This document shows, piece by piece, positions 1 through 64,000 of a DNA stretch of 64,000 nt. Positions within the stretch are counted from its first letter, which is position 1; each line of letters begins with the position of its first letter. Origin of the DNA: a virus; the IMG/VR virus record IMGVR_UViG_3300020122_000665, positions 21,476 to 85,475 of that record; one strand, given 5' to 3'. The notes under the pieces are model-generated. The model was given only the letters and a program-made list of their open reading frames with translations. It searched no databases and was not told where the DNA came from. A program made the position numbers and the translations under genes.

Positions 1-551
1 CGCGGCAAGGGCCGCGCGCGGTGCAGGGCCCACGTTGGGCACGCTTCACCCGGAAGTGATCCGCGGGGCGGACGCAACCGGCCGCAGTGGACCGAACGCA
101 ACCGGGCGCGCGCCGTCGGGCGCGCCTCAGTGGAAACGCCCTTGACCGGCGCAATGGCCGGAGAGAATGCGGGCCACGGTTGCACTCTGCCACGTCATCC
201 GGGCGCTTGTGAGGCGCTCTCGTGCGTGGGTCCGTCACTGCGGTCGAAGGCGACAAGATCGGCTAGTCCCCTGTATGGGGTGCGCGGGGCGCCAAAGAAA
301 TGGGCGCCGACAACCGCGATGCATGGGTCCGAAACCATGCTCATCCGATCTGCCCAAACGAAAACGCGGACACGACCACTGCTCTTTCGTGACAACCGAA
401 TATCGCCGCCCCGTCGGTCGCGTCGCTGCGACGTCGGACGGGACCGGTAAATCGAACATCGATTCAACAGTGCGTCCGACGATACAAGGCCGTCGGGCGC
501 ACGATTGAGACGGTGTTTCAAACTAGGCGCGCGACGGGCCCACCGTCGCCG
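1..551. other. intergenic stretch, no supported gene
   Basis: I see no gene with a credible ribosome binding site in these 550 bases. The sequence has short GC hairpins, for example ggcgcc arms at 288-293/303-308 and gcatgg/ccatgc at 321-326/335-340. The 10-mer acgcaaccgg occurs twice, 24 bases apart, at 72-81 and 96-105. It may hold promoter or packaging/origin functions for the plus-strand early genes, but nothing specific can be named. Confidence 0.5.
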
Positions 552-656
552 CCTCCGCGCATTCTCCCACGTCCATCCGTTTGTCGGCGCCCCCGGATCC
601 CCCCCGTTCCGGCGCGCGCGCTGCGGATGGAGCGGACGTGGGGGAATGCGCGGAGG
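552..656 (+). promoter_or_regulatory. long hairpin enclosing the RBS of the 665 gene
   Basis: The arm at 552-579 (cctccgcgcattctcccacg...) is the reverse complement of 624-656 (...cgtgggggaatgcgcggagg), apart from one mismatch and a 5-base bulge in the 3' arm. This gives a stem of about 28 bp. The 3' arm contains the ggagg Shine-Dalgarno of the 36-residue gene starting at 665, so the folded mRNA would hide the ribosome binding site. Translational control is inferred; the complementarity is direct. Confidence 0.6.
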
Positions 657-664
657 TGACCACT

Positions 665-775
665 ATGTCGACGACCCTGCCCGACGGTCGCAAGATCCAC
701 GCGATCGACCTCTCCGAGAGCTCCACCGCGAAGGAGGTGATCGCCCGCCGCGCGGCCGCGCGCGGCACGAAGTAG
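665..775 (+). CDS. 36-residue early protein, unknown
   Basis: A 36-residue protein beginning MSTTLPDGRKIHAIDLSESS, charged and basic at the C-terminus (RRAAARGTK). The ATG is chosen because GGAGGTGACC lies 5 bases upstream, the same ribosome-binding motif used by the genes at 857 and 4031. That motif lies in or beside the 3' arm of a long hairpin. No domain is recognised. It is the first of a series of very small genes at the head of the early region. Confidence 0.55.
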   Translation: MSTTLPDGRKIHAIDLSESSTAKEVIARRAAARGTK

Positions 776-812
776 GCACGTCGGGGCTGCGACGGCCCGC
801 CCGTCGCCGCCC

Positions 813-846
813 CCCACGAGCGCCCCCGGTGTGGGGCGTTGGTGGG
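813..846 (+). promoter_or_regulatory. hairpin directly before the 857 gene RBS
   Basis: Arms 813-826 (cccacgagcgcccc) and 833-846 (ggggcgttggtggg) pair at 12 of 14 positions around a 6-base loop. The 3' arm runs into the GGAGGTGAC ribosome binding site of the gene at 857. This is the same arrangement as at 552-656. Confidence 0.5.
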
Positions 847-856
847 AGGTGACCTG

Positions 857-943
857 ATGCTCACCGTCGGAATGCGCCTCTGGCGCGCGCTCTTTGCGTG
901 GATGGACGACGACATCGACCGCGAGTCGATGCGCTTCCTCTAG
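857..943 (+). CDS. 28-residue early peptide, unknown
   Basis: A 28-residue peptide ([20 protein letters not shown]... ending SMRFL). The N-terminal half is an amphipathic or membrane-active-looking stretch rich in L, W and F; the C-terminal half is acidic. The start is supported by GGAGGTGACCTGATG, a 15-base string that recurs exactly at the gene starting at 4031. Function is unknown; the length and amphipathic character would suit a small regulator or membrane peptide, but this is inference. Confidence 0.5.
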
Positions 944-1008
944 CGCGCAGTTCTCCGCAAATCGCTCCAGGGCGAGCGCACCGCTCGCCCCCTCCCCTGC
1001 ATTTTCTA

Positions 1009-1037
1009 TTGACGGCCGCACTAGTGCGAGGCACAGT
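1009..1037 (+). promoter_or_regulatory. early promoter with embedded operator (site 1)
   Basis: A -35 TTGACG (1009-1014) is followed, within a 17-base spacer, by the perfect palindrome cgcactagtgcg (1017-1028). A weak -10 (cacagt, 1032-1037) follows. The core attgacNgcYgcactagt is shared with sites at 22262-22290 (minus) and 23347-23375 (plus). A palindrome between -35 and -10 is the usual place for a phage repressor operator, so this promoter should be controlled by the XRE regulators encoded at 22 kb. Confidence 0.7.
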
Positions 1038-1074
1038 GTTTCATACGCAATACAAAAAGAAGGGGAGGATCGTC

Positions 1075-1827
1075 ATGAAGAAGAAGGAACCGGCCAAGAA
1101 AAAATCGCCGAAGCGCCCGCTGGCTCCGGCGGCTGCGCCGCCGAAGCTCACCGTGCCGCTCACGTCGCGCTACGACGGCCGCGTGTTGTACGCCGCAGAA
1201 ATCGACGCCGACGTCGACGAGCTGCTCCGCACGCGCGTCGCCGTCGAGAAGGCCGTCGCCGCCGGGGCCAACCTCGCCGGGGCCAACCTCGACGGGGCCA
1301 ACCTCGCCGGGGCCAACCTCGACGGGGCCAACCTCGCCGGGGCCAACCTCGCCCGGGCCAACCTCGCCGGGGCCTACCTCGCCCGGGCCAACCTCGCCGG
1401 GGCCAAGTCGCTGCCCCCGCCGTCGGTGATTCTGTCGGGGCACTGGGGAGAGGTTCCGGACGATCTCTGCACGGATCTGATGCGGTGGGATGCCGCGAAC
1501 CACCCGGATCCGTCGGCCTTCGACCGATGGGCGAAGGGCGGCGCGTGCCCCTACGCCGGCATCGCGTTCGCGCGGGCGGCGAACTTCCACGAGCGGCGCG
1601 ACCTCTGGTCCCCTGGCGCTCCGCCGCGCCCGTATGACCTCGCCATCCGCCTGATGGCCTGGGCCGCGGAGAACGCGAAGAAGGCTGGCATGGTCACCGT
1701 CCAGGCGGGAGACGAGAAGCTGCTGCCCGACGAGGCCCCGCCGTGCACCGACTGGCTCACCAGCGACCTGTACGCCGCTGTGACCTTCCGCGGCCGCGTC
1801 TGGCTCGCCAAGACGCGGGCGAAGTAG
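1075..1827 (+). CDS. pentapeptide-repeat protein
   Basis: A 250-residue protein: a lysine-rich N-terminus ([15 protein letters not shown]), about ten tandem A(N/Y/K)LxG pentapeptides at roughly residues 63-110, and a non-repetitive C-terminal domain of about 140 residues (from [14 protein letters not shown]). Pentapeptide repeats fold as a right-handed beta-helix; some members mimic DNA and inhibit gyrase, but this block is short and fused to an unrelated domain, so no target is claimed. The ATG at 1075 follows gggaggatcgtc and lies 38 bases downstream of the operator/promoter, making this the first gene of that transcript. Confidence 0.8.
1264..1398 (+). repeat. 15-bp tandem repeat encoding the pentapeptides
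   Basis: Nine direct copies of a 15-base unit of the form ggggccaacctcgcc, with gcc/gac and g/c variation, run without gaps, followed by a partial unit. Nucleotide conservation is far higher than the protein needs, which points to recent expansion or gene conversion. Confidence 0.85.
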
Positions 1828-1839
1828 TCCGACCGGAGC

Positions 1840-1902
1840 GGGCGACATCGTGTCGCCCCCTCCCCTCATGCGCCGTCTGTCGCACCGACGGCGTTTGAGG
1901 GG
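1840..1902 (+). promoter_or_regulatory. two hairpins before the 1912 gene
   Basis: A perfect 8-bp stem (gggcgaca/tgtcgccc, 1840-1847 and 1851-1858) follows the stop codon of the pentapeptide gene. A second structure pairs cccctc 1862-1867 with gagggg 1897-1902 and cgccgtc 1871-1877 with gacggcg 1887-1893. Its 3' arm overlaps the ggggagg ribosome binding site of the 1912 gene. Either could act as terminator or attenuator; neither is followed by a T run, so translational control is more likely for the second. Confidence 0.5.
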
Positions 1903-1911
1903 AGGCACGTC

Positions 1912-3870
1912 ATGTCTGCAACCAGCGAAGCCGCTTCGCCGGTTGCGCTCGATACCGAGCGCATCGGCGACGCGACCTACGATCCCGAGGACAACAAGCT
2001 GCGCATCCGCCCGTTCGCGCGCCTTCCCCGCGATCTCTACGATCGCGTGAAGGCCGCGGGCTTCTCGTGGGCTCCCAAACAGGAGCTCTTCGTGGCGCCG
2101 ATGTGGACGCCGGAGCGCGCCGATCTCCTCGCGGAGTTGTGCGGCGAGATCGGCGACGAGGATACCTCGCTCGTCGACCGCGCGGAGGAGCGCGCCGATC
2201 GCTTCGGCGACTACTCCGACAAGCGGAAGGACGACGCCGAGACCGCGCGCCAGGCAATCGCCGCCATCGCGGATCACATTCCGCTCGGGCAGCCGATTCT
2301 CGTCGGACATCACAGCGAGAAGCACGCCCGGAAGGACGCGGAGCGCATCGAGAACGGGATGCGCAAGGCCGTCAAAATGTGGGAGACCTCCCAATACTGG
2401 CAGAGGCGCGCCGCGGGCGCGCTCCGGCACGCGAAGTACAAGGAGCTGCCCGCGGTCCGCGCGCGCCGGATCAAGACCATCGAAGCCGACAAGCGCAAGC
2501 GCCAGCGGGAGACCGCCGACGCCGCGAGGCTGCTCAGGCTGTGGGGCTCGATCGAAGATCCCAAGTCGATCACCCGCAACGGCGAGCTCGTGTCGCTCAA
2601 AGAGCGGGCGATGTTCGTCGCGAACCACGACCATATCCATCGGTCGTTTCCGCTGGCCGAGTATCCGCGGCAACCCCCGGCGTCGCAGTACGAGGGTCAG
2701 ATGGGGCTCTGGTCGGCGCTCGACGGCGACGTGATCACGCCGGAGCAGGCGCGGGACATCGCGGTTCCGATCCACGAGCGCGGCAACGCGCGCCGGGCGC
2801 GCTGGATCGCCCACTACGATCTCCGCATCGCCTACGAGCGGGCGATGCTCGCCGACGCCGGCGGCACCGTCACCGACAAGAAGGGCCCCGAGAAGGGCGG
2901 CGCCTGTCGGTGTTGGGCGTCGCCGCGCGGCGGCTGGTCCTACATCCAGAAGGTCAACAGGGTGTCGGTCACCATCCTCGACAATTGGGACCGCGGCGAT
3001 CCCTGTTTCAACCGCACCATCAAGTTCGAAGAAATCACTTCGATCATGACCGCGGCGGAGGTGAAGGCCGCGCGCGAGGACGGTCGGATCGCCGAGATCG
3101 ACGATCGCGGATTCGCCCTGGCGGCGGAAGCTGCGCCGCGTCTGTCGGACGCGCCCGTGGCGCCCATCGACCACGCCTACGTCAACGACGGCACCGGCGA
3201 CAACTGCGCGGAGCTGGTCGCCCACCCCGCAAAGGAGTGGGTTCCGTGTGGGCATCCGAGGAGCGTCCACCGCTCGGTCACGCTCGACCCCACGCCGTTC
3301 GAAGCGATGAAAGCGTCGCTGAAATCCGGCGTCAGAGTGGTTGCGGTCGATCAGCTGTTCGAGACGCCCGCCGACCTGGCGCGGCTCGTCGTCGAACGCG
3401 CCAACGTGCGCGGCCATTTCGTGCTCGAGCCGAGCGCCGGTCTCGGCGCGCTGGCCGGTGAGTGCTACCGCCAGGGCGCCGACGGCGTCATCTGCATCGA
3501 GAGGGCGCCCGCCTGCGCGGCGGCGCTGCGGCGCGGCCCCTTCGCGAAGGTGTGCGAGGCGGACTTTCTCCAGCTGCCCGTGCCCCCCTCCCCAGGGTGG
3601 TCGAAGTTCTACCGGATCGTGATGAATCCGCCGTTTGCCGACGGGGCGGACGTGGCGCACGTGACGCGCGCCTACGAGTGGCTCGCGTCGGGCGGCCGGC
3701 TCGTCGCCATCATGTCCGCGTCGGTCAAGACCCGGCAGGACAAGCGCACCGCCGCCTTCCGGGCGATCGTCGACGGCTGCGGCGGCGAGATCGAAGACCT
3801 GCCGGAGGGCAGCTTCAAGGCGAGCGGCACGGGCGTCAACACGGTGCTCGTCACGCTCTATCGCGAGTAG
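1912..3870 (+). CDS. DUF3560 protein fused to a DNA methyltransferase domain
   Basis: A 652-residue protein. The N-terminal half matches the DUF3560 family of mobile elements: GFSWAPKQELFVAPMW, then SLVDRAEERADRF and the histidine-rich HHSEKHARKDAERIENGM, followed by long charged helices. The C-terminal part is an S-adenosylmethionine-dependent methyltransferase with motif I EPSAGLGALA (about 506) and motif IV NPPF (572-575), the signature of amino (probably N6-adenine) methylases. Likely role: methylation of phage DNA soon after entry or induction. The start is fixed by ggggagg 6 bases upstream. DUF3560 function is unknown to me; substrate and site cannot be read from sequence. Confidence 0.8.
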   Translation: MSATSEAASPVALDTERIGDATYDPEDNKLRIRPFARLPRDLYDRVKAAGFSWAPKQELFVAPMWTPERADLLAELCGEIGDEDTSLVDRAEERADRFGDYSDKRKDDAETARQAIAAIADHIPLGQPILVGHHSEKHARKDAERIENGMRKAVKMWETSQYWQRRAAGALRHAKYKELPAVRARRIKTIEADKRKRQRETADAARLLRLWGSIEDPKSITRNGELVSLKERAMFVANHDHIHRSFPLAEYPRQPPASQYEGQMGLWSALDGDVITPEQARDIAVPIHERGNARRARWIAHYDLRIAYERAMLADAGGTVTDKKGPEKGGACRCWASPRGGWSYIQKVNRVSVTILDNWDRGDPCFNRTIKFEEITSIMTAAEVKAAREDGRIAEIDDRGFALAAEAAPRLSDAPVAPIDHAYVNDGTGDNCAELVAHPAKEWVPCGHPRSVHRSVTLDPTPFEAMKASLKSGVRVVAVDQLFETPADLARLVVERANVRGHFVLEPSAGLGALAGECYRQGADGVICIERAPACAAALRRGPFAKVCEADFLQLPVPPSPGWSKFYRIVMNPPFADGADVAHVTRAYEWLASGGRLVAIMSASVKTRQDKRTAAFRAIVDGCGGEIEDLPEGSFKASGTGVNTVLVTLYRE

Positions 3871-3985
3871 AAGCCGCCATCCGGCGGGGCCACAAGGAGG
3901 TGCCCCCATAGCCGCGGGGCGTGTAACGCGCCCGCCGTCGGTCGCAGCAGCCGGACCGTCGGACGCGGGAATAGGCCAACTGCAT

Positions 3986-4016
3986 GGCGCCCCGGAGGAC
4001 AGACCTCGGGGGCGCC
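3986..4016 (+). promoter_or_regulatory. 13-bp GC hairpin before the 4031 gene RBS
   Basis: ggcgccccggagg (3986-3998) pairs with cctcgggggcgcc (4004-4016) at 12 of 13 positions around a 5-base loop. It ends two bases before the GGAGGTGACCTGATG initiation region of the next gene. It is the fourth case in 4 kb of a strong hairpin in or touching an early-gene ribosome binding site. The rest of 3871-4030 also has weaker inverted repeats and no gene. Confidence 0.5.
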
Positions 4017-4030
4017 CTGGAGGTGACCTG

Positions 4031-4321
4031 ATGAAGTTCCGCGCGAGGATCGCGAACGTCGCGATCACCTATTCAACCATCGAGATTCCCGCCTACTGCG
4101 GAGTGTGCGGATCTGACCTGTGCGGGCCGCGCGCTCTCGAAGAGCAGCGCGTCTGCACGACGATGGCGTTCTCGCACTTCGAGAGCAATCCGGCCGTCGG
4201 AGACGACATCGCCACCGACACGCCCGACGATGACGCGGACGCCACGGCGACGCTGTCGGTGGGCTGCGCCAACTGCGGCGCGCGACTCGCCGTCGGCAAT
4301 ATCTCGGGGACCGAGTCGTGA
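4031..4321 (+). CDS. small zinc-ribbon protein
   Basis: A 96-residue protein with two CxxC pairs about 57 residues apart: CGVCGSDLCG near residue 23 and CANCGARLAVG near residue 80. They should form one zinc-binding knuckle separated by an acidic insertion (DDIATDTPDDDADATAT). The start uses GGAGGTGACCTGATG, identical to the gene at 857. Such ribbons bind nucleic acid or proteins; the partner is unknown. It is the first of many Cys4-type small proteins in this phage. Confidence 0.65.
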   Translation: MKFRARIANVAITYSTIEIPAYCGVCGSDLCGPRALEEQRVCTTMAFSHFESNPAVGDDIATDTPDDDADATATLSVGCANCGARLAVGNISGTES

Positions 4322-5420
4322 GCCGCGCCGCCGCCGGCGCGCAGCGTGGACGAACGAGCGCCTCGTCGAGAGCGCGCTCGGGCGCATCGGGTGCCGGGAC
4401 CGCGCGACCTTCGACGCGGTGAACGAGAAGTACGGCACCGACGTCGAGACCTTCACCGAAGCGTTCGCGGTGTGCGCGCGCAGCTACTCGAGGCGAGGCC
4501 ACCGCCGTTGGGGCGACTTCGACCTCGAGTCGCTGCGCGAGTGCATCGGGCTCGACGGGCTCCGCCTGCCGGGCTGGCTGTACGAGCAGGGAGCCGACGA
4601 CGCATATGCCGCGCACATCGCGCGATGGGAGAACGACGTGACACCGACGGACGAAGAGCTCGAAGAATACTACCGCTCGCTCGAGGAGGGTGACGCGGAC
4701 AAGACCGTCGCCGAGGCCACGCGCGAAGCGGTCGCCGACATGATCGCTGGCGAGAGCCCCAAGCCCAACTTCGACGCCTGGAAGGCGAAGAGGGACGCCG
4801 CGCGCGCCTCGAACCTCGAGAGCACCCGCGACAAGGCGGCGAAGGCCGGCGCGCCGGCCGGAGCGATCCGCCACATCGAGAGCAAGATCCGTGAGGCGCG
4901 GACGGAGTCGGCCCCGCCCGCCCGCAACCGGGCCAAGGACGACGCCGCGGCGCGGGCGATGGAGCGGCTCAGGAACGAGGGCGACGTGCGCGTCGAGGTG
5001 GCCCCCGACAAGGCGCTCGTCAAGGCGGCGCCGCGCGCGCTCGACGGTGCGCAGGGCGGCGCGGTCCAGCTCAACGAGGCGGCGATCGGCACCATCGTCG
5101 GCGCCGTGGTCGATCGCCTCATCGCCTCCGCGTACTCGGCGCCCGAGAGGCGCCGCGCCGAGTGGGTCTCGTGGATGAGCAAGGCCCGTCTCTGGCACTG
5201 CCCGGCGTGCGACGTCGACTCCCACAAGGTCGTCTGCTCGCGGTGCGGCGATATCGACGGGCTCGAGGGGCACTACCGCGGCACCGAGGGGTGGAAGGAG
5301 ATCGCGCGTCGGAAGGCGGAGGATCTGCTCTCCTCGCCCGAGGAGACGAAGAAGGCGGCGGCGCCGCTCAAGGCGCTCCCCGCCGCGCGTCCGCGCCACC
5401 TGTCGATCGTGCGGTCGTGA
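4230..5420 (+). CDS. early protein with C-terminal zinc ribbon; start uncertain
   Basis: Up to 396 residues. Protein-like sequence begins at about WTNERLVESALG (position 4345). Recognisable content is a charged helical middle and a C-terminal ribbon (HCPACDVDSHKVVCSRCGD). The only in-frame ATG upstream, 4230, lies 92 bases inside the preceding gene and has no ribosome binding site. A GTG at 4318 overlaps the preceding stop as GTGA, the pattern used by nearly all genes here, but it is one base out of frame with the long reading frame. A single-base indel or an unusual start is therefore possible. Function unknown. Confidence 0.55.
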   Translation: MTRTPRRRCRWAAPTAARDSPSAISRGPSREPRRRRRAAWTNERLVESALGRIGCRDRATFDAVNEKYGTDVETFTEAFAVCARSYSRRGHRRWGDFDLESLRECIGLDGLRLPGWLYEQGADDAYAAHIARWENDVTPTDEELEEYYRSLEEGDADKTVAEATREAVADMIAGESPKPNFDAWKAKRDAARASNLESTRDKAAKAGAPAGAIRHIESKIREARTESAPPARNRAKDDAAARAMERLRNEGDVRVEVAPDKALVKAAPRALDGAQGGAVQLNEAAIGTIVGAVVDRLIASAYSAPERRRAEWVSWMSKARLWHCPACDVDSHKVVCSRCGDIDGLEGHYRGTEGWKEIARRKAEDLLSSPEETKKAAAPLKALPAARPRHLSIVRS

Positions 5421-5704
5421 CCGAACTCGACCTGTGGGTCACACGCGCGCCGCGGCCCAACGACGGAGACCCCGACGAGGATCACAGCTACGACCTGGCG
5501 CGCCTCGCCTGCAAAGGCAACGTGCTCGAGCTCGACGATCCCGACGAGCCGGGCGGCAAGGTCGAGGTGTCCGCCACGGACTTCCTCTACGACAACCGCG
5601 AGGACAGCGACGTGATCGCCGCCGTGGTGGCGCTCGACGTCGGCGAGGAGGCCCGCCTCGGCGGCGGGGCGCAGCCGGTCACCGTCATTCGGAGGGTCCA
5701 ATGA
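5417..5704 (+). CDS. 95-residue acidic early protein, unknown
   Basis: Starts with GTG overlapping the previous stop (gtga), giving MTELDLWVTRAPRPNDGDPD. The protein is very acidic, with no cysteines forming a ribbon and no known domain. It is translationally coupled to both neighbours by 4-base overlaps. Acidic small early phage proteins are sometimes DNA mimics; nothing here proves that. Confidence 0.6.
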   Translation: MTELDLWVTRAPRPNDGDPDEDHSYDLARLACKGNVLELDDPDEPGGKVEVSATDFLYDNREDSDVIAAVVALDVGEEARLGGGAQPVTVIRRVQ

Positions 5705-5925
5705 CGTTCGACCTCGAAGTGGTGAGAGCCGTGGTCGACGCCTACGGCGACGTCATGTGCGAGGCCGTCGCCTCCGCCGTCCAGAAGGTCTACGGCGACG
5801 ACGGCGACGGAAGCGCCGCGCGCGTCGTGCGCGCCGCCTGGAAGGTGGCCCACCCGGGAATCGTCGACGAGCTCGTGTTGAACCTCTCGAAGGCGAAGAC
5901 GGGCAAGCCGCGGAGGAAGCCATGA
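5701..5925 (+). CDS. 74-residue early protein, unknown
   Basis: ATG overlaps the previous stop (atga), with ggagggtcc just upstream. The protein, beginning MTFDLEVVRAVVDAYGDV, looks mainly helical with a basic C-terminus (KAKTGKPRRKP). No family is recognised. It is part of the tightly overlapped chain of early genes from 5417 to 12190. Confidence 0.6.
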   Translation: MTFDLEVVRAVVDAYGDVMCEAVASAVQKVYGDDGDGSAARVVRAAWKVAHPGIVDELVLNLSKAKTGKPRRKP

Positions 5926-6317
5926 GCGCGCACTGCTATCGCATCAGGAAGACCGTCGAGTGCCACTCGCCCGACGCCATCGCGCCGCTCGACCGCGACG
6001 GCAATCCGAACGTGGAGCAGCAGCGGCACCGTCACACCTGGCCGACGATGGCCTTCACCTGCTCCATCTGCAAGCGCCACGTGTGCGGCTGGTGCGAGGG
6101 CAGCAGCTTCGAGATGGAGCTGTCGCAGCTGCTCTCCGACGACGAGAGCGAAATGCAGTTCTGCGACGAATGCATGGTCGCGCTCGAGGAGGCAATCGAG
6201 GCTCACGAGCGCTTCCCGTCGATGACCGCCCCGACATACAGCGACGGCGGATACGTCTCCAGGGCCATGCACCGGATCATCCGCGCCGCGGTGGCGTCGG
6301 GAGAGCTCCGGCAATGA
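5922..6317 (+). CDS. zinc-finger protein
   Basis: A 131-residue protein coupled by ATGA overlap. Cysteines CSICKRHVCGWCEG (about residues 47-60) and CDEC (about 89-92) form a probable treble-clef or RING-like zinc site, followed by a helical C-terminus. The predicted role is nucleic-acid or protein binding; no specific family is assigned. Confidence 0.65.
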   Translation: MSAHCYRIRKTVECHSPDAIAPLDRDGNPNVEQQRHRHTWPTMAFTCSICKRHVCGWCEGSSFEMELSQLLSDDESEMQFCDECMVALEEAIEAHERFPSMTAPTYSDGGYVSRAMHRIIRAAVASGELRQ

Positions 6318-6862
6318 ACAAGGAGCCGACCATGGTCTGCACCGTCTGCAACGACACGCACCGGATGGCACGCCACGACGGCAGCGACGTGCCGTGCACG
6401 AGCTGCCCGACACCGTGCGGGAGGTGCCGCGCCAACAGAAACGGCGCCTATTGCACCGCGACGCCGTGCGCCTGCGAGTGCCACGCGAGCGCGCGCGTCG
6501 CCGCGAAGAAGGCGGAGATCGCCCACCTCATCGGAGCCGCGCACAAGGCGCTCCGCTCCGCGCTCCACCTCTCCTCTTGCGCGGACGGCGACGTCGAGGG
6601 CGAGGCGATCTCGGACGCGCTCCACAACGCCTACCCGCGCACGCTGCCCATGTCCGACCACGGGAGCACCGACATCGGCAAGCTCGTCGACGAGCTGGCC
6701 GTGTGGCGGTATCGCTTCTCGGCGGGCGAGTCGTCGCCGCCGCGCCTCGGCGCGCTCGAGGAGCTGGCGCGCAAGGTCGCCGCGCTCGAATTGCGCTCCG
6801 ACCGCGTCGACGATCGCCTCAGCAAGATCGAGGAGCATGTCGACTGGCGGATCGAGCGATGA
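6314..6862 (+). CDS. cysteine-rich zinc protein with coiled-coil tail
   Basis: 182 residues. The N-terminal 55 residues hold about ten cysteines, with MVCTVCNDTHRM, CTSCPTPCGRCRAN and CTATPCACECH, consistent with a DnaJ-like two-zinc ribbon. The last 50 residues form a heptad-like helix (LEELARKVAALELRSDRVDD...). ATG overlaps the upstream stop. Function unknown; domain order suggests an oligomeric binding protein. Confidence 0.65.
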   Translation: MNKEPTMVCTVCNDTHRMARHDGSDVPCTSCPTPCGRCRANRNGAYCTATPCACECHASARVAAKKAEIAHLIGAAHKALRSALHLSSCADGDVEGEAISDALHNAYPRTLPMSDHGSTDIGKLVDELAVWRYRFSAGESSPPRLGALEELARKVAALELRSDRVDDRLSKIEEHVDWRIER

Positions 6863-7116
6863 TCCCGGCCCGCACGCGCCCGGCCCGCACGCGCTGCATC
6901 GCGAAGCTCGATCGCGCCGCGCCTCGCCCGACGGAGGTGACGCTCGACCGCGCCGCCGGGCTCTTCGTCGTCCGCCACGTCGGGCGGCGCCGTCGCTTCG
7001 AGCTCGAGATCGAGGTGGTCGCGCAGATGGTCGCCGAGCGCGTCGTGCACGCCGACCTCAAGAAAGCGCGCCGGGAGAAGGCGCTCGCCCGCGCCGCGCG
7101 GCGGAAGGGATCCTGA
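6859..7116 (+). CDS. 85-residue basic protein, unknown
   Basis: ATGA-coupled. It is strongly basic at both ends (MIPARTRPARTRCIAKLDRA ... LARAARRKGS) with a central beta-like stretch (GLFVVRHVGRRRRFELEIEV). Nucleic-acid binding is plausible from charge alone. Confidence 0.55.
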   Translation: MIPARTRPARTRCIAKLDRAAPRPTEVTLDRAAGLFVVRHVGRRRRFELEIEVVAQMVAERVVHADLKKARREKALARAARRKGS

Positions 7117-7310
7117 TGCGCGCCCTGGTGCGTTGCCTCGCTCGCCTTGCCGGCGCGGCGTTGCTGCGCTCCGCGGGAGCGCCTGATCCGATACCGCTCC
7201 GTCTGGAGATCGTGCCGCGCGCGCGCCGCGCGCCCCGGATCCGGGCGGAGCAGCTCTCCCTCGATCTGGCTGTACCTCGAATCGACCGCTTGGAGGAGCG
7301 CTCCCGATGA
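7116..7310 (+). CDS. 64-residue arginine-rich protein, unknown
   Basis: Starts at ATG sharing one base with the previous TGA, with a good ribosome binding site (ggaagggatcctg). The product is Ala/Leu/Arg-rich, beginning MRALVRCLARLAGAALLRSA. No domain is recognised. Its place in the coupled gene chain supports it more than its sequence does. Confidence 0.45.
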   Translation: MRALVRCLARLAGAALLRSAGAPDPIPLRLEIVPRARRAPRIRAEQLSLDLAVPRIDRLEERSR

Positions 7311-8020
7311 TCTTCGAACTCGACTCCGACCTATCACGTCGAGATACGACGTGGGAGAAGGCGCGCTACCTCGAGCAGCTCCCGCTCGGCGCCGCGCCCG
7401 GATCGCGCGGGTGGGTCCACCGCTCGCTCCGCCTCCGCATCGCGGAGTCTCGCGCCGACTGCGCGCTCGCCGCCGACATCGTGAAGCACCGCCACTACCA
7501 CCGAAAGTGGCCCTGCCCGCCGAAGACGCTGATGATGAGCTACCTCTCCAGCCTCGACGGCGTCGGCGGGCTCGACGCCGCGGGCCTCGTGTCCGTGGCG
7601 CTGCTGCCCAACCGCTACCACGTGCGCGAGGCGCTCGGACTCTCGCAGCTCGAGTGCCTGACGCTGGTTCGCATGTGGCGCGCCGACGACCTCGTGCCGA
7701 CGATCGCGCCCGATCTCACGCCGGAGACGCTCCGCCGCGTCGTGCGCGGCGAGAGAAACCGCGGCCCGCTGCGCGGGGTGCGCGACGAGTGGATCGCGCG
7801 CAAGTGCCGCGCGGACGGGCTGCGCGCCGCGCCTCGCCTGCTCGCCACCTACGCCGATCCGGCGCTCGGGCACGACGGCGCGACCTACGTCGCCGCTGGC
7901 GCCGTCGACTGCGGCCGCGCGCGCTGCGGGAAGCTGCTCTTCGCGTGGGGGCTCGACGAGGAGACCCGCAACAACCTGGCCGCGCTCGGGCGCGCCGTCG
8001 CCGAAAGGACCGCCGCATGA
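7307..8020 (+). CDS. Mom-like GNAT-fold DNA modification protein
   Basis: 237 residues, ATGA-coupled. A conserved pattern of the phage Mu Mom/GNAT-like group is visible: an N-terminal HRHYHRKWP segment, a middle LSQLECLTLVRMW segment, and the C-terminal core LLATYADPALGHDGATY at residues 178-194 (YADxxxGHxGxxY). In Mu, Mom converts adenine to N6-carbamoylmethyladenine and protects DNA from restriction. The neighbours at 8232 (cytosine methylase) and 10495 (DndC-like) fit a DNA-modification block. The match is by motif memory, not a search, so another GNAT function is possible. Confidence 0.55.
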   Translation: MIFELDSDLSRRDTTWEKARYLEQLPLGAAPGSRGWVHRSLRLRIAESRADCALAADIVKHRHYHRKWPCPPKTLMMSYLSSLDGVGGLDAAGLVSVALLPNRYHVREALGLSQLECLTLVRMWRADDLVPTIAPDLTPETLRRVVRGERNRGPLRGVRDEWIARKCRADGLRAAPRLLATYADPALGHDGATYVAAGAVDCGRARCGKLLFAWGLDEETRNNLAALGRAVAERTAA

Positions 8021-8235
8021 GACCGATCTACTTCAGCGCATCGATCTCCATCCCCTGGTGGAAGCACAAGCGGAAACCGCTGTTTCACCACGAGCCGGCG
8101 AACGTCCTCCGCAGCGGGCTCACGATGTCGCAGCCCTCGTCGCACATCCACGTCGGCCCCCTTCACATCGGAATCGTGTGGCGCGAGTCCGACGAGGCGA
8201 AGGCGAAGCGCCTCGTCGAGGCGGAAAGCCGATGA
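8017..8235 (+). CDS. 72-residue early protein, unknown
   Basis: ATGA-coupled between the Mom-like gene and the cytosine methylase gene. The sequence begins MRPIYFSASISIPWWKHKRK and continues with a beta-rich HIHVGPLHIGIVWRE segment. No family is recognised. Context suggests an accessory to the modification block. Confidence 0.55.
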   Translation: MRPIYFSASISIPWWKHKRKPLFHHEPANVLRSGLTMSQPSSHIHVGPLHIGIVWRESDEAKAKRLVEAESR

Positions 8236-10271
8236 AGTCGAAACCGAAGCGCGCGACGCGTCGGCCGCCGATGCTACGCCTGCACACCGAAGATCTGGTG
8301 ATCGACAACTTCGCCGGCGGCGGCGGCGCCAGCCTCGGTATCGAGTGGGCGCTCGGCCGCTCGCCGGACATCGCGGTCAACCACGATCCCGAGGCGCTCG
8401 CGATGCACGCCGCCAACCACCCCGACACGAAGCACCTCTGCGAGTCGGTGTGGGATGTCGACCCGCGGAAGGTGTGCGGCGACAAGCAAGTCGAGCTCGC
8501 GTGGTTCTCGCCAGATTGCACATACCATTCAAAAGCCCGAGGCGGAAAGCCCTTCCGCGATCGCAACAAGGCGCGCCGCCGGCGCGGCCTCGCCTGGGTC
8601 GTCGTTCGATGGGCCGAGGCGAGGAAACCCCGGCTAATCATGCTCGAGAACGTCGAGGAGTTCGAGGATTGGGGGCCGCTCCTCGACGACGGCACGCCCG
8701 ACAAGACTCGCGCCGGGTTCACCTTCCGTCGGTGGGTCGCGCGCCTCCGCAACCTCGGCTACGACGTCGACTGGCGCCAGCTCCGCGCGTGCGACTACGG
8801 CGCGCCGACGACGCGCAAGCGGCTCTTCCTGATCGCGCGCTGCGACGGGCTTCCGATCGTGTGGCCCGAGGCGACGCACGCCCCGCCGGCGGTCGCCGCG
8901 GCGAAGGGCCTCAAGCCCTACCGCACCGCCGCCGAGTGCATCGACTGGTCGATCCCCTGCCCGTCGATCTTCCTCACCAACGCCGAGGGCAAGAAGATCG
9001 GCGTGAAGCGGCCGCTCTCCGACAACACGCTGCGGCGCATCGCGCGAGGCATCAAGAAGTTCGTCCTCGACGCCAAGGACCCATTCATCGTCCCCGATGC
9101 CGACCGCCGGCCGAAAGCGATGGTTCCATTCATCGCGCCTGTTTCGCACACCGGCGTCCGACCGAGCGGCACCAGCGTCGACGCTCGCGTGCATTCGATC
9201 AACGAGCCACTCCCGACGGTCACCGGAGCGCGCCGCGGCGAGAAGGCGCTCGTGCAGCCATTCCTCACGCCGGTCAAGACGTGGGGCGGCGGCGGCAACG
9301 AGCCGCGCTCCATCAACGAGCCGATGCGGACCACGACCACGTCGAAGCGTGGAGAGCACGCCATCGTCGCGCCGCTCCTCGCGCGCATCGGGCAAACCGG
9401 CGGAAACGGCGACTACTCGAACGACGCGCGCACCCCGCTCACCACCGTCACCACAAAGGCGGAGCACCTCCTCATCGCGCCGACGCTGATCCAGACCTCC
9501 TACGGCGAGCGCAAGGGCCAGAAGCCGCGCACGCTCGACCTGCACGCGCCGCTCGGCACCGTCGTCGGGCAGGGAGTGAAGCACTCGGTCGTCTCCGCAT
9601 TCCTGGCGAAGCACTACGGCGGCCCGGGCGTGGAGCGCATCACCAAGCAGCCGGCCGGGACGTCGATGGATGCGCCGGTCGACACCATCACACAGCGCGA
9701 CCACCACACGGTCATCGAGGCGCAGCTCGAGCCCTGGCTCGACGACCACGACAACACGGACCCCGACGGGGCCGAATACGAGGGTGGATTCTTCGGGCCC
9801 ACCATCGAAGCCTCGCATTTGGTCCACCTGCGCGGTGGCGTCGACGACCACCCCAACACCGCGCAGGCCGTCGAGGAGCCGCTGCCGACGGTCACGGCGA
9901 ACGGGAACCACATCGCCGAGGTCCGCGCGCTGCTGATCAAATACTACGGCACCGACCAGGACCCGCAGCTCGGCGAGCCGCTCCACACCGTCACCACCAA
10001 GGACCGCTTCGCGCTGATCGTGACGATCCACGGCGTCGACTACGAGATCGTCGACATCGGAATGCGGATGCTCTCGCCGCGCGAGCTCTTCCGCGCGCAG
10101 GGCTTCCCCGACTCCTACGACATCGAGTCGGAGTGGGAAGGCGTGAAGCTCACCAAGACCTCGCAGGTCCGCATGTGCGGCAACGCGGTAAGCCCCGTCA
10201 TGTCGGAGGCGCTGGCGAAGGCGAACTACGTCCGTCGGATGGGCGATCTCGCCGCCGGATGCGTGTCCTGA
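8232..10271 (+). CDS. DNA cytosine-C5 methyltransferase
   Basis: 679 residues, ATGA-coupled. Motif I FAGGGGASLGIE (27-38), catalytic loop SPDC (Cys96, in the SPDC variant rather than PPCQ), ENV (139-141), motif VIII CDYGAPTTRKR (186-196) and C-terminal motifs LSPRELFRAQGFP and MCGNAVSP identify a Dcm-type enzyme. It is much longer than usual because residues about 360-620 hold seven degenerate repeats of the type EPLPTVTxxx(A/L)xVxPxL, probably the target-recognition region. Role: 5-methylcytosine in phage DNA, protecting against restriction. Part of the modification block with the 7307 and 10495 genes. Confidence 0.9.
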   Translation: MKSKPKRATRRPPMLRLHTEDLVIDNFAGGGGASLGIEWALGRSPDIAVNHDPEALAMHAANHPDTKHLCESVWDVDPRKVCGDKQVELAWFSPDCTYHSKARGGKPFRDRNKARRRRGLAWVVVRWAEARKPRLIMLENVEEFEDWGPLLDDGTPDKTRAGFTFRRWVARLRNLGYDVDWRQLRACDYGAPTTRKRLFLIARCDGLPIVWPEATHAPPAVAAAKGLKPYRTAAECIDWSIPCPSIFLTNAEGKKIGVKRPLSDNTLRRIARGIKKFVLDAKDPFIVPDADRRPKAMVPFIAPVSHTGVRPSGTSVDARVHSINEPLPTVTGARRGEKALVQPFLTPVKTWGGGGNEPRSINEPMRTTTTSKRGEHAIVAPLLARIGQTGGNGDYSNDARTPLTTVTTKAEHLLIAPTLIQTSYGERKGQKPRTLDLHAPLGTVVGQGVKHSVVSAFLAKHYGGPGVERITKQPAGTSMDAPVDTITQRDHHTVIEAQLEPWLDDHDNTDPDGAEYEGGFFGPTIEASHLVHLRGGVDDHPNTAQAVEEPLPTVTANGNHIAEVRALLIKYYGTDQDPQLGEPLHTVTTKDRFALIVTIHGVDYEIVDIGMRMLSPRELFRAQGFPDSYDIESEWEGVKLTKTSQVRMCGNAVSPVMSEALAKANYVRRMGDLAAGCVS

Positions 10272-10498
10272 TGGCGAAGCTCAGCGAAGAGGAACGATTG
10301 GCGGCCACGACGCGTCGGATCCTCCGGGATAAGCGGCGTGCCGACAAAGTCCCCGATCGATCTGCGCAGTGCGGAATCTCCTACTACAGCCAGAGCCCTC
10401 GGCAGCGCGAGGAAGGGACGTATTGGAAGGAGTGCCATCGCTGCAAGAAGCCGCTCGACTATCAACCCGTGGCGACCAGAAGGGAGTGCATCCCATGA
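10271..10498 (+). CDS. 75-residue protein with CxxC knuckle
   Basis: The ATG shares its first base with the previous stop. A basic N-terminal helix (SEEERLAATTRRILRDKRRA) leads to cysteines at C34, CHRCKKPLDY and ECIP, a single possible zinc site. It lies directly before the DndC-like gene and overlaps it by ATGA, so the two are probably made together. Confidence 0.6.
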   Translation: MAKLSEEERLAATTRRILRDKRRADKVPDRSAQCGISYYSQSPRQREEGTYWKECHRCKKPLDYQPVATRRECIP

Positions 10499-11892
10499 GG
10501 CAGGAAGCCCTATTCGGCGGCGCGCGGCTTCAGATGAGCGATTCCATCCGCTTGACGATCGAATCTCTGTTCACCTACGGGTCGACCCATCAGCATTGGG
10601 CGATCGCGTGGTCGGGAGGGAAGGACTCGACGGTCCTGCTGACGATGGTCGTATGGATCCTGCTCTCAGCCAGGGAAGCGCGCCGCGGGGCGTTCATCAT
10701 CAACGCCGAAATCACGGCTCTGTTGCGCCTGCTCCGCGCCCCGAAGTCTCTGACAGTGCTTTACGCGGACACGCGCATGGAGATCCCCCCGCTGTGGCAG
10801 GCGGCCTGCTCGATTCGCGACGAGCTGACCGACAAGGCCGCTGATCTCGCCGAGAACGGCTGCACGCTCGTCGTGCGCACTGTGATGGCGCCGATCGATC
10901 ATCGATTCTTCGTCTACATGCTCGGGCGCGGCGTTCCGCCTCCGTCGACTAGATTTCGGTGGTGCACCGATAAGCTGAAGATCCAGCCGATGGCCGAGGA
11001 GCTGCGACGCCTCGTCGAGGCGGAGCGCCAGACTCCGCCGCCTCCCTCGGAAGCGATCGCCGCCGTGGCTGATGATCTTCGCCAGAAGCTCGGCGACGAC
11101 TACGAGGTCATTGGTCCGAGGAAGCTATCCGATAAGATCCTCCTGCTCACCGGGCTCCGCGTCGGTGAGAGCGCTGCGCGCGATGACCGGATCGCGATCG
11201 CGTGCGGCCGCGACGGCGGTGAGTGCGGCCAGGGCTGGTATCAAGAGTCGCTCGACTCGTCATTCTGCGACACGCTGGCGCCCATTCTTCACATGCGCGT
11301 CTGCCACGTGTGGGAGTGGCTGAAGCATTGGGCCGAGCGGATCGAGTTCGGAGACTGGTCGACCGCGCTTCTCGCGGATGCGTACGGCGGCGACGAGGCG
11401 GAGGAGAAAAACGCGCGCACCGGCTGCGTCGACTGCAATCTCGTCGAGGAGGATCGGGCGCTCAAATACAGCAGTCGCCTTGATGGATGGACGCATCTTC
11501 AGCTCCTGGTCGGAGCCCTCAAAGCGATCTACGCGGAGATGAAGAAGCCGCAACACCGGCTACGACAGCCCGGAGGCGAGCGCCGGAAGGATGGAAAGCT
11601 GGCGCTCAACCAGCAGCGACTCGGCCCACTGCTGCTCACGTCGAGGATCCAGTTCCTCGACCAGATCCTCGAAGTGCAGGCGCGCGTGAACGCCGAGGCC
11701 GATCGCATCGGAGCCCCGCGCCTCAACATCCTCAACGCAGAGGAGGAAGCGCGAATCCGCGAACTGGTGGCGGCGAACACCTGGCCCGACGGATGGAATG
11801 GCGACGAGCCGGAGGGCGATGTCATGCTCGACAGAATGTTCGCGGACGGGACCATCCAGCCTTTGCTCCGTGGCTTCGGAGAAGGCACATGA
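10495..11892 (+). CDS. DndC-like PP-loop sulfurtransferase
   Basis: 465 residues, close to DndC length. The PP-loop SGGKDS is at 40-45. GRGVPPP-STRFRWCTDKLKI (144-163) parallels the DndC stretch GKGYPxPxxKFRWCTxRLKI, followed by LLLTGLRVGESAARDDR (216-232) and a Cys pair TGCVDCNLVEEDRAL (309-323) like the DndC GCWVCTLVDQDK region. DndC/PAPS-reductase-type enzymes activate a substrate with ATP; DndC installs sulfur in the DNA backbone as phosphorothioate. No DndA, DndD or DndE partner is visible in the window, so it would have to borrow a host cysteine desulfurase or act in a different modification. Coupled by ATGA to both neighbours. Confidence 0.75.
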   Translation: MRQEALFGGARLQMSDSIRLTIESLFTYGSTHQHWAIAWSGGKDSTVLLTMVVWILLSAREARRGAFIINAEITALLRLLRAPKSLTVLYADTRMEIPPLWQAACSIRDELTDKAADLAENGCTLVVRTVMAPIDHRFFVYMLGRGVPPPSTRFRWCTDKLKIQPMAEELRRLVEAERQTPPPPSEAIAAVADDLRQKLGDDYEVIGPRKLSDKILLLTGLRVGESAARDDRIAIACGRDGGECGQGWYQESLDSSFCDTLAPILHMRVCHVWEWLKHWAERIEFGDWSTALLADAYGGDEAEEKNARTGCVDCNLVEEDRALKYSSRLDGWTHLQLLVGALKAIYAEMKKPQHRLRQPGGERRKDGKLALNQQRLGPLLLTSRIQFLDQILEVQARVNAEADRIGAPRLNILNAEEEARIRELVAANTWPDGWNGDEPEGDVMLDRMFADGTIQPLLRGFGEGT

Positions 11893-11951
11893 TCGCCCTC
11901 ATCGTCGGCGCGTTCCTCTGCGTCTCGCCGCCCGTCGAGCACGAACAATGA
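11889..11951 (+). CDS. 20-residue hydrophobic peptide, likely truncated copy of the 12187 N-terminus
   Basis: MIALIVGAFLCVSPPVEHEQ, coupled by ATGA overlap at both ends. It resembles the start of the protein at 12187, MIVLALLLCIPPAIEHEH, in the order hydrophobic run, Cys, PP, EHE. It therefore looks like a remnant left when the zinc-ribbon gene at 11948 entered. Whether it is translated for its own function is unknown. Confidence 0.45.
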   Translation: MIALIVGAFLCVSPPVEHEQ

Positions 11952-12190
11952 GCAGGCCTCGCAATGTCCGCTGTCCTCGGTGCGGAGGCGTCGAACTGCG
12001 GATAAGAGAGAGTTCGATTGCGTACACCTTTTTTGAGCAGGAAGCTGGCGGTATCGTATTCGACGACGGGATACATGAGCACGGATTGATTACGGGCGTG
12101 GAGTGCAAGTGCCGTCGCTGCAAGCACGAATGGAAGCCGCGCGGTATCACTCAGATCACTGGGTTCGCCGGTTTGAAGGAGAAGCCATGA
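11948..12190 (+). CDS. 80-residue zinc-ribbon protein
   Basis: ATGA-coupled. CPRCGG at 9-14 and CKCRRCKHEW at about 55-64 form a classical zinc ribbon, as in many transcription-factor-like or phage small proteins. It sits between a truncated and a complete copy of the same hydrophobic leader sequence (11889 and 12187), which suggests it was inserted. Function unknown. Confidence 0.65.
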   Translation: MSRPRNVRCPRCGGVELRIRESSIAYTFFEQEAGGIVFDDGIHEHGLITGVECKCRRCKHEWKPRGITQITGFAGLKEKP

Positions 12191-12933
12191 TCGTCCTCGC
12201 CCTCCTCCTATGCATCCCGCCCGCGATCGAGCACGAGCACCGGGGCCTCCTCAAGCACCGCGCCGCGTCCGAGCAGCCGCCCGTGCGCGTGACCGTCGCC
12301 GAGATGCTGGCGTGGCCCGATCCCGCTGGCGCCTCGGACAAGCGCGTGCGCGCGAGCCAGGAGCCGATCGACGAGCACGAGCGCACGGTGTACGTGCTCG
12401 AAGGCGTGGTGGAGCTGGTGCGGCGGGAGAAGGACTGCGACCTGCACATCGAACTGAGCGAAGGAGCGAGCGATGGATTACGAGAAAGCGCCAGCCGCGA
12501 CGTGCGAACACGGCATCACAGCGCCGAACTGGTGCCTACGGTGCGCGGCCGGTGCGGAGCGACGAATCCGATGCAAGCGCGGCCAGTGCGCGCACTGCGG
12601 GGGCGATCTACTGGGCAGGAGTTGCCGTCAGTGCGGCATTCTGAACGATGCTTGCGGAGAGTGCGAGCGCTGCCGCAAACCATAATCGTCGAAATCCCCG
12701 GCGAGCTGCACCTCCCTCGCGTGCGCCGTGGCGATCGCGTGCGCGTCGTCGGGTGGGGGTTCTTCGACGGGGCGCATACGTGGCAGGGGAGGGCCACGCC
12801 GTGGGAGCTGCATCCGGTTTGGTCGGTGAAGAAGCTATCGGATCCGCTTCTTCCCCATCGCTGGCGTCATTCGTGGAGCGCTCGCAAGAAGGTCGCCACC
12901 AGGCGACGCGTAGCGCTTCCGCCGTCCCTCTGA
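12187..12933 (+). CDS. exported OB-fold-like protein with an internal nested gene
   Basis: 248 residues in one uninterrupted frame, ATGA-coupled. The N-terminus is a short signal-like segment (MIVLALLLCIPP). A beta-rich segment, VYVLEGVVELVRREKDCDLHIELS (about 67-90), and a second one, TIIVEIPGELHLPRVRRGDR... VVGWGFFD (about 166-198), read like two halves of one OB-fold domain. Between them is a basic stretch of about 70 residues with no such character. That stretch corresponds to the separate zinc-finger gene at 12473 in another frame. The 3' end overlaps the convergent sigma-factor gene by 99 bases. Confidence 0.5.
   Translation: MIVLALLLCIPPAIEHEHRGLLKHRAASEQPPVRVTVAEMLAWPDPAGASDKRVRASQEPIDEHERTVYVLEGVVELVRREKDCDLHIELSEGASDGLRESASRDVRTRHHSAELVPTVRGRCGATNPMQARPVRALRGRSTGQELPSVRHSERCLRRVRALPQTIIVEIPGELHLPRVRRGDRVRVVGWGFFDGAHTWQGRATPWELHPVWSVKKLSDPLLPHRWRHSWSARKKVATRRRVALPPSL
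12473..12685 (+). CDS. 70-residue zinc-finger protein nested in the 12187 gene
   Basis: Starts MDYEKAPAATCEHGITAPNW with gaaggagcgagcg upstream and ends at 12685. It has eleven cysteines in CxxC-like spacing (CLRCAAG, CKRGQCAHCGG, CRQCG, CGECERC), so it is a much more convincing protein than the overlapping frame. It lies wholly inside the longer frame of the 12187 gene. It may be a small gene inserted without breaking that frame. Confidence 0.6.
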   Translation: MDYEKAPAATCEHGITAPNWCLRCAAGAERRIRCKRGQCAHCGGDLLGRSCRQCGILNDACGECERCRKP

Positions 12934-13944
12934 TTCTTGCTCCACAAGAATCGGACGTTCTGCGGCGAGCCGGATCCGGTAGCAGTTGCCCTCCTTCCGC
13001 TCCGCCGGCGACTTGACCTCCTCGACGGGAATCCCTTCGGTCCTCATCGTCGCCAGCCACTGATAGACCTGCGGCCGGCTACGCCCGACGAGGCGCGCGA
13101 GCGAACGCACGGTCTTCGGCCCGGCGAGGAGCGCGACGATCACCTGCGACATCGCCGCCGCCGCGCTCTTGCGCCGCTTCTCCTCCTTCGCCGCCGTCGG
13201 GTCGGGCTTCGCCCACGGCAACAGCTCGCGCAGGCGCTCCTTGCCCTTCATCTCGATCTGGCGCACGCGCGTCGGGTGCAATCGATCGCCGGCCGCCGAC
13301 GTCACGCCGACCGCCTTCAGGTCGACGCCGTCCGCGCGCTCGAGCAGCACCTGGCGCTCGCGCGCCGGAAGGCGGTCTACCGCGCGACGCACGAGCACAC
13401 CCTCTTGCGCGCGCACCGCCGCCGTCTCCGAGCTCTCCGCATCGTCGGCGATCGTGTCCCCGAGGGGTCGCCCATCGGCGCCGTGCACCGGGGCGTCCAT
13501 CGCCGCGTCCGACGCCATGCGCAGCCGTGCCGCCGTGTTCGCGCCATCCGCCGTCGCCGGATCCGCGCGCCGCAGGGCCTTCTCGACCCGCTGCGGCGAC
13601 GACAGGATGTCGATCGGCAGCTTCATCGCGCGCGCGTTCTCGGTGACCCACCGCTGCATCGCCCGCAGGACAGGCTTCGAGAAGTAGCTCAGCGGCGACA
13701 CGCCGCGCGCCGGGTCGAACGTGGGCGCCGCCTCCATGATCGCGATCGCTCCCTCGGAGTCGAGGTCGTCGATCGCCGCGTCGGGGAGGCCGAGCTTCAG
13801 GAACTGCCGCGCGCGCCGGCGGCGGAACCCCTGCGTCGCCGCCAGCACCGCGCCCATCGCGTCCTTGTCTCCCTCGCGGAGCCGCGCGAGGATGGCGACG
13901 AGGCGCTCCGACAGCTCGCCGCCCGCCTGCTGCTGCTGCGTCAC
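12835..13944 (-). CDS. phage sigma-70-family factor with C-terminal wHTH
   Basis: 369 residues. Region 2 is visible at about 55-110 (DDLDSEGAIAIMEAAPTFDP then YFSKPVLRAMQRWV). Region 4 is visible at about 190-245 (VDRLPARERQVLLERADGVD, then HPTRVRQIEMKGKERLREL with the recognition helix). It is followed by an extra winged-helix-like domain at about 265-325 (SQVIVALLAGPKTVRSLARL, then GRSRPQVYQWLATMRTEGI). A phage sigma factor would direct host RNA polymerase to phage promoters, most simply the leftward late genes. It is the last gene of the leftward replication operon, coupled by ATGA to the 13941 gene, and overlaps the convergent 12187 gene. Confidence 0.75.
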   Translation of the reverse strand: MTQQQQAGGELSERLVAILARLREGDKDAMGAVLAATQGFRRRRARQFLKLGLPDAAIDDLDSEGAIAIMEAAPTFDPARGVSPLSYFSKPVLRAMQRWVTENARAMKLPIDILSSPQRVEKALRRADPATADGANTAARLRMASDAAMDAPVHGADGRPLGDTIADDAESSETAAVRAQEGVLVRRAVDRLPARERQVLLERADGVDLKAVGVTSAAGDRLHPTRVRQIEMKGKERLRELLPWAKPDPTAAKEEKRRKSAAAAMSQVIVALLAGPKTVRSLARLVGRSRPQVYQWLATMRTEGIPVEEVKSPAERKEGNCYRIRLAAERPILVEQESEGRRKRYASPGGDLLASAPRMTPAMGKKRIR

Positions 13945-14156
13945 CGTCGCGCGGCGCGCCGCGCGCGCTCGCCAGCGTTCATCTCGGTGCGAACCCGGTC
14001 CGCGGCTCCATCGAGCAGGTCAATCACCTGGCGGTCGGTGAGACGATGCACGAACCGCTGCTTCCGGCACACCTCGTCGATCGCCGCGCGCGCGGCGCGC
14101 AGCCCTGCCAGATCTGGCGGCTCGATGTGACCCTTCCTCGGCGGCTTCGTTTTCAT
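13941..14156 (-). CDS. 71-residue basic protein, unknown
   Basis: Starts MKTKPPRKGHIEPPDLAGLR; ATG overlaps the stop of the upstream methylase gene. It is helical and basic with a single Cys. No family is recognised. Position between methylase and sigma factor suggests an accessory regulator only by context. Confidence 0.6.
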   Translation of the reverse strand: MKTKPPRKGHIEPPDLAGLRAARAAIDEVCRKQRFVHRLTDRQVIDLLDGAADRVRTEMNAGERARRAARR

Positions 14157-14854
14157 GGCGCTCCTTCGATTAGCGAGAGTTGCGGCTGCTTCGGTGGGAG
14201 GAGGTACTTCTCGAGTTCCGACGCCGGCGCGAGATGGCCGAGGACACGCTCCTCCTTCGGGAATCGACGGAGGAGCCGATACTGGCCGACGGTGCGCGAG
14301 CGCGACGCGGGCGGGCCCCACACGAACCATGAGTAGGGCGTGCTGTCGCCGCTCTTCTTTTCGCCGGGCTTCGGCTTGATGAACTTCACCCGGCCAACCC
14401 GATCGTCGTCGGGCATCATCGGCGAGAATAGCTTCTGCCGCTCCTCGCTGTCGCCGACCCACTGCGTGCGCTCGAGGCAGACCACCCAGTCGGCGATCGC
14501 CAGTGCGAGGAGCACGAACGCGACCGCGGCGGGGAACGGAGGGTTGAACATCGCCACGTCGAAGTGCGGCATCCGCCTCAGATCGGCGGCGCGCTCCTCC
14601 AGCGCGCCGATGATCGTGCGCGCGCCGAGCGCTTCAAGGCGCGGCCGGCACTCGTCGCGCAGCTCGAGCGCCGTCCACTCGATGTCGCGGCGCACGGCGT
14701 TGACCGCTCGGATGATGTCGCCATCGCCGGCGCCGAGCTCAACCCAACGGCCGCCGGGCAGCGAGCGCGCTTCCAACTCCGCGCGCACGACATACGACGG
14801 AGTCGGGTAGAAGTCGGCGATTGAGCGCTCGCCGCCGCGGTTGGTGCTGCTCAC
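14153..14854 (-). CDS. DNA adenine (N6) methyltransferase
   Basis: 233 residues. FYPTPSYVV near residue 15, SAM-binding ELGAGDGDI near 39 and the catalytic NPPF near 104 are the ordered motifs of small phage N6-adenine methylases. The C-terminus (SWFVWGPPASRSRTVGQYRLL) matches the usual end of this group. Likely role is methylation of phage DNA, complementing the cytosine methylase and the DUF3560 fusion. ATGA-coupled to neighbours in the leftward operon. Confidence 0.8.
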   Translation of the reverse strand: MSSTNRGGERSIADFYPTPSYVVRAELEARSLPGGRWVELGAGDGDIIRAVNAVRRDIEWTALELRDECRPRLEALGARTIIGALEERAADLRRMPHFDVAMFNPPFPAAVAFVLLALAIADWVVCLERTQWVGDSEERQKLFSPMMPDDDRVGRVKFIKPKPGEKKSGDSTPYSWFVWGPPASRSRTVGQYRLLRRFPKEERVLGHLAPASELEKYLLPPKQPQLSLIEGAP

Positions 14855-15156
14855 GCCCTCCGACTCCTTGTCTCGTCGTCGAGGATGAACAGCAGGCAGC
14901 AGATCGCGTGCGCCAGGTGCGGCAGGCCCGAGTCGGGATCGTTCGCCTCACCGGCCCACCACGCGATGACGTGGCGGAGCGTGGCCGCGTAGTAACGGCG
15001 GCGGAGGCTCTTCACGCGCCTCCAGTTGTCGTCGCCGTAGATCGACGCTCCGAAGCCGAGCGCCTTCACGACGAGGCGCGCCGCGCGCGGCGGAAGAAGA
15101 TCCCACCGATCTTTTTCGGCGTCGAGCTTGAGCCCAATCTTTCGCGTCGCTACCAC
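14851..15156 (-). CDS. dATP/dGTP diphosphohydrolase-like protein (DUF5664)
   Basis: 101 residues from a GTG start that overlaps the upstream stop; no other start fits. DRWDLLPPRAARLVVKALGF, then WRRYYAATLRHVIAWWAGE-like sequence and the acidic DPDSGLPHLAHAICCLLFIL resemble phage MazG-like/DUF5664 nucleotide hydrolases. In some phages these adjust the dNTP pool for modified-base synthesis (cleavage of dATP or dGTP). Substrate cannot be read here. Confidence 0.65.
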   Translation of the reverse strand: MVATRKIGLKLDAEKDRWDLLPPRAARLVVKALGFGASIYGDDNWRRVKSLRRRYYAATLRHVIAWWAGEANDPDSGLPHLAHAICCLLFILDDETRSRRA

Positions 15157-15554
15157 TGCGGCCCCCGCAGCTCCACCGGGATCGCCGGCACGGCCCGGCC
15201 GCGCGGTCTCCCCGTGCCCGGCGGTGGCGGCGGCGCCGCGGCTCGCTCGCGCGCCACCTGCTGCGGCGTCACCCGACGCACGCCGACGCTCCCCGCGGCC
15301 GCCCTCGCTCGCTCGAGGATCGCCGCCTTCGGAAGCGGCGGCGCGGGCCTCGCGGGCGACGGCGCCTGCCGCGCCGGCGCGAGGTGGCGCGACTGCTCGA
15401 TCCCAGGAGCGACGCCGATCACCGCGGCGAGCGCGCGCTCCGTGATATCCGACATCGACTCGCCGTGGTCGAGCCCGTACTCGCGGAGCCTGGCGTAGGT
15501 CGTGCCGCGAATGGAGATCGACTTCCGGGTCTGCTTCTTCGCCATCTTCGTCAT
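15150..15554 (-). CDS. ribbon-helix-helix-like protein with proline-rich tail
   Basis: 134 residues. The N-terminal 45 residues (RKSISIRGTTYARLREYGLD, then SMSDITERALAAVIG) fit a ribbon-helix-helix DNA-binding domain: a beta strand followed by two helices. The rest is Ala/Pro-rich and probably disordered (APSPARPAPPLPKA ... AAAPPPPPGTGRPRGR). It may regulate the leftward operon; the target is unknown. Confidence 0.6.
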   Translation of the reverse strand: MTKMAKKQTRKSISIRGTTYARLREYGLDHGESMSDITERALAAVIGVAPGIEQSRHLAPARQAPSPARPAPPLPKAAILERARAAAGSVGVRRVTPQQVARERAAAPPPPPGTGRPRGRAVPAIPVELRGPQW

Positions 15555-16012
15555 GCCTCCTTCGTCGCCGCGGCAGCGTCGGCCGCGCGCTGCGGGCAGT
15601 TCGTCTGGTCGTGGTCGGACACCAGCTTTCGGCAGTAGCCGCAGCGACGGCGGTACTTGTGATCCGGGTCTTGGCGCAGCTCGCGAAGGTGCGGCTCGCA
15701 GCGCGTCTTACCGGGCGCCAGTGGCTCCTTGCAGCCGCCCACCATGCACTCGCCGTTCTTCTTCTTCGCGGCGCGCCACTGCTCGTTGGTTTTCCGCCGG
15801 TGCTCCTTGTGGCACTGAGCGCAGCGATCCGAGCGCTGCCCGGGGCGGCGCTCGAATGACTTGTGGCACTCGACGCACTCTGACGACCCGCTCGTCGCGG
15901 TGGCGAACTTCGGCGCACCGAGCATCGCGCGGTCGACGAGGAAGCGGTAGCGGCGCAACTCCTCGTCGCGCTCGGCAAGCTGCTTCGTGAGCTGCTCTTC
16001 GAGATCGGTCAC
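15551..16012 (-). CDS. multi-cysteine zinc-finger protein
   Basis: 153 residues: an N-terminal coiled-coil segment (MTDLEEQLTKQLAERDEELR), then CVECHKSF and CAQCHKEH (one zinc site), CMVGGCKEPL ... C (second) and CGYCRKLVSDHDQTNC (third). The CVECHKSFERR..CAQCHKEHRRK arrangement resembles HNH or recombination-protein zinc modules. No catalytic motif can be assigned. ATGA-coupled. Confidence 0.65.
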   Translation of the reverse strand: MTDLEEQLTKQLAERDEELRRYRFLVDRAMLGAPKFATATSGSSECVECHKSFERRPGQRSDRCAQCHKEHRRKTNEQWRAAKKKNGECMVGGCKEPLAPGKTRCEPHLRELRQDPDHKYRRRCGYCRKLVSDHDQTNCPQRAADAAAATKEA

Positions 16013-16542
16013 TCGACCGGCCCCCGCACGCCGCGCGCGGCGAGCATGGCATCGGCGATGACGTAGGCGCGCTCCGCCACGAACGCGATGACCGCAGCAA
16101 GGCGCTCCTGCGGGGTGGGCGGTGTTGCGGCAAGGCTCTCGGCCATTGTGGACAGCGCCGCCATCGCGAACTCGTCGCGCAGCGTCTTCACCGCGGGAGC
16201 CTGCCCGACTTCACCCGCCTCCTCGAGCGAGCGCACGATGATTCCGGCGAGATGCTCGTCGGGGATCGGTGCGCCTGCCACGCTCTCGGCGTAGGCGCGC
16301 AGCGGCGCGATGATCTCCTCGTTGCGCCTCCGCTCCTGCTCGAGCGCGCGCGCCGGCGCCGCGAACTCCTCGCCCTTCTCCTGCCACTGCATGCAGATTC
16401 CGACGGCGAAGAGGCGCATCCGCTCGCTCACCGGGAACGACTGGTCGCGAAAGCAGAGGTCGGGGCGCCTGAAAATTGGCCCGCCGGCCAGGTCTTCGGC
16501 GGATCCCTTCGGTCGGTGACAGATGCTGCACTCTGGTCGCAT
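16009..16542 (-). CDS. 177-residue phage protein, unknown
   Basis: Begins MRPECSICHRPKGSAEDLAG with a short CxxC, followed by long Glu/Ala-rich helices. The composition resembles dispensable helical phage proteins upstream of replication genes. No family recognised. It overlaps the next gene downstream by 4 bases. Confidence 0.6.
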   Translation of the reverse strand: MRPECSICHRPKGSAEDLAGGPIFRRPDLCFRDQSFPVSERMRLFAVGICMQWQEKGEEFAAPARALEQERRRNEEIIAPLRAYAESVAGAPIPDEHLAGIIVRSLEEAGEVGQAPAVKTLRDEFAMAALSTMAESLAATPPTPQERLAAVIAFVAERAYVIADAMLAARGVRGPVE

Positions 16543-16551
16543 GAGCGTCTC

Positions 16552-17940
16552 CTACTGCAGGTGCGGCGGCGGCTCACCGCCGGCGAGGTTCTCGAATCGC
16601 GTGTACGCGTTCAGGAAGGCGAGCTTCACCGTCCCCGTCGGGCCGTTGCGCTGCTTGCCGATGATGATCTCGGCGACGCCCTTGTCCGGCGACTCCTTGT
16701 CGTAGACCTCGTCGCGGTAGATGAAGGCGATCACGTCGGCGTCCTGCTCGATCGCACCGCTCTCGCGCAGGTCCGACAGCTGCGGCCGTTTGTCGGCGCG
16801 CGACTCGACGCCGCGGTTGAGCTGCGACAGCGCGAGGATCGGCACGCGCAACTCCTTCGCGAGCGCCTTCAGGCCGCGGCTGATCTCGGAGATCTCGCGC
16901 TCGCGGTTCTGCTCGCGCTTCCCCTCCGCCTGGCGACCGTGAATGAGCTGCAGGTAGTCGACGACGATCATTCCCTGCTGACGGTCGACGGTGAAAATAT
17001 CCGGGTCAGAGCGCCACCGACGGGACCTCGCGCGGATCTCGAGTAGCGTCGGAGAACCAGAGTCGTCGATCCAGATCGGCGCCTCGGAGATTCGGCTCGC
17101 CGCCCTGGTGATGTTGATCCAGTCGCGCTGCTCGAGCATCCCGCAGCGCAGGCGCGTCGCGTCGACGCGCGCCTCGCAGCACACCATTCGCTCGACGAGC
17201 GACTCCTTCGACATCTCGAGCGAGAAGACCAGCACCGGCACGCCGAACTCGATGGCGGCATTCTGCGCCGTGTTCATCACCAGCGAGGTCTTCCCCATCG
17301 ACGGGCGCGCGGCGATGATCACGAGATCGGCGGGCTGGAACCCGGCGGTGAGCGCGTCGAGCTTGTGGTAGCCCGACGGCACGCCCGTAATCGCCTGCTT
17401 GCGGTCGTAGCGCGACTCGAGCGCCTTCACCGTGCTGCCGAGGATCTTCTTGACGGGGTGGTAGGAGCTTCTCTGCGCGCGCTGCGCGATCTCGAACACC
17501 GCGCGCTCCGCCTCGTCGACGAACTCGTCGACGTCGCCGTAGTCGCCGTAGCCCTTAGCGGCGATCTCCTGCGACGCCTCGATGAGGCGGCGCGCCGTCG
17601 CCTTGCCCTGCACGATGCGCGCATGGAAGGCGATGTTCTCGACAGTGACGACGGCGCTCGTCAGCTCGGAGAAGTAGGCCTCGCCGTTGAACGCCTTCAG
17701 CTCCGTGTACGAGTCGTTGGCGCGCATCTGCTCGGCGACGGTGATCTGATCGATCGGCTTCGACGCCGCGTCGAGCTCGATGAACGCTTTGTAAATCGCC
17801 CGGTGGAGCGGGTGGTGGAAGTCCTCTGGAACGACCACGTCGGAGACCTGGCTGAAGGCCTTCGCGTAGAGCAGCACACCGCCGAGGACGGAGACCTCGG
17901 ACTCGTGGCTGTAGGGGAGCACTCGTCGAGTGGGATTCAT
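16552..17940 (-). CDS. replicative DNA helicase (DnaB family)
   Basis: 462 residues, the normal DnaB length. The N-terminal helical domain (SHESEVSVLGGVLLY...) is followed by Walker A ARPSMGKTS (211-219), Walker B VVDYLQL (326-332), then SQLNRGVESR and the DLRESGAIEQDAD sensor/arginine region. It unwinds the phage replication fork as a hexamer. ATG overlaps the upstream DUF1376-type gene, its probable loader or initiator. Confidence 0.93.
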   Translation of the reverse strand: MNPTRRVLPYSHESEVSVLGGVLLYAKAFSQVSDVVVPEDFHHPLHRAIYKAFIELDAASKPIDQITVAEQMRANDSYTELKAFNGEAYFSELTSAVVTVENIAFHARIVQGKATARRLIEASQEIAAKGYGDYGDVDEFVDEAERAVFEIAQRAQRSSYHPVKKILGSTVKALESRYDRKQAITGVPSGYHKLDALTAGFQPADLVIIAARPSMGKTSLVMNTAQNAAIEFGVPVLVFSLEMSKESLVERMVCCEARVDATRLRCGMLEQRDWINITRAASRISEAPIWIDDSGSPTLLEIRARSRRWRSDPDIFTVDRQQGMIVVDYLQLIHGRQAEGKREQNREREISEISRGLKALAKELRVPILALSQLNRGVESRADKRPQLSDLRESGAIEQDADVIAFIYRDEVYDKESPDKGVAEIIIGKQRNGPTGTVKLAFLNAYTRFENLAGGEPPPHLQ

Positions 17941-18833
17941 TTCTTCTCCTGCTTCAGGCCGCTGGACTTGCGCAAGTTCGCGAGGATCTCCTCCGCCGGT
18001 GGAACCGGCTTCACGGGACGCGCGTCGGCGCGCTCGCGCTCCGTCTCCTCGTGCGTCTTGTGAGCGCGCGCCGGAGCGACGGTGGTAGCGGCGGCGGCCG
18101 GGATGACGTCGAGGTAGTCGCGCCAGCAGCCCATGAACGTTGCAAAGTGCTTGATGAACTTCACCTCGACGCCGCGCATCCCGGCGGCATAGTTCGCCAC
18201 CGCCTTCCGCAGCGACTGGTAGTCCGCCTCCTTCGAGATCTGCTCTCGACAGAGCTTCATCCCGCGCGTCTTGCCCTCCTTGCGCGGGTAGAGCGAGTAG
18301 ACCGCATCGAAGTCGAACTTCGGCGCTCGAGTCTGTCCTGAGAGCAGCGCAGCTTGAGGACTCGCGCTCTCTGTGTTTGTAGAAGAAGCTGCAACAGCAA
18401 CTGCAACAGCAACTGCAGGGGAATGCGTTTCCGATGCAGGAGCACTGCGCCCGCTTTGATCCTGCACATGCGAAACTGATGCGTTCGCATGAGCGTCCCA
18501 CCGGACCTTTGCGGCTCTCGTGTTCTTTTCCCGCTTATCCTCCTGCCGTTTTCTCTCAGCCTCCATCCGCGCCGAGACGAGACGATTCGTCGAGGAATCG
18601 TGGACGAAACGGTCGCCAATCTTCTTCCAAACGGGCCGGAAACGGTTGAGGTGCAGCCGACAAATCTCCGCCAAAGACACCTCGTCTGTCGGCAACCCGC
18701 CCTCGCGCCAGGCGAAGCAGAGGAGGTCGACGAACACCCCTTTCGCCTCGTGCCCGGCGAGGCTCATCTTCAGGTCGGCGAGCCAGTCGGCGGCGTAGAA
18801 CGGGAACGCCGGCGCCTTTCCTTCGCGCGCCAC
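17937..18833 (-). CDS. DUF1376-type replication initiation or helicase-loader protein
   Basis: 298 residues from a GTG start. The N-terminal domain (FPFYAADWLADLKMSLAGHE then KGVFVDLLCFAWREGGLP) is the DUF1376 winged-helix signature. A low-complexity linker with an AV repeat (AVAVAVAVAAS near 143) follows, encoded by a 12-base duplication at 18386-18420. The C-terminal domain (FDFDAVYSLYPRKEGKTRG... FIKHFATFMGCWRDYL) is DnaT/DnaD-like. This architecture commonly precedes phage dnaB and probably loads it at the origin. Confidence 0.75.
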   Translation of the reverse strand: MAREGKAPAFPFYAADWLADLKMSLAGHEAKGVFVDLLCFAWREGGLPTDEVSLAEICRLHLNRFRPVWKKIGDRFVHDSSTNRLVSARMEAERKRQEDKREKNTRAAKVRWDAHANASVSHVQDQSGRSAPASETHSPAVAVAVAVAASSTNTESASPQAALLSGQTRAPKFDFDAVYSLYPRKEGKTRGMKLCREQISKEADYQSLRKAVANYAAGMRGVEVKFIKHFATFMGCWRDYLDVIPAAAATTVAPARAHKTHEETERERADARPVKPVPPAEEILANLRKSSGLKQEKK

Positions 18834-19064
18834 CTATCGCGCCCTCGACCCGAGCCACATCAGGAACCCGAGCAGCAGCAGCGCGAACGGCGCCGCAACC
18901 GCAATCACCATGCGCGGGCGCCAGATCTTCCGGGGATGCATCCCGGCAATCGGCAGCGACTCCCACTGCCCCGCGACGCTCCTCGAGCGGATCCCGTCCG
19001 CTAGGACGTAGGACGCCGGACGCAGAGCACCGGCGTTGTCGCAGAAACGCACGTCGTCGTGCAT
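18834..19064 (-). CDS. tail-anchored small membrane protein
   Basis: 76 residues from ATG 19064, preceded by ggagggctcg. The N-terminal part is soluble (MHDDVRFCDNAGALRPASYV); the C-terminus is a single membrane helix (VIAVAAPFALLLLGFLMWL) ending in basic SRAR. It lies directly upstream of the DUF1376 gene. Role unknown; superinfection exclusion or membrane association of replication are possibilities only. Confidence 0.55.
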   Translation of the reverse strand: MHDDVRFCDNAGALRPASYVLADGIRSRSVAGQWESLPIAGMHPRKIWRPRMVIAVAAPFALLLLGFLMWLGSRAR

Positions 19065-19216
19065 CGAGCCCTCCGCGCGCCACGGTGACGCGCTCAACCT
19101 GCTTCAGTCCCTGTCGCCGGTCTTGCTCCGGCTCGTGGCTCAGGGCGTCGCTTCTTGCCGATGTCGATCGGCGGTCCGCTTCGGGACCAGAGCTTTCGGT
19201 GACTCCGTCACCCGCT
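19065..19216. other. intergenic, no supported gene
   Basis: About 150 bases with no convincing reading frame on either strand. A small inverted repeat ggtgactccgtcacc occurs near 19198-19212. It may separate two transcription units of the leftward operon. Confidence 0.4.
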
Positions 19217-19420
19217 CTACGTGTTCGCGTCGCCGTTCACCGAAGACAGGGGAACCAGCGTGTCGCCCTCTCCGACACGGTTCTCCGTCTGCACCCCCAT
19301 TGCGGGCGCGTTGGATCGCGGGGGAGCGCGCGCTCGCCGCCGCTTCGTCGCGACCTCTCCCTCGGTCTTCATCTCACCAAGGGAGAGGCCAAAGACGACG
19401 CTGTAGAAGAGGAAGATCAT
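19217..19420 (-). CDS. possible 67-residue membrane protein
   Basis: Begins MIFLFYSVVFGLSLGEMKTE, a plausible membrane-inserting N-terminus, followed by a basic, probably disordered C-terminus. The ribosome binding site is poor and the tail is low complexity, so it could be spurious. Confidence 0.35.
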   Translation of the reverse strand: MIFLFYSVVFGLSLGEMKTEGEVATKRRRARAPPRSNAPAMGVQTENRVGEGDTLVPLSSVNGDANT

Positions 19421-19432
19421 CTGCGACGTCGA

Positions 19433-20320
19433 CTACTCGTCGTCGCTGCTGTCGAAGCCGCCCGCGAGCAGCGTCGGCTCCGGGTGACCGGCGAGCACCT
19501 CGAGGCCCGTCTTCGAGATCACCTCCTGGCGCACCGCCTGGAAGGCGTCCTTCACGATGAGGTGCGGCGTGACGAGCTCGTAGGCGAACTGCGGGCGGCC
19601 GCTGTTCAGGTTGAAGCGGAAGCGCGCCTCGACGCGGTAGAGCACGCCCGCCTCGAACACCGGGATGCCGAGGAGGAACGTCTTCGGGATCGGCGTCGAG
19701 GTCGTCTCGTGCTCGGTCTTGTTGACGACGGAGAACTCGCCGGTCGACGGGTTGATCGAGCGCGAGAACTCGCCCTTGCTGCGGATGATGAGGTTGCGCG
19801 TCGTCTCGAGCAGCTTCGCGGGCGACACGACGCCCACGTCCGCCGGCGTCGGCGCGGCGAGGTCGGCCATGTTGTCCTCGATGTGCTGGCCGATGTCGTC
19901 CTGCGACATCCACTTCCCGCTCTGGTCCTTCCACGTCTTCCACTGCACCGACAGCGGGCAGACGTAGATGGCGCGGTGGTCGCCCCACCGGGGATCCGCG
20001 GCGGCGCCCGCCTTGTGGTAGTTGAGGACCGCGGTGAGCTCGATCTGCTCGCTGTCGGCGTAGACGATGGATCCGTCGTCCTTGAAGCGCTGCACGTGCT
20101 TCACGAAGCTCTCGAGCTCGTGCAGGACGGCCGTGCCCGTGCGGCGCGACGGCTTCGTGGCGCGCTTCTCCTGCTCGTCGAGGAGGCCCTCGAGCGTCTT
20201 CAGCGTCATCCCGGCCGGCACGAGCGCGACGGGGATGTCGGCGATCACGCCGTGGCGACCTTCGAGGATCGCGAGTTGCGCGCCGGCGTCGAGCGCGACC
20301 TTGGTGTTCGGATTCTCCAT
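19433..20320 (-). CDS. DUF2303 (YfdQ-like) protein
   Basis: 295 residues. GRHGVIADIPVALVPAGM near residue 21 and the conserved core of about 60-180, with RTGTAVLHELESFVKHVQRF, SIVYAD and LTAVLNYH, identify the DUF2303 family found in many temperate phages. Function is unestablished; it is usually next to recombination genes. The C-terminus is acidic (GGFDSSDDE). In the leftward operon before the replication genes. Confidence 0.75.
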   Translation of the reverse strand: MENPNTKVALDAGAQLAILEGRHGVIADIPVALVPAGMTLKTLEGLLDEQEKRATKPSRRTGTAVLHELESFVKHVQRFKDDGSIVYADSEQIELTAVLNYHKAGAAADPRWGDHRAIYVCPLSVQWKTWKDQSGKWMSQDDIGQHIEDNMADLAAPTPADVGVVSPAKLLETTRNLIIRSKGEFSRSINPSTGEFSVVNKTEHETTSTPIPKTFLLGIPVFEAGVLYRVEARFRFNLNSGRPQFAYELVTPHLIVKDAFQAVRQEVISKTGLEVLAGHPEPTLLAGGFDSSDDE

Positions 20321-20397
20321 GGATCAGCCCTCCTGGGCAGTGGTGGTGGTGGTGCGTGTTCCTTCGCGCGCCCGAGGCGCGCGGCGGCGTCTCGGAG

Positions 20398-20769
20398 CTA
20401 CTCGGAGCGCGCCGGGCCGACGGCGCGCAGCGGCACCGGCTCGGCGGGCTTGTTGATGTCCTTCATCTCCTGCTGGCGGGGGTCGCTGCGCAGCAGGGCG
20501 CCGTTCTCGGCGGCGAAGTACATCGACGCGTCGTTGACCGGCTGCGGCATCTTCACGCCGACCTTCGACTTGAGGACGATCATCGAACCCTCCTGGGTCA
20601 GATTGATCGTCAGCGTCAAGGCGCCGGACTTCTTCGTCTCCCGCACGCCGCGGACGACGGTGGCGAGCTGGTGCGTCAGCTGCGCGTTGAGGCGCCCCTC
20701 GTCGAGGTCGGCGAGGAACTTGTTGAAGTCGACGGGCGGCGGGGGAGCGGGCTTCGTCTTCTCGGTCAT
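20398..20769 (-). CDS. DUF2303-neighbour protein, unknown
   Basis: 123 residues: a proline-rich start (MTEKTKPAPPPPVDFNKFLA), then LDEGRLNAQLTHQLATVVRG and a beta-rich GALTLTINLTQEGSMIVLKS. Small proteins of this shape commonly sit directly upstream of DUF2303 genes, so the two may act together. No catalytic residues are seen. Confidence 0.65.
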   Translation of the reverse strand: MTEKTKPAPPPPVDFNKFLADLDEGRLNAQLTHQLATVVRGVRETKKSGALTLTINLTQEGSMIVLKSKVGVKMPQPVNDASMYFAAENGALLRSDPRQQEMKDINKPAEPVPLRAVGPARSE

Positions 20770-20794
20770 CGTGCTCTCCTTGGTTGAAAGCGGT

Positions 20795-20998
20795 TCAGGC
20801 GGCGCGCGCCGCGGTGGTCTTCATCGTCGACAGGCGCCGGCCGCGCTCGCGCGCGGTCATGCGCGCCAGGTCGTCCCGCTCCTTGCGGTGGAGCGCGAGG
20901 CGTCGCGACAGCTCGTCGGTGGTGGGCTTCTTCGGATTCGCGGAGGGCACCGACTTCAGCACCCACCGACGGAGAATCTTCGCGGTCTTCTCGTTCAC
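20795..20998 (-). CDS. 67-residue basic helical protein, unknown
   Basis: GTG start with ggaggagccac immediately upstream. The product (VNEKTAKILRRWVLKSVPSA ... RGRRLSTMKTTAARAA) is rich in Arg and Lys. It is coupled to the upstream gene by a 4-base overlap. No family recognised. Confidence 0.6.
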   Translation of the reverse strand: MNEKTAKILRRWVLKSVPSANPKKPTTDELSRRLALHRKERDDLARMTARERGRRLSTMKTTAARAA

Positions 20999-21231
20999 GT
21001 GGCTCCTCCTTGGCGGACCCTTCGTTTGTCGTCGGCGAGCTGCTTCCGGTAGCGGTGCACGAGCTTCTCGACGACAGCGGCCTGCTTCACGCTGAGTGGA
21101 CCGACGAGGCCTCTCACGTCGCGAACGAAGCGCTTGGTGAACGTCGCCGGCGCGAAGGTGCATCCCGCGAGCGCGCGCACCGCATCCTGGTGCGTCGTGA
21201 AACCGCGCTCGCCCATCGCATTCGCGATCAC
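20995..21231 (-). CDS. 78-residue phage protein, unknown
   Basis: Begins at GTG overlapping the stop of the RusA-like gene (gtga). Sequence MIANAMGERGFTTHQDAVRA continues with a basic helical part (TKRFVRDVRG...VEKLVHRYRKQLADD). It lies in the recombination/replication operon with no recognised domain. Confidence 0.6.
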   Translation of the reverse strand: MIANAMGERGFTTHQDAVRALAGCTFAPATFTKRFVRDVRGLVGPLSVKQAAVVEKLVHRYRKQLADDKRRVRQGGAT

Positions 21232-21731
21232 GCCGCGGCCTCGACTTCGACGAGTATTCGCGGGCGCTCCCTGTCAAGCTCGAGGCGCGACCCGTCCCAT
21301 CCTCGAATCAGCGAATCGTTGACGATGAACCCGGCGCGCTGCAGGTAGTCGCCAAGCCCCTTCAGATAGTTGTCGAGGTCCGCCTTGACGGCGCGCGAGC
21401 GGTAGAACGTCGCCTTGACGATCACCGGCACCTGCACCGTGCCGAAAATGGCGCGGCGGATCTCGGGAACCTGCTCCATCGCAGCGTGAAACCACCGACG
21501 GTAAGTTGCGCTCGGGACCGTGCCGCTACCCGACCGACTGTTGCCCTTCGTCCTCGGAGCGCCTTCGATGGTGAAGATCCACCCGAGGTTCGCGGGCTCG
21601 AGCGCGGCGACGGGCGGCTGCGCGCGCTTCACGGGGCGCCGCTTCGGCGCCGCGACGCCGGCAACGCGCGGGTCTCCCTTCGCCCGCAGCGAGGCGATCA
21701 AGGCGTTGCCCCACTGGCCGCGATTGGCCAC
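21228..21731 (-). CDS. RusA-like Holliday junction resolvase
   Basis: 167 residues. After a basic N-terminus, the domain starts FTIEGAPRTKGNSRS and contains VKADLDNYLKGLGDYLQRAG then VNDSLIRGWDGSR. This is the RusA pattern DxDNxxKxxxDxLxxxGxxxDDxxI, whose aspartates bind Mg2+. It resolves branched DNA during phage recombination and packaging. Second gene of the leftward operon after the Cro-like regulator. Confidence 0.8.
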   Translation of the reverse strand: MANRGQWGNALIASLRAKGDPRVAGVAAPKRRPVKRAQPPVAALEPANLGWIFTIEGAPRTKGNSRSGSGTVPSATYRRWFHAAMEQVPEIRRAIFGTVQVPVIVKATFYRSRAVKADLDNYLKGLGDYLQRAGFIVNDSLIRGWDGSRLELDRERPRILVEVEAAA

Positions 21732-21993
21732 TCCTCAGACCTCTCCGCGGGGCCGGCGCGAATCGTGGCGCTTGGGACACCACGTCGGCGATCGGTCGTC
21801 GTCGTGAGCTACTGCGCGCCTGCTCAGGTTGCGCGCACTCGTGCGAGCACCTACGTTCACGAGATGCGCGTTCGGTTCACTACCGAAAGACGAGTCGCTC
21901 TCCGAGGCGAGGTGCGGGCGGTCGTCAGCGCGCGCGACAACGAGGTCCGCACGACGATCAAGACGCCACCAGCCAGAAAAGACTTGCCGCACG
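21732..21993. other. gap between RusA-like and Cro-like genes
   Basis: 260 bases. One minus-strand frame (21735-21992, MRQVFSGWWRLDRRADLVVA...) is open but its GTG start has no ribosome binding site and its composition is unremarkable. I would not call it without support. No terminator with a T run is seen. Confidence 0.35.
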
Positions 21994-22254
21994 CTAAGCC
22001 GCCGCGCGCGCCGCGACGAGCTGATCGATCACGTCGTCGAGCTCCGGGTGAGCTTTCGTGACGGGGACCGCACCGTCGGTAACGAGGTGGATGCGGACGG
22101 CGATCCGGATGCTCGGGATGCGCCCGCCGCCAGCCTCGGGGCCGCGCGTGTACTTCGAGACCTCGGGCTGCTCGACGCCGATCAACCGAGCGAACTCGGT
22201 TTGGGTGACGTCGTTCTTCTTCAGCCAGCCGTCCAGCAGGGCAGCGTAGTTCAT
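21994..22254 (-). CDS. Cro-like XRE-family regulator
   Basis: 86 residues starting MNYAALLDGWLKKND. The helix-turn-helix is VTQTEFARLIGVEQPEVSKY (16-35), followed by a short beta/dimer segment. It is the first gene of the leftward operon holding RusA, DUF2303, DnaB and the sigma factor, like cro in lambda. The promoter -10 is only 7-12 bases upstream of the ATG, so the mRNA may be leaderless. The operator ctgcactagtgcag lies within that promoter, so this protein or its divergent partner should bind it. Confidence 0.8.
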   Translation of the reverse strand: MNYAALLDGWLKKNDVTQTEFARLIGVEQPEVSKYTRGPEAGGGRIPSIRIAVRIHLVTDGAVPVTKAHPELDDVIDQLVAARAAA

Positions 22255-22261
22255 GCCTACG

Positions 22262-22290
22262 CAGTTAGCCTGCACTAGTGCAGCGGTCAA
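22262..22290 (-). promoter_or_regulatory. leftward promoter with embedded operator (site 2)
   Basis: On the minus strand: -35 TTGACC (22290-22285), 17-base spacer containing the perfect 14-base palindrome ctgcactagtgcag (22270-22283), -10 TAACTG (22267-22262). The ATG of the Cro-like gene follows at 22254. The palindrome also lies 8-20 bases upstream of a rightward -10-like tatttt (22294-22299) for the CI-like gene, giving a lambda OR-like geometry. Confidence 0.75.
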
Positions 22291-22311
22291 TCTTATTTTT
22301 GAAGTTGCATC

Positions 22312-22836
22312 GTGAACATGACCTATGGCACGGTGTACTACATGAGTCGCGAAGCGGGTTTAACCGCCGATGAGCGGGAGAGAGAAATCGTGCAGAAAAA
22401 CTGCATTCGCTTCCGGCACGAGCTCGGCGAAGCGCTCGGCATCGACGTGTCGCAGCAGATGGTTGCAGACATGTCCGGCCTGTCGCTCGACGCCGTGCGA
22501 GGATTCGAGCAGGGGCGCCGCGTTCCCGAGCGGAAGTCGATCATCAAGCTCAGCGCGGTCTTCGGTCGCCCGTTCGAGCACTTCCTCGACGCGGACCCAC
22601 CTCCGCCCGATCCGGCGAAGCGCAAGGCGTGGTTCGTCCATCGGAAGGTGCTCGGGAAGGCCCCGGCCGGGCTCGAGGAAGCGATCGACGGAATCATTGC
22701 CCGCTATCGGGCCATCTCCGACGTGATCCCGGGAACGACGGTGCGGGGCTCGGTCTCCGCGCGCGGAGCCGAGAAGCTCCGCCAGGCGGCTGCTAGTGGT
22801 GCGCGCGGGACGCGGTCGCCACGAAAGAAGAAGTGA
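22312..22836 (+). CDS. CI-like XRE-family repressor candidate
   Basis: 174 residues from the furthest start (GTG 22312; ATG 22318 and 22342 and GTG 22390 are alternatives, the last with gggagagag upstream). The HTH is at about 47-66 (VSQQMVADMSGLSLDAVRGF) followed by EQGRRVPERKSIIKLS. There is a C-terminal helical part and a lysine-rich end (RGTRSPRKKK). No LexA-type peptidase domain is present, so RecA-driven self-cleavage is not expected. It is divergent from the Cro-like gene across the operator and overlaps the response-regulator gene tail to tail by 44 bases. Confidence 0.7.
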   Translation: MNMTYGTVYYMSREAGLTADEREREIVQKNCIRFRHELGEALGIDVSQQMVADMSGLSLDAVRGFEQGRRVPERKSIIKLSAVFGRPFEHFLDADPPPPDPAKRKAWFVHRKVLGKAPAGLEEAIDGIIARYRAISDVIPGTTVRGSVSARGAEKLRQAAASGARGTRSPRKKK

Positions 22837-23188
22837 CGCTCTGCCGCGCGGCGAGCGCCATCGCCGCCAGGACGTCGTTGTCGCCCTTCTCGACGTAGCC
22901 GAACACCTTCGCCCGCTCTGCCCTCTTCTGGTCGGCCTCGTCGTAGTGGCCGGTCATGATCACGATCTCCGCGCGCGGGCAGACCTTGCGGAAGCTCTCG
23001 ATCGCGTCAATTCCTGTCCCCATTGACGAGCCACGAAACCAGACGTCAAGGAGGATCACCGACGGCTGCCAATCCTCGGCAGCTCTCAGTCCTTCCTCGA
23101 TGCAGCGCGCGGTGCGCGTCTCACCGTCGAGACATCGTTGCAGGCGAGCGCGGAATGCGTCGTCGTCGTCCACGATAAGGGTCGTCAT
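22793..23188 (-). CDS. stand-alone response regulator receiver protein
   Basis: 131 residues from ATG 23188 (ggggagatggcggg upstream). A CheY-like receiver domain with acidic pair D8/D9 (LIVDDDDAF), phosphoacceptor D48 (VILLDVW), T79 (IVIMTGHYD) and K101 (GYVEKGD) is complete; no output domain follows. Such proteins are phosphorylated by a histidine kinase, and the host would have to supply it. Its place between the repressor gene and the rightward early promoter suggests that a host signal feeds into the lysis-lysogeny decision. That is inference. Confidence 0.85.
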   Translation of the reverse strand: MTTLIVDDDDAFRARLQRCLDGETRTARCIEEGLRAAEDWQPSVILLDVWFRGSSMGTGIDAIESFRKVCPRAEIVIMTGHYDEADQKRAERAKVFGYVEKGDNDVLAAMALAARQSVTSSFVATASRAHH

Positions 23189-23346
23189 CCCGCCATCTCC
23201 CCGCAGATGAATCAAAAGTAATCGATAGTCCCACACCCGCGTCGCTTCCGTCGGTCAGCCCCCATACACATCACATAAACGAAGCCGAAGCACGTCCTAC
23301 GTGTGATGCCGTTTGGATCTTTCTTGGCTAGCTCGAACGATTCTTA

Positions 23347-23375
23347 TTGACTGCTGCACTAGTACGAGTTAGCTT
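23347..23375 (+). promoter_or_regulatory. rightward promoter with embedded operator (site 3)
   Basis: -35 TTGACT (23347-23352), 17-base spacer with tgcactagtacg (one mismatch from the palindrome), -10 TAGCTT (23370-23375). The first gene of the rightward recombination operon starts at 23417 after aggaggaagcaggca. The layout matches sites at 1009 and 22262, which makes this the pL-like promoter of the immunity system. Confidence 0.75.
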
Positions 23376-23416
23376 AGCTCCATCGTCCTAGATCGGGACG
23401 AAGGAGGAAGCAGGCA

Positions 23417-24634
23417 ATGGATGGAGAGTCGCCGTTCGCTCTCGTGAAGAGCGAATATCAGGGTCTCACGATGACGTGCTCGCCGGCCGAGGCGAAGCGC
23501 CGGATGCAGGAGCTCCAGGGCTTCGTGCAACAGGCAATGGTCGAAGGCGTCGACTTCGGCGTCATCCCGGGCACGAGGGAGAAATCGCTCTGGCAGTCCG
23601 GCGCGCAGAAGCTCTGCGAGATGTACGGGCTCGCGGTCGACTTCGTCATCGAGGAGAAGAGCGAGGACTGGGAGCGCGGCTTTTTCCACTACCGCGTCAA
23701 GTGCGTGCTCCGCGACCGCCGGAGCAACGTCCTCGTCGGCGTCGGATACGGCTCCTGCAACAGCAAGGAGAAGAAGTACGCGGGTCGGTGGGTGCCCGAG
23801 GCCGACGTCGGGTCGTGGTTCGACAAGACGAAACTCCGCCAGCGCGAGGGGACCTCGTGGCTGTGGAAGAGCAAGGTCCCGGCGGGCATCGACATCGCGA
23901 AGCTGCCGACCGAGGAGAGAGACGGCCGGGAAGGCAGCAAGTACACCGTCTACGGGGTGACGATGAAGCAGTTCTTCGTCCCCAACGAGGACGTGTGCGA
24001 CCTCGTCAACACCTTCCTCAAGATGGCGTGCAAGCGCTCGCACGTGCACGCGACGCTCGCCGTCACCCGCTCGGGCGGCGTCTTCGGCCAGGATCTCGAA
24101 GACCTGCCGCCGGAGGTCATCGGAGCGGCGGCGGGGCGGCGCTCGTGGGAAGTCCTCGAGGTCGATGTGACGGAGGAGACGACCGGGTCCTCGTCGCCCC
24201 CGGCGGCGAGCGTGGTGACGACGCCGTCGAAGGAGCCGGCTCCCAAGGTCGACCTCGCGGCGAAGCTCAACGAGATCCTGGCTGCGCTCAAGGCCTCGAC
24301 GACCGAGGAGGAGATGAGGGAGAACGCGAAGCAGGCTGGCGCCGCCTTCGCTGAAGGCTCGAAAGAGCGGAATCAGTACGGCGCCGCGTTCAGGGCGCAC
24401 CGCGACGGGCTCGTCGATGTGAAGGCGCGGGACGCCGCGGCGGAAGAGGCCCGCGACGTCCTGCAGCGCTTCTGGACCGACAAGCTCGAAGCCTGCAAGA
24501 CGCAGGAGGCCGTGACGCAGCTCGAGAAGGAGACGCCCGACAACCTCGGGCGCCAGGACGCGGAGTGGATCGCCCACGCCTTCTCGGAGCGTCGCAAGGC
24601 GATCACCAGGGCCGCGACGACGGCGGCCGCCTGA
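23417..24634 (+). CDS. conserved phage recombination-region protein
   Basis: 405 residues. The N-terminal 210 residues belong to a widespread phage family I recognise by GVDFGVIPGTREKSLWQSGA, GYGSCNSKEKKY, FLKMACKRSHVHATL and GQDLEDL, usually encoded just before a RecB-like nuclease; its activity is not known to me. The C-terminal 150 residues are a helical domain rich in charged residues (KLNEILAALKASTTEEEMRE). First gene of the rightward operon, likely acting with the nuclease at 24634. Confidence 0.65.
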   Translation: MDGESPFALVKSEYQGLTMTCSPAEAKRRMQELQGFVQQAMVEGVDFGVIPGTREKSLWQSGAQKLCEMYGLAVDFVIEEKSEDWERGFFHYRVKCVLRDRRSNVLVGVGYGSCNSKEKKYAGRWVPEADVGSWFDKTKLRQREGTSWLWKSKVPAGIDIAKLPTEERDGREGSKYTVYGVTMKQFFVPNEDVCDLVNTFLKMACKRSHVHATLAVTRSGGVFGQDLEDLPPEVIGAAAGRRSWEVLEVDVTEETTGSSSPPAASVVTTPSKEPAPKVDLAAKLNEILAALKASTTEEEMRENAKQAGAAFAEGSKERNQYGAAFRAHRDGLVDVKARDAAAEEARDVLQRFWTDKLEACKTQEAVTQLEKETPDNLGRQDAEWIAHAFSERRKAITRAATTAAA

Positions 24635-25950
24635 TGTGCGGCCGGCGACAGGGCGCTCCTCTCCCGCTGCTGCCCACGGCGAGCGCGCTCCCGCGAGCGA
24701 TGCTGTGTCCACCGTCGGTGTTTCTGCCCCGCGTCGACGACGTGGTCGACAGCGAGTGGGCGGCCTACGGCAACGGCGCGCACGCGTTCATGGTGCGCGC
24801 CGAGGAGGTCGGCCGCGAAGCGGCGCTCGAGGAGATTCCTGCGGACGCGTCGTGGCGCAACCTCTGCGAGCAGATCCCGCTCGAGAAGCTGCCAAAGGGC
24901 GGCCGATACGAGGTGTCTCTCAGGTGGAACCACCGCACCGGGAAGGCGCGCATCCTCGGCTACGACCTCAAGCCGCACGCGGGAGGCACCTACCCGCCGA
25001 GGGAGGATGCCGCGGACTACGACGGGACGGCGGACCTCGTCGCGACGGTCATGCTGCCCGACGGCACGAAGGCGGTGCTGGTAATCGACTTCAAGAGCGG
25101 CTACCGGCGCATCGGCCTGGCGGTCGATCACAAGCAGGTCAGGTTCCTGGCGCTCGCCGCGGCGCGCGCCCTCGGCGTCGACCACGCGATCGTCGCGCTG
25201 GTCTATCTGCGCGACGACGGGTCGCTGCCGTGGAACGAGGCGCAGCTCGACTTCATTTCGCTCCTGCAGGTCGAGGAGGAGATGGTCGCGCTCGCCAACG
25301 AGATCGAGCGGTCGTGGCTGCGCTACGAGGCGGGCCTCGGCGTCGACGTCAAGAAAGGGAAGTGCACCTACTGCCCCGCCTACGACTCGTGCCCGGCGAA
25401 CGTGAAGCTCGCGGGAGCGATCGTCGCCGAGACGCAGGCGATCGTGAAGCTCGTCGCCGAGAACGCGACGGTCTTCGTCGACGAGGGAAAGGGACTCGTC
25501 GAGCGGATGTCGGACGAGAGCGTGTTCTCCAACGAGGCGGCGGGAGTCGCGCTCTCGCGCGTGCTCCTGGTCGAAGAGCTGCTCAAGCGTGTCAAGCCGG
25601 TCCTGAAGGATCGCGCGCGCCGCGCCCCGCTGCCGCATCCCGACGGCGAGCACGAGTGGCGCGAGGTCGAGGTGCCGGATACCGCGCTCGATGCGGCCGT
25701 CGTGCAGAAGGTCGTCACGGAGAAGCACGGCGAGAAGGCCGGAGCGGAGGTGGTCCAGCTGACGACGTCGCAGAAGGCAATCGAGAACGTGCTGCGACCG
25801 ATCGCCAAGAAGGGAAAGCTCGCGGCCATGAAGCGCGACGTGCTCTCCGCCGTCGAGGTGGCAGGCGGCCTCACCAAGACGATCGGGACCGAGGTGAAGC
25901 TCGTACCGATCGCCGCGACGCAAAAAGCCCTCAAGCGGGCCGCGAAGTAG
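24634..25950 (+). CDS. PD-(D/E)XK nuclease, DUF2800/RecB-like
   Basis: 438 residues; ATG shares a base with the upstream TGA. The catalytic core is YDGTADLVATVMLPDGTKAV, then LVIDFKSGYRRIG (about 130-160), giving the D...(D)xK pattern, followed by an H-K-Q helix. A cysteine motif CTYCPAYDSCP near 248-258 could bind an Fe-S cluster or zinc, as in AddB/Cas4-type nucleases. Predicted to resect DNA ends for recombination. The C-terminal half is helical without motifs. Confidence 0.75.
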   Translation: MCGRRQGAPLPLLPTASALPRAMLCPPSVFLPRVDDVVDSEWAAYGNGAHAFMVRAEEVGREAALEEIPADASWRNLCEQIPLEKLPKGGRYEVSLRWNHRTGKARILGYDLKPHAGGTYPPREDAADYDGTADLVATVMLPDGTKAVLVIDFKSGYRRIGLAVDHKQVRFLALAAARALGVDHAIVALVYLRDDGSLPWNEAQLDFISLLQVEEEMVALANEIERSWLRYEAGLGVDVKKGKCTYCPAYDSCPANVKLAGAIVAETQAIVKLVAENATVFVDEGKGLVERMSDESVFSNEAAGVALSRVLLVEELLKRVKPVLKDRARRAPLPHPDGEHEWREVEVPDTALDAAVVQKVVTEKHGEKAGAEVVQLTTSQKAIENVLRPIAKKGKLAAMKRDVLSAVEVAGGLTKTIGTEVKLVPIAATQKALKRAAK

Positions 25951-25958
25951 GAGGCGTG

Positions 25959-26096
25959 GTGGAGAAGGAACGGATCAGAGAGCTCGCCGAAGAGGCAGCT
26001 CAGAGTATCGAGGGGACGGCGATCCGCGGCGACGCGCTCGCGCGCTTCCTCGAAGCGTTCATCGCCGAGGTGCTCGTCGAAGCGTGCACCAAGTGA
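25959..26096 (+). CDS. 45-residue helical protein, unknown
   Basis: Small gene at a GTG (25956 or 25959) just after ggagg that overlaps the previous stop. The sequence VEKERIRELAEEAAQSIEGT ... EVLVEACTK is amphipathic. The next gene starts on its stop codon (gtga), supporting translation. Confidence 0.5.
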   Translation: MEKERIRELAEEAAQSIEGTAIRGDALARFLEAFIAEVLVEACTK

Positions 26097-26557
26097 AGCG
26101 CACGTCGCTCAACAGGAAGACGGGGCTGCGCTCGCGCCCGAAGGAGCGGCGGCTCAGCAAAGACGCGGTCTCGGTCGGCGTCCGCTCCGACGTAGGGCCG
26201 GTCATTCCGCGCCTCGTATCGTCGGCGCGCACGACGGGCGCCGCGGCGCCGAAGACCGGAGAGATGCACTCGCCGACGCTGCGCGCGTTCGTCAAGGCGG
26301 AGGCGATGTGCCGGCTCGGCGAGGGGACGCACAAGGCGGACGAGCTCCACCACTGGCCGGCGAGCGGCCACGCGCCGGTGATCGACCTGCTGGCGTTCCC
26401 CGTCTGCCGTCGCCACCACGGCGAATGCCACTCAGGGAACTTCAGCGCCTGGAGCGACGAGCGACAGAGCGCCGAGGTGAGTCGATTCTGGCGGTTCCTC
26501 ATCACGCGGCGGCCCGACGTCGCGCGCGCCGCGCTCAAGGAGATGGCCGATGGATAG
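26093..26557 (+). CDS. HNH/NinG-like endonuclease
   Basis: 154 residues from GTG overlapping the upstream stop. The N-terminus MKRTSLNRKTGLRSRPKERR is typical of phage NinG/HNH recombination endonucleases. The core at about 88-122 has ADELHHWPASGHAPVIDLLA and PVCRRHHGECHSGNF: a His pair, a Cys and an HHGxCH motif fitting a beta-beta-alpha metal site. It probably nicks or cuts DNA during phage recombination. The middle segment is low complexity. Confidence 0.65.
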   Translation: MKRTSLNRKTGLRSRPKERRLSKDAVSVGVRSDVGPVIPRLVSSARTTGAAAPKTGEMHSPTLRAFVKAEAMCRLGEGTHKADELHHWPASGHAPVIDLLAFPVCRRHHGECHSGNFSAWSDERQSAEVSRFWRFLITRRPDVARAALKEMADG

Positions 26558-27626
26558 CCCCCGCAGGCATCTGGTCGTCGAAGTGCCCTCGATTCGCCAG
26601 CCCATCACGAAGTCGCCCGGGTTCGCGAAGAAGGAGCTTTCGACATGGAAGCTCGACCTGATGGCGCTCTGCGGCTTCGGCTGCAGCTACTGCTCGAGCA
26701 ACACCGGGAACTACCTCCGCATCAACCGAGAGAAGTTCGCCGACGCTACCGAGGAGCAGCTCGGCGAGCGCATCTATCCGAGCGACGAGCCCGACCTCGC
26801 GATGGTGTGGCCCGACGTGCTCGAGAAGATCGAGCGCCAGATCGCCAGCCACAAGCCGGGATGGGGCGGCGGCGAGACGCTCGTCTTCTCCATGCTCACC
26901 GACGCCTTCAGCGGTCCTCCGCTGCGCGCCGGCACGACGGAGAAGGCGCTGCGAATGCTGCTCAACGGGACCTCCTTCCGCATCCGCGTGCTCACCAAGA
27001 ACAGCGTCGTCGGCACGTCGCAGAAGTGGCGGGATCTCTTCTTCGAGCACCGCGATCGCGTGGTCGTCGGCCTATCGACGGGGAGCCTCGATAGCGACTG
27101 GGCGCGGCGAGTGGAGATCGGGTGCCCTCCGCCGACCGCGAGAATCGAGGCGACGCGCCGACTGCAAGGTGCAGCAGTTCCCACCTTCGGCATGTTGTGC
27201 CCGATCTTTCCCGACGTTCTCGCCGGCGATTCGCTCGATCTCCTGATCGACGGGATTCGCCCGGAGCTCTGCGAGACGGTGTGGGCCGAGCCCTACAACG
27301 ACCGCTCGAACTGGCAGAAGGTGCGCGCGGGCTACGAGTTGGGGAGCCCCGGGTTCCGGTGGTTCACCGACGTCTACGAGCACGGCGGGCGCTCCGAGTG
27401 GAGCCGCTACGCGACCGACCTCTACCTGCGGCTGCGCGAGAAGGCGCTCGCCGAGGGGTGGATGTCGAAGCTCCGCTACCTGCTCTACGAGAACGACATC
27501 ACCGTGGAGGACGCGCGGCGCTTCCCCAACCTGAGCGGGGTCCTGCTGCAGAGTCCGACCCGAAACGACGGCACGAGCTTGCATCCGATCTTCGGCGAGA
27601 TGCAGAGAGCCTCGGCCGCGGGATGA
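26550..27626 (+). CDS. radical SAM enzyme, spore photoproduct lyase-like
   Basis: 358 residues. CGFGCSYC (C41, C45, C48) is the CxxxCxxC motif binding a 4Fe-4S cluster and S-adenosylmethionine. ETLVFSMLTDAFSGPPL, RIRVLTKNSVV and the GLSTGSLD segment follow the beta/alpha barrel order of SplB-like radical SAM proteins. SplB-type enzymes repair thymine photoproducts; related ones modify nucleic acids or proteins. It lies in the phage recombination operon and overlaps the HNH gene by 8 bases. The substrate is unknown; DNA repair or modification is the most likely field. Confidence 0.8.
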   Translation: MDSPRRHLVVEVPSIRQPITKSPGFAKKELSTWKLDLMALCGFGCSYCSSNTGNYLRINREKFADATEEQLGERIYPSDEPDLAMVWPDVLEKIERQIASHKPGWGGGETLVFSMLTDAFSGPPLRAGTTEKALRMLLNGTSFRIRVLTKNSVVGTSQKWRDLFFEHRDRVVVGLSTGSLDSDWARRVEIGCPPPTARIEATRRLQGAAVPTFGMLCPIFPDVLAGDSLDLLIDGIRPELCETVWAEPYNDRSNWQKVRAGYELGSPGFRWFTDVYEHGGRSEWSRYATDLYLRLREKALAEGWMSKLRYLLYENDITVEDARRFPNLSGVLLQSPTRNDGTSLHPIFGEMQRASAAG

Positions 27627-27823
27627 GGATCCACTTCATCGCCGGCGGCTGGTTCCGGCACACCGACGGGACCGAGAAGGACATGGCCGAAGGATTCACG
27701 TGGTGTACGGCGCGGCTTCCCGAGCGCGGCACGAAGACGCGCAGCCTCACGACGTGCGGCAACTGCCGGCGAGCGGTCAAGGGGTGGGAGCCGATTCCAC
27801 CCAAGGAGAGCACGGCACAATGA
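27623..27823 (+). CDS. 66-residue small protein with CxxC
   Basis: ATGA-coupled to the radical SAM gene. MRIHFIAGGWFRHTDGTEKD leads to WCTARLPERGTKTRSLTTCGNC: cysteines C28 and CGNC could hold one zinc. Basic. Function unknown. Confidence 0.55.
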   Translation: MRIHFIAGGWFRHTDGTEKDMAEGFTWCTARLPERGTKTRSLTTCGNCRRAVKGWEPIPPKESTAQ

Positions 27824-28092
27824 GCGAGAAGCCCGTCCCGAATATCACAGCGACGGTGAATTGGCCGCGCGACGAGGTGCGCCACGTCCTCGCCGAGAAG
27901 AAGCCCTGCGTCCCGACGCCGGTCGTGCTCATCGTCGGCAACCGCGTGGTCTTCACCGGAAGCGCGTCGGCGATCGTCGTCGCGGAGGGAGACGCCGGCC
28001 TCGAGCTGCGCGTCACGGCCATCGATCACGACGTGGTGCACGAGAACGCGAAGATTCGCGCCGCGACGGCGGCCGCCATGGAGAAGCGATGA
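27820..28092 (+). CDS. 90-residue phage protein, unknown
   Basis: ATGA-coupled, starting MSEKPVPNITATVNWPRDEV. Beta-rich middle (PVVLIVGNRVVFTGSASAIV) and helical end. No family recognised. Confidence 0.55.
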   Translation: MSEKPVPNITATVNWPRDEVRHVLAEKKPCVPTPVVLIVGNRVVFTGSASAIVVAEGDAGLELRVTAIDHDVVHENAKIRAATAAAMEKR

Positions 28093-28472
28093 CGACCGAC
28101 GAGAGACTCGACGAGATCAACCGCAAGCTCGACCTGCTGCTGAAGGGGTCCACGTCGGCGCCGCGCGCGCCGGCGGCGGCGCCCGGCGGCGGCATGGTCT
28201 TCCCGCCCTACGGACGCAGCAAAGGCGCGCCGATCTCCGGCGCGAGCGAGCGCGACCTCACCTACTACCGCAACGGCAGCATCCGCACGCTGACGGACCC
28301 GTCGAAGTCGCGCTGGCACGACAAGGAGCGCGTGATGCTCGCCGCCATCGAGGCGGAAATGAAGAAGCAGGGGATCCCGCTGCCCGAGTCCGAAGGCGAG
28401 CCGGCGGTCGACCCGCCGCCGCCCGATTTCGGCGACGGGCCGGGCGCGGGCGACGACGACATCCCCTTCTAG
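28089..28472 (+). CDS. protein with ExoX-C-like core and SSB-like C-terminal tail
   Basis: 127 residues. A short N-terminal helix (DERLDEINRKLDLLLKG) and Ala/Pro linker precede a core FPPYGRSKGAPISGASERDL (about 37-56) resembling the small ExoX C-terminal/Gly-Lys-Ser domain. The last residues, DDDIPF, are identical to the tail of bacterial SSB (DDDIPF), which recruits RecO, PriA, exonuclease I and others. This protein could compete for or recruit host SSB partners. No OB-fold is visible. ATGA-coupled in the recombination operon. Confidence 0.65.
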   Translation: MTTDERLDEINRKLDLLLKGSTSAPRAPAAAPGGGMVFPPYGRSKGAPISGASERDLTYYRNGSIRTLTDPSKSRWHDKERVMLAAIEAEMKKQGIPLPESEGEPAVDPPPPDFGDGPGAGDDDIPF

Positions 28473-28481
28473 CCGACGCCG

Positions 28482-29357
28482 ATGATTCCCGCCGCCAACA
28501 AGTATCAGACGTTCGCCGAAGCGTTCCACGCCGTGCGCGTGTCGCGCGCGCTCTCCTTCAGGGAGATCGCCGACCAGGCCGGCGTGAGCCGCTCGGAGGT
28601 GAAGGACTGGGAGGACGGGAAGGCGCTCCCGTCGACGGTCCAGTTCAAGCGGATCGCCGGCGTGATGCGCGCGCTCATCCCTTACGCGTACCTGCTCCCG
28701 AGGGAGGCGCCGCGGCACCACCTTGCGTTCGGCGAGACCGAGCATTCGTCAGCACCGCTTGAGCTTCTCATCGATGCGGTGGAGCCCGCGGCCGCTGTCG
28801 CGGACGCCGGCCCGCCGGAGGAGATCGTCGAGGCGGCGAAGCCGACTTCCTTCGGCGAGGCACTGCGCGCCGCGCGCATCGCCGAGGGGCTCTCGCAGTT
28901 CGAGCTCGGGGAGCTGCTCAGCGTCGCCGACCAGGCGGTGAGCAGTTGGGAGTGCGGCCACCACGCCCCGATCCTCTCCCACCTCGAGCAGCTCGACATT
29001 CTCTTTCCCGCGCTGAAGGACGGTCCGCGTCCGCCATCGCGTGATCAGGACAAACCGATTCCGGGGCCGCGCGGCGATGGCCCGGTCAATCCAGGCGGCG
29101 GGGCCGGGCGCGCCAACAGCGTCGAAGTGGCGCTCACCGCGCCGCGGCTCTCGGCGGCGCCGCCGCCGGCGAAGACGATCGCCGACCTCGGCGCCGAGTA
29201 CGCCGGAGCGCTCGCCGCGCACCGCCGCGCCGACCTTGCCGTCGAGGCCGCTGAGGAACAGGTGCGCGAATCGAAGCGACTGCAGCAGGAAGCTGCCGCC
29301 GCGGCGGAGCGCGCGCGCGTCGCTCTCGATCAATTCATTCTCACGGAGGTTCGATAG
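28482..29357 (+). CDS. protein with two helix-turn-helix domains and coiled coil
   Basis: 291 residues. First HTH at about 24-45 (LSFREIADQAGVSRSEVKDW), second at about 135-155 (LSQFELGELLSVADQAVSSW), each with the XRE spacing. A proline/glycine-rich linker follows (PGPRGDGPVNPGGGAGRA) and then a C-terminal coiled coil (AVEAAEEQVRESKRLQQEAA). A possible transcription regulator of the rightward operon; its target is unknown. Confidence 0.65.
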   Translation: MIPAANKYQTFAEAFHAVRVSRALSFREIADQAGVSRSEVKDWEDGKALPSTVQFKRIAGVMRALIPYAYLLPREAPRHHLAFGETEHSSAPLELLIDAVEPAAAVADAGPPEEIVEAAKPTSFGEALRAARIAEGLSQFELGELLSVADQAVSSWECGHHAPILSHLEQLDILFPALKDGPRPPSRDQDKPIPGPRGDGPVNPGGGAGRANSVEVALTAPRLSAAPPPAKTIADLGAEYAGALAAHRRADLAVEAAEEQVRESKRLQQEAAAAAERARVALDQFILTEVR

Positions 29358-29537
29358 ATGACTACCGTCGACCGGGCTCGGAAGGTGGCAGCGGCCGTCG
29401 TCAACTTGCAGGAGCAGGCGAAGAAGTTCGCCGAGCCCGATGCGCGCAACCCCATCTACAGGACGGGCGACCTCGTCGAGGCGGCCGTCGCCTTCACGCA
29501 GGCGATCGTCGCCCTCGGCAAGAGCCGCGATCGATGA
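29358..29537 (+). CDS. 59-residue helical protein, unknown
   Basis: ATG directly follows the upstream TAG, with ggaggttcgatag as ribosome binding site. MTTVDRARKVAAAVVNLQEQ ... IVALGKSRDR is amphipathic helix throughout. Overlaps the next gene by ATGA. Function unknown. Confidence 0.6.
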   Translation: MTTVDRARKVAAAVVNLQEQAKKFAEPDARNPIYRTGDLVEAAVAFTQAIVALGKSRDR

Positions 29538-29794
29538 GGGGCGAGCCGGTCACGATGAATGCGCGGGACCGCGTCGAGAAGCTGTTCGACGAGAACCACG
29601 GCGCGCTGTTCAACGGACAACGCGCCGAGGTCGAGCGCGTGATCCTCGACGCCGAGCGCGAGGCCATGGCGCAGGGAATGGATCGGGCGGCGGCGATGTT
29701 GCGTGACGCGCGCGAGCCCGGGCACCGCTACAAGCTCGATCGAATCGCTGGCGACATTGACACCGAGGCCGCCCGCATTCGGAGCGGCAAATGA
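29534..29794 (+). CDS. 86-residue protein, unknown
   Basis: ATGA-coupled. MRGEPVTMNARDRVEKLFDE then RAEVERVILDAEREAMAQGM, helical and charged. An internal ATG (MNARDRV) is an alternative start. Composition resembles several other accessory ORFs of this operon. Confidence 0.55.
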   Translation: MRGEPVTMNARDRVEKLFDENHGALFNGQRAEVERVILDAEREAMAQGMDRAAAMLRDAREPGHRYKLDRIAGDIDTEAARIRSGK

Positions 29795-30201
29795 GCGCCA
29801 CCGAGATCGAGCGCGTCGAATCGGCCATCCGGGCTGGCGTCGTGAAGGCGCGCGCCGCTGGAAGTCGGATCACGCGGGGCGTTTGGGGGATCCGATTCGA
29901 CGGCAACGGCACGATCCGCCTCGAAGGAGGCTGCTGCCTCCTCGCCCCGCTCCTCGAAGGGAAGAACGTCATTGGGTTCGACGAGCCATCGGACTCCGAA
30001 CTCGTGATCGACGAGGACCAGGCGATCGACGAGGACCACGCCGCCGCGGTCGCGCTCGACATCGACGAGCCGCTCGTGTGGGCGATCGTCAACGGATTCG
30101 ACCGCGAGCCAAAGACGGACCGCGACGACTCGGACTACTACGCCCTTGGTGCCCGCCTCGGTCGCGAGTTCGTCGACGGCAAGGAGGGCGTCAATGGATA
30201 A
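29791..30201 (+). CDS. 136-residue acidic protein, unknown
   Basis: ATGA-coupled. N-terminal helix (TEIERVESAIRAGVVKARAA), a beta segment GVWGIRFDGNGTIRLEGGCC, then an acidic half (SDSELVIDEDQAIDEDHAAA). No domain recognised. Confidence 0.55.
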   Translation: MSATEIERVESAIRAGVVKARAAGSRITRGVWGIRFDGNGTIRLEGGCCLLAPLLEGKNVIGFDEPSDSELVIDEDQAIDEDHAAAVALDIDEPLVWAIVNGFDREPKTDRDDSDYYALGARLGREFVDGKEGVNG

Positions 30202-30865
30202 TCCCGAGCGGTGCCCACGGTGCGACAGGGCGGAGTGCTCCGCGTTTCTCCATTGCGGGAAGCACCACGGTCAGAGCTCGTGCGAGTGCTGCGTCGATTG
30301 CGACGCCCACGCGATCGCCGCCGACCAGTGGCGAGCCCGTGCGCTCGTGGCGGAGGCGGGACGCGAGGAGAACAGTAGGCGAGCGTTCGCCGCCGAAACG
30401 CGCGAGATGCTGCTCCGAGAGCAGCGCGCCGAGCGACTGGCGGAATTTCAGGCGCTGCAATCCGAGCGCGACTCCGCCATCGCCTCCGCCGCCCAAGAGC
30501 GTGCCCGTGCGGCGGCGATGCGGGGGGCGCTCGGCGAACTGCTCGACGACTACAACACCGTCGCAGTCAATCCGACAAAGCATCAGCATCACGCGTCCCG
30601 GGTTCGTAATCTCCTCGCCTCTCCCGCCCCCGACCCGTACACCGTGCTGAGAAAGGCGGCGGAGGCGCTCAAGCGGCTCATCGTGCGGCCGTGCCTCGCG
30701 GGTGCGCGCTTCAGCAAGGACCACGGCAAGGTGATCTACGACGGCGTGATGTGCCTGTCGTGCTCAGGAGAGGGCGCGACCGATGAGACGATCGCCCACG
30801 GCGACGATTGCAACGATGCGCGTGCGAGGCGCGCTCTTTCCGAAATCGAAAAGGTGATGCCGTGA
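30194..30865 (+). CDS. zinc-finger and coiled-coil protein
   Basis: 223 residues with ggaggg upstream of the ATG. N-terminal CPRCDRAECSAFLHCGKHHG and CECCVDCDAH form a probable two-zinc domain. A long coiled coil (about 50-120; LREQRAERLAEFQALQSERD) and a C-terminal CLSCSGEGATDE knuckle with a distant C follow. Resembles structural or regulatory small phage proteins; function unknown. Confidence 0.6.
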   Translation: MDNPERCPRCDRAECSAFLHCGKHHGQSSCECCVDCDAHAIAADQWRARALVAEAGREENSRRAFAAETREMLLREQRAERLAEFQALQSERDSAIASAAQERARAAAMRGALGELLDDYNTVAVNPTKHQHHASRVRNLLASPAPDPYTVLRKAAEALKRLIVRPCLAGARFSKDHGKVIYDGVMCLSCSGEGATDETIAHGDDCNDARARRALSEIEKVMP

Positions 30866-31092
30866 CGCGCGGTCTGCTAACCGACCGGGAGATCATCGAC
30901 GCTCTCGCGCGCGTCCACTGGCGGAACGGCGCTTACGAGGAGCGTCGGGAATCGATCGTCGACCTGACGCGCCGCGCCGTGGCCGGTGAAATGACCAAGT
31001 TCGAGGTCGACTCGCTCGACCTGCACCGTCTCCGCGATGCGGCGGCGCAACTCGGGGTGCAGGTTCACCCGCTGAAGCCGGAGGGGCGCTGA
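30862..31092 (+). CDS. 76-residue protein, unknown
   Basis: GTG overlaps the previous stop (gtga). The product begins with TRGLLTDREIIDALARVHWR and continues with SIVDLTRRAVAGEMTKFEVD. Helical, no family recognised. Confidence 0.55.
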   Translation: MTRGLLTDREIIDALARVHWRNGAYEERRESIVDLTRRAVAGEMTKFEVDSLDLHRLRDAAAQLGVQVHPLKPEGR

Positions 31093-31853
31093 TGGGGGTC
31101 TTCTTCGACAAACGCGCCGCCGATGCGCTCGCCGACGAGGTGGCAGTTCTGGTGCGAGTCGGCACCATCGACGCGCGCAGCCCCGCCGGCGACGCGCTTC
31201 TCGACTACCGCAACGACGAGGCTCCTTTCACGGAGCGGTCCGAGCGCATTGCCGAGCTGACGGAGCGCGCGTCCATGCTCGAATCGTCGCTCGGCGCGGT
31301 GCGCGCGAGCCTCGATAGCACGCTCACCGACCTTCAATCGTTGCAGAGGGAGCGCGACTACTGGAAGGAGCGCTGCGACGACCATGCAGCCAACCGCAAC
31401 CGGGACCTCGCAGCCTACGCGGTGACGTTGAAGGAGCGCGACGAGGACCGCGCCGCCAGGAAGCGGGCCGAGGCGGCGTGCGCGGCGAAAGACGAGGCGA
31501 TGGTTGCCGCCGTCGAGTACGTCGACGCCGCGCGCGTCCATCTGGAGACTCCACGATACAAGCCCACCGATGGGATGGCGCTCGTGCGGTTGGTGGAGAT
31601 TCGTGGGCAACGAGCATGGGACTCCAAGTGCCGATGGCTGAAACTGCGCAATTCCGCCTTCGCCATCGACTGCGGCAAAGCGATCGCCGACGAACTTGCG
31701 GCGCTGCGGGAGGTGGAGCAGGCCGCCGGTTCCTACCTCAATACCGTCGGCGCCGATGGAATGACGGAAGCGGACAATCAGGAGCGCGCTCGCCGCCTGT
31801 CGGCGCTCAATCGCGCCCTCGCCGCCGCCGAGAAGGTGCGCCGTGGCTCGTAG
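31092..31853 (+). CDS. 253-residue coiled-coil protein, unknown
   Basis: ATG shares one base with the previous TGA. A central coiled coil spans about 50-150 (LTERASMLESSLGAVRASLD then LQSLQRERDYWKERCDDHAA). This is followed by a globular helical end. Similar Ala/Glu/Arg-rich proteins are common in large temperate phages; role not known. Confidence 0.55.
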   Translation: MGVFFDKRAADALADEVAVLVRVGTIDARSPAGDALLDYRNDEAPFTERSERIAELTERASMLESSLGAVRASLDSTLTDLQSLQRERDYWKERCDDHAANRNRDLAAYAVTLKERDEDRAARKRAEAACAAKDEAMVAAVEYVDAARVHLETPRYKPTDGMALVRLVEIRGQRAWDSKCRWLKLRNSAFAIDCGKAIADELAALREVEQAAGSYLNTVGADGMTEADNQERARRLSALNRALAAAEKVRRGS

Positions 31854-32025
31854 CCGGCTCGCATCCCCACCGGCTCACTCGGAGCTCCTCGCGCTCTACA
31901 AGCAGGTTCGCTCCTACTGCCTCCGCGAGCGTCGCGAGGTGAGGTGCGATTCTCCGAAGATGGTGAAGGACTGGCGGGCGATCTGCGTGGCAGTAGGGGC
32001 GGAGAAAGCGACGGCGGGCCGATGA
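31843..32025 (+). CDS. 60-residue basic protein, unknown
   Basis: GTG start inside the end of the upstream gene, with agaaggtgc before it. MARSRLASPPAHSELLALYK then EVRCDSPKMVKDWRAICVAV. It overlaps the next gene by ATGA, supporting translation. Confidence 0.5.
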   Translation: MARSRLASPPAHSELLALYKQVRSYCLRERREVRCDSPKMVKDWRAICVAVGAEKATAGR

Positions 32026-32692
32026 CCGAGCACCCGATCCTCTTCAGCGGCGCGATGGTGCGCGCGCTGCTCGACGGCACCAAGACGCAGACGCGGAGGC
32101 TCGTCGATCATAAAGGCCTCACCAGGCCGGATAGCATCGCGCACATCGACGGCGCTCTCTGGTCCGCTCAACGATCGACGCAGGGGCCGGAGTTGATTCG
32201 TTGCCGATACGGCGTCGCCGGCGATCGGCTGTGGGTCAAGGAGACGTGGGCGGCCGGAGCGTGCGCCGACGGGCTCTCGCCTTCGCAGCTCGATCCGCAC
32301 TTCTGGAAGAACTACAACGGCGGCCTCTGGTATCCCGCCGACGATGCGAAGCCGCTTCACCCGGTGACGCCGCGCGGGAAGACGCGCGTCTCGATTCACA
32401 TGGTCCGGTGGGCCTCGCGCATCAGCCTCGACGTGGAGAGCATCCGCATCGAGCAGCTCGAGGACATCACCGAGGAGGACGCGCGCGCCGAGGGCGTGAA
32501 GCTGACGCCGTGCGCGCACCCGGATTGCGGCCACGGCGACGGGCGCTGCGCCGCCGACAGCTACCGCGGCGCCTACGCGCTGCTCTGGAACCAGATCAAC
32601 GGCGAGCGCGCAACGTGGGGGAGCCGCCCGTGGGTGTGGGTGATCTCCTTCCCGTCGCCGGGCGTTCCGAAATCAGCATGGAGGGGGAGCCG

Positions 32693-32696
<4 letters not shown>
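32022..32696 (+). CDS. ASCH-like phage protein
   Basis: 224 residues, ATGA-coupled. The N-terminal HPILFSGAMVRALLDGTKTQ followed by TRR is the diagnostic start of the phage ASCH-like/morphogenetic family. It also has GDRLWVKETWA, RVSIHMVRWASRISL and RIEQLEDITEEDARAEGV in order. ASCH domains are proposed to bind RNA. A small Cys/His cluster (CAHPDCGHGDGRC) precedes the C-terminus. It sits directly before RtcB, which fits an RNA-related role by context. Confidence 0.75.
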
Positions 32697-33895
<1,199 letters not shown>

Positions 33896-33900
33896 CGGCG

Positions 33901-34356
33901 ATGACGTTCCGCCAGTGGTTGGGCAAGGTGGGGCAGCCGGGGGCGATGAAGTCCTTCGCCCTCGAGTGGATCTTCGATCGAAGCCGGCCGCGCGCGGTGA
34001 AGTCTCTCTCCGAGATCGTCGACCACCTCACCGCGCGCGGGGCCAGCGAGGCGATCATCGCCGGCGCGCGCCAGGCGTGGGCAGCATGGGCAGACGACTG
34101 CGCCGCCACCGACGGCTTGATCATCTGCGACGAACTGGTCGGCCCATCGATGGGGCTGCGGATGCGCGCCATCGGTGAGCACGACCTCGCCTTCCTGACC
34201 GTGCCCGGCGGCGCGTCGGCCTGGTCTCCGTGTCGCCGTCCCAATCTGACGCCGCCGGCGCCGCGCGTGCCGCGGTTCGGCATCGTCGACGAGGCGCGCG
34301 CTCACGCCGCGATCGCCGCGTCGATGGTCGCGCGTCGGGTGAGGCGAGCGCGGTAG
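33901..34356 (+). CDS. 151-residue protein, unknown
   Basis: Begins MTFRQWLGKVGQPGAMKSFA, five bases after the rtcB stop. A helical N-terminal domain of about 70 residues is followed by a central DGLIICDELVGPSMGLRMRA segment and a basic C-terminus. No family is recognised. Confidence 0.55.
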   Translation: MTFRQWLGKVGQPGAMKSFALEWIFDRSRPRAVKSLSEIVDHLTARGASEAIIAGARQAWAAWADDCAATDGLIICDELVGPSMGLRMRAIGEHDLAFLTVPGGASAWSPCRRPNLTPPAPRVPRFGIVDEARAHAAIAASMVARRVRRAR

Positions 34357-34566
34357 ATGGGCTGGTCGAAACACGGCGATCCGATGCCGTCGCTGCGCGC
34401 CGCTCCGAAAGGGCCAGAGCATCACAGCGTCGTCGAGGCGCGCGAGATGGTGGTCGATCGCGCGCGCGGCCTTCTCAGCGCGCTCGATGCCGGGGGATTC
34501 TGCCTCTCCGAAGGCGAGGCGCTGCGCGACGCGCTCGCGATGTACGACCAGAAAAGGACTCCGTGA
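34357..34566 (+). CDS. 69-residue protein, unknown
   Basis: ATG immediately follows the upstream TAG. MGWSKHGDPMPSLRAAPKGP, then a helix EAREMVVDRARGLLSALDAG. Overlaps the next gene by GTGA. Confidence 0.5.
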   Translation: MGWSKHGDPMPSLRAAPKGPEHHSVVEAREMVVDRARGLLSALDAGGFCLSEGEALRDALAMYDQKRTP

Positions 34567-34877
34567 GCGTCTACCTCGACCCGATGATCGATTGGGGGAA
34601 GTGCATCGGCCGCGCCGGACCGGCGTGGTGCCACATGATGGCGGACACCATCGACGAACTGCACGCGATGGCCGATCGAATCGGGATGAAGCGCCGCTGG
34701 TTTCAGAACCACGCGAGCATGGCGCACTACGACCTCGGAACGCACGGAATGCGGGCGCGCGCCGTCGCTGCAGGAGCGATCGAGTGCGACCGGAACACCT
34801 TCGTCGGGCACATGCGACGACTTCGCACGGCCCCGCAGAGGAGAACCTTATGGGAGACTTCAACGACCAGCACATAG
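34563..34877 (+). CDS. DUF4031 protein
   Basis: 104 residues from GTG overlapping the upstream stop. WCHMMADTIDELHAMADRIG, then KRRWFQNHASMAHYDL and ARAVAAGAIECDR are the core of DUF4031, a small His/Asp-rich family common in phages and Actinobacteria. Function unestablished. The last 28 bases overlap the start of the S24-type gene. Confidence 0.75.
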   Translation: MSVYLDPMIDWGKCIGRAGPAWCHMMADTIDELHAMADRIGMKRRWFQNHASMAHYDLGTHGMRARAVAAGAIECDRNTFVGHMRRLRTAPQRRTLWETSTTST

Positions 34878-35155
34878 AGGCGCTCCGTCGCGGCGAGACG
34901 GTGAAACTGCGGCCGCACGGCAACTCGATGACGCCGAAGATCAAGAGCGGGCAGCTCTGCACGATCGCGCCCGTGCGCGCCGATGAGATCTCCGTCGGAG
35001 ACGCTGTGCTCGTGAAGGTCCACGGCAACCGCTACCTGCACCTCGTGAAGGCGATCCAGGGCCAGCGGGTGCAGATCGGAAACAACCACGGCCGAATCAA
35101 CGGATGGACGACGCTCGATCACGTCTATGGGCGGCTGGTGAGCGTCGAGCCGTAG
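34850..35155 (+). CDS. stand-alone S24/LexA-type peptidase domain protein
   Basis: 101 residues; start supported by gaggagaacctt. PHGNSMTPKIKSGQL contains the nucleophile Ser26; Lys67 in YLHLVKAIQG fits the general base; EISVGDAVLVKV is the conserved strand pair. This is the peptidase fold of LexA/CI/UmuD and signal peptidases, but without the DNA-binding domain. It lies three genes before the integrase. It might process another phage regulator in trans, such as the peptidase-less CI-like protein; this is inference. Confidence 0.7.
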   Translation: MGDFNDQHIEALRRGETVKLRPHGNSMTPKIKSGQLCTIAPVRADEISVGDAVLVKVHGNRYLHLVKAIQGQRVQIGNNHGRINGWTTLDHVYGRLVSVEP

Positions 35156-35503
35156 ATGGGCCTCCCCTGCTACCTCGACGCGCACGAGGTCGCCGAGCGG
35201 CTCAAGGTGAGCTACTCGTCGGCGCGGCGCGTGATGCAGCGGGTTGGCGAGGTGCGCGTTGGTTCGCTTGCGCGGGTATGTGAGGATGACCTAGTCTCCT
35301 ATCTCGCTTCATGCCGCGCCCCCGCAAAGGCCCACACATTTATCGCCGCAGCGACGGGCGCCCAGGCTGGTACGCCTACGTCGACCGCGACGACAAGAGC
35401 CACGCCCTGGACACCGAAGACGAGACGGAAGCAGCCCGCCGCCTCGCCGACCTTCTTCAGCGCCGAGGAGTTCGCGCAACGGGCGCGCGCGCGACGCCGC
35501 TGA
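35156..35503 (+). CDS. xis: excisionase-like HTH protein
   Basis: The first 50 residues (CYLDAHEVAERLKVSYSSAR, RVMQRVGEVRV, DDLVSYLASCR) are a MerR/excisionase-type winged helix. Beyond residue 52 the frame overlaps the integrase for 193 bases and becomes low complexity (Thr/Ala/Pro). The 3' end may therefore have no constraint of its own. ATG follows the upstream TAG directly. Position before int fits a recombination directionality factor. Confidence 0.55.
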   Translation: MGLPCYLDAHEVAERLKVSYSSARRVMQRVGEVRVGSLARVCEDDLVSYLASCRAPAKAHTFIAAATGAQAGTPTSTATTRATPWTPKTRRKQPAASPTFFSAEEFAQRARARRR

Positions 35504-36324
35504 GCATCGCCTTTGACACCTGCCACGCGCGCGCCGTCACGAACCACACCGAGAAGACCGCCTACGAGCTCTCGCTCAACCTCCGGCGCGTGCTCGCGTG
35601 GCTCGAGCGGCACGACCCGCCGACACTTCTCGCCGAAGATCTCACGAAGGCGATCGTCGAGGAGTACAAGGCGACGCGCGCGGCGACGGTGAGCGAGGCG
35701 AGGATCAACCGCGAGCTCGACTCCTGGCGCAAGGCGACGAAGGTCGCCGTCGAGAACGGCGCGCCCGCCGACCTGCTCGACCTCTTCGAGAAGATGCGCG
35801 AGCCGCGCCCCAAGCCTCACCAGCGGCGCCTATCGAAGCGCGAGCTCGCCTGCTTCTTCAAGCACGTCGACCCCCGCTACCGCGACATGCTGCGCACCGT
35901 GCTCGGATCGGGGATCCGCGACGAGGAGATGCGCCACCTCGAGATCGACGACCTCGTCGAGGAGCGCCGCGCGCGCTGGCTCACCGTGACGCCGAAGGAT
36001 GGGTGGTCCACGAAGAGCTACCACTACCGCAGGATCCCGATCACGGAGGCCACGCTGCGCGCCGCGCGCGCGTTCCTCGCGGCGAAGCCGCCGATGGACA
36101 AGCGATGGGTGTGGGAGGTCATCCAGCGCGCGTGCGCCGCCGCGGAGCTCGAGGCCTTCTCGATGCACGACCTGCGGAAGGCGTGGGCGACCGGCATGAT
36201 CGACGCCGGCAACTCGCTCCAGGCGGTCAGCCGGTGGCTCGGCCACCGCGACATCATCACGACGATGCGCTACCTCGGGATCACCGACGAGCGGATGCCG
36301 CCGGCTAGGCGGCTGCCGTGGTAG
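35311..36324 (+). CDS. int: tyrosine recombinase (phage integrase)
   Basis: 337 residues. An N-terminal arm-type DNA-binding domain (GPHIYRRSDGRPGWYAYVDR) and core-binding helices (about 65-165) precede the catalytic domain. Catalytic residues in order: Arg203 (GSGIRDEEM), Lys235 (WSTKSYHY), His286 and Arg289 (MHDLRKAW), His312 (LGHRD) and nucleophile Tyr321 (MRYLG). All are present, so it should be active. It integrates the phage into a host tRNA-Thr gene, judged from the attP-like tRNA fragment 125 bases downstream. Confidence 0.93.
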   Translation: MPRPRKGPHIYRRSDGRPGWYAYVDRDDKSHALDTEDETEAARRLADLLQRRGVRATGARATPLSIAFDTCHARAVTNHTEKTAYELSLNLRRVLAWLERHDPPTLLAEDLTKAIVEEYKATRAATVSEARINRELDSWRKATKVAVENGAPADLLDLFEKMREPRPKPHQRRLSKRELACFFKHVDPRYRDMLRTVLGSGIRDEEMRHLEIDDLVEERRARWLTVTPKDGWSTKSYHYRRIPITEATLRAARAFLAAKPPMDKRWVWEVIQRACAAAELEAFSMHDLRKAWATGMIDAGNSLQAVSRWLGHRDIITTMRYLGITDERMPPARRLPW

Positions 36325-36339
36325 TGCGCCAGCATTGCA

Positions 36340-36353
36340 TTCGCATATGCGAA
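36340..36353. repeat. 14-bp perfect palindrome after int
   Basis: ttcgcatatgcgaa, a perfect inverted repeat 16 bases after the int stop. It lies on the int side of the attP core and may be an IHF/Xis/regulator-type site or part of int transcription control. Role unproven. Confidence 0.55.
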
Positions 36354-36363
36354 CGCACGGCCC

Positions 36364-36385
36364 GGGGCGCAAACGGGGCGCAAAC
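36364..36385 (+). repeat. tandem 11-bp repeats, candidate integrase arm sites
   Basis: ggggcgcaaac occurs twice head to tail (36364-36374, 36375-36385). A third near-copy, gggccgcaaac, lies on the other side of the tRNA-like core at 36527-36537 in the same orientation. Repeats flanking a core are typical of arm-type sites bound by the N-terminal domain of tyrosine integrases. Confidence 0.6.
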
Positions 36386-36449
36386 GGTGGTGCCCCCGAG
36401 GAGCGCTGACGACGCCTTCGTCGGCAAAGCCCGCAGCCGCCATGAGACA

Positions 36450-36499
36450 GAGCGGTTTCGTAAACCGTAGGTCTCGGGTTCAAATCCCGACATCGGCTC
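36450..36499 (+). other. attP: attP core: 3' part of tRNA-Thr(CGU)
   Basis: From gagcggt to cggctc the sequence reads as the 3' two-thirds of a tRNA. The anticodon stem is gcggt/accgt around loop ttcgtaa (anticodon CGT, 36459-36461). A variable loop, a T arm tcggg-ttcaaat-cccga (36474-36490) and the 3' acceptor strand catcggc with discriminator t follow. The 5' acceptor strand and D arm are missing, so it is not a gene. It is the segment that restores the 3' end of the host tRNA-Thr after integration. Confidence 0.8.
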
Positions 36500-36713
36500 A
36501 ACTTTTCGATTCCAGGGTCGCATTCAGGGCCGCAAACAATCCGCAGGAGCACGCGGGATATGGCTCGCCGGCGCCCGGTTCCTCGTGGACCGCGCACATG
36601 GGCAGGTGCTGTCCATCGCGGCGGCAGGGGACGCAGACGCAGGGGCGCTCGACGTCGTCGGGCGCCGTCGAGGCGAGCGCGACGTAGACGTCGCCTACTC
36701 CCCGCGTTGCCAC
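36498..36713 (-). CDS. 71-residue cysteine-rich protein
   Basis: GTG start inside the end of the upstream gene. CVCVPCRRDGQHLPMCAVHE and CSCG give a compact Cys/His zinc site. It ends on the last bases of the tRNA-like core, so its 3' end would be changed by integration. Moderate support: Cys/His pattern and coupling, but no clear ribosome binding site. Confidence 0.45.
   Translation of the reverse strand: MATRGVGDVYVALASTAPDDVERPCVCVPCRRDGQHLPMCAVHEEPGAGEPYPACSCGLFAALNATLESKS
36527..36537 (+). repeat. third candidate arm-type site
   Basis: gggccgcaaac, one mismatch from the tandem repeats at 36364-36385 and in the same direction, 28 bases beyond the core. It would be the P' arm of attP. 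Confidence 0.5.
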
Positions 36714-37039
36714 TCGAGCCAGCCTTTCATCTTGTCGCGCTCCTCGTGGAGGAGCAGTTTACCGTAGCGCCGCGCCGCGCTCGCGTGACACAGCGGCGCC
36801 AGGTCGTCGGCCAGTTCCGGGCAGAGGTCGGCGACCATCCGGCGCGCGATGTCGCCCGCACGTGGATCGTCGAACGCGGGCCACGGCTGGAGCGCTCGGT
36901 CGGCGCGCATGAGCTTGCGCACGACGCGCTCGGCCCACAGCTCGCCGCGGCGCTCGGCGGCGCCGCCGAGCGCGCCGAAGAGGCGTCGGCGACACGCCGC
37001 GCACCTGCGCTCGCCGCAGTCGGGACAGAGAATGGACAC
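36695..37039 (-). CDS. 114-residue zinc-knuckle protein
   Basis: Starts at GTG: MSILCPDCGERRCAACRRRL with CPDC and CAAC forming one zinc site, then a helical domain (LWAERVVRKLMRADRALQPW ... DKMKGWLEWQRGE). Last or near-last gene of the leftward late operon. Function unknown. Confidence 0.6.
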   Translation of the reverse strand: MSILCPDCGERRCAACRRRLFGALGGAAERRGELWAERVVRKLMRADRALQPWPAFDDPRAGDIARRMVADLCPELADDLAPLCHASAARRYGKLLLHEERDKMKGWLEWQRGE

Positions 37040-37079
37040 TAGGGGGAGGATGGCGCGGACGGGCGCGCGAGGGAAGCGG

Positions 37080-37223
37080 CTAGCGCTTCGGCGGATCGGG
37101 TGTGCGGTCGGTGGTGTAGTCGCCAGGACGCGGCGAAGGAGCTGCGGGAGGGGAGAGGCGGCGGCGCGGGCGCGGTGGGACGCGGCGAGAGGAGATCGGT
37201 AGGAGCGGGCGGTCCTTCTTCAC
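37080..37223 (-). CDS. 47-residue Arg/Pro-rich peptide
   Basis: GTG overlapping the stop of the HExxE gene (gtga). The product MKKDRPLLPISSRRVPPRPR ... TDRTPDPPKR is basic and proline-rich. The overlap and the otherwise unexplained 180-base gap favour a real gene. Function unknown. Confidence 0.45.
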   Translation of the reverse strand: MKKDRPLLPISSRRVPPRPRRRLSPPAAPSPRPGDYTTDRTPDPPKR

Positions 37224-37936
37224 GGCGCGCCGCGCAGCGCGGCGACGTCGACGCCGTGCTTCACGAGGGCGCCTTGCGAGAACGCGAGCGCGGCGCGGTG
37301 ATCACCGAACACCGTCTTCGCGCTCGTCGTCGTGTCGTTGATGATGGTGTAGCCGCCGGGCGCGATGTCGCGCGGGTGCTTCAGCTGGCCGACCCAGTCG
37401 AACTTCGTCCCGGCCGGCGCGTCATCGTTGAAGGCCTCGGGGAGCAGGAAGTTGCTCACGGCGATCTGGATCGTGCTGCCGTCGGATCGGTGGAGCGTCT
37501 TGATGTAGCGGCCGCCCTGAACTCGGTCCACCACCTCGCGCGGCTCCTCGGTGCCGTCGCCGCGGTTGCTCCACAGGTCGCAGAAGGCGTCGCCCAGGCA
37601 CTCCATGAGCTCGTGCCCGAGCGCGCACGAGACGTCGTCGAGCGCCGCTCCCGGCTGCGCGAGGATGCGATCGACGAGCACGTGGATCGCCGGCGCGCCG
37701 CCCTCGACGGTGTGGAACGCGAGCGCCTGCAGCGGATCGTCGGCACGCGCGTCGCGCAGGTGGCAGGCGATCTCGCTCGCCGCGCCGATCGCCAGCACCA
37801 CCACCGCTGCCGGCGCCGCACTCCATGCGGGGCAGAAGTCGTCAACGAGCTGCGCGTGGTTCGCCTCGACCATGACGGCCAGATCGGCGTCGGTGATCTT
37901 GGCGGTCTCCCGCGCGCAGCCGAAGACGACGGGCAC
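37220..37936 (-). CDS. HExxE-motif phage protein (putative metallopeptidase-like)
   Basis: 238 residues from a GTG just after the upstream stop. The centre, SCALGHELMECLGDAFCDLW, carries HELME like the SHELxEMLxDP motif of a family often encoded near phage tail fibres. HExxE plus downstream Asp suggests a zinc site, but activity is not established to my knowledge. It could be a lysis or virion-associated hydrolase: it lies next to the holin-like gene and no other endolysin is seen. Confidence 0.6.
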   Translation of the reverse strand: MPVVFGCARETAKITDADLAVMVEANHAQLVDDFCPAWSAAPAAVVVLAIGAASEIACHLRDARADDPLQALAFHTVEGGAPAIHVLVDRILAQPGAALDDVSCALGHELMECLGDAFCDLWSNRGDGTEEPREVVDRVQGGRYIKTLHRSDGSTIQIAVSNFLLPEAFNDDAPAGTKFDWVGQLKHPRDIAPGGYTIINDTTTSAKTVFGDHRAALAFSQGALVKHGVDVAALRGAP

Positions 37937-37938
37937 GG

Positions 37939-38739
37939 CTACTTGATCCCGTGCGCGGCGAGGTAGACCTGGCCGCGGTCGAGCCACACGCGCGCCTCGG
38001 GGGTCATCGCGGTGTGCGGGGCGCTGAGCGACGCGACGACGGCCTCGACGCTGCAGATCGCGAAGTCGATGCCCTGCGACTCGAGCTTCACGAGCTCCCC
38101 CGACCAGTCGGCGGCGGTGCCGGTGATCGCCGTCTGCACCTCGGGGAGCACCGAAGCGACCGCCTTCGGGATCTCCCCGATGGCGCACGCGCCGATGTTG
38201 ATGCCGGCCACCTTCGCGGTGGACGCGTTGCAGTTGGCGCCGAGGAGCGCCGGGGCCGAGAGGGCGAGCAGCAGGATCGCTGCGGCGGACTTGACGGCGG
38301 CGCTCGCGCCGCTGAGCTTGCCGATCATCTTCTCGAGGATCGGCTTCACGATCGAGTAGCCGCCGGCGGCCACGAAGGCGACGATGAGGCCGTTGAGGAT
38401 CGATCGCAGGTCGACCTTGTGCGCGAGCATCGAGGTGGAGAGCGAGGCCGCCTCGGAACAGAAGAGCACGACGAGGCCCTTGCCGACCGGCCCGTTGACG
38501 CTCTCGCCGAGCTTGCCGTGGAGCTTCGGAGCCAGCCAGCGCACGAAGGCGACGAGGCCGACGAGCAGGATCCCGACGACGGCGATGTAGTCGTGGCTCT
38601 GCGCGGCGGAGATCAGCCAGTTCGCGACGGAGATGATGTGGTCGGCGCTCGACGGATCGGGCGCGGGCGCGGACTGGGCGAGGGCGAGGCAGGGCACGAG
38701 CAGGAACGCCGCGACGAGCGCGGCCACGAGATGGCGCAT
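37939..38739 (-). CDS. multi-pass membrane protein, holin candidate
   Basis: 266 residues. An N-terminal signal-like segment (MRHLVAALVAAFLLVPCLAL-AQ), then membrane helices near 50-72 (YIAVVGILLVGLVAFVRWL), 112-130 (ILNGLIVAFVAAGGYSIV) and 150-168 (AAAILLLALSAPALLGANC), and a soluble C-terminal 100 residues. Its place after the fibre genes suggests a holin or lysis regulator. It is longer than most holins, so this is tentative. Confidence 0.5.
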   Translation of the reverse strand: MRHLVAALVAAFLLVPCLALAQSAPAPDPSSADHIISVANWLISAAQSHDYIAVVGILLVGLVAFVRWLAPKLHGKLGESVNGPVGKGLVVLFCSEAASLSTSMLAHKVDLRSILNGLIVAFVAAGGYSIVKPILEKMIGKLSGASAAVKSAAAILLLALSAPALLGANCNASTAKVAGINIGACAIGEIPKAVASVLPEVQTAITGTAADWSGELVKLESQGIDFAICSVEAVVASLSAPHTAMTPEARVWLDRGQVYLAAHGIK

Positions 38740-38782
38740 CTTGAATCCTCCTGGTTGTGGGGAATGAAGCGACGCGGTGGGG

Positions 38783-39205
38783 CTACTGGCGGTGCGTGAG
38801 CACCCTCAACAGCGCATCGACCTTGCCGTTGAGGTTGTCGACCTTTCCGTTCGTGGTGTTGACCGCCTCTTCGACGCGTCGAAGGCGCGCGCGATCGTCG
38901 TCTTGCTGGCGGAGCTCGAGCGCGTGACCAGGCTCGGCGGCGTGCGCGGCGATCGCGGCTCTGACCTTCGCGTCGACGTCGCCCTGCGTGGCGAGGTCGC
39001 TGAGCTGCGACTTCTTCGCGAGGCTGTAGTAGACGCTCGCGCCGGCACCGCCGGCGCTGAGCAGCGCCGCGCAGATGAGGAGGAGCCGCCAGAACGAAGA
39101 GATCGGTTTCTCGACGCGCTCCGGGTCCTCGATGACGGTGCGGATCGATGGGGGACGAATCGGAGCGCCATTGCCAGCGCGCAGCTCTTCGGCGGCGTCG
39201 ACCAT
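38783..39205 (-). CDS. single-pass membrane coiled-coil protein (spanin/holin-like)
   Basis: 140 residues from ATG 39205 (gaggg upstream). One membrane helix near 38-60 (FWRLLLICAALLSAGGAGAS) is followed by a coiled coil (RRVEEAVNTTNGKVDNLNGK, ending VDALLRVLTHRQ). The topology fits an inner-membrane spanin or an XhlA-like lysis protein. No Rz1-like partner was identified. Confidence 0.55.
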   Translation of the reverse strand: MVDAAEELRAGNGAPIRPPSIRTVIEDPERVEKPISSFWRLLLICAALLSAGGAGASVYYSLAKKSQLSDLATQGDVDAKVRAAIAAHAAEPGHALELRQQDDDRARLRRVEEAVNTTNGKVDNLNGKVDALLRVLTHRQ

Positions 39206-39216
39206 TCTGTTGTCCC

Positions 39217-40932
39217 TCACGTGCCCGGGGTTGGAGTCGTCGAGAGCGTCGTGGTCGCCGGCGCCGTCGCCGCGACGTTGCCCGCCTGAGACCAGTGCCC
39301 GCCCGTGCCGTCGCCGCTGTCGTACGCGGAGAGGAGGTGCGCGTGGTCCGCCGGGTCGCGCAGCGCGAGATCGAAGTCGATTGCTCCGGCCGCCCCGTAG
39401 GGAAGCTGCTTGATCCACGCGTTCCAGATGTTGCGATTCGTCTCCGTCTGCCCCGAATAGAAGGGGTTGGTGGGACCGCTCGGCGTGAGCGTGACGAGGT
39501 AGACGTGGCGCGCGCCGTGCGCCTTGACCTGCGTGACGAGCTGGCCGAGCTTGCGTCGAGAGACGTCGAGCGTCTCGCTGCCGGTGCGGACGTTGTTGGT
39601 GCCGAGCGCGAGGACGACGTCGGTGCCGACGAAGTTGCAGCCCTCCGTCTTGTTGGGCGCGCCGCTCGCTTCGAGGAAGTCGTCGATCGTCGAGCCGGAG
39701 ACGGCACGGTTGTCGACGCTGATCCCGAGCTGCGATCCGACGGCGCGCCAGACCTGAACCGCGTAGTCGGCGTAGCCGCCGGCGCTCAGCGAGTCGCCGA
39801 GGACAACTACGCGGCGCGCCGACGTGAGGTATTCGATCGTCCACGTCGGAACGGAGAGATAGGTGTCGGCGAGCGCCGGCAGTGGATACGCCGTAGTCTG
39901 CGCGGCCGTCTTCGACCAGTGGGCACCGGCGATCGCAGCGCTAGAGAACGCGACCGCGCTCGCCGCGGGGATGCCGACAGCGACGAGGATCTTCCCGTCG
40001 CTGCCCCGCGTAATCGGAATCCACGGGGATAGGTAGTCGATCCCGGCGGCGGGGATGTTGAAGCTCGCGTGGTAGGCCGGCGCGCCGGCGAAGCCGAAGT
40101 TTCCGTCGTGCATGCCGACGGCGAGGTCACATCCGGTCGTCGCTGCGTTGTCCTGCCCTGAATCGAGCGAGGTGCCGCGCGTCGAGATGCGGATGCGGAC
40201 CTGCGTGACATCGGCAGGAACCGAATCGGCTTGAACGGTGAGCCACGGACCAAAGCTGCCGTTGAAGCTGGTGGCGAGGATGGAGCCCGTCTGCCCCGGC
40301 CGCGCCGGATTCGACCACGTCGCCAGACCGCCGACGGTCTGCAGAACCTGCCCGTCGGGAATCGAAGTGGGGTCGGGGGTGCGCTCGTTCGACCACGTTG
40401 CCAAGCTCGAGACGCGGCGGACGATCTGCCCGTCGATGCCGCCCGACGGCTGAGGACCAGGCGGCCCTTGTGCGAGCGGCAGCTGCGACGGCGGAACCGT
40501 GATCGACTGCCCAGGCTGCGAGAGCGAGGGCTGAATGACGAACGCCGATGCCGGAACGACGGTGACCTGATTTCCAGAGCCGTCGACGATGACGACATCG
40601 TATTGGTAGTAGCCGGGATAGGCGGTGAGCGTGTCGCCCGGGACGATCGGGAACTTGATCTTCCCGTTGGCGGAGTCGGTGATCGTTCCCTGTCGAGCGA
40701 CGACGGGAACCAAGTCCGACGGCAGGTGCCGGACGGTCAGCAGCGGCGTGTAGCCGGAGAGGCTGAATGGAGCGCCCGCGCTGTTGACCACCGCGACGTC
40801 GATCTCGCCGGTGTCGAATCGGGGGACCACGATCGGCTGCGACAGGACACGCGCCGTCGTCGGAGTCGAGCCGTCGGGGTAGACGCCCTGCAGCGCCCCG
40901 AGAATCGCGAGGAATGGGAGGAGAAATTGCAT
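39217..40932 (-). CDS. tail fibre/receptor-binding protein with SGNH esterase domain
   Basis: 571 residues. The hydrophobic start MQFLLPFLAILGALQGVYPD is followed by a BppU-like immunoglobulin domain (about 35-140; DTGEIDVAVVNSAGAPFSLS then GYYQYDVVIVDGSGNQVTV). A linker has two copies of LATWSN. A jelly-roll-like middle precedes a C-terminal SGNH hydrolase: block I VVLGDSLSAGG with nucleophile Ser381, Gly block, GTNN near 445 and late H-W (GGHWSQAGN). The enzyme probably removes acyl groups from surface polysaccharide during adsorption. Confidence 0.8.
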   Translation of the reverse strand: MQFLLPFLAILGALQGVYPDGSTPTTARVLSQPIVVPRFDTGEIDVAVVNSAGAPFSLSGYTPLLTVRHLPSDLVPVVARQGTITDSANGKIKFPIVPGDTLTAYPGYYQYDVVIVDGSGNQVTVVPASAFVIQPSLSQPGQSITVPPSQLPLAQGPPGPQPSGGIDGQIVRRVSSLATWSNERTPDPTSIPDGQVLQTVGGLATWSNPARPGQTGSILATSFNGSFGPWLTVQADSVPADVTQVRIRISTRGTSLDSGQDNAATTGCDLAVGMHDGNFGFAGAPAYHASFNIPAAGIDYLSPWIPITRGSDGKILVAVGIPAASAVAFSSAAIAGAHWSKTAAQTTAYPLPALADTYLSVPTWTIEYLTSARRVVVLGDSLSAGGYADYAVQVWRAVGSQLGISVDNRAVSGSTIDDFLEASGAPNKTEGCNFVGTDVVLALGTNNVRTGSETLDVSRRKLGQLVTQVKAHGARHVYLVTLTPSGPTNPFYSGQTETNRNIWNAWIKQLPYGAAGAIDFDLALRDPADHAHLLSAYDSGDGTGGHWSQAGNVAATAPATTTLSTTPTPGT

Positions 40933-40934
40933 TG

Positions 40935-42095
40935 TCAGCCTCCGGTGCACTCGTAGGAGAACGTGTACGTGTGCGCGCCAGGGGTTCCGTGGTAGGTGAT
41001 CGTGCCGACGGTGGCGGACGTCGCGATCGTCACGGGATTGGCGAGCGTGCAATCGACCGTCGTACACGAGCCGGCGAGGCCACCCTGAAACCCGGTGGCG
41101 TCATTCGTCGCCTCGAACTTGACGCGACACCAAGGAGCGTTGGTCCACGTGCCGTCCTTCCACGTAATCGCGATCGTGGGGTCGGCGCTGTAGGTTCCTC
41201 CGGCGCCGGTGACGACGAAGCTGCCGTGGTTGTCGTCGCCCGACACGCTGCTGACGCACGCGCTGTTTCCCGAGCATGTGGCGCCCCACCCGGCGCTCGT
41301 GACGATGTTGGTGGAGATCTGCGAGACGCCGCGAAGGATGAGTCGAAGCCATCCCGCGGTCGCGGCCCCGAGTGGCGTGTTCTTGTCGCCCGCCGGATTC
41401 AGCGCGCCGCCGATCGACACAGACGAGGAGCCGATCGAGACGTAGGACGTCCCCCCGGCCTGCTCGAGGTTGAGCCCACCGACGCCGGATACGGTCGGCA
41501 CGCCGACGTTGAGATAGCTGTGGATGTACATCAGGTCCGTCGGGGAGCCATTGACGACCGATGCGATGGTGAGGCGCGGATCGGGCGCGGCGGCCTGCTG
41601 CGGCGCCACTCGGAGCGCCATGCAGGTTTGCTGCGAGGTGCCGCCGCCGGTGCCCCACCCGCGTCCGCAAAGCTGCATTGCCGGGCTGTTCTGCTGCGCT
41701 CCGTTCGCGGCGGCGGTCGTGTTCTCCAAGGTCCAGTAGACCGTTTGCGCGGTTGCGAGGGCGAGCGGCTGCGAGAGCAGATAGGTCGGCGTGCCGCCAA
41801 GCGTGTACGGCCCGAGCTGCGTTCCGCTGAAGGTGATCGGCCCCGTCATGGTGCCGCCCGACAGTGGAAGAGCACCACCACCGCCGCTCACCGAAAGCTG
41901 GTAGTCGCTGCCCGCGGCGTTGCGAAAGTAGAGATTCCCGTCGCTGGTCTTCACCCACACGCCCGGGATGCTCGAGCCGAAAGGCGACGCCGTGACCGGC
42001 GAGAATCGCGCGCCGCGCTGGTAGGAGATCGGCTGCGCGTGCGCGACGCCCGCGAGCGCGAGCAGCGCCGCCGCGGCGAGAAGGACTCGGTTCAT
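40935..42095 (-). CDS. tail fibre protein with Sec signal peptide
   Basis: 386 residues. LPLSGGTMTGPITFSGTQ near 77-94 is the usual phage fibre signature; the rest is Gly/Ser/Thr-rich beta structure. The N-terminus MNRVLLAAAALLALAGVAHA-Q is a textbook Sec signal with an AHA-Q cleavage site. This is odd for a virion protein assembled in the cytoplasm. Either the protein is exported or the segment has another use. The fibre gene downstream also starts hydrophobically. Confidence 0.7.
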   Translation of the reverse strand: MNRVLLAAAALLALAGVAHAQPISYQRGARFSPVTASPFGSSIPGVWVKTSDGNLYFRNAAGSDYQLSVSGGGGALPLSGGTMTGPITFSGTQLGPYTLGGTPTYLLSQPLALATAQTVYWTLENTTAAANGAQQNSPAMQLCGRGWGTGGGTSQQTCMALRVAPQQAAAPDPRLTIASVVNGSPTDLMYIHSYLNVGVPTVSGVGGLNLEQAGGTSYVSIGSSSVSIGGALNPAGDKNTPLGAATAGWLRLILRGVSQISTNIVTSAGWGATCSGNSACVSSVSGDDNHGSFVVTGAGGTYSADPTIAITWKDGTWTNAPWCRVKFEATNDATGFQGGLAGSCTTVDCTLANPVTIATSATVGTITYHGTPGAHTYTFSYECTGG

Positions 42096-42153
42096 GGCGC
42101 TCCTCGGTCTGGTGGGGATTGACAGGACGGCGATCGGTGCTCAAGCTGCAGTG

Positions 42154-42453
42154 ATGCGAGTTGTTACTGCCCTAGTGCTGTGTTGCATAGTAACGGCGTG
42201 CCGCACGCAGCTCTACGAAGATCCAATCGCCGCGGCGCCCGACCAAGACTCCGTCGCCGCTGACCTCGGGACTGCTCCCGACCTGGCAGCGGTCGACCAG
42301 GCACCCTCACCCGATCTGACTCCGGCCTGCGGCGGTGAAGGCCAGGTGTGCTGCCCCGGATACGTCTGCTCTTCCCCGAAGCTGTCGTGCTGCGCCAGCC
42401 CTCCGCCATCGGCCTGCTTGACTGAAGAGGCCTGCGTGGGTGGTAGCGGTTAG
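42154..42453 (+). CDS. lipoprotein, likely lysogenic-conversion (moron) gene
   Basis: 99 residues on the strand opposite to all surrounding late genes. Signal MRVVTALVLCCIVTAC ends in a lipobox (VTA-C16). The mature part is acidic with DL repeats (VAADLGTAPDLAAVDQAPSP) and ends in a cysteine cluster CGGEGQVCCPGYVCSSP ... CCAS. This pattern is typical, in my knowledge, of secreted lipoproteins of Myxococcota. It overlaps the convergent fibre gene by 4 bases. It is probably expressed from the prophage and displayed on the host membrane. Confidence 0.7.
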   Translation: MRVVTALVLCCIVTACRTQLYEDPIAAAPDQDSVAADLGTAPDLAAVDQAPSPDLTPACGGEGQVCCPGYVCSSPKLSCCASPPPSACLTEEACVGGSG

Positions 42454-43637
42454 AAGCTGTACTGACCCCCGAAGAGGGTGGCGGTGCACGACCAGTTGTC
42501 GCCGTTCGCCGCGTCGAGCGGGTTGTGCGCGCCGCTGATGACCGCCTTGAGCGCGCCCGTCGTGTTGTCCGCGAAGAAGGCGAGCTGCACGTTGGCGCTG
42601 CCGAGGATGTTGGAGATCACGTACTGACCGGCGTCGTTGCCGGTGCCCCACTTCCCCGTGTTGAAGTTGGCGTAGTTGCCGGCGACGTTGCCGCCGGCGG
42701 TCTGCCCCTCGGGCCCCGGATAGGCGCCGGCCACCGTCTGACCGCGGTAGCCCTCGATCTTGATCGTGCGCATCCGCCAATCGATCGAGTTGTCGACGAT
42801 GAACGTCACCGGGCCGGGGTTGTCGGCCGCCACGTGCTTGAACACGAACTCGAGGTGCGAAACGCCGGCGAAGCGCTGGCCGACTCCGCTCGACGGAAAC
42901 CACTTCGACGCCGTCGTCCCCGTGTGCGAGATGCCCGCCGACATGATCGACGCCAGCCGGAGGTTGAGGATCTTGTCGGCCGGGATTCCGCCGCCGGGCC
43001 ACAGCTGCGTGATCATCGCCTGCGTGATCGCGTTCCCCTGCACGAAGCCGTTCGCGACGGCGATGTCGGCGAGCGCGAAGTTGTACGCGCCGCCGCCATC
43101 CGCCGGCAGCGACGGGAGCGCGTTGTTGCCGGGAAGCACCGTGAGCGTCACCGTCGGGATGTCGGTGAGGACGACGTTCTGCTGCGACTCGGTATCGGCG
43201 TTGATGTCCTTCATCACGCGCTGGACACTCGTGCTCGGTGAGCGAGCGATCGTCGCGTAGAGAAGGTCGTGCCTGGTGGTGCCGGAGCTGTTGGATCCGA
43301 TCAGCGCCGAGTCCGCCGCCGCGGTGGTTCCCGACGAGGCGCTCATGGCGACCGTGCGAGCGTCGCTCCAGACGATGAAGAGCGCCGGGAGAAGGCGGGC
43401 CTTTCCGTTGGTGACGCTCGGAAAGACAAGGAGTCTCGGATTGACCGGAATGGTCGCAGCGAATCCGGTCACCTCGTCGACGAGGGGAACGACCTGCTTC
43501 AGGATGCCGCCACCGATCTGCGTCATCAGCGACTCGTAGACGCGCTCGTCCATCGTCGCGGCGTGAGCGGCCTGCCCCTGCAGGTCCGCGTCGTCGAGCG
43601 GCGCGCCGGTCGGCCACAGATAGCGCAGGTCTCCCAT
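42450..43637 (-). CDS. tail fibre or baseplate-associated protein
   Basis: 395 residues. N-terminus MGDLRYLWPTGAPLDDADLQ; the body is beta-rich with WFPSSGVGQRFAGVSHLEFV then FIVDNSIDWRMRTIKIEGYR and a Gly/Asn-rich C-terminus (GNVAGNYANFNTGKWGTGND). It sits between the baseplate genes and the fibres, so fibre or adaptor is the natural reading. No family recognised. Confidence 0.6.
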   Translation of the reverse strand: MGDLRYLWPTGAPLDDADLQGQAAHAATMDERVYESLMTQIGGGILKQVVPLVDEVTGFAATIPVNPRLLVFPSVTNGKARLLPALFIVWSDARTVAMSASSGTTAAADSALIGSNSSGTTRHDLLYATIARSPSTSVQRVMKDINADTESQQNVVLTDIPTVTLTVLPGNNALPSLPADGGGAYNFALADIAVANGFVQGNAITQAMITQLWPGGGIPADKILNLRLASIMSAGISHTGTTASKWFPSSGVGQRFAGVSHLEFVFKHVAADNPGPVTFIVDNSIDWRMRTIKIEGYRGQTVAGAYPGPEGQTAGGNVAGNYANFNTGKWGTGNDAGQYVISNILGSANVQLAFFADNTTGALKAVISGAHNPLDAANGDNWSCTATLFGGQYSF

Positions 43638-43696
43638 GGGTCTCCAAACTCGCGGCGCGAATGCGCAGCGACGGTGAAATCGTGGTTGTGGTGGAA

Positions 43697-44761
43697 CTAC
43701 TGGACGGGCGGACGCGAGCGCGTCAGCGCCTGGTCAACGAAGAGTCGCCACACGACGCCGGAGCCGCGGCGCGACTCGTACTCGAAGATGATCTTCTTGA
43801 GCAGCGACGTCCGCGACGCCTGCACGAAGGCATAGGTGTGCTGGCCAGGATTCGCCGAGCTCGATTGAACGAACGCGCCGAAGCTGCGGATCACGCTCGT
43901 CCAGACGACGCTACCGTCGAGGACGACGCCGGATCCTGCAGGACCCGTCGATGGGAGCGCAGCCGAGGTCCCAGGCGTGGTGCACTTGTAGACCACGCCG
44001 CCGTTGGTGACGAGCTGGCCGACGGTCGGATAGGACGTGCTCGGCAGCCAGGCCGTCGGCGCCGGAAGTCCCGATGGAGTGTTGGCGTTGACCGACGAGA
44101 CGAAGCCGCCCTTGTAGGTCGAGCCGGGATTGCCAGGGAGGACGATCCAGCGCTCAGCGCGCCGCACCACAGAGACGACGTAGATGCCGGCGGTGCGCTT
44201 CCCGGTGTTCGGCCCCGAGGCCCACAGGCGCTTCGTCTGCGGCTGCACGAAGCAGCGCGGCGATCCGACGCCGCTCGAGACCGATGACGCGAACGCGAAG
44301 TCGCGCGCAGGCTCGAGCAGCGCTGGCGGAGACGGAGCGAGCTCGGCCGCGATCATCTCCCGAATGACCGGCATGATCGCGTTCGGCGTGACGATCGCCG
44401 GTGACGCAAGCAGGCGCGCGCGGTAGTCGGTGTCGCTCTCGCTGCCGATGCGGGGCCGCTTCTTCTTCTTTCCCCACCAATCGAGCCACTTCCCCTTCGC
44501 GTATCGCGGCGACGTCTGCGCGAGCAGGAGCTTGGCGCCCTCCGCCCACCATAGGTTCACCATCTTCCCCCACGCCTTGAGGCTGGCGTCGCGCAGCGCC
44601 ATCACGCCGTCGCGGTGAATGGGTGGGAGGAAGCCGAGCATCCGCACGCGGTCCCAAATGGGGGCGGGCGACTCTGTGTAGTGCGCGATGAGCCAATCGC
44701 GCTCGCTGCCGTCGCCCGGCGGGAGCTTGATGTTCGGCTCGCCGGGACCAGGCAGGCGCAT
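43697..44761 (-). CDS. baseplate wedge/tail protein I-like
   Basis: 354 residues. The N-terminal half (LPPIHRDGVMALRDASLKAW then TDYRARLLASPAIVTPNAIM) has the helical RDA..K.W and DYR.R pattern seen in proteins encoded just after baseplate J (P2 gpI role). The C-terminal half is a beta domain (TAWLPSTSYPTVGQLVTNGG, then VYKCTTPG), a carbohydrate-binding-like fold. It probably links the wedge to the fibres. Confidence 0.55.
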   Translation of the reverse strand: MRLPGPGEPNIKLPPGDGSERDWLIAHYTESPAPIWDRVRMLGFLPPIHRDGVMALRDASLKAWGKMVNLWWAEGAKLLLAQTSPRYAKGKWLDWWGKKKKRPRIGSESDTDYRARLLASPAIVTPNAIMPVIREMIAAELAPSPPALLEPARDFAFASSVSSGVGSPRCFVQPQTKRLWASGPNTGKRTAGIYVVSVVRRAERWIVLPGNPGSTYKGGFVSSVNANTPSGLPAPTAWLPSTSYPTVGQLVTNGGVVYKCTTPGTSAALPSTGPAGSGVVLDGSVVWTSVIRSFGAFVQSSSANPGQHTYAFVQASRTSLLKKIIFEYESRRGSGVVWRLFVDQALTRSRPPVQ

Positions 44762-44764
44762 CGA

Positions 44765-45331
44765 TCACTCCTCCGAGGCAGTCCGCGGGAAGAGCCGGAC
44801 GTAGTTGCGCGTGTTGATCGTACCGACGACGATCTCGCCGGGAGCTCCCGTCGAGACCGCGAGCCGGCCCGTGGTCGTATTCATCACGACGTTGCCGCCG
44901 ACGCCGGCAGCGTCGACGCCGTGGATGTTCGGCGGAATCCCTGGCCCTTCGGTGATGAATGCCGTGACGACGCCGGCGCTCGCCGGCTCGAGCACCATCC
45001 CGACCCGCGGCGTGGTGTCGATGTTGTAGGTGAAGCCGGTCTTGCCGACGACGCCGAGCGAATACTTCGGATCGGTGCCGCTGAGATTCTCTACGAGCAT
45101 GTCGCCGGCGACGCACGAGGTGATCACCTTGCCGTGCTGCACCTTGTAGGGCGGCCAGTGGCCGTAGAGGAGCCCCTGCCGCTGCAGCTCCAGAATCTGG
45201 TTGTCGATGTAGCCGCGAATTGGGGCGTTCAAGTCGGCCTGCGTGAAGCCGAGGCCGGTGCTCGGATCGGTTCCACCGAGCACAGGATCCTGCTGGCCGC
45301 TGCCGTAGAGCGAAGCCGGGAAGCCTGCCAT
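44765..45331 (-). CDS. baseplate-associated structural protein
   Basis: 188 residues. Begins MAGFPASLYGSGQQDPVLGG and is beta-rich (MLVENLSGTDPKYSLGVVGK, TTGRLAVSTGAPGEIVVG). It is located between baseplate J and the wedge gene. Possibly a small trimeric or peptidoglycan-facing component; no family recognised. Confidence 0.55.
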   Translation of the reverse strand: MAGFPASLYGSGQQDPVLGGTDPSTGLGFTQADLNAPIRGYIDNQILELQRQGLLYGHWPPYKVQHGKVITSCVAGDMLVENLSGTDPKYSLGVVGKTGFTYNIDTTPRVGMVLEPASAGVVTAFITEGPGIPPNIHGVDAAGVGGNVVMNTTTGRLAVSTGAPGEIVVGTINTRNYVRLFPRTASEE

Positions 45332-45343
45332 TTCGACCTCGCG

Positions 45344-46543
45344 CTATTGGGTGCGGGGGCCAGCAAGCGTGATCGCGATGCTGGTGGCGTTGGTGACGTA
45401 GCGGTTGAGCGTGAGCGTGCTCGAGTAGCTCGCCGACTGCTTCCGCAGGATGTCGACCGACGGCGACGTCAAGAGGCAGTCCTGCGTGTCGCCGTCGGCG
45501 GCGAGAATGGCCGAGCGCACGGCGTTGACGAGCACCTCGTCGGGCGGCTGGCGGCCGCCGAAGTACCGCTGCACCAGCGCGATGGCCGCCGCGACGAGCG
45601 CGCTCGCGTTGTAGTTGAAGACCGGGCGGTTCATGTACAGCGTCGCCGTCACCTGCACGACGATGACGTTGTAGGGACGGACGTAGACCACCACCCCGTC
45701 GGTGCGCCAGTTGTCGAGCTCGGCGAGTACAGCGGTGAGAAGCGCCGCCGGCAGTCCATAGTTGGCGTCGCCGACGAAGAGAACGACGCTGCCATCACCA
45801 GGCTCGAACGAGTCGACGAAGCGCACGCCGGGGACCTGTCGCGCGCCGAAGTCTACCGCCGCCTTCGTCCCCTTCTGCTTCGACGCATCAGTGGAGACCG
45901 CTTTCAGACGGGCGCGGAGTTCGTCGTCAGTCTCGATCAGCGATCCGCCGCCGAACGCCAGCGGCGCCGCCGCACCGTTGAGGAGCGGATCTCCTCCGAC
46001 GGGGACATAGAGCGCCCATGTCGTGTCCGGCAGCTGGTCGACGATCTTGGTGACGGCCGAGAGCTGGACATTGCCCTGCCCACCAACCTCCGAGGCGGTG
46101 ACGTTGAGGGCGACCGTCGCCACATTCGCAGCAACGGGGACGTCGTCGTTGAAGGTGTAGTCGATCGATGGCTGACCGGAACCCCCTGGTACACCGACGC
46201 GGGAGCCGGCGGGAATGCTCGTCGCGGCGACGCCCGTGCGCTGCATGTATACGACGCCGACGGAGAAGCTCGCGGTAAGTCGCGACGTGCCGTAGTCGAG
46301 CCTCGCGATCTCGTCGAGGTCTTCCCCGACGGCGCTGTCAACGCTGCGCGCCTTCGCGATCTTGGTGAGGGAGGCCTCGCCTCGAAGCAGCATCTGCGCG
46401 ACGCACGAGATTTGTGCCGTCAGGCGCGATCCGTCGGTGAGGTCGATCTTCCCCGTGCCGGACGGATCGAGATCCACACGCAGCGAGTTCTCCCCCGCCT
46501 GGACGAAGTCCGACTTGCTCGGGAGCTGGTCGGTGGTGGGCAT
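45344..46543 (-). CDS. baseplate assembly protein J-like
   Basis: 399 residues, normal for the family. Recognised by the N-terminal LTAQISCVAQMLLRGEASLT and IARLDYGTSR region, SIPAGSRVGV, ASEVGGQGNVQLSAVTKI, SLIETDDELRARLKAVSTDA, KGTKAAVDFGARQVPGVRFV and VVVYVRPYNVIVVQVTATLY. All appear in the order of phage gpJ/Mu gp47 proteins. It forms the wedge of the contractile baseplate. ATGA-coupled to the 46543 gene. Confidence 0.88.
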   Translation of the reverse strand: MPTTDQLPSKSDFVQAGENSLRVDLDPSGTGKIDLTDGSRLTAQISCVAQMLLRGEASLTKIAKARSVDSAVGEDLDEIARLDYGTSRLTASFSVGVVYMQRTGVAATSIPAGSRVGVPGGSGQPSIDYTFNDDVPVAANVATVALNVTASEVGGQGNVQLSAVTKIVDQLPDTTWALYVPVGGDPLLNGAAAPLAFGGGSLIETDDELRARLKAVSTDASKQKGTKAAVDFGARQVPGVRFVDSFEPGDGSVVLFVGDANYGLPAALLTAVLAELDNWRTDGVVVYVRPYNVIVVQVTATLYMNRPVFNYNASALVAAAIALVQRYFGGRQPPDEVLVNAVRSAILAADGDTQDCLLTSPSVDILRKQSASYSSTLTLNRYVTNATSIAITLAGPRTQ

Positions 46544-47232
46544 CAGATCCCCTTCGTCGACAGGGAGAGCGCGCGGCCCAAGGCGACCGGGCGAAAGGTG
46601 GCGTTGATTTCGTTCTCGCCGGTGAGCTGGTCAGAGACGAGTTCGAGGTCGATGCCGCCCGGTTGATTGCGCGGATCGCGGAGGAAAGCGCGCTGCACGC
46701 GGGCGAAGACCTTGTTTTGCTCGGCCTGCGTGGTCGGCCCGTTCACCTCGGAATTGAGCCCGCCCCCGGCGTCCGGTCGATGGATGATGTCGCCTGGCTC
46801 GAGCCCGGCGATCGCCTCCATGTCGGCGAGGAAGCAATCGGCTCCGCGCAGGCGCGGAACGTCGCCGCCCGCGTCGAGCTGGTCGGTGATCCAGTTGCAA
46901 TCATCACCGAGCGACTCGGCCTCTGCGTCCTCGATGTCGAGCTGCGCGAAGTTGTCCGGCGGCTGGTTGTAGACGAGGAGGTTCGCGCCGGCCTCTTGGA
47001 AGCCGCCGTCGTTGACCAGGAGCAGATAGACCACGCCGGTCATGAGCGGCGCCGACAGCTCGAGCTCTACCGTGTTGGCCCCGGTGAGAAACGCGAGGAG
47101 GATCGTGATCGACGAAGGGCCGCCGTCGCTGCGCGACAGTGCATACTTCTTCGGGTCCGTCGGTGGAACGCCCTCCCCCGAGACGACTGCCGTCGCGCGG
47201 CGCGGCTGCACCGACCAGCACGACTGAATCAT
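46543..47232 (-). CDS. baseplate protein, unknown
   Basis: 229 residues. MIQSCWSVQPRRATAVVSGE, a beta-rich N-terminal half (VELELSAPLMTGVVYLLLVN) and a C-terminal part FARVQRAFLRDPRNQPGGID, then FRPVALGRALSLSTKG. The latter resembles the ending of gp25/W-like wedge proteins without their full motif. Placement between the LysM gene and J suits a gp25-like role. Confidence 0.55.
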   Translation of the reverse strand: MIQSCWSVQPRRATAVVSGEGVPPTDPKKYALSRSDGGPSSITILLAFLTGANTVELELSAPLMTGVVYLLLVNDGGFQEAGANLLVYNQPPDNFAQLDIEDAEAESLGDDCNWITDQLDAGGDVPRLRGADCFLADMEAIAGLEPGDIIHRPDAGGGLNSEVNGPTTQAEQNKVFARVQRAFLRDPRNQPGGIDLELVSDQLTGENEINATFRPVALGRALSLSTKGI

Positions 47233-47241
47233 CGGGGCCTC

Positions 47242-48324
47242 CTACGAGACGGGCAACTTGATGAGCCGGCCAGGGCGGCAGTCTTCCTGAGAGAGCCCAA
47301 GATCTTCGACGCGCGAGCGGTTTCCGATGGCGTCGGCTGCGATCGACTCCGGGGTGTCGCCCTGCGACACGCGGTAGGTCTTGCCGTTGCTCGCCGATGA
47401 CTGCGCGCGCGCCTGCGCGGCCATCGCGCGGAGCATGTCCTGAATCGTGTTGAGGTCGACCATCGTCGCCGCCGACGTGTCGTCCCAGTTGAGCGACGCA
47501 TCGGCGCTCTGGTCGAGCGTGAACTGTCGACCGCTGATGCCCTGGAAGAGCGACGACGGGTCGGCGAAGATCCTCTGCACGTCGCGGACCTTGCGCTGCG
47601 CGGTATCGACCTGTCCGATCAGGCGGGTCGCCGTGTCGACGATCCTGCGGCCGCGACCGAGCGTGCTCGCCTCGAGAGCGCTCGCTCCGATCTGCACGTC
47701 CTCGCACGCCGCGTCGGCGATCGCGAGCGCCGCGTCGATGGTGCGGTCGGCGCTGCGGAGCGCCGTGACGATCGCGCTCGTTTTCGTCTGGATGTCGGCG
47801 ATCATCGCGCGGATCTGAGCTGCGATGTCGGAGGCGGCGTCGCGGCGCGCCGTGGCCTGGCGCTGCGCGGTGTCCTGCTGCGGGTTCGACGACACCTCGG
47901 AGACGATGAAGGTCAGCTCGTAGGTGAGCGACCCGTCTCCCTCGTTGCCGAACTTCGGCTTTCGCATGATGCCGCGAAAGCTCTTCTTCCCCCACGTCAC
48001 CTCGACGGGGCGGAACTCCATCGCGACCCGGATGAGCGCTTCCTGCATTCGATCGGAATGGCCATCGTCGCCCCACTTCCAATCGCGCAGGCGCCCGCGC
48101 ACGACGCGCGGCAGGTTGCGCCACTGCAGCGCGTGGAAGAGCGGCAGCTTGCGCCCGACGAGGTAGGTCCCCTCCTCATCGGCCAGCTTCATCTCGCCGC
48201 CCTCGTCCCACCCGGCGGTCTCGTACGGCGTCCCCTCGGGCGCGTCGCTCTGCTCGAGCGTGACCGTCGTCTGCGATCCGGAGAGCTGCTCGATGGTGAA
48301 CGGGAACGGGCCGGCGTCTGCCAT
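47242..48324 (-). CDS. LysM-containing baseplate/tail protein
   Basis: 360 residues. An N-terminal beta domain (LFHALQWRNLPRVVRGRLRD then FRPVEVTWGKKSFRGIMRKP) is like phage DNA-circularisation/tail proteins. A long helical middle (about 150-265) and a C-terminal LysM (YRVSQGDTPESIAADAIGNR, then IKLPVS) follow. LysM-ended proteins of this layout occupy the inner baseplate near the hub. Confidence 0.7.
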   Translation of the reverse strand: MADAGPFPFTIEQLSGSQTTVTLEQSDAPEGTPYETAGWDEGGEMKLADEEGTYLVGRKLPLFHALQWRNLPRVVRGRLRDWKWGDDGHSDRMQEALIRVAMEFRPVEVTWGKKSFRGIMRKPKFGNEGDGSLTYELTFIVSEVSSNPQQDTAQRQATARRDAASDIAAQIRAMIADIQTKTSAIVTALRSADRTIDAALAIADAACEDVQIGASALEASTLGRGRRIVDTATRLIGQVDTAQRKVRDVQRIFADPSSLFQGISGRQFTLDQSADASLNWDDTSAATMVDLNTIQDMLRAMAAQARAQSSASNGKTYRVSQGDTPESIAADAIGNRSRVEDLGLSQEDCRPGRLIKLPVS

Positions 48325-48333
48325 CGAAGCCCC

Positions 48334-49083
48334 CTACGTCGTTTTGGAGACCTGCGACAGAAATCCCGTCGCCCCCCCCTCGAAGGCTCCGAACGCAGCA
48401 GCAGCAGCAGCTAGTTGCGTTCCCGCCGTCGTCAGGAAGCCGGCCGCTGTTGCGAAAGCCGCGAGAAACGCCGGATTGGCGCCTGCGCTCGAGAGCGCCG
48501 CCGCCGCCGCCGCCAGCGTCGTTTGAACGGTGGTGTCCATCGTCTGCTGAGCTGATCGATAGGTGGTGCCCTTGATCAGGAAGTCCGCCGCGCCCGATCC
48601 GCCGAGCGCCACGTGGCCGCCTCCCAAGACGGTGATCGTGCAGTCCTTGCCGTTGGCGACGGTGATGTCCAGCTTACCGTTGACCGTCTTGATGAGCAGG
48701 TCACCATCGGGAGATTGGAAAACGGTGTTGGTGTCGGTCAGCTCCGCCGGCACGTCGTTGTCGCGCTGACTGTCGATCGGCAGCGCGAGCGACATCGTGT
48801 GGTCGGCACGCGCGGGGCGGAGGAAGAGGAAGGTGTCGCTCGCCTTCGTCTTGCGCCAGATGACGCCGCCCATCGTGAAGATCGTCGAGAAGAGCGAGTG
48901 CTGATTGTGGGCGTGCTCGCCGTGCGCGCGAAGGGCGCGCTTCGTTCCGAGGGTCTCCGCCGCGTCGGTGATCTTTGATAGCACCACCTCGCCCATGTCG
49001 GGGACCGAGGCGAGCACCATCCTCATCGCCTCGCCGAGTTCCGCGATGATGCCAGCGCTCGCGTCGCCCTTGCCGCGCTTCAC
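48334..49083 (-). CDS. baseplate spike protein (gpV/Mu gp45-like)
   Basis: 249 residues. After an N-terminal OB-like part comes DGDLLIKTVNGKLDITVANG then CTITVLGGGHVALGG, a beta-helix typical of spike shafts. The C-terminus is an Ala-rich helix with a DUF-like tail (TTLAAAAAALSSAGANPAFL). It pierces the outer membrane at contraction. ATGA-coupled to the hub gene. No PAAR gene was noticed nearby. Confidence 0.7.
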   Translation of the reverse strand: MKRGKGDASAGIIAELGEAMRMVLASVPDMGEVVLSKITDAAETLGTKRALRAHGEHAHNQHSLFSTIFTMGGVIWRKTKASDTFLFLRPARADHTMSLALPIDSQRDNDVPAELTDTNTVFQSPDGDLLIKTVNGKLDITVANGKDCTITVLGGGHVALGGSGAADFLIKGTTYRSAQQTMDTTVQTTLAAAAAALSSAGANPAFLAAFATAAGFLTTAGTQLAAAAAAFGAFEGGATGFLSQVSKTT

Positions 49084-50597
49084 GTGAGCACCGGGACTTC
49101 GATGAGATTGATGAGCGACAGCTCGATATTCGGCACGCCGGAGTCGCTGTAGTCGATGTCGACGTCCTTCACGTACCAGAGGTTCGACGTCTTCACGCGC
49201 GCCGCACGCACGGCCAGGCGAGCGTAGCCCTCCTCGCAGCCCAGTTCGTCGACGAGAAACGCCACCGCGTCGCTATCGCTGCCGTCGCGCAGCCTCGCAG
49301 TGAGCACCGGCTCGACCTCGACGGTCACGCGATTGCCGTTCTGCAGCCGCAGCGCCACCGCGTCCCACACGGGAGTCGACAGCTTGATCTCGCACTCCTG
49401 CGACCCGATCGCCTTCCACACCAGCTTCGCGTACTCGAGCACCGCGTCCGGCGTGTGGACGGCGCGCAGGTAGAAGACGTCACGATCTGGCGGTTCGATA
49501 ACGTGAGCAGGCGCAGCACCGGTGGCATTGCGGTGCTTCGGCTTGCCCTTCGCCTTCGCCGCCTTGACCTGCTCGCGCGCGTCCTGGCCGATCGATTTGA
49601 CGACGCCCTTGACCATGTGCTTGTCGAGCGGAACCGCATTGTCGCGCGGCCACACCTTCTCGATGCGCGTGCACGTGTCGTCGTCGAAGGCGATGACCCG
49701 GATGCCCTTGCGCCGGCGAATGAATTTCTTCGAGCGCGACACCTTCGAGGTGTTGGCGTTCTCGTTGTTGAAGATGAAGTGAGCGACCGCCTCGTCGGTG
49801 GTGGACACCTTCTCCCCGGGGTCGCCGAAGGCCTCCTCGGGCTTTCGCACGACGAGCTCGTTGAGCACGATGTTGACCGAGCGCCCGGCGATCGCGCAGA
49901 GGAACTCGATCACCTCCCAGGCGCTCATGTCGCTCTTCTGGAGCGGGATCGGCGCATTGACGTTGCGCTTCCCGGTGAGCTGCGCGAGCGAGTATTGCAG
50001 GGCCTCGGTGTTCCGCAGCAGGACGCGCGGGTTGCCTTCGTCGTCGTGCATGTCGGGGACGAAGTCGAGGATCCTCTTGATGGCCGTGCCGAGGTCGTCC
50101 GAGTAGTGCGGCATCGGGTCGACCTTCGAGCCGTTGCGCTTCACCGGCGCGAGCGGCTTGTGGTCGCGAAGCGGGAAGGAAAGATCCTTGAACTTCATCC
50201 GGTAGACGGGGACTTCGTCGCCGTCCTCACCGTCGCCGAGTTCGCCGTCGCCGACGAAGTGGATGTTTTCCCGAAACTCGATCTCGTTGTCGGGGCCTCC
50301 GGCGTCCGCCATGAAGAGCGTGACGAAGGAACTCTCGATCGTGTTCGTGTCGAAGCGGAAGAACGCGCCGTCGAAGTCGATCTCGCAGGTCGTCGGGTGG
50401 CTGTGCGAGCGGCGCGCGAGCTTCACGCGCTTCGGCGGCAGGTGAAGCGTCTCCTGCACGCCGCCGATCACGACGACGAGCTCGGCCATAGCGCGCGGGA
50501 AGTAGACGCCCCCCTGCCCTAGCCCGCTGCGGATCGTGCCGTCGATGAAGTCCGACGGCTGCGCTCCCTGGAATGGGTTGCCCGCGTAATCATCCAA
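49080..50597 (-). CDS. baseplate hub protein (gpD/Mu gp44-like)
   Basis: 505 residues. VVVIGGVQETLHLPPKRVKL, ARRSHSHPTTCEIDF, then the central SDMSAWEVIEFLCAIAGRSV and IVLNELVVRKPE (gpD-like tail hub) and a C-terminal LWYVKDVDIDYSDSGVPNIE-type strand region match phage late control/hub proteins. A Lys-rich insertion (EQVKAAKAKGKPKHRNATGA) interrupts it near 345-365. It forms the central hub and holds the spike. Confidence 0.75.
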   Translation of the reverse strand: MDDYAGNPFQGAQPSDFIDGTIRSGLGQGGVYFPRAMAELVVVIGGVQETLHLPPKRVKLARRSHSHPTTCEIDFDGAFFRFDTNTIESSFVTLFMADAGGPDNEIEFRENIHFVGDGELGDGEDGDEVPVYRMKFKDLSFPLRDHKPLAPVKRNGSKVDPMPHYSDDLGTAIKRILDFVPDMHDDEGNPRVLLRNTEALQYSLAQLTGKRNVNAPIPLQKSDMSAWEVIEFLCAIAGRSVNIVLNELVVRKPEEAFGDPGEKVSTTDEAVAHFIFNNENANTSKVSRSKKFIRRRKGIRVIAFDDDTCTRIEKVWPRDNAVPLDKHMVKGVVKSIGQDAREQVKAAKAKGKPKHRNATGAAPAHVIEPPDRDVFYLRAVHTPDAVLEYAKLVWKAIGSQECEIKLSTPVWDAVALRLQNGNRVTVEVEPVLTARLRDGSDSDAVAFLVDELGCEEGYARLAVRAARVKTSNLWYVKDVDIDYSDSGVPNIELSLINLIEVPVLT

Positions 50598-52650
50598 TCA
50601 GCGACCCGAGGCTGCCGGGGTCGGTCGGGACGTGCGTGCGCAGCGCGTCCTTGATCGCCCTGGTGGTGGCGATGTGGATCCGATCCGGATCCTCGCCGTT
50701 GTTGATCTCCTGCGTGAGGTTCACGACGACGTTGACGGCAGCCTTCTTCCCCGGCTCGTTCTTGCCGGAGATCGCCAGGCTCGCGCCGGCCGGATGGTCC
50801 TCCTCCATCATCTTGCGGAACTTGGCGGGGTTGGCGAGCTTGTAGGCCTCCGTCGAGTCGTAGATGGGGAGCATCACCTTGCGGACCCACTCGTCTTGCT
50901 GAGATTGGGTGCCGCCGTCGAGGTTATTCTCCTTCATCCACGCGCGGACGCGAGCCTCGTCGACGCCGCCGAACTTGTTGTAGGCGCCCATCCGGCGCGC
51001 CATCTCCACCATGGGGAGCGCCTTGTTGCCGAGGTTGCGCGCCATCACCTCGAAGCCGTCGAGGTTCCCCGTCTTGCCGTTGTCGACGGCACCGCGCCAG
51101 TCGCCCATCGCCTCGATCACGTCAGCGTCGACGCCGTGGTTTTGCAGCACGGAGGCGAAGCGCCGGCGCGAGGCCACCATCTCCTTGTGGCCGCCGGTCG
51201 CCTTGTAGTAGCGCTCCACCTCGTCGCGCACGGCCGCGCCTTCGGCCTCGGCGAGCACGCGGCTCTTGTGGTTCTTGTCGACCTCTCCGGCGAGCACGTT
51301 GAGCGACGCGTAGAGCGCCGACAGCGCGCCGCCGACCTGGCCGAACTGACCCGGCAGCGCCGACAGCGACCCGGTGAGGATGCCGACCGCGTCCTGAAAG
51401 TGCTGCGTGCCGGTCCCGAGGTCGCTCACGTTGTTGGTGAAGCGCGCGACGGCGACGTTGACGCCGGACCGCATGACGGCGTTCGTCACGGTGCCGAGAG
51501 CACCCTCGAGACCACCCTGCAGCTTGTGGCCGTAGAGCTCCATCTGGCGGGTCATGCCGCCGCCCATGTTGACCATGGAGTATCCGGTCAGCTGCTTCCC
51601 CATCGTCAGCCCGGGCATTCCGCCGGAGACGCCGCCGAATCCCATCCCGACCGCGCCCATCGCGCGCTGCGCGAGCCACACCTCGGCGAGAACCTTGATC
51701 GACTCCTTGTTGTCGATGAGGAACGCACCGATCTGCTGGCCGTACTTCGACGCCTCGCGGAGCGCGTCGACGATGCCGTGGCCGAGCGCCTCCGCGGTCT
51801 TCAGAATCGATTCGCGGTTCTTCTCGAACCAGGCGTTGATCTCGACGAGCGCGCTCTTCGCTTGGTCGAAGAACGCCTTTCCGAAGGTGCGCATCACCAC
51901 CTTCTCGTAGCTCTGCGTCGTCGTGACGATGGCGCCCCACGTCTCGCCGTAGGCCTTCATCGCAGGCTCGAAGCCGGCCACGGCCTTGTTGATCGCCTCG
52001 ACGCGCTTCTCCGGCGAGAGCGCGTTGAAGCCGCCGCCGCCGTCGTCCATGAACCCGGCAAGCTTGCGGAAGAGCGGCGAGATGCTGCGCGCGTGCCCCT
52101 CGAGCATCTGCGACAGCGCGTGCCCCGTGCTGCCGGCGTCGATGCCGAACATCTTGCCGACGTTGCCGACCTTGTAGGCCATCTGCTCGATCTGGTCGAG
52201 CGTCATCCCCGAGTGCGCCCCGGAGGCGATGTTCATCTGGTTGATCTGGAGCAGGTCGTCGAACGTCCCGTGGAACGTCCGCGAGTGCTCGCGGATCTTG
52301 GTGAGCAGTGCGTCGCTGACGGAGAGGGCGCGATTGAATCCTTCGACGCCGTCGCCGATGCCGGTGAAGCGACCGGCCTGGATCATGCCGGCCATCGCGA
52401 TGCGCGTGCTCTCGAACTGGGCCGACAGGTTGATCAGCTTCTCGCCGAGCCCAACTGCGTCGTGCGCGAGCTGGTGGAATCCGAGGTAGCCGAGCGCGAA
52501 CTCGTTCATGTGCGAGAGCACGCCCTTCGTGTGCTCCGCGCTCTTCCCGAGGTGGTCCATCGCCTCGGCGCCGGCGCGCGCCTCGGGCGCGATCTGGCCG
52601 AGCCCCTGCGTCTCGTAGATCGTGACGACGCGGTAGGTCTCGTCGGCCAT
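50590..52650 (-). CDS. tail tape measure protein
   Basis: 686 residues, helical and Ala/Gly-rich. The N-terminal YRVVTIYETQGLGQIAPEAR and the TMP-core-like stretches (GVLSHMNEFALGYLGFHQLA, AMAGMIQAGRF, INQMNIASGAHSGMTLDQIE) fit. It lies after the tube and frameshifted chaperone genes, the fixed place of the tape measure. At about 0.15 nm per residue the tail would be roughly 100 nm. No lysozyme domain is seen in it. Confidence 0.85.
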   Translation of the reverse strand: MADETYRVVTIYETQGLGQIAPEARAGAEAMDHLGKSAEHTKGVLSHMNEFALGYLGFHQLAHDAVGLGEKLINLSAQFESTRIAMAGMIQAGRFTGIGDGVEGFNRALSVSDALLTKIREHSRTFHGTFDDLLQINQMNIASGAHSGMTLDQIEQMAYKVGNVGKMFGIDAGSTGHALSQMLEGHARSISPLFRKLAGFMDDGGGGFNALSPEKRVEAINKAVAGFEPAMKAYGETWGAIVTTTQSYEKVVMRTFGKAFFDQAKSALVEINAWFEKNRESILKTAEALGHGIVDALREASKYGQQIGAFLIDNKESIKVLAEVWLAQRAMGAVGMGFGGVSGGMPGLTMGKQLTGYSMVNMGGGMTRQMELYGHKLQGGLEGALGTVTNAVMRSGVNVAVARFTNNVSDLGTGTQHFQDAVGILTGSLSALPGQFGQVGGALSALYASLNVLAGEVDKNHKSRVLAEAEGAAVRDEVERYYKATGGHKEMVASRRRFASVLQNHGVDADVIEAMGDWRGAVDNGKTGNLDGFEVMARNLGNKALPMVEMARRMGAYNKFGGVDEARVRAWMKENNLDGGTQSQQDEWVRKVMLPIYDSTEAYKLANPAKFRKMMEEDHPAGASLAISGKNEPGKKAAVNVVVNLTQEINNGEDPDRIHIATTRAIKDALRTHVPTDPGSLGSLIG

Positions 52651-52653
52651 GAC

Positions 52654-53390
52654 CTACCTCCGCGTCCTGTTGATCTGCCGCCCGCGCGCGTCGAGCAGCA
52701 CGGGCTCCTTCTTCTTGTCGTCGTTGCCGTTGAACTCGCGGGTCAGCCTGCCGACGACGTTCGACCAGCGGACGATCTCGGAGATCGACCAGCGCTTGAC
52801 CTTCTCGATGTCCTGATTGCCGTGGACCGCGAGAATCCCTACCCGACGATCGAGCGGGTCAATCTCGTCGTCGCCATGCTTTTTTTTGGAGCGAAGGTCT
52901 CCTCGAGGATCCGCGAGTAGAGGAGGCCGTAGTCGAGCGGAAACGTGTTGAAGAGCTCCTTCAGCGTCGGCCCGGTGACGGCGAGGATCTGATAGTTGAC
53001 GGGGATCCAGCCGCCGCCGGCGAGCTTGCCGCGCTTATGCGGGGCCGACGGAGGGTCGATCGCGTCGAGCATCGCGTCGATGTCGACGATGACGGAGTCG
53101 ACCTCGTTCTGATTCTCGTCGAGGAGGTTCGGATCGAACCCGAGCTCGCCGAGCGTCGCCTTGCGCTTCAGGTAGACGTCCGGCACCTCGTCGAGGGTGA
53201 CGAACTTGAGCGAGGCCATCACCTGCTCGCGCGTGAGGAGCGCCTCCTGCTTGACCGGATCCTTCTCGATGCCCGCGCGCTCCTTGCAGGCGTCGATGTC
53301 GTCGAGCCCGAGCGCCACGAACTTGACCGCGCGCAGCGACTGCGGCAGGCGCATCCGGTAGATCGTCTTCGGCCCTCCTCCGATGGCCAT
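52654..53390 (-). CDS. tail assembly chaperone, -1 frameshift product
   Basis: Reading the 52839-53390 gene and shifting -1 on the A heptamer at 52887-52881 joins residue 170 to 75 further residues (KHGDDEIDPLDRRVGILAVH ... RGRQINRTRR) and ends at 52654. This gives a 245-residue protein. The extra frame is open, has no start of its own and stops just before the tape measure ATG. Lambda G-T and P2 E/E' have the same gene order and -1 shift between tube and tape measure. Confidence 0.7.
52839..53390 (-). CDS. tail assembly chaperone, zero-frame product
   Basis: 183 residues, after the tube gene by 3 bases. MAIGGGPKTIYRMRLPQSLR, a helical body (KEALLTREQVMASL type) and an acidic middle end in APKKSMATTRLTRSIVG. 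The last 13 residues are read from the frame that competes with the -1 shift. It probably coats the tape measure protein during tail assembly and is not in the virion. Confidence 0.7.
   Translation of the reverse strand: MAIGGGPKTIYRMRLPQSLRAVKFVALGLDDIDACKERAGIEKDPVKQEALLTREQVMASLKFVTLDEVPDVYLKRKATLGELGFDPNLLDENQNEVDSVIVDIDAMLDAIDPPSAPHKRGKLAGGGWIPVNYQILAVTGPTLKELFNTFPLDYGLLYSRILEETFAPKKSMATTRLTRSIVG
52880..52887 (-). other. slippery site for -1 frameshifting
   Basis: On the minus strand cca aaa aaa agc: eight consecutive A, heptamer A AAA AAA in the zero frame. It is the only A8 run I noticed in the coding regions of this GC-rich sequence. It lies at the 3' end of the chaperone gene. Confidence 0.7.
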
Positions 53391-53393
53391 GGG

Positions 53394-53858
53394 TTAGGCC
53401 TTCCCGACGGCGATGCCGCGGCCGCGCGCGTTCACCGATACCTTGTTGCGAGCCTCGGCGCCGCCCATCGCCATCTTCCATCCGAAGACGCCGTTCAGAA
53501 GCGACAGCGACTCGAAGTCGCCGAGGCGCTCGGTGAAGAGCATGATCACGCTCAGATCGTCGACCGACACCCTCGCGTCGCGCTGCTGCTCGATCTGCTC
53601 GAAGGTCTGGATGATGGTGAGCTTCGGGACGAAGAAGGTCCCATCCCACGTCCAACCGCGCCGACGGTGATCCGGCTGGTTGAGCGGGTCGCCCATGAGC
53701 TTGTCGTCGTGCTCGACGTAGACGGCCCCGACGTTGCCGGACTCCCACTCCGTCTCGACGTCGCCGATCGGCGAGCCGTTGCGGAGAAAGCGGAGCCGCA
53801 CGTCGGCGCCGTCCATGCGCAGCTTGGGGAGGGAGGGATCGCCGATCGGACCGGCCAT
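53394..53858 (-). CDS. tail tube protein
   Basis: 154 residues, the normal size. LRMDGADVRLRFLRNGSPIG, ETEWESGNVGAVYVEHDDKL and KMAMGGAEARNKVSVNARGR are spread through a beta-rich protein. It lies directly downstream of the sheath gene, which is the standard contractile-tail order. It polymerises into the inner tube. Confidence 0.8.
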   Translation of the reverse strand: MAGPIGDPSLPKLRMDGADVRLRFLRNGSPIGDVETEWESGNVGAVYVEHDDKLMGDPLNQPDHRRRGWTWDGTFFVPKLTIIQTFEQIEQQRDARVSVDDLSVIMLFTERLGDFESLSLLNGVFGWKMAMGGAEARNKVSVNARGRGIAVGKA

Positions 53859-53961
53859 GGGTGGCTCCTTGCGCCGAGCGGATCCGCGCGGCGTGCGGCG
53901 GCGCGCGCGAGCGCGCCCTGTTGGTTTTTCAGGGAGGGAGAGACGGCGGGAGAGGCGAGAA

Positions 53962-55833
53962 CTACGTGCCGACGGACGGCTGCGTACCGATGTTCTTGTA
54001 GAAGAAGATCTTCTCCTTCACCGACGGGACGACCGCGGTGACGGCAATGCCCTCCTCGCCGGCGGCGATGGAAGCGACGTCGTTCACCGAGTCGATATCG
54101 GTGAAGAACATCGGGTTACCTGGGGACCACTGCGGGTAGGACGCCGTGGTGCTCTTGTCGGCGACGTTGACGCGGAGGCCCGCCTCGGAGCGAAGGAACG
54201 AATCGACGGCGGCCTTGTCGAGCCGCCGCTCGGTCGCCGTGTTGGGCCCGTTGATCGAGTCCTCCATCGCGAGCCCGACGGCCTTCTCGAGGTAGCGGAT
54301 GCACTTCTGCGTGACGATGAAACGCTCGTTGAGGTCGAGGCTGGTGGTGCGGTCGTGGAGCGGGATGTAGCCGCCCTTCTTCGCCTTGATCGGGAGCTGG
54401 ATCCCGTTCTCGGTCGCCTCGTTGCGGATTCCCTCGTCGGTGGAGTCGAAGTTGTTGCCGGAGACGTTGTTGGGGATCGAGCTGACGCCGTTGTAGTAGT
54501 CGATCACGTCCTTCTTGCGCCAGGCGGCCGACTCCTGCGGCTGCAGCTGCGAATCCGCCGCGGCGATGAACGACCAGAACGGCGTGAGCTGCTCGACGTT
54601 GTTGATGTCGCGCGTGTAGACCCACGTCGAGAAGCGCGCCCGCTTGTCGCGGTAGGTGCCGACCTCGGTCTTCACCGTCGACCACGAACTCGCCTGCAGG
54701 CTCTGGATGTTGGCGAAGCGGTCCTTCTTCGACTGGATCAGCGTGAGCAGCGCGGCGTTGACCGCCGGGCGCAGCGAGTCGCTGCAATCGTCGAAGCCCA
54801 TCTCGAGCACGTCCTCCTGGCTGGCGAGGGCGGTGATGGCCGTCGAGTAGTCGGAGGAAGCGATGGCGGCGCCGTCGGAGCCGCCGACAAAGGCGTAGGT
54901 GCCGTTCGCGGGCCGCGTGACGGGCGCCACGCCGCCGACGTTGACGAGCGCGAAGCTCGTCACGAGCAGGTCCGTGGTGAAGTCGGGCAGGATCGCCGTG
55001 GCGATCGTCTGGAGCCCGGCGTAGCGCTTCGTCGTCTGCGCCTTGGTGCCGACGAGCTGCACCGTCAGATCGAAGTGGTTCGCGACGCCGTCGCCCGCGG
55101 CGGCCACGACCGCCTGAATCGCGTTGCCGACGCCCGCGCCCGGGAAGCGCCCGATCAGCTTCGCCACCGCGTTGCCGCTCGAGTCGAGCAGGTAGCAGAC
55201 CGACTGCGACCACCCCGTCGTGTTGAGCGTCGGCAGCGCGGCGGCGTCGCCCTGCGCGCCCTGGTGGCTGTAGGTCAGCGACGCGGTGTTGGCGATCTTG
55301 CCGGCGGTCGCGATGTTGCCGGCGACCAGCACCTCGTAGATGTCGTAGCTCGTCGCCCCGGGGACCACGGACCAGGCGAGGTCGTTGTGGTTCGATCCGT
55401 TGAGCGTCGCGTTGCCGTTGGTGACGATCGCGAGGGCCGAGCCCTGGGTGGCGCCGGCGGCGTTCTTCGCGACGATGGCGTACTTGTACGTCGTGGCGCC
55501 GGGGGTTCCGACGACGGTCACGGTCGGCGGATCGGGCGGGAGGATTCCCTGCAGGCCGCCGAGCACGCGCGAGAGCGTCCACGGGCACGCCGCGCGGTTG
55601 GTGAGCGCGAGGTAGCCCGGCGACGTACGCGCGCTCCCGTCGGGGAAGTAGGTGTTCTTGAGGTCGGCCGGCGACACCGTCGCGTAGGCGACCTCGACGG
55701 GCCCCCACTCCGTCTGCAGCGCCATGCCGACGCGCTCGTTCGAGACGCCGCGGATGACGCGCGGCTGCGCGACGGGGATGGAATAGAAGCCGGGCTGCCG
55801 CGCGAGCGCGCGGTTCGCGATCTCGATCGCCAT
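53962..55833 (-). CDS. contractile tail sheath protein
   Basis: 623 residues. The conserved C-terminal half includes NVEQLTPFWSFIAAADSQLQ, RNEATENGIQLPIKAKKGGY and LHDRTTSLDLNERFIVTQKC (sheath handshake region). An insertion at about 100-210 reads as an Ig/FN3-like domain (TVTVVGTPGATTYKYAIVAK, VVPGATSYDIYEVLVAG). This would project from the tail surface. It makes the virion a myovirus-type particle. Confidence 0.88.
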   Translation of the reverse strand: MAIEIANRALARQPGFYSIPVAQPRVIRGVSNERVGMALQTEWGPVEVAYATVSPADLKNTYFPDGSARTSPGYLALTNRAACPWTLSRVLGGLQGILPPDPPTVTVVGTPGATTYKYAIVAKNAAGATQGSALAIVTNGNATLNGSNHNDLAWSVVPGATSYDIYEVLVAGNIATAGKIANTASLTYSHQGAQGDAAALPTLNTTGWSQSVCYLLDSSGNAVAKLIGRFPGAGVGNAIQAVVAAAGDGVANHFDLTVQLVGTKAQTTKRYAGLQTIATAILPDFTTDLLVTSFALVNVGGVAPVTRPANGTYAFVGGSDGAAIASSDYSTAITALASQEDVLEMGFDDCSDSLRPAVNAALLTLIQSKKDRFANIQSLQASSWSTVKTEVGTYRDKRARFSTWVYTRDINNVEQLTPFWSFIAAADSQLQPQESAAWRKKDVIDYYNGVSSIPNNVSGNNFDSTDEGIRNEATENGIQLPIKAKKGGYIPLHDRTTSLDLNERFIVTQKCIRYLEKAVGLAMEDSINGPNTATERRLDKAAVDSFLRSEAGLRVNVADKSTTASYPQWSPGNPMFFTDIDSVNDVASIAAGEEGIAVTAVVPSVKEKIFFYKNIGTQPSVGT

Positions 55834-55875
55834 CGGGTGTGCCTCGCTGGTGAAGGTGGAAAGGGGCGGAGGAGA

Positions 55876-56502
55876 TCAGCCCGGCGAGCCCTTGACGGTG
55901 CGGACCTGCGTCTGCACGAGCGCGGCGGTGATCTGGTCGACGAGCCGGCACTGGACCATGCAGGGCCAGCGCATCATCGACGAGCCGGTCTGCACCGCCT
56001 GGCTCGACTCGGAGAGCTGCGGGAAGTGATCGAACGAGAAGCTCGCCACGATGCTGTAGAGGTCGGGGACCACCAGCGAGAGCGGCGACTGACCCTTCGT
56101 GTAGTCGGAGCCCTTCGTGTCACCGCCGAGAGTGACGAACGCCGGCTGACCAATGATGTCGCGCAGCGCGGCGTTGAGCTCGTCGCGCGTCGTCGTGTAC
56201 TGCGTCCACACGTCGAGCTGCAGGCCGAAGTCGGCGAGCCCGTAGCTGTAGAGCACGGTGCCCTGCACGCCCGCCGTCGGCGTCACGCGGTGGACCGACG
56301 GCTGATACTCGCGCACCTTCGGCGCCACCTCTGGAACAACGACGGTGATCGTCGGGTCCGTGAAGTTCGCGCCCGTGGGCCACGCCTCCTCGACGAGCGC
56401 GGACGGATAGGTGGCCGTGATGCCGTCCACGACGCCCGGGATGCCGTTGCGGATGTAGTCGGCGAGCGCCTTCCTGCAGGCGACGCGCTCGTCGATGGCC
56501 AT
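55876..56502 (-). CDS. tail terminator or head-tail joining protein
   Basis: 208 residues. MAIDERVACRKALADYIRNG, then a beta body (TVLYSYGLADFGLQLDVWTQ, YTTTRDELNAALRDIIGQPA). The pattern of a sub-200-residue domain with TRDELxxAL just upstream of the sheath fits the terminator that stops tube growth. No diagnostic motif. Confidence 0.6.
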   Translation of the reverse strand: MAIDERVACRKALADYIRNGIPGVVDGITATYPSALVEEAWPTGANFTDPTITVVVPEVAPKVREYQPSVHRVTPTAGVQGTVLYSYGLADFGLQLDVWTQYTTTRDELNAALRDIIGQPAFVTLGGDTKGSDYTKGQSPLSLVVPDLYSIVASFSFDHFPQLSESSQAVQTGSSMMRWPCMVQCRLVDQITAALVQTQVRTVKGSPG

Positions 56503-56505
56503 GGG

Positions 56506-56967
56506 CTACCTCGCTGCGAGCGCGCGGGCGATGAGCACGCGCAGGATCTTCTTCGCCTCCGGCAGCCGGCTACGAACGAACCACGTGGGCGCCGTCCCGA
56601 CGGTGGCGATCTTCAGCCACAGTCCGTGGGCCATGCGCTGAATGTCCCGCTCCGGAAGATTCGGGTTGTGGCGACGCACCCAATCGACGAGCGGCTCGAG
56701 CGGCGCGCGGTGCGGGCGCGATCCGCGCTCGACCGCCGCCGCGTGCGGCGCCTCGAAGCGCACCTCGGGGCCGTCGGGCGCATCTGACACGACGCGCACC
56801 GACTGGCCGAGCTGCCCTTGATCCTTCGGCGCCGCTTCCGCGACGATCTCCGACCACAGCGTCGCAGCCTCGATCACCGCGGCCTTCACGCGCTCTTGCC
56901 GACGCTCCTCCGCCGCGAGCAGCCGCGATCCGATGCTGCCGGGAGAGACCCGGTAGTCGTCGGCCAT
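56506..56967 (-). CDS. HK97 gp10-like head-tail protein
   Basis: 153 residues. AATLWSEIVAEAAPKDQGQL, then SVRVV and VRFEAPHAAAVERGSRPHRA and a basic C-terminus follow the HK97 gp10 layout (helix, APxxTGxLxxS-like turn, YAxxVExG-like turn). It forms part of the neck or tail completion. The gene starts one base after the stop of the 56968 gene. Confidence 0.75.
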   Translation of the reverse strand: MADDYRVSPGSIGSRLLAAEERRQERVKAAVIEAATLWSEIVAEAAPKDQGQLGQSVRVVSDAPDGPEVRFEAPHAAAVERGSRPHRAPLEPLVDWVRRHNPNLPERDIQRMAHGLWLKIATVGTAPTWFVRSRLPEAKKILRVLIARALAAR

Positions 56968-57456
56968 TTACGGGATCGAGCCGAGGAGCCCGATCATCTT
57001 TCGACGGACGGTGATCTGATAGCCGAAGGCCTTGCCCCACTCGAGCCCGCCGACCGGCGCGCACTCGAAGGACCCTTCGTCGCCGGTGAGAATCCAGCAG
57101 CACTCCTGATTGACGGCGAGGATGACCGGAACGATGTCGCTCGGCGAGTAGCCGCCGCCGGCGAAGACCGGCGTGATGCGGGAGATCCGAAGGTCGCCCT
57201 GCTGAAAGCGACCCGCGGAGTTGACGATCTCGACCTCGGTCACCATGCGCACCTTCGGCGGCGCGCCGTTGGAAACGGTGAAGTCGAGATCCTCGTTCGT
57301 GCTCACCGCGCCCTTGGTTCCAGGCCGACATGGCGCGCCGTTGACCGTCCAGGTTCTGATGCGCCGCGTGACGGCGTACCGACGGAAGCCGAGCCTCGCC
57401 ATGATCTGGCGCGCCCGGTTGATCGGGCGAAGCACGCGATCGCGAACGGTGCTCAT
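56968..57456 (-). CDS. head-tail connector/neck protein, unknown family
   Basis: 162 residues: MSTVRDRVLRPINRARQIMA, then a beta domain (RRIRTWTVNGAPCRPGTKGA, IVNSAGRFQQGDLRISRI, YSPSDIVPVILAVNQECCWI). Position between connector and gp10-like genes implies a stopper-type protein. Confidence 0.55.
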   Translation of the reverse strand: MSTVRDRVLRPINRARQIMARLGFRRYAVTRRIRTWTVNGAPCRPGTKGAVSTNEDLDFTVSNGAPPKVRMVTEVEIVNSAGRFQQGDLRISRITPVFAGGGYSPSDIVPVILAVNQECCWILTGDEGSFECAPVGGLEWGKAFGYQITVRRKMIGLLGSIP

Positions 57457-57459
57457 GGG

Positions 57460-57837
57460 CTACGTCCCGAAGTAGCCGTCGGACGGCACCGTCTCGGTGT
57501 CGTAGACGTCCCGGTAGGGGTGGACGTCGAGATAGATCGACAGCTGGTTCACGTACTGCCTGCCGACCTTGCGCAGCGACTCCAGCTGCTTCTCGTGCGC
57601 AAAGCGCACGCCGTCCTCCGCCTGCAGCAGGTCGAGGTTGTTCAGAAAGACGTTCTCGAGCTGCGAGTCGACCTCGGCGAGCTTGGCGAGCATCGCGACG
57701 ACCGCGTTTCCGGCGTTCGTCGTCAGCGCGTTCATGATCGACTCGAGCTTTGGGTCGATCTCGCGGTTGAGCTCGGACCGTCCGAGGTAGTTGCGGATGG
57801 CGACCTTCTGATCCTCGGTGAAGACGAAGGTCGCCAT
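57460..57837 (-). CDS. head-tail connector protein, unknown family
   Basis: 125 residues, mostly helical: TEDQKVAIRNYLGRSELNRE, DSQLENVFLNNLDLLQAEDG, EKQLESLRKVGRQYVNQLSI. The size and fold suit an adaptor (gp6-like) on the portal. Function by position only. Confidence 0.55.
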   Translation of the reverse strand: MATFVFTEDQKVAIRNYLGRSELNREIDPKLESIMNALTTNAGNAVVAMLAKLAEVDSQLENVFLNNLDLLQAEDGVRFAHEKQLESLRKVGRQYVNQLSIYLDVHPYRDVYDTETVPSDGYFGT

Positions 57838-57840
57838 CTG

Positions 57841-58473
57841 CTACTCCTTGTCGGCGGAAGCCGCGGCGCGCGCGGCGCGCGGCGGCCGCTTGATCTGCGC
57901 CACCGCGCGCTGGATCGGGTTGTCGTCGGTGGTGACGTCGTCGTCGTCGGGCACGTCGTCGTCCTCGTCGGGATCCGCGCCGTCGTCGACGACGACGGGA
58001 CGCACGGGGCGCGGCTGCACCTCCTGCCGCTGCTCCGCGCGCGGCGCCGGGCGCTCCGGCGACGAATCGGGGTGCGGACCCTGCTCGAGCGGCAGGCCGC
58101 GCGACTTCACCGAGAAGGCGAACTTCGACGGGATGTCGCACTCGCCCTTGAGCGGCACCTTGTAGCGGATGCCGCCGAGCTCGAAGTCGAGCGGCTTCCC
58201 GTGCGCCGGGTGATCCTTCGCGACGCGATCGGCGATGCTGTGAAACTTCATGGTCTCCTCCTCCGGGTCGGTTTCTCCGACGGCGCGCCGATGCTCGCGA
58301 GCGCTGAGACGGCGCGCCTCCTCCTGCGTCTCTGCGACGAGCGGCCGCTCGCCACGGTCGAACTTCGCCTGCTCCTCAGCGACGATCTTTCGAGCTCCCT
58401 CTTCGGAGTAGCCTGCGGCGAGCACCACCTCGAGCGTGGGGGGCCAGGGCCTCCCCAGGTCGTCGACGAGCAC
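57841..58473 (-). CDS. head-region protein, unknown
   Basis: 210 residues from a GTG overlapping the upstream stop; a second start at ATG 58251 (MKFHSIADRVAKDHPAHGKP) has a better ribosome binding site, gaggagacc. N-terminal helical part (PTLEVVLAAGYSEEGARKIV), central LDFELGGIRYKVPLKGECDI, and an acidic stretch PDEDDDVPDDDDVTTDD. Two products from the two starts are possible. Confidence 0.5.
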   Translation of the reverse strand: MLVDDLGRPWPPTLEVVLAAGYSEEGARKIVAEEQAKFDRGERPLVAETQEEARRLSAREHRRAVGETDPEEETMKFHSIADRVAKDHPAHGKPLDFELGGIRYKVPLKGECDIPSKFAFSVKSRGLPLEQGPHPDSSPERPAPRAEQRQEVQPRPVRPVVVDDGADPDEDDDVPDDDDVTTDDNPIQRAVAQIKRPPRAARAAASADKE

Positions 58474-59069
58474 TAGCCCGCGACGAGGCGCGCGCTCTGC
58501 CCCGGCAGCGCGTTGGACATGTGCGCGTTGATGGACGTCTTCAGCGCGTTCGCGAGCGCCTGCGACGACGCGGCGTCGCTCGCGTCCGCCGTGGCGACGC
58601 TGTTGACGCCGTCGTTGTTGAAGTGCACGCCCGCCTGCGTCAGGTGGGCGTTGAACTTCGCCTTGATGAGGTTGAGCAGGGTGTTGGCCGTGCCCTGGTC
58701 GGACGCGATGACGCCCGTGGCGAGCGTGTTCGTCGTGTCCTGCGCCTTGTGCGCGACGCCGGGCCCGTTCGTCGACGGGGTGATCACCGCGTCGGCGTCG
58801 TTGATGTGGCCGAGCCAGGCGCCGGCGACCGCCGAGCTGGCGTTGAGCATCCCGCTCGACACGCCGGGGCCGCCGCCGAAGATGATCGCCATCTGGTTGG
58901 CGAGCGCGATCGTCGACGGCAGGTCGGTCGCGTTCGTCGCGGTGACGGTCTGCTCGCTCGCGTCGATGTGGAACGAGCCGGCCGCGCCGATCGCGAGGCG
59001 ACGCGTGTCGTTGATGGCCTTCCAGAGGTCGGCCTGCTCGGGGGAGATCTTGCGGACGGTCAGCGCCAT
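58473..59069 (-). CDS. capsid-associated protein, possible decoration protein
   Basis: 198 residues directly after the capsid gene. ALTVRKISPEQADLWKAIND, then a Thr/Ala/Asn-rich body (FHIDASEQTVTATNATDLPS, LLNLIKAKFNAHLTQAGVHF). Position next to the major capsid gene fits a decoration or head-stabilising protein; no family is recognised. Confidence 0.5.
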   Translation of the reverse strand: MALTVRKISPEQADLWKAINDTRRLAIGAAGSFHIDASEQTVTATNATDLPSTIALANQMAIIFGGGPGVSSGMLNASSAVAGAWLGHINDADAVITPSTNGPGVAHKAQDTTNTLATGVIASDQGTANTLLNLIKAKFNAHLTQAGVHFNNDGVNSVATADASDAASSQALANALKTSINAHMSNALPGQSARLVAG

Positions 59070-59175
59070 CGGTGGCCTCGGCGTTGGAGTGGTTACAGCA
59101 AGCGCCCGTCGGTGCCGTGGGCGTCGACGGGCGCTCGCTGCTGGTCGCGGTGGATGTTGCGGTGGAGCCGTCGCC

Positions 59176-60213
59176 TTACGGCGTGGCGACGTTCTTGCGG
59201 ATGCCGCAGGCGTTGGGCCGGTCGATGACGAGCGCCGGCTTGATCTGCGCGGTGATCTTGCGCGAGTCGCCCGTCGGCCCGAGCTCGTAGACCTTCATGC
59301 CGAGCGGCATCGGGCCGCCACCGTCGTTGAGATCCTGCTCGCCGAGGTCGTAGTAGGCGGGGAACTGCTCCGTCTCGGCGACCTGCTGCAGGAGCACCAC
59401 GTAGGCGTACTGCGTGTTGAGGTAGAAGATCTGGTTCGCGGTGGCGTCCTTGTCCTTCATGAACAGGCAGCCCTCGATGTCCATCACCTCGACCTTGTAG
59501 CCGAGCTTGACGGTGCCGCGCGCGAGGTCGAGCGAGTCGGTGGTGAAGCGCTGGTTCGGAAAGAACTTGTTGCGGATGGTGTAGAAGACCTTCGGCGAGC
59601 AGATGGCGAGATCGGGCTGCTCGCCGCACGCCGTGTAGATCGTGTCGCCGATGTCCTTCGCCAGGTTGTCGAGCGTCACGTCGGTCGAGACGCCCGGGTC
59701 GACGACGTTGCCGCGGAAGGTCGTGTTCGCGGCCTGCGTGCGGTCGATCGTCCCGTAGGTGTTGTTGTCGAGCAGCGCGGTGCCGAGACCGACCATCGCG
59801 TTGCCGCCGCCGCCCGAGAAGACGTCGACGTTCATCGCCGACGCGGCCGCCATGATGCCGTTCTCGAGCGAACGGAACAGCGGGCGCATGAAGTCGGCCG
59901 GGCTCGTCGACGTGGCCGCGGCCGCCTCGACGTCGCCGGTGACCTTGAAGTTCGCGCGGTAGCGCGCCCACGGCAGCGTGAACGCCGCCACCGCGTCCGT
60001 GCCGGTGTTCGAGACGTCCGCGCCCTCGGCGTAGGTCTCGGCGAGCGCGCCCGAGAGCTCGATCGACTTGAAGAACGCCTGGCCCCCGCCCTTCTCGGCG
60101 CGGAGCAGGCGCAGCGTGCGCGCCCGGCGGTTGACGGTGCGCATGACGCGCGGGCGGAAGTCGACGGAGAGCGCGCCCTTGACGGCGCTGAGCAGCATGG
60201 GATTGTCGGCCAT
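59176..60213 (-). CDS. major capsid protein
   Basis: 345 residues from ATG 60213 (gagg upstream). N-terminal helical arm (MADNPMLLSAVKGALSVDFR), then SIELSGALAETYAEGADVSN, a P-domain-like middle and a C-terminal FPAYYDLGEQDLNDGGGPMP, then YELGPTGDSRKITAQIK. The order scaffold - capsid - small head protein and the fold-like pattern support an HK97-type capsid. No protease gene was seen, so it is probably uncleaved. Confidence 0.75.
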   Translation of the reverse strand: MADNPMLLSAVKGALSVDFRPRVMRTVNRRARTLRLLRAEKGGGQAFFKSIELSGALAETYAEGADVSNTGTDAVAAFTLPWARYRANFKVTGDVEAAAATSTSPADFMRPLFRSLENGIMAAASAMNVDVFSGGGGNAMVGLGTALLDNNTYGTIDRTQAANTTFRGNVVDPGVSTDVTLDNLAKDIGDTIYTACGEQPDLAICSPKVFYTIRNKFFPNQRFTTDSLDLARGTVKLGYKVEVMDIEGCLFMKDKDATANQIFYLNTQYAYVVLLQQVAETEQFPAYYDLGEQDLNDGGGPMPLGMKVYELGPTGDSRKITAQIKPALVIDRPNACGIRKNVATP

Positions 60214-60278
60214 GGTCATCCTCGCGGCCGCACGCAGCGGCACGCTCTTGAGGCCATCCCGACGCTCCCCCTCGACGG

Positions 60279-60321
60279 GAAAACGCAAAACGGGCGCTGC
60301 GCACTACGCGCAGACGCCCGT
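60279..60321 (-). terminator. hairpin with T-rich tail between scaffold and capsid genes
   Basis: On the minus strand acgggcg-t-ctgcgc pairs with gcgcag-cgcccgt (60321-60308 and 60302-60290) around a 5-base loop, followed by a T-rich tail (ttttgcgtttt). This looks like an intrinsic terminator or attenuator placed inside the head operon, upstream of the capsid gene. It could set the ratio of scaffold to capsid mRNA, or capsid may have its own promoter. Confidence 0.6.
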
Positions 60322-60340
60322 TTGTCGGTGCGGCCTGATT

Positions 60341-61117
60341 TTACTGGTTGATCTCGCTCTTGACGGCGTCGAACCCGCCCGGGACTCGGGCGAAGACGTT
60401 CTCCCACTTCTCGTCGTCGGTGGGCTCGCGCTGGTCGCCGCTGCCCCGCTGCGCGGGACGGTTCGTCGGGCGCTCCGTTGGCGCCTTCTTCTTCTTCGCG
60501 TCGGGGACGACGGCGGGGATCCACTCCTTCGCGGATTCGGACCGCAGCCAGTCGGCGACGCCCTTCTCGAGGTCGTCGAACTCCTCGACCTCGGGCTCGC
60601 TGCCCTCGACGCGAGAGCGCTTGACGGCCATGCGCGCCTTCGCCTCGGCGTCGAACTTGAGGACGCCCTTCACCTCGAGGTGCGTGAGGAGGGCATCGAG
60701 CCGCTCGCCCTTGATGTTGGCGGCGTCGAGCTTCGCGCGGATGACCGTGCGCTGCTTGTCCTTCGCGTTCTCGACGGCGATGCGCTTGCGCTCCTTCTCC
60801 TCGTTCGAGGCGCGCTGCTCGCTCGCCTCGAGCTTCTTCTCGAGCTGCTCGATGCGCTGCTTCTGCGTGCGCTTCTCCTCGTCACCGGCGGCGGCGGCCT
60901 GCTTCGCCTTCTCCGCCTCCTCGGCCTTCTTCTTCTCCGCCTCGGGGTCGACGGGCGGGGCCTTCGGGAGGATCTCCTTGAGGGTCTCGGGGAGCTTGGC
61001 CAGGAGCTCCGATCCGAACTTGTCGAACCGCGTCTCCCACCGCCGATTCGTCTCCTTCAGAGCCGCGTTGAGCGCGGCCTGCGTGATCGGCTTGTCGTCG
61101 GGAATCTCTTCGGCCAT
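60341..61117 (-). CDS. capsid scaffolding protein
   Basis: 258 residues from ATG 61117 (ggggagatgctgcg). Almost entirely charged coiled coil (PEAEKKKAEEAEKAKQAAAA, RIEQLEKKLEASEQRASNEE) with a Lys/Pro-rich end (DAKKKKAPTERPTNRPAQRG). This composition directly before a capsid gene is typical of scaffolds, which guide prohead assembly and then leave. Confidence 0.75.
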   Translation of the reverse strand: MAEEIPDDKPITQAALNAALKETNRRWETRFDKFGSELLAKLPETLKEILPKAPPVDPEAEKKKAEEAEKAKQAAAAGDEEKRTQKQRIEQLEKKLEASEQRASNEEKERKRIAVENAKDKQRTVIRAKLDAANIKGERLDALLTHLEVKGVLKFDAEAKARMAVKRSRVEGSEPEVEEFDDLEKGVADWLRSESAKEWIPAVVPDAKKKKAPTERPTNRPAQRGSGDQREPTDDEKWENVFARVPGGFDAVKSEINQ

Positions 61118-61141
61118 CGCAGCATCTCCCCACGCGCTCAA

Positions 61142-61436
61142 TCGGCGCGTTTCCGGCCCTGGTAATCGTTCCGTCGACGGTGAGCCGTGGCCCGTCGGGA
61201 ACGTGCCGGCGTGGTGCTGCTACAGGGCTCGGCGACAACGCCGTGGCGTCGTCGAGCTCGTGCCGTCCGCGACCTCCGCCTGGTGCATCGCCACGACTTC
61301 GGGCGACGGAGGTGCAAACGTTGGTGGTGCAGCGGCGCAGGCATCGCGCAGCGATGTAGAGGAGGCAGACCTCGACGAGTTGCCGCCGAGGTCGCGATCG
61401 CCGCACCGAAGCGTGGCGAGTGGTTTTTTGTCGATG
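61142..61436. other. gap between tRNA-Thr and scaffold genes
   Basis: 295 bases. No minus-strand frame looks like protein. A plus-strand stem (tcgccgc/gcgtggcga, near 61398-61418) is followed by tttttt, so it might terminate plus-strand transcription, but no plus-strand gene ends here. A scaffold promoter may lie here. Confidence 0.35.
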
Positions 61437-61509
61437 AGCCCCGAGCAGGAATCGAACCTGCGACCGTCGGCTTACGAAGCCGCTGCTCTGCCGTCTGAGC
61501 TACAGGGGC
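61437..61509 (-). tRNA. tRNA-Thr (anticodon CGT)
   Basis: 73 bases fold as a full cloverleaf on the minus strand. The acceptor is gcccctg/tcggggc (one mismatch, one wobble), D stem gctc/gagc, anticodon stem gcggc/gccga with loop ttcgtaa, T arm gcagg-ttcgatt-cctgc, discriminator T; CCA is not encoded. It reads ACG. The same anticodon is present in the attP tRNA fragment at 36450, but the sequences differ, so this is a separate phage tRNA. It lies inside the late head operon. Confidence 0.9.
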
Positions 61510-61521
61510 CAGGAACTACGG

Positions 61522-61594
61522 AGCGGCAAGCGGGAATCGAACCCGCAACGTCCGGCTTGGAAGGCCAGCGCTCTGCCAGTTGAGCTATCGCCGC
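61522..61594 (-). tRNA. tRNA-Gly (anticodon TCC)
   Basis: 73 bases with cloverleaf on the minus strand: acceptor gcggcga/ttgccgc, D stem gctc/gagc, anticodon stem ctggc/gccgg with loop cttccaa, T arm gcggg-ttcgatt-cccgc, discriminator T; CCA not encoded. It reads GGA, a rare glycine codon in GC-rich genomes. It would be made with the head genes. Confidence 0.92.
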
Positions 61595-61599
61595 ATGAA

Positions 61600-61797
61600 T
61601 CAGCAGCCGTCGCCGTCGTTGTCGAAGTCGCCGCCGCCGGCGCTTCCCTCGTCGATGGCGCGCTGCGGGTGCGTCGCCGGGCGCCCGGTGAGCACCTCCT
61701 CGTGAAGCGCCGCCTGCGCCGCGGTGCCCGGCTCGTGGATCGGGTTGCCGTCTCCGTCGCAACAGACGTGCTTGCCGTCGGGAAGCTCCTTGATCAT
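61600..61797 (-). CDS. 65-residue acidic protein, unknown
   Basis: MIKELPDGKHVCCDGDGNPI ... GGGDFDNDGDGC. The two ends carry D-N/G-D-G-(D/N) calcium-binding-like clusters and cysteines. It lies between the MuF-like gene and the tRNAs. Function unknown. Confidence 0.55.
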   Translation of the reverse strand: MIKELPDGKHVCCDGDGNPIHEPGTAAQAALHEEVLTGRPATHPQRAIDEGSAGGGDFDNDGDGC

Positions 61798-61800
61798 CGG

Positions 61801-62853
61801 TCACTCCTCGTCGGGTAGCGCGTCGGCCTCTTCGATTACGTCGGACCACGACTCGTGCCATGCAGCCGCTCTGCATCCGCATTGCGGATGCACCGGCGGG
61901 TCAGTGACTTCGTCGCCGCTTTCGGTGACGAACGAGCCGCCGATGGGCGCCACCGTGCCGTGCAGCGAGCGGCACTCGGCGCACGTACGATCGCCGGTCG
62001 CCGACCAGATGCGCGCGAGTCCCGGGACCTGCTTCGCCGCTTGCCACAGCGCTTGGTGGTTCTGGTACGCGTACGCCGCCGAGGTCTCGGTGCGCACGAT
62101 GCGCGCCGCCCACGGGCGATAGCGATTGAAGAGCCCCTCGGCGATGTCCTCGACGACGGCGCCTGGCTGTCCCTTGATGCCGCGCAGCGCGACCAGGCCC
62201 GTCGGCCCGCCGAGCTTCACCAGCCGGTTCGTCGCCTCGTAGATCGACTCCTTCGACGCGAGAGAGACCGCCAGCGACTCGCGGATGTCGTCGGCGATGT
62301 TCGTCGGCGCCGCCTCGCCGCGCCCCGGCTCGTAGTGCGCGTCGGCGTAGCGCGCAGCTGACGTCTCGAACCTCGGGATGAGGTAGGAGTCGCCGCTCGC
62401 CATGATCGAGACGAGGTTGATCGAGACGCGCTGCTCGGCGCCGGCGAAGATCCCCGACAGCCGCGCGATCTCGTTCTCGAGGGTGCTCGCCGCGAGGCGC
62501 GCCGCGCGATAGGACGTATCGGTGAGCTGATCGAGCACCGCGCCGCCGACGCGCTGCTCGATGTCGCGGAACGCCTGCTCGAGGCTCGCGAGCACCGAGC
62601 GATACTTCTGCGCGGTGAATCGCAGATCGCCGTCTGGCACGTCGCGCAGCCACCGCTCGTACTTCTGCGCGGTCTCGACCATCGCCCGCTTCAGGACGGG
62701 CAGCACCTTCGCAAGCGCCGGCTCGTGCAGCGCTGCCACCTCTTCGCTGACCCGCGCCATCTCGCGGCGCACATCGGCGATCTGCTTCTTCGTCGCGCGC
62801 ACCGGAGCGTCGCGGCCAGGCGCGCGATCCTCGACGGGGAGCGAAGCGGCCAT
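61801..62853 (-). CDS. MuF/SPP1 gp7-like minor head protein
   Basis: 350 residues. N-terminal coiled coil, then the C-terminal domain with RTETSAAYAYQNHQALWQAA, RIWSATGDRTCAECRSLHGT and PPVHPQCGCRAAAW. This is the conserved Arg-Thr-Glu, CxxC and HPxCxC pattern of the phage head morphogenesis family. A few copies sit inside the capsid near the portal and aid genome ejection or portal assembly. The portal gene should lie upstream. Confidence 0.85.
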   Translation of the reverse strand: MAASLPVEDRAPGRDAPVRATKKQIADVRREMARVSEEVAALHEPALAKVLPVLKRAMVETAQKYERWLRDVPDGDLRFTAQKYRSVLASLEQAFRDIEQRVGGAVLDQLTDTSYRAARLAASTLENEIARLSGIFAGAEQRVSINLVSIMASGDSYLIPRFETSAARYADAHYEPGRGEAAPTNIADDIRESLAVSLASKESIYEATNRLVKLGGPTGLVALRGIKGQPGAVVEDIAEGLFNRYRPWAARIVRTETSAAYAYQNHQALWQAAKQVPGLARIWSATGDRTCAECRSLHGTVAPIGGSFVTESGDEVTDPPVHPQCGCRAAAWHESWSDVIEEADALPDEE

Positions 62854-62857
62854 GGAA

Positions 62858-63121
62858 CTACCCCTTCGGGCGATCGACCACGCCGCGCTCGAGGATCGTC
62901 AGCTTCGCCCACTCGAGCTTCCCGACGGTCTCGTAGCGATTCAGCATCGGGGAGCACCGCATGTAGAGGTGCTCGCCCTCGTCGACCACGGCGACGAGCG
63001 TCTCGATGCGACCCGCCTCGGCGTCGACGAGCATCTCCTTCAGGAGCGCGACGACGTGCTCTTGACGCTCGGTGCGCTCCTTCTCCGCGACCGGCACGAT
63101 GTCGAGTTGCGGCGGCGCCAT
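62858..63121 (-). CDS. 87-residue head-region protein, unknown
   Basis: MAPPQLDIVPVAEKERTERQ then VDEGEHLYMRCSPMLNRYET. ATG follows the deformylase stop by overlap. It is small and helical-beta mixed. No family recognised. Confidence 0.55.
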   Translation of the reverse strand: MAPPQLDIVPVAEKERTERQEHVVALLKEMLVDAEAGRIETLVAVVDEGEHLYMRCSPMLNRYETVGKLEWAKLTILERGVVDRPKG

Positions 63122-63792
63122 CAGGTCGCGGCGGCCGCCGCCGCCTCCTGCACGATCACCGTCGGCGCGTGCACGCCCTCGGGCAGCGCCGCCGCGCGCG
63201 CCGCGTCCGCCGCCACGCGCTCCGGCGTCTTCTCGTAGGCGATGTAGCCGCCCGCGTTCTTCCTGGCGTGGCGGTTCATCATCTCGCGCTTCAGCACCGA
63301 CGCGTGGTCGATGAGCAGCTTCCCGTCGAGGTGCTCGATCTCGTGCTGCACCTCGCGCGCCTCAAGACCGCTGAGCATGAACGTCCGCGGCTCGCCGTCC
63401 TTCACGTCGACGTAGGTGACGCCGCACTCGAAGAAGCGCTCGACGGGGATGAAGGTGTTCGGGAAGGAGAGGCAGCCCTCGAGCTTCCTCTCCTTCTTCG
63501 CGCCCGGATCGACGGTGAGCACCGGGTTGATCATGACGACCGGCTCGTCGTTGAGCCGCACCGCCATCATCCGCACCGAGGACCCGATCTGCGGCGCCGC
63601 GAGGCCGAGGCCGCCGGCGACGAGCATGGTGTCGCGCAGCCCGACGGCGAGCGCGCGGATCTCGTCGGTGATTCGACTGACCGGCACGCACGGCTCGCGA
63701 AGGATCTTGTTCGGGTAGAGCAGCAGGCGCCGCAGGTCCGTCGGCTCGAACCGCGCCGCGCGCATCTCGCCGAGCGTCTTCTGTCGCTCCAT
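63121..63792 (-). CDS. def: peptide deformylase
   Basis: 223 residues with ggagggcgaac upstream. All three motifs are present: GLGLAAPQ (61-68), EGCLS (105-109, metal-binding Cys107) and QHEIEHLDG (149-157, metal-binding His150 and His154, catalytic Glu151). It removes the formyl group from new proteins. Phages with a deformylase are known, mostly marine; here it is in the late head operon. The C-terminal extension (about 55 residues, Ala-rich) is longer than in minimal phage enzymes. Confidence 0.92.
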   Translation of the reverse strand: MERQKTLGEMRAARFEPTDLRRLLLYPNKILREPCVPVSRITDEIRALAVGLRDTMLVAGGLGLAAPQIGSSVRMMAVRLNDEPVVMINPVLTVDPGAKKERKLEGCLSFPNTFIPVERFFECGVTYVDVKDGEPRTFMLSGLEAREVQHEIEHLDGKLLIDHASVLKREMMNRHARKNAGGYIAYEKTPERVAADAARAAALPEGVHAPTVIVQEAAAAAAT

Positions 63793-63834
63793 GTTCGCCC
63801 TCCTCCAAGGGTGAGAACGTCCGCGCGGCGTCAG

Positions 63835-64000
63835 CTACGCCGAGATCTTGACGATGGTGCCGACCGCGCCGCCGGCGCCCGACGCGCCGGTGCCGGCGCC
63901 CGCGCCGAGCGCGCCGCCGTTGACCTGGATGGTGCCGTCGACGCTCGCGGCGCTCACGCGGCGCTGCAGGAGCACGCCGCCGCCGCCGCCGCCGCCGCCG
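63835..64000 (-). CDS. glycine-rich structural protein, 3' part only
   Basis: The last 54 residues before the stop are visible: a run of about six Gly, VLLQRRVSAASVDGTIQVNG, then GALGAGAGTGASGAGGAVGT and IVKISA. The gene continues past the window edge. Gly-rich beta-roll sequence of this type is common in fibre or surface proteins. The ccg run at 63983-64000 is codons for the poly-Gly. Confidence 0.6.
   Translation of the reverse strand, partial: GGGGGGGGVLLQRRVSAASVDGTIQVNGGALGAGAGTGASGAGGAVGTIVKISA

Follow-up and report, generated by a model that had tools for sequence, protein, structure and literature searches.

Gene content of the locus

The DNA analyzed here (the window, 64,000 nucleotides) spans bases 21476–85475 of an 85,475-base IMG/VR virus record and has a G+C content of ~68%. 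A DnaB-like helicase and weak tail and baseplate matches in the record are consistent with a tailed phage, a virus of bacteria; compared as whole DNA with phages, the window matched at one stretch only, 165 bp of methylase sequence at 75%. Five genes at 7307–11892 are linked head to tail by ATGA or TGATG start/stop overlaps, so the coupled operon of the original prediction is borne out, and a zinc-ribbon gene begins 55 bases past the last of them (Table 1). The Mom-like, C5 methylase and PP-loop reading frames have third-position GC values of 0.92, 0.91, and 0.80, respectively, as in real genes, and overlapping alternative frames lack the codon-position G+C of real genes. These three are real genes.

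Table 1. Coordinates of the coupled run and of associated features in the window
Feature	Position	Strand	Basis
DUF3560 + C-terminal class-I methyltransferase domain	1912..3870	+	PF12083 E 4e-36; phrog_15406 E 3e-38
Mom-family-like protein, 237 aa, divergent	7307..8020	+	PF25680, PHROG 1384, core motifs
Small protein, 72 aa, no cysteine	8017..8235	+	Start/stop overlap with neighbors; no family match
C5 cytosine DNA methyltransferase	8232..10271	+	PF00145, phrog_116, catalytic motifs
Small protein, 75 aa, one CxxC	10271..10498	+	No family match
DndC-related PP-loop ATP pyrophosphatase / probable Fe-S sulfurtransferase, 465 aa	10495..11892	+	phrog_12882, DndC model
Small zinc-ribbon-like protein, 80 aa	11948..12190	+	Two CxxC pairs, weak zinc-ribbon matches
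Methyltransferase-like protein, outside operon	14153..14854	-	phrog_799 E 1e-17

The long cytosine methylase that had been predicted proves to be an intact C5 enzyme. It scores 104.4 bits against PF00145 (cut-off 22) and E 8e-102 against phrog_116, retains motifs I, IV, VI, and X (FAGGGG, PDC, ENV, and GNAV), and carries six PLxTVT-type repeats in its target-recognition region. Its start is the ATG at 8232, which overlaps the stop of the preceding small gene; a longer reading frame from a GTG at 8058 is frame read-through. Two further genes, at 1912 and 14153, had been described as adenine-type methylases. Both are indeed methyltransferase-like, with adenine as a putative target; the DUF3560 protein is possibly part of the phage modification set. 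The three small genes at 8017, 10271, and 11948 did not live up to their description as zinc genes: the first encodes no cysteine, two CxxC pairs occur only in the last, and tblastn (E 1e-3) found no relatives of any of them in the fetched loci. Lacking relatives near other PP-loop genes, they were rejected as conserved parts of a system.

A PP-loop family beside DndC

The last gene of the coupled run encodes a PP-loop enzyme whose best match is phrog_12882 (E 3e-146), and its ATG start at 10495 agrees with the starts of its relatives. Relatives from isolated Pseudomonas, Rhizobium, and Microcystis phages are 50–57% identical and are labeled either DndC or PAPS reductase; PHROGs and GenBank use the annotation "phosphoadenosine phosphosulfate reductase" for the enzyme. 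Members of the family are distributed over phages, prophages, and host genomes of Pseudomonadota, Bacteroidota, Cyanobacteriota, Chloroflexota, and others.

Taken at face value, the database label would make the protein an auxiliary metabolic gene, a CysH boosting sulfate assimilation, and a fold search with Foldseek does list CysH, though only among generic PP-loop folds that also include GMP synthetase and LarE. Profile comparisons point elsewhere. The PAPS reductase model PF01507 reaches 18.7 bits, under its gathering score of 22.5, and the DndC model TIGR03183 scores far above other PP-loop models (E 1e-26, 93.9 bits), itself far under its equivalog cut-off of 290.4. CysH bears a catalytic ECGxH motif at its C-terminal tail; in the window enzyme, an ECG motif occurs mid-chain as ECGQG (E243–C244), and no CysH-type C-terminus is present. 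The profile scores speak against a PAPS reductase, and the term "DndC-like" is apt as a statement of kinship.

The conserved cysteines are consistent with this kinship. Among 41 diverse members, the SGGKDS motif and C157, C237, C244, C311, and C314 are unchanged, except that one glycine of the PP-loop is only nearly so. Three of these cysteines, C157, C311, and C314, correspond in the alignment to C146, C280, and C283, the Fe–S ligands reported for E. coli B7A DndC (PMC12193691). An AF2 model of the enzyme has a PP-loop fold with an overall pLDDT of 87.7, and its least certain inner part, residues 226–243, lies just before the GECGQG loop, which fits a mobile loop at that position. A sequence search of the PDB with this protein and the Mom-like one gave no convincing match.

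Alignments and a tree were built from 80 viral and 80 genome PP-loop loci. In this quick tree, which has a long branch for the window enzyme and a root placed just for drawing, 119 members group apart both from DndC and from small relatives in Thermus, Clostridia, and archaea. By this sequence grouping, the family stands next to DndC as a separate clade.

Recurrent pairing with DNA methylases

A C5 methylase is found within 3 kb of the PP-loop gene in 45 of 129 dereplicated loci. Within flanks of 8 kb, 45 of the 50 C5 matches fall inside this distance, as opposed to the 44% expected from flank lengths (p 1e-11, in a statistic for which related phages are not independent events), and 38 of those 45 are upstream. 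Whole records give a similar picture: among 26 C5 genes, 17 are no more than 4 kb from the PP-loop gene, against 4.0 expected. Pfam scans of nearest neighbors of at least 120 aa, used for the tallies since simple ORF clustering was dominated by antisense ORFs, rank the C5 methylase among the commonest families (18/106 upstream, 7/99 downstream), together with the N6/N4 methylases (6/106 and 5/99). Taken together, methylase domains (C5, N6/N4) lead the immediate upstream neighbors and rank high downstream as well. No sulfate-assimilation family appears in these tallies.

A skeptic might regard the genes of the block as passengers of a mosaic accessory region with no bearing on one another, brought close by the clustering of early genes. 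At many PP-loop loci, no nearby methylase was detected, and Mom is a rare companion (see below), as such a view would have it. However, the control for C5 proximity was confined to the same flanks, so general early-gene clustering does not explain how C5 matches crowd the PP-loop gene, and the cyanobacterial pairing described in the next section is independent of phage early regions. The passenger view is hence quite unlikely.

The pairing is frequent without being obligatory, for 24 of 50 phage records with a PP-loop gene have no C5 methylase. Nor is the partner always of one kind: C5, N6/N4, and D12 methylases occur at different loci, a variety which suggests that 5mC itself is not a requirement of the PP-loop step. 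Given the varying methylase types, a direct physical partnership between methylase and PP-loop enzyme is conjectural.

A cellular counterpart in dnd islands

Most cyanobacterial members of the family are located in dnd islands, in which DndB, DndC, DndD, DndE, and TIGR04096 were confirmed with NCBIfam models. Of 65 genomes from the order to which Nodosilinea sp. FACHB-131 belongs, 20 encode a member of the PP-loop family; DndD occurs in 13 genomes, every one of them among these 20, and in none of the other 45 (Fisher 5e-9). In about 16 of the 20, TIGR04096 (dnd_rel_methyl), a DNA phosphorothioation-associated putative methyltransferase, sits 0.2–1.7 kb from the PP-loop gene, and in most at ~0.2 kb. 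In the four islands covered far enough by the available DNA (L128, L136, L139, and L140), a canonical DndC occurs too, making the PP-loop gene a second, distinct PP-loop enzyme there, and in L140 a cysteine desulfurase adjoins it. On the tree, the dnd-linked clade is placed within viral diversity, next to the viral contig L069. Conceivably, the cyanobacterial link could reflect a role in dnd islands other than DNA marking, such as regulation or repair.

These neighborhoods bear on two readings of the phage enzyme. For a PAPS reductase, DNA methylases and dnd genes are odd neighbors, and with sulfate-assimilation families missing from the tallies, the metabolic reading is unlikely; the earlier assignment of the enzyme to the DNA side is the better one. 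Alternatively, the enzyme may tamper with host phosphorothioation, for example, by gaining the host mark for the phage or by hindering Dnd restriction. Its cyanobacterial members do reside inside complete dnd islands, and phages are known to antagonize Dnd restriction, albeit via another protein (PMC12345140). Against this, the family is spread over Pseudomonas, Rhizobium, Microcystis, and other phages and recurs with methylases, and DndD was not found in 7 of the 20 cyanobacterial PP-loop genomes, some of whose assemblies or gene copies are broken. Such tampering with a host Dnd system is accordingly a tentative reading, on balance improbable.

The Mom-like gene as a probable addition

The first gene of the run is a divergent relative of Mom, whose match to the family is, judged by sequence, real but weak: 24.4 bits against PF25680, under the Pfam gathering cut-off of 27.1, and E 8e-5 against PHROG 1384 ("Mom-like"). 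The core motifs nevertheless align with Mu Mom, the two proteins sharing HY, RMWxxDDxxP, and ADPxxGHxGxxY, and in a three-way Mom alignment H63, Y64, R122, D127, D128, D184, G188, G191, and Y194 are invariant. The GNAT half of the "GNAT/Mom-like" label is putative; a single-sequence AF2 model of the protein had a pLDDT of 36, too low to be of use.

As a sole query, the window protein found no relatives in phages or viral contigs, and Mom relatives were recovered only by alignment-based searches. A second Mom search again returned a single contig, G066, a 137-kb viral contig from IMG/VR, which encodes a C-terminal relative that is 57% identical in the alignment and ends at the same point. The Mu-type C-terminal region is missing from the nearest relative, too. 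Because the two proteins end at the same place, its absence seems to be a property of this Mom subtype rather than the mark of a broken copy.

The original prediction combined the Mom-like and DndC-like enzymes into one undescribed composite system. Such a pathway, employing all three enzymes to produce, for instance, an acylated and thiolated DNA, is suggested by the single coupled run and by two other records. G066 independently holds a full canonical DndC, above its cut-off, and within ~6 kb of it a pair of mom genes, the C-terminal part among them being preceded by an HNH-endonuclease-like ORF; G038 contains both the Mom and PP-loop families, ~20 kb apart. Yet when co-occurrence was searched from both sides, a Pfam Mom match appeared in just 1 of 50 other PP-loop records (G038), a lower bound given that the Pfam model misses some members, as it does the divergent Mom of the window, and a DndC-type gene in 2 of 50 Mom records (G038 and G066). 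Both records had surfaced before in searches for Mom or the PP-loop enzyme and so lend weak support to a Mom–DndC link. Moreover, Mom of Mu requires no sulfur step. Mom and DndC-type genes can share a phage, but they are not regular partners; a recurrent composite system was rejected on these counts, and a composite pathway in this one phage is highly improbable. The rarity of Mom beside the PP-loop enzyme makes the Mom gene appear a chance addition to the block.

A proposed two-layer anti-restriction stretch

The reading we favor, with somewhat better than even confidence, is that the block is a two-layer DNA-modification (anti-restriction) stretch of the phage, with the C5 methylase and the DndC-related PP-loop enzyme as its core and the Mom-like protein as an add-on. 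These are most likely anti-restriction genes, in which the DndC-like sulfurtransferase would work with or alongside the methylase. From gene order, motif and cysteine conservation, recurrent methylase pairing, and dnd-island linkage we infer Fe–S binding, sulfur transfer, DNA as the substrate, and protection. In such a scheme, the C5 methylase would write 5mC. The PP-loop enzyme would bind ATP at SGGKDS and hold a 4Fe–4S cluster, probably through C157, C311, C314, and one of C237 and C244. A host cysteine desulfurase, IscS for instance, would supply sulfur to a cysteine of the flexible GECGQG loop, and the enzyme would then insert it into the DNA backbone or a base, with the methylase or some other partner from host or phage determining the sites. 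The Mom-like enzyme, separately acquired, would acylate adenine. Each layer would shield the phage DNA from restriction.

The predicted absence of companion genes holds: tblastn found no DndA, DndB, DndD, or DndE in the phage record. For DndB, DndD, and DndE, this counts against the proposed two-layer scheme; DndC is known to function only as part of a complex with DndD and DndE. One might go further and envision the methylase and the DndC-like enzyme as a minimal sulfur-based DNA modification system that dispenses with DndD and DndE, the methylase (a C5 or N6/N4 enzyme in phages and TIGR04096 in cyanobacteria) serving as the DNA-recognition partner, and the system having spread among phages and either entered the dnd islands of cyanobacteria or originated from them. 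This extension is speculative and, by our estimate, doubtful.

An orphan DndC in a phage is less unusual than first supposed. Related genes in isolated phages already bear a DndC or PAPS reductase annotation, and such genes have also appeared in print: Sinorhizobium prophages harbor DndC or SspD genes with type II methylases, listed without function (PMC12429752), and a PHROG_424 DndC from a phage figures among candidate anti-defense genes (PMC13299392). A reappraisal of Dnd treats DndC and cytosine methylases near CxC ATPases (PMC10853773); the parts of that article covered here do not mention the phage PP-loop family, and, as the literature surveyed was open-licence, an account may exist elsewhere. 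Orphan phage DndC genes are therefore not new here. The stronger finding, as judged from sequence comparison, is the recurrent pair of methylase and DndC-like enzyme together with its cellular counterpart in dnd islands. Phage genes labeled "PAPS reductase" or "cysH" are often taken as metabolic helpers, and the neighbors of this family point instead to DNA modification. The recurrent companion, a methylase in phages and dnd_rel_methyl in cyanobacteria, provides a concrete, testable partner, and the pairing bears on the roles of both the orphan phage DndC genes and the dnd-associated methyltransferase TIGR04096.

Comparison with known systems

Mu Mom (PF25680) is matched by the window protein in its core motifs HY, RMWxxDD.P, and ADxxxGxxGxxYxA. 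In comparison with Mu Mom, the window protein falls under the Pfam cut-off, has a long central insertion, and lacks the Mu-type C-terminal region. The C5 methylase is of the same kind as the long phage C5 methylases of phrog_116, and nothing distinctive was seen in it. SspD and BrxP belong to the same superfamily as the PP-loop enzyme and give weak PADLOC matches (9e-5 and 9e-8, respectively), but the PADLOC DndC models score far better, at 1e-28.

With DndC (TIGR03183), the window enzyme shares SGGKDS, three of the four Fe–S cysteines, RWCT, and GCxxC. The two differ in the placement of a cysteine loop. In DndC, the loop carrying the fourth ligand (C262/C273) directly precedes GCxxC and is absent there in the PP-loop family, which instead has its C237...C244 GECGQG loop before the APIxxW...VW stretch. 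DndC also forms an operon with DndD and DndE, whereas the window enzyme lacks them and only its cyanobacterial relatives have such neighbors. Closer counterparts are found in the phrog_12882/phrog_424 phages phiC725A, Dobby, and RR1-A, whose enzymes belong to the phrog_12882 family and are 50–57% identical over most of their length. Unlike the window phage, these three have no Pfam Mom match, and the window copy has two extra insertions relative to theirs; in all three, the PP-loop gene adjoins a C5 methylase, as it does in the window.

PP-loop enzymes and their neighbourhoods

The target-recognition part of the window's C5 methylase, which lies between the Mom-like gene and the gene of the DndC-related PP-loop enzyme, contains six PLxTVT-type repeats (protein residues 326-588), and these might be linked to several target sites. 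Elsewhere in the window, one ORF has by eye the appearance of an RNA polymerase sigma-factor-type regulator, and two tRNA genes stand 10 bases apart. A C5-methylase-like ORF also occurs in a Clostridiales contig (L162), about 2 kb upstream of a short GGECGQG relative of the PP-loop enzyme and on the opposite strand.

The 137-kb phage G066 (locus L178) carries both mom and an orphan canonical DndC, the latter scoring above the cut-off of the DndC model TIGR03183.

Features of the window and of the related loci
Feature	Locus	Position	Strand
DUF3560 fused to class-I methyltransferase domain (weak PADLOC mad2 match)	window	1912-3870	
C5 methylase	window	8232-10271	+
Sigma-factor-type regulator (by eye)	window	12835-13944	-
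tRNA-Thr(CGT), tRNA-Gly(TCC)	window	61436-61594	-
C5-methylase-like ORF	L162	4901-5989	-
Second mom, C-terminal part	L178	3898-4257	-
HNH-endonuclease-like ORF, between both mom genes	L178	4295-4993	-
mom, complete	L178	5011-5817	-
Canonical DndC, orphan	L178	8039-9559	-
Radical-SAM-like ORF	L178	9837-10667	-

Cyanobacterial dnd islands (loci L128, L136, L139, L140 and relatives) harbor a second PP-loop enzyme, whose gene in most genomes is divergent to that of the phosphorothioation-associated putative methyltransferase TIGR04096 (dnd_rel_methyl), at a distance of about 0.2 kb.

Follow-up and report, generated by a model that had tools for sequence, protein, structure and literature searches.

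A probable programmed -1 frameshift in the tail assembly chaperone gene of a predicted contractile-tailed phage

For phage lambda, a -1 frameshift in the tail chaperone gene is established. It is conserved across many long-tailed phages, and its efficiency in P2-like ones is 2-3 times higher (PMC5009743). In lambda, to go by the outline which this source gives of the primary work, the short product attaches to the tape measure, and the less abundant fusion brings in tube subunits (Levin 1993; Xu 2004, via PMC5009743). Our analysis of a 64-kb stretch of viral DNA (bases 21476-85475 of the 85,475-bp IMG/VR virus record IMGVR_UViG_3300020122_000665; hereafter the window) predicts a chaperone frameshift that is a member of this known lambda G/GT and P2 E/E' class and that extends it to a contractile lineage in which neither the chaperone nor the tube or sheath directly matches a Pfam or PHROG family. 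The likeness to P2 E/E+E' lies in the contractile tail, in the place of the gene between tube and tape measure and in a -1 shift on an X XXY YYZ motif, whereas homology is not detected by Pfam or PHROGs and the heptamer of the window is A AAA AAA. Architecture and frame are also alike in lambda G/GT, although the lambda tail is non-contractile and no sequence homology was found. Among unrelated genes, the -1 cassettes of E. coli dnaX and IS elements likewise use an A-rich heptamer (A_AAA_AAG in dnaX; PMC5009743) and are comparable in having a possible Shine-Dalgarno (SD)-like element upstream and a hairpin downstream, yet those two stimulators are without statistical support in the window.

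Judged from sequence comparison, the phage of the window (68% GC) is contractile-tailed, with its genes in the order sheath, tube, chaperone and tape measure. Both the tail type and the gene order are derived from matches of relatives to tail-sheath, tail-tube and tape-measure PHROGs; the window's own sheath, tube, chaperone and extension gave no significant match to Pfam or PHROGs, and tblastn with the sheath and the 245-aa fusion (see below) gave none among 50,697 phage records. All of these genes, chaperone and extension included, lie on the minus strand. In the sheath alignment (gene at 53962-55833), 7 of 11 sequences match phrog_23 tail sheath, while the tail tube gene (53394-53858; 154 aa) is assigned by its position and by aligned relatives that match tail-tube families in PHROGs. 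The tape measure gene (50590-52650; 686 aa) matches phrog_23574 directly (E=4e-4), and its relatives match tape-measure PHROGs. Flanked by tube and tape measure is the chaperone ORF, the predicted gpG/gpE equivalent, with an ATG start, a TAG stop and 183 codons (53390-52839), so the gene order claimed in a preliminary description of this DNA, that of lambda G/GT and P2 E/E', is upheld through the PHROG matches of relatives.

The identity of the 183-aa 0-frame product is suggested by its position and by a profile built from the 0-frame proteins of relatives, which ranked it first among all 956 stop-to-stop frames of the window (E=5e-4). Its predicted structure, of moderate confidence (mean pLDDT 69.6), has as best BFVD match the tail assembly chaperone of Bacillus phage Gemini, albeit a weak one (prob 0.99, E=0.025), and no significant match in the PDB; one of the 11 aligned chaperone members matches PF12322 (T4_baseplate).

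Near the end of this gene lies the A8 run (52887-52880) with its A AAA AAA heptamer (52881-52887) on which the preliminary description had based a frameshift reading, leaving the strand unstated; the run is present on the minus strand and, because the 0-frame codons there read CCA AAA AAA AGC (within GCT CCA AAA AAA AGC ATG), the heptamer is in the correct X_XXY_YYZ phase, 46 nt ahead of the 0-frame stop. In the 64 kb at 68% GC, it is the sole run of A or T that reaches at least 7 nt. Lysine is encoded by AAG 288 times and by AAA 7 times in 25 structural and tail genes, and two of these seven AAA codons form the slip site. When the last 40 codons were resampled synonymously with the phage's own codon usage, A8 arose with p ~5e-6 and any XXXYYYZ motif with Y=A/T with p ~0.024. 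As for the motif itself, A_AAA_AAA has been implicated in programmed ribosomal frameshifting (PRF) and supported ~10% frameshifting in a reporter cassette from another gene (PMC3711429). One point against the frameshift reading is that A_AAA_AAA shifts less than A_AAA_AAG in E. coli (PMC5009743).

We consider it very probable that this one gene gives rise to two versions of the chaperone through a -1 ribosomal slip on A AAA AAA. Most ribosomes would stop at the 0-frame TAG and release the 183-aa chaperone, and a minority would undergo tandem slippage of two lysyl-tRNAs back by one base and go on to make a fusion with a predicted length of 245 aa. On the model of lambda gpG/gpGT, the 183-aa form may coat the tape measure protein, and the extension of the rare long form may recruit tube subunits.

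After such a shift, reading would resume with AAG at 52881 (AAG CAT GGC) and run to a TAG (52656-52654) four bases short of the tape-measure ATG at 52650, which bears out the earlier claim of an open 75-codon extension (52657-52881, minus strand; predicted gpT/gpE' equivalent) that stops just before the tape measure. The length of this open frame was considered as evidence and rejected: at 68% GC, long -1 frames that stay open beyond the stop are found in many genes here, and the open extension is thus not significant on its own. It is the heptamer, the codon signature and conservation that carry the case. In the part of the extension beyond the 0-frame stop, GC at the three codon positions is 0.57/0.38/0.97, much like that of the chaperone (0.63/0.39/0.92) and the tape measure (0.64/0.43/0.94). 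Moreover, a profile made exclusively from the extensions of five relatives ranked the window's -1 frame first of the 956 frames (E=0.0017; next 2.1), and the aligned extensions have a common core like (M)RYGHQ..SE(I), the window version of which is AVHGNQDIEKVKRWSISEI.

The relatives used here come from scans of IMG/VR with sheath, tape-measure and further tail-protein queries; a single-sequence scan of IMG/VR with the chaperone gave no match, and GTDB genomes yielded one remote match only. Five relatives form a close family (L002, L003, L004, L006, L024), with a sheath or tail gene ~29-49% identical to that of the window. All five carry an in-phase X XXY YYZ motif 31-46 nt ahead of the 0-frame stop and a -1 frame that extends to the tape-measure start, the heptamers being C CCT TTG in L002, G GGA AAA in L003 and L004, both C CCT TTG and G GGA AAG in L006, and T TTT TTG in L024. 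The heptamer of L024, T TTT TTG, is reportedly P2's own site, and one of the two in L006, G GGA AAG, is reportedly that of lambda. Six more distant loci have the same arrangement, with a heptamer 22-31 nt before the 0-frame stop (G GGA AAA in L010, L011, L016, L017 and L019; T TTT TTC in L005). Two further distant loci do not clearly conform and were not counted: the scan showed no heptamer in L015, and the sole in-phase heptamer of L018 (G GGA AAC) lies 85 nt before the stop. Conservation of the second frame, proposed beforehand as a check, is thus seen in five close and six distant loci, and the -1 geometry found in every close relative with different canonical heptamers supports the earlier reading of a programmed -1 frameshift.

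In terms of sequence, this comparison shows that the slippery heptamer turns over among close relatives with position, direction and extension protein kept. We see two things as modestly new, the exchange of heptamers while the geometry stays fixed and the occurrence of the predicted frameshift in a lineage whose tail proteins go unrecognised. For annotation, the chaperone gene and its extension should be entered as a single frameshifted CDS, and the shared geometry can serve to locate tail chaperones that sequence searches miss. In L006 (4819-4834, plus strand), C CCT TTG and G GGA AAG lie nine bases apart in the same overlap and either would lead into the same extension frame, which makes this locus a putative natural double slip site.

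As no phage close to the window itself turned up, selection on the extension was measured on two of the relatives. Between L003 and L004, the chaperone gene is 85% identical (dN 0.023, dS 0.94) and the extension differs by 17 synonymous and no non-synonymous changes (dN 0, dS 1.13), while the same DNA read in its other two frames shows almost exclusively non-synonymous changes. From the heptamer to the 0-frame stop, where the DNA is read in two frames, the two are identical. Purifying selection on the extension frame, whose lack had been named in advance as grounds for giving up the frameshift reading, is therefore present in these relatives.

The same fusion could, in principle, be made by transcription, as A runs longer than seven are implicated in slippage (PMC3711429): RNA polymerase would add or drop A's on the A8 run, and mRNAs with A9 (or A6) would encode the fusion. 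The run is indeed one base beyond what the heptamer needs. Nevertheless, A8 holds the exact X_XXY_YYZ phase, and the motifs found at the same place in relatives (CCCTTTG, GGGAAAA, GGGAAAG) suit tandem slippage of tRNAs, none of them being a homopolymer; a homopolymer run at the site is not conserved, most relatives having none and L024 and L005 having T6. We therefore regard transcriptional slippage as improbable here. Homologous dnaX genes differ between bacteria in whether they use ribosomal or RNA-polymerase slippage. That this phage has similarly switched, wholly or in part, from the one to the other on A8 and still makes the same fusion is conceivable but, to our minds, doubtful.

Much less likely still is that A8 is an assembly or sequencing error, or a real inactivating frameshift, in what is truly a single 245-aa ORF (with A9). 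Homopolymer runs are the usual site of indel errors and the window is part of a single metagenomic contig, of which no near-identical phage or second copy of the locus was found in the IMG/VR scans; an indel error is unlikely, however, given that the same division, marked by an in-phase heptamer, recurs in eleven other loci and that an uninterrupted ORF would likewise have to contain AAA twice in succession, in a genome that encodes 98% of its lysines by AAG. Least likely of all, with next to no weight in our assessment, is a separate downstream gene with a start of its own. Although the open -1 frame reaches back far beyond the slip site on the 5' side, its first ATG, GTG or TTG in the window is at 52701, 16 codons ahead of its stop, which argues against an ordinary separate gene. 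In L002, L003, L004 and L006, conservation of the extension likewise sets in upstream of any ATG, GTG or TTG; L024 has a TTG right at its 0-frame stop.

Around the heptamer on which we favour ribosomal slippage, two elements are suggestive of the stimulators of dnaX-type sites, namely a GAGGAG (52899-52904, minus strand) 11 nt upstream as a candidate SD-like element and, behind a 7-nt spacer on the 3' side, a candidate hairpin of 10 bp with one bulge (52844-52873, minus strand; -13.4 kcal/mol). Compared with shuffled sequences, the hairpin is not clearly better (z -2.0 in a chosen 33-nt window, z -0.8 in 41 nt) and its energy is matched at 14% of other positions. SD-like matches of at least 5 nt occur at 7% of positions and together with a hairpin at 1.3%. 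As each is fairly common in a GC-rich genome and they coincide at that frequency, we treat both as candidates, and RNA structure was rejected as evidence for the frameshift.

Further features were noted elsewhere in the window. Genes for tRNA-Thr(cgt) and tRNA-Gly(tcc) sit side by side within the head module (61436-61594, minus strand), and a tRNA-Lys gene is absent from the 64-kb window. Adjoining the head genes is a phage-encoded peptide deformylase (63121-63792, minus strand; PF01327, E=3e-37; phrog_2890). A baseplate-like protein (43697-44761, minus strand) has a weak match to carbohydrate-binding module 5/12, slightly below the Pfam cut-off. A likely tail-fibre protein of 616 aa (39217-41067, minus strand) ends in a C-terminal GDSL/SGNH lipase-acylhydrolase domain (PF13472, E=4e-14) and may act on host surface polysaccharide.
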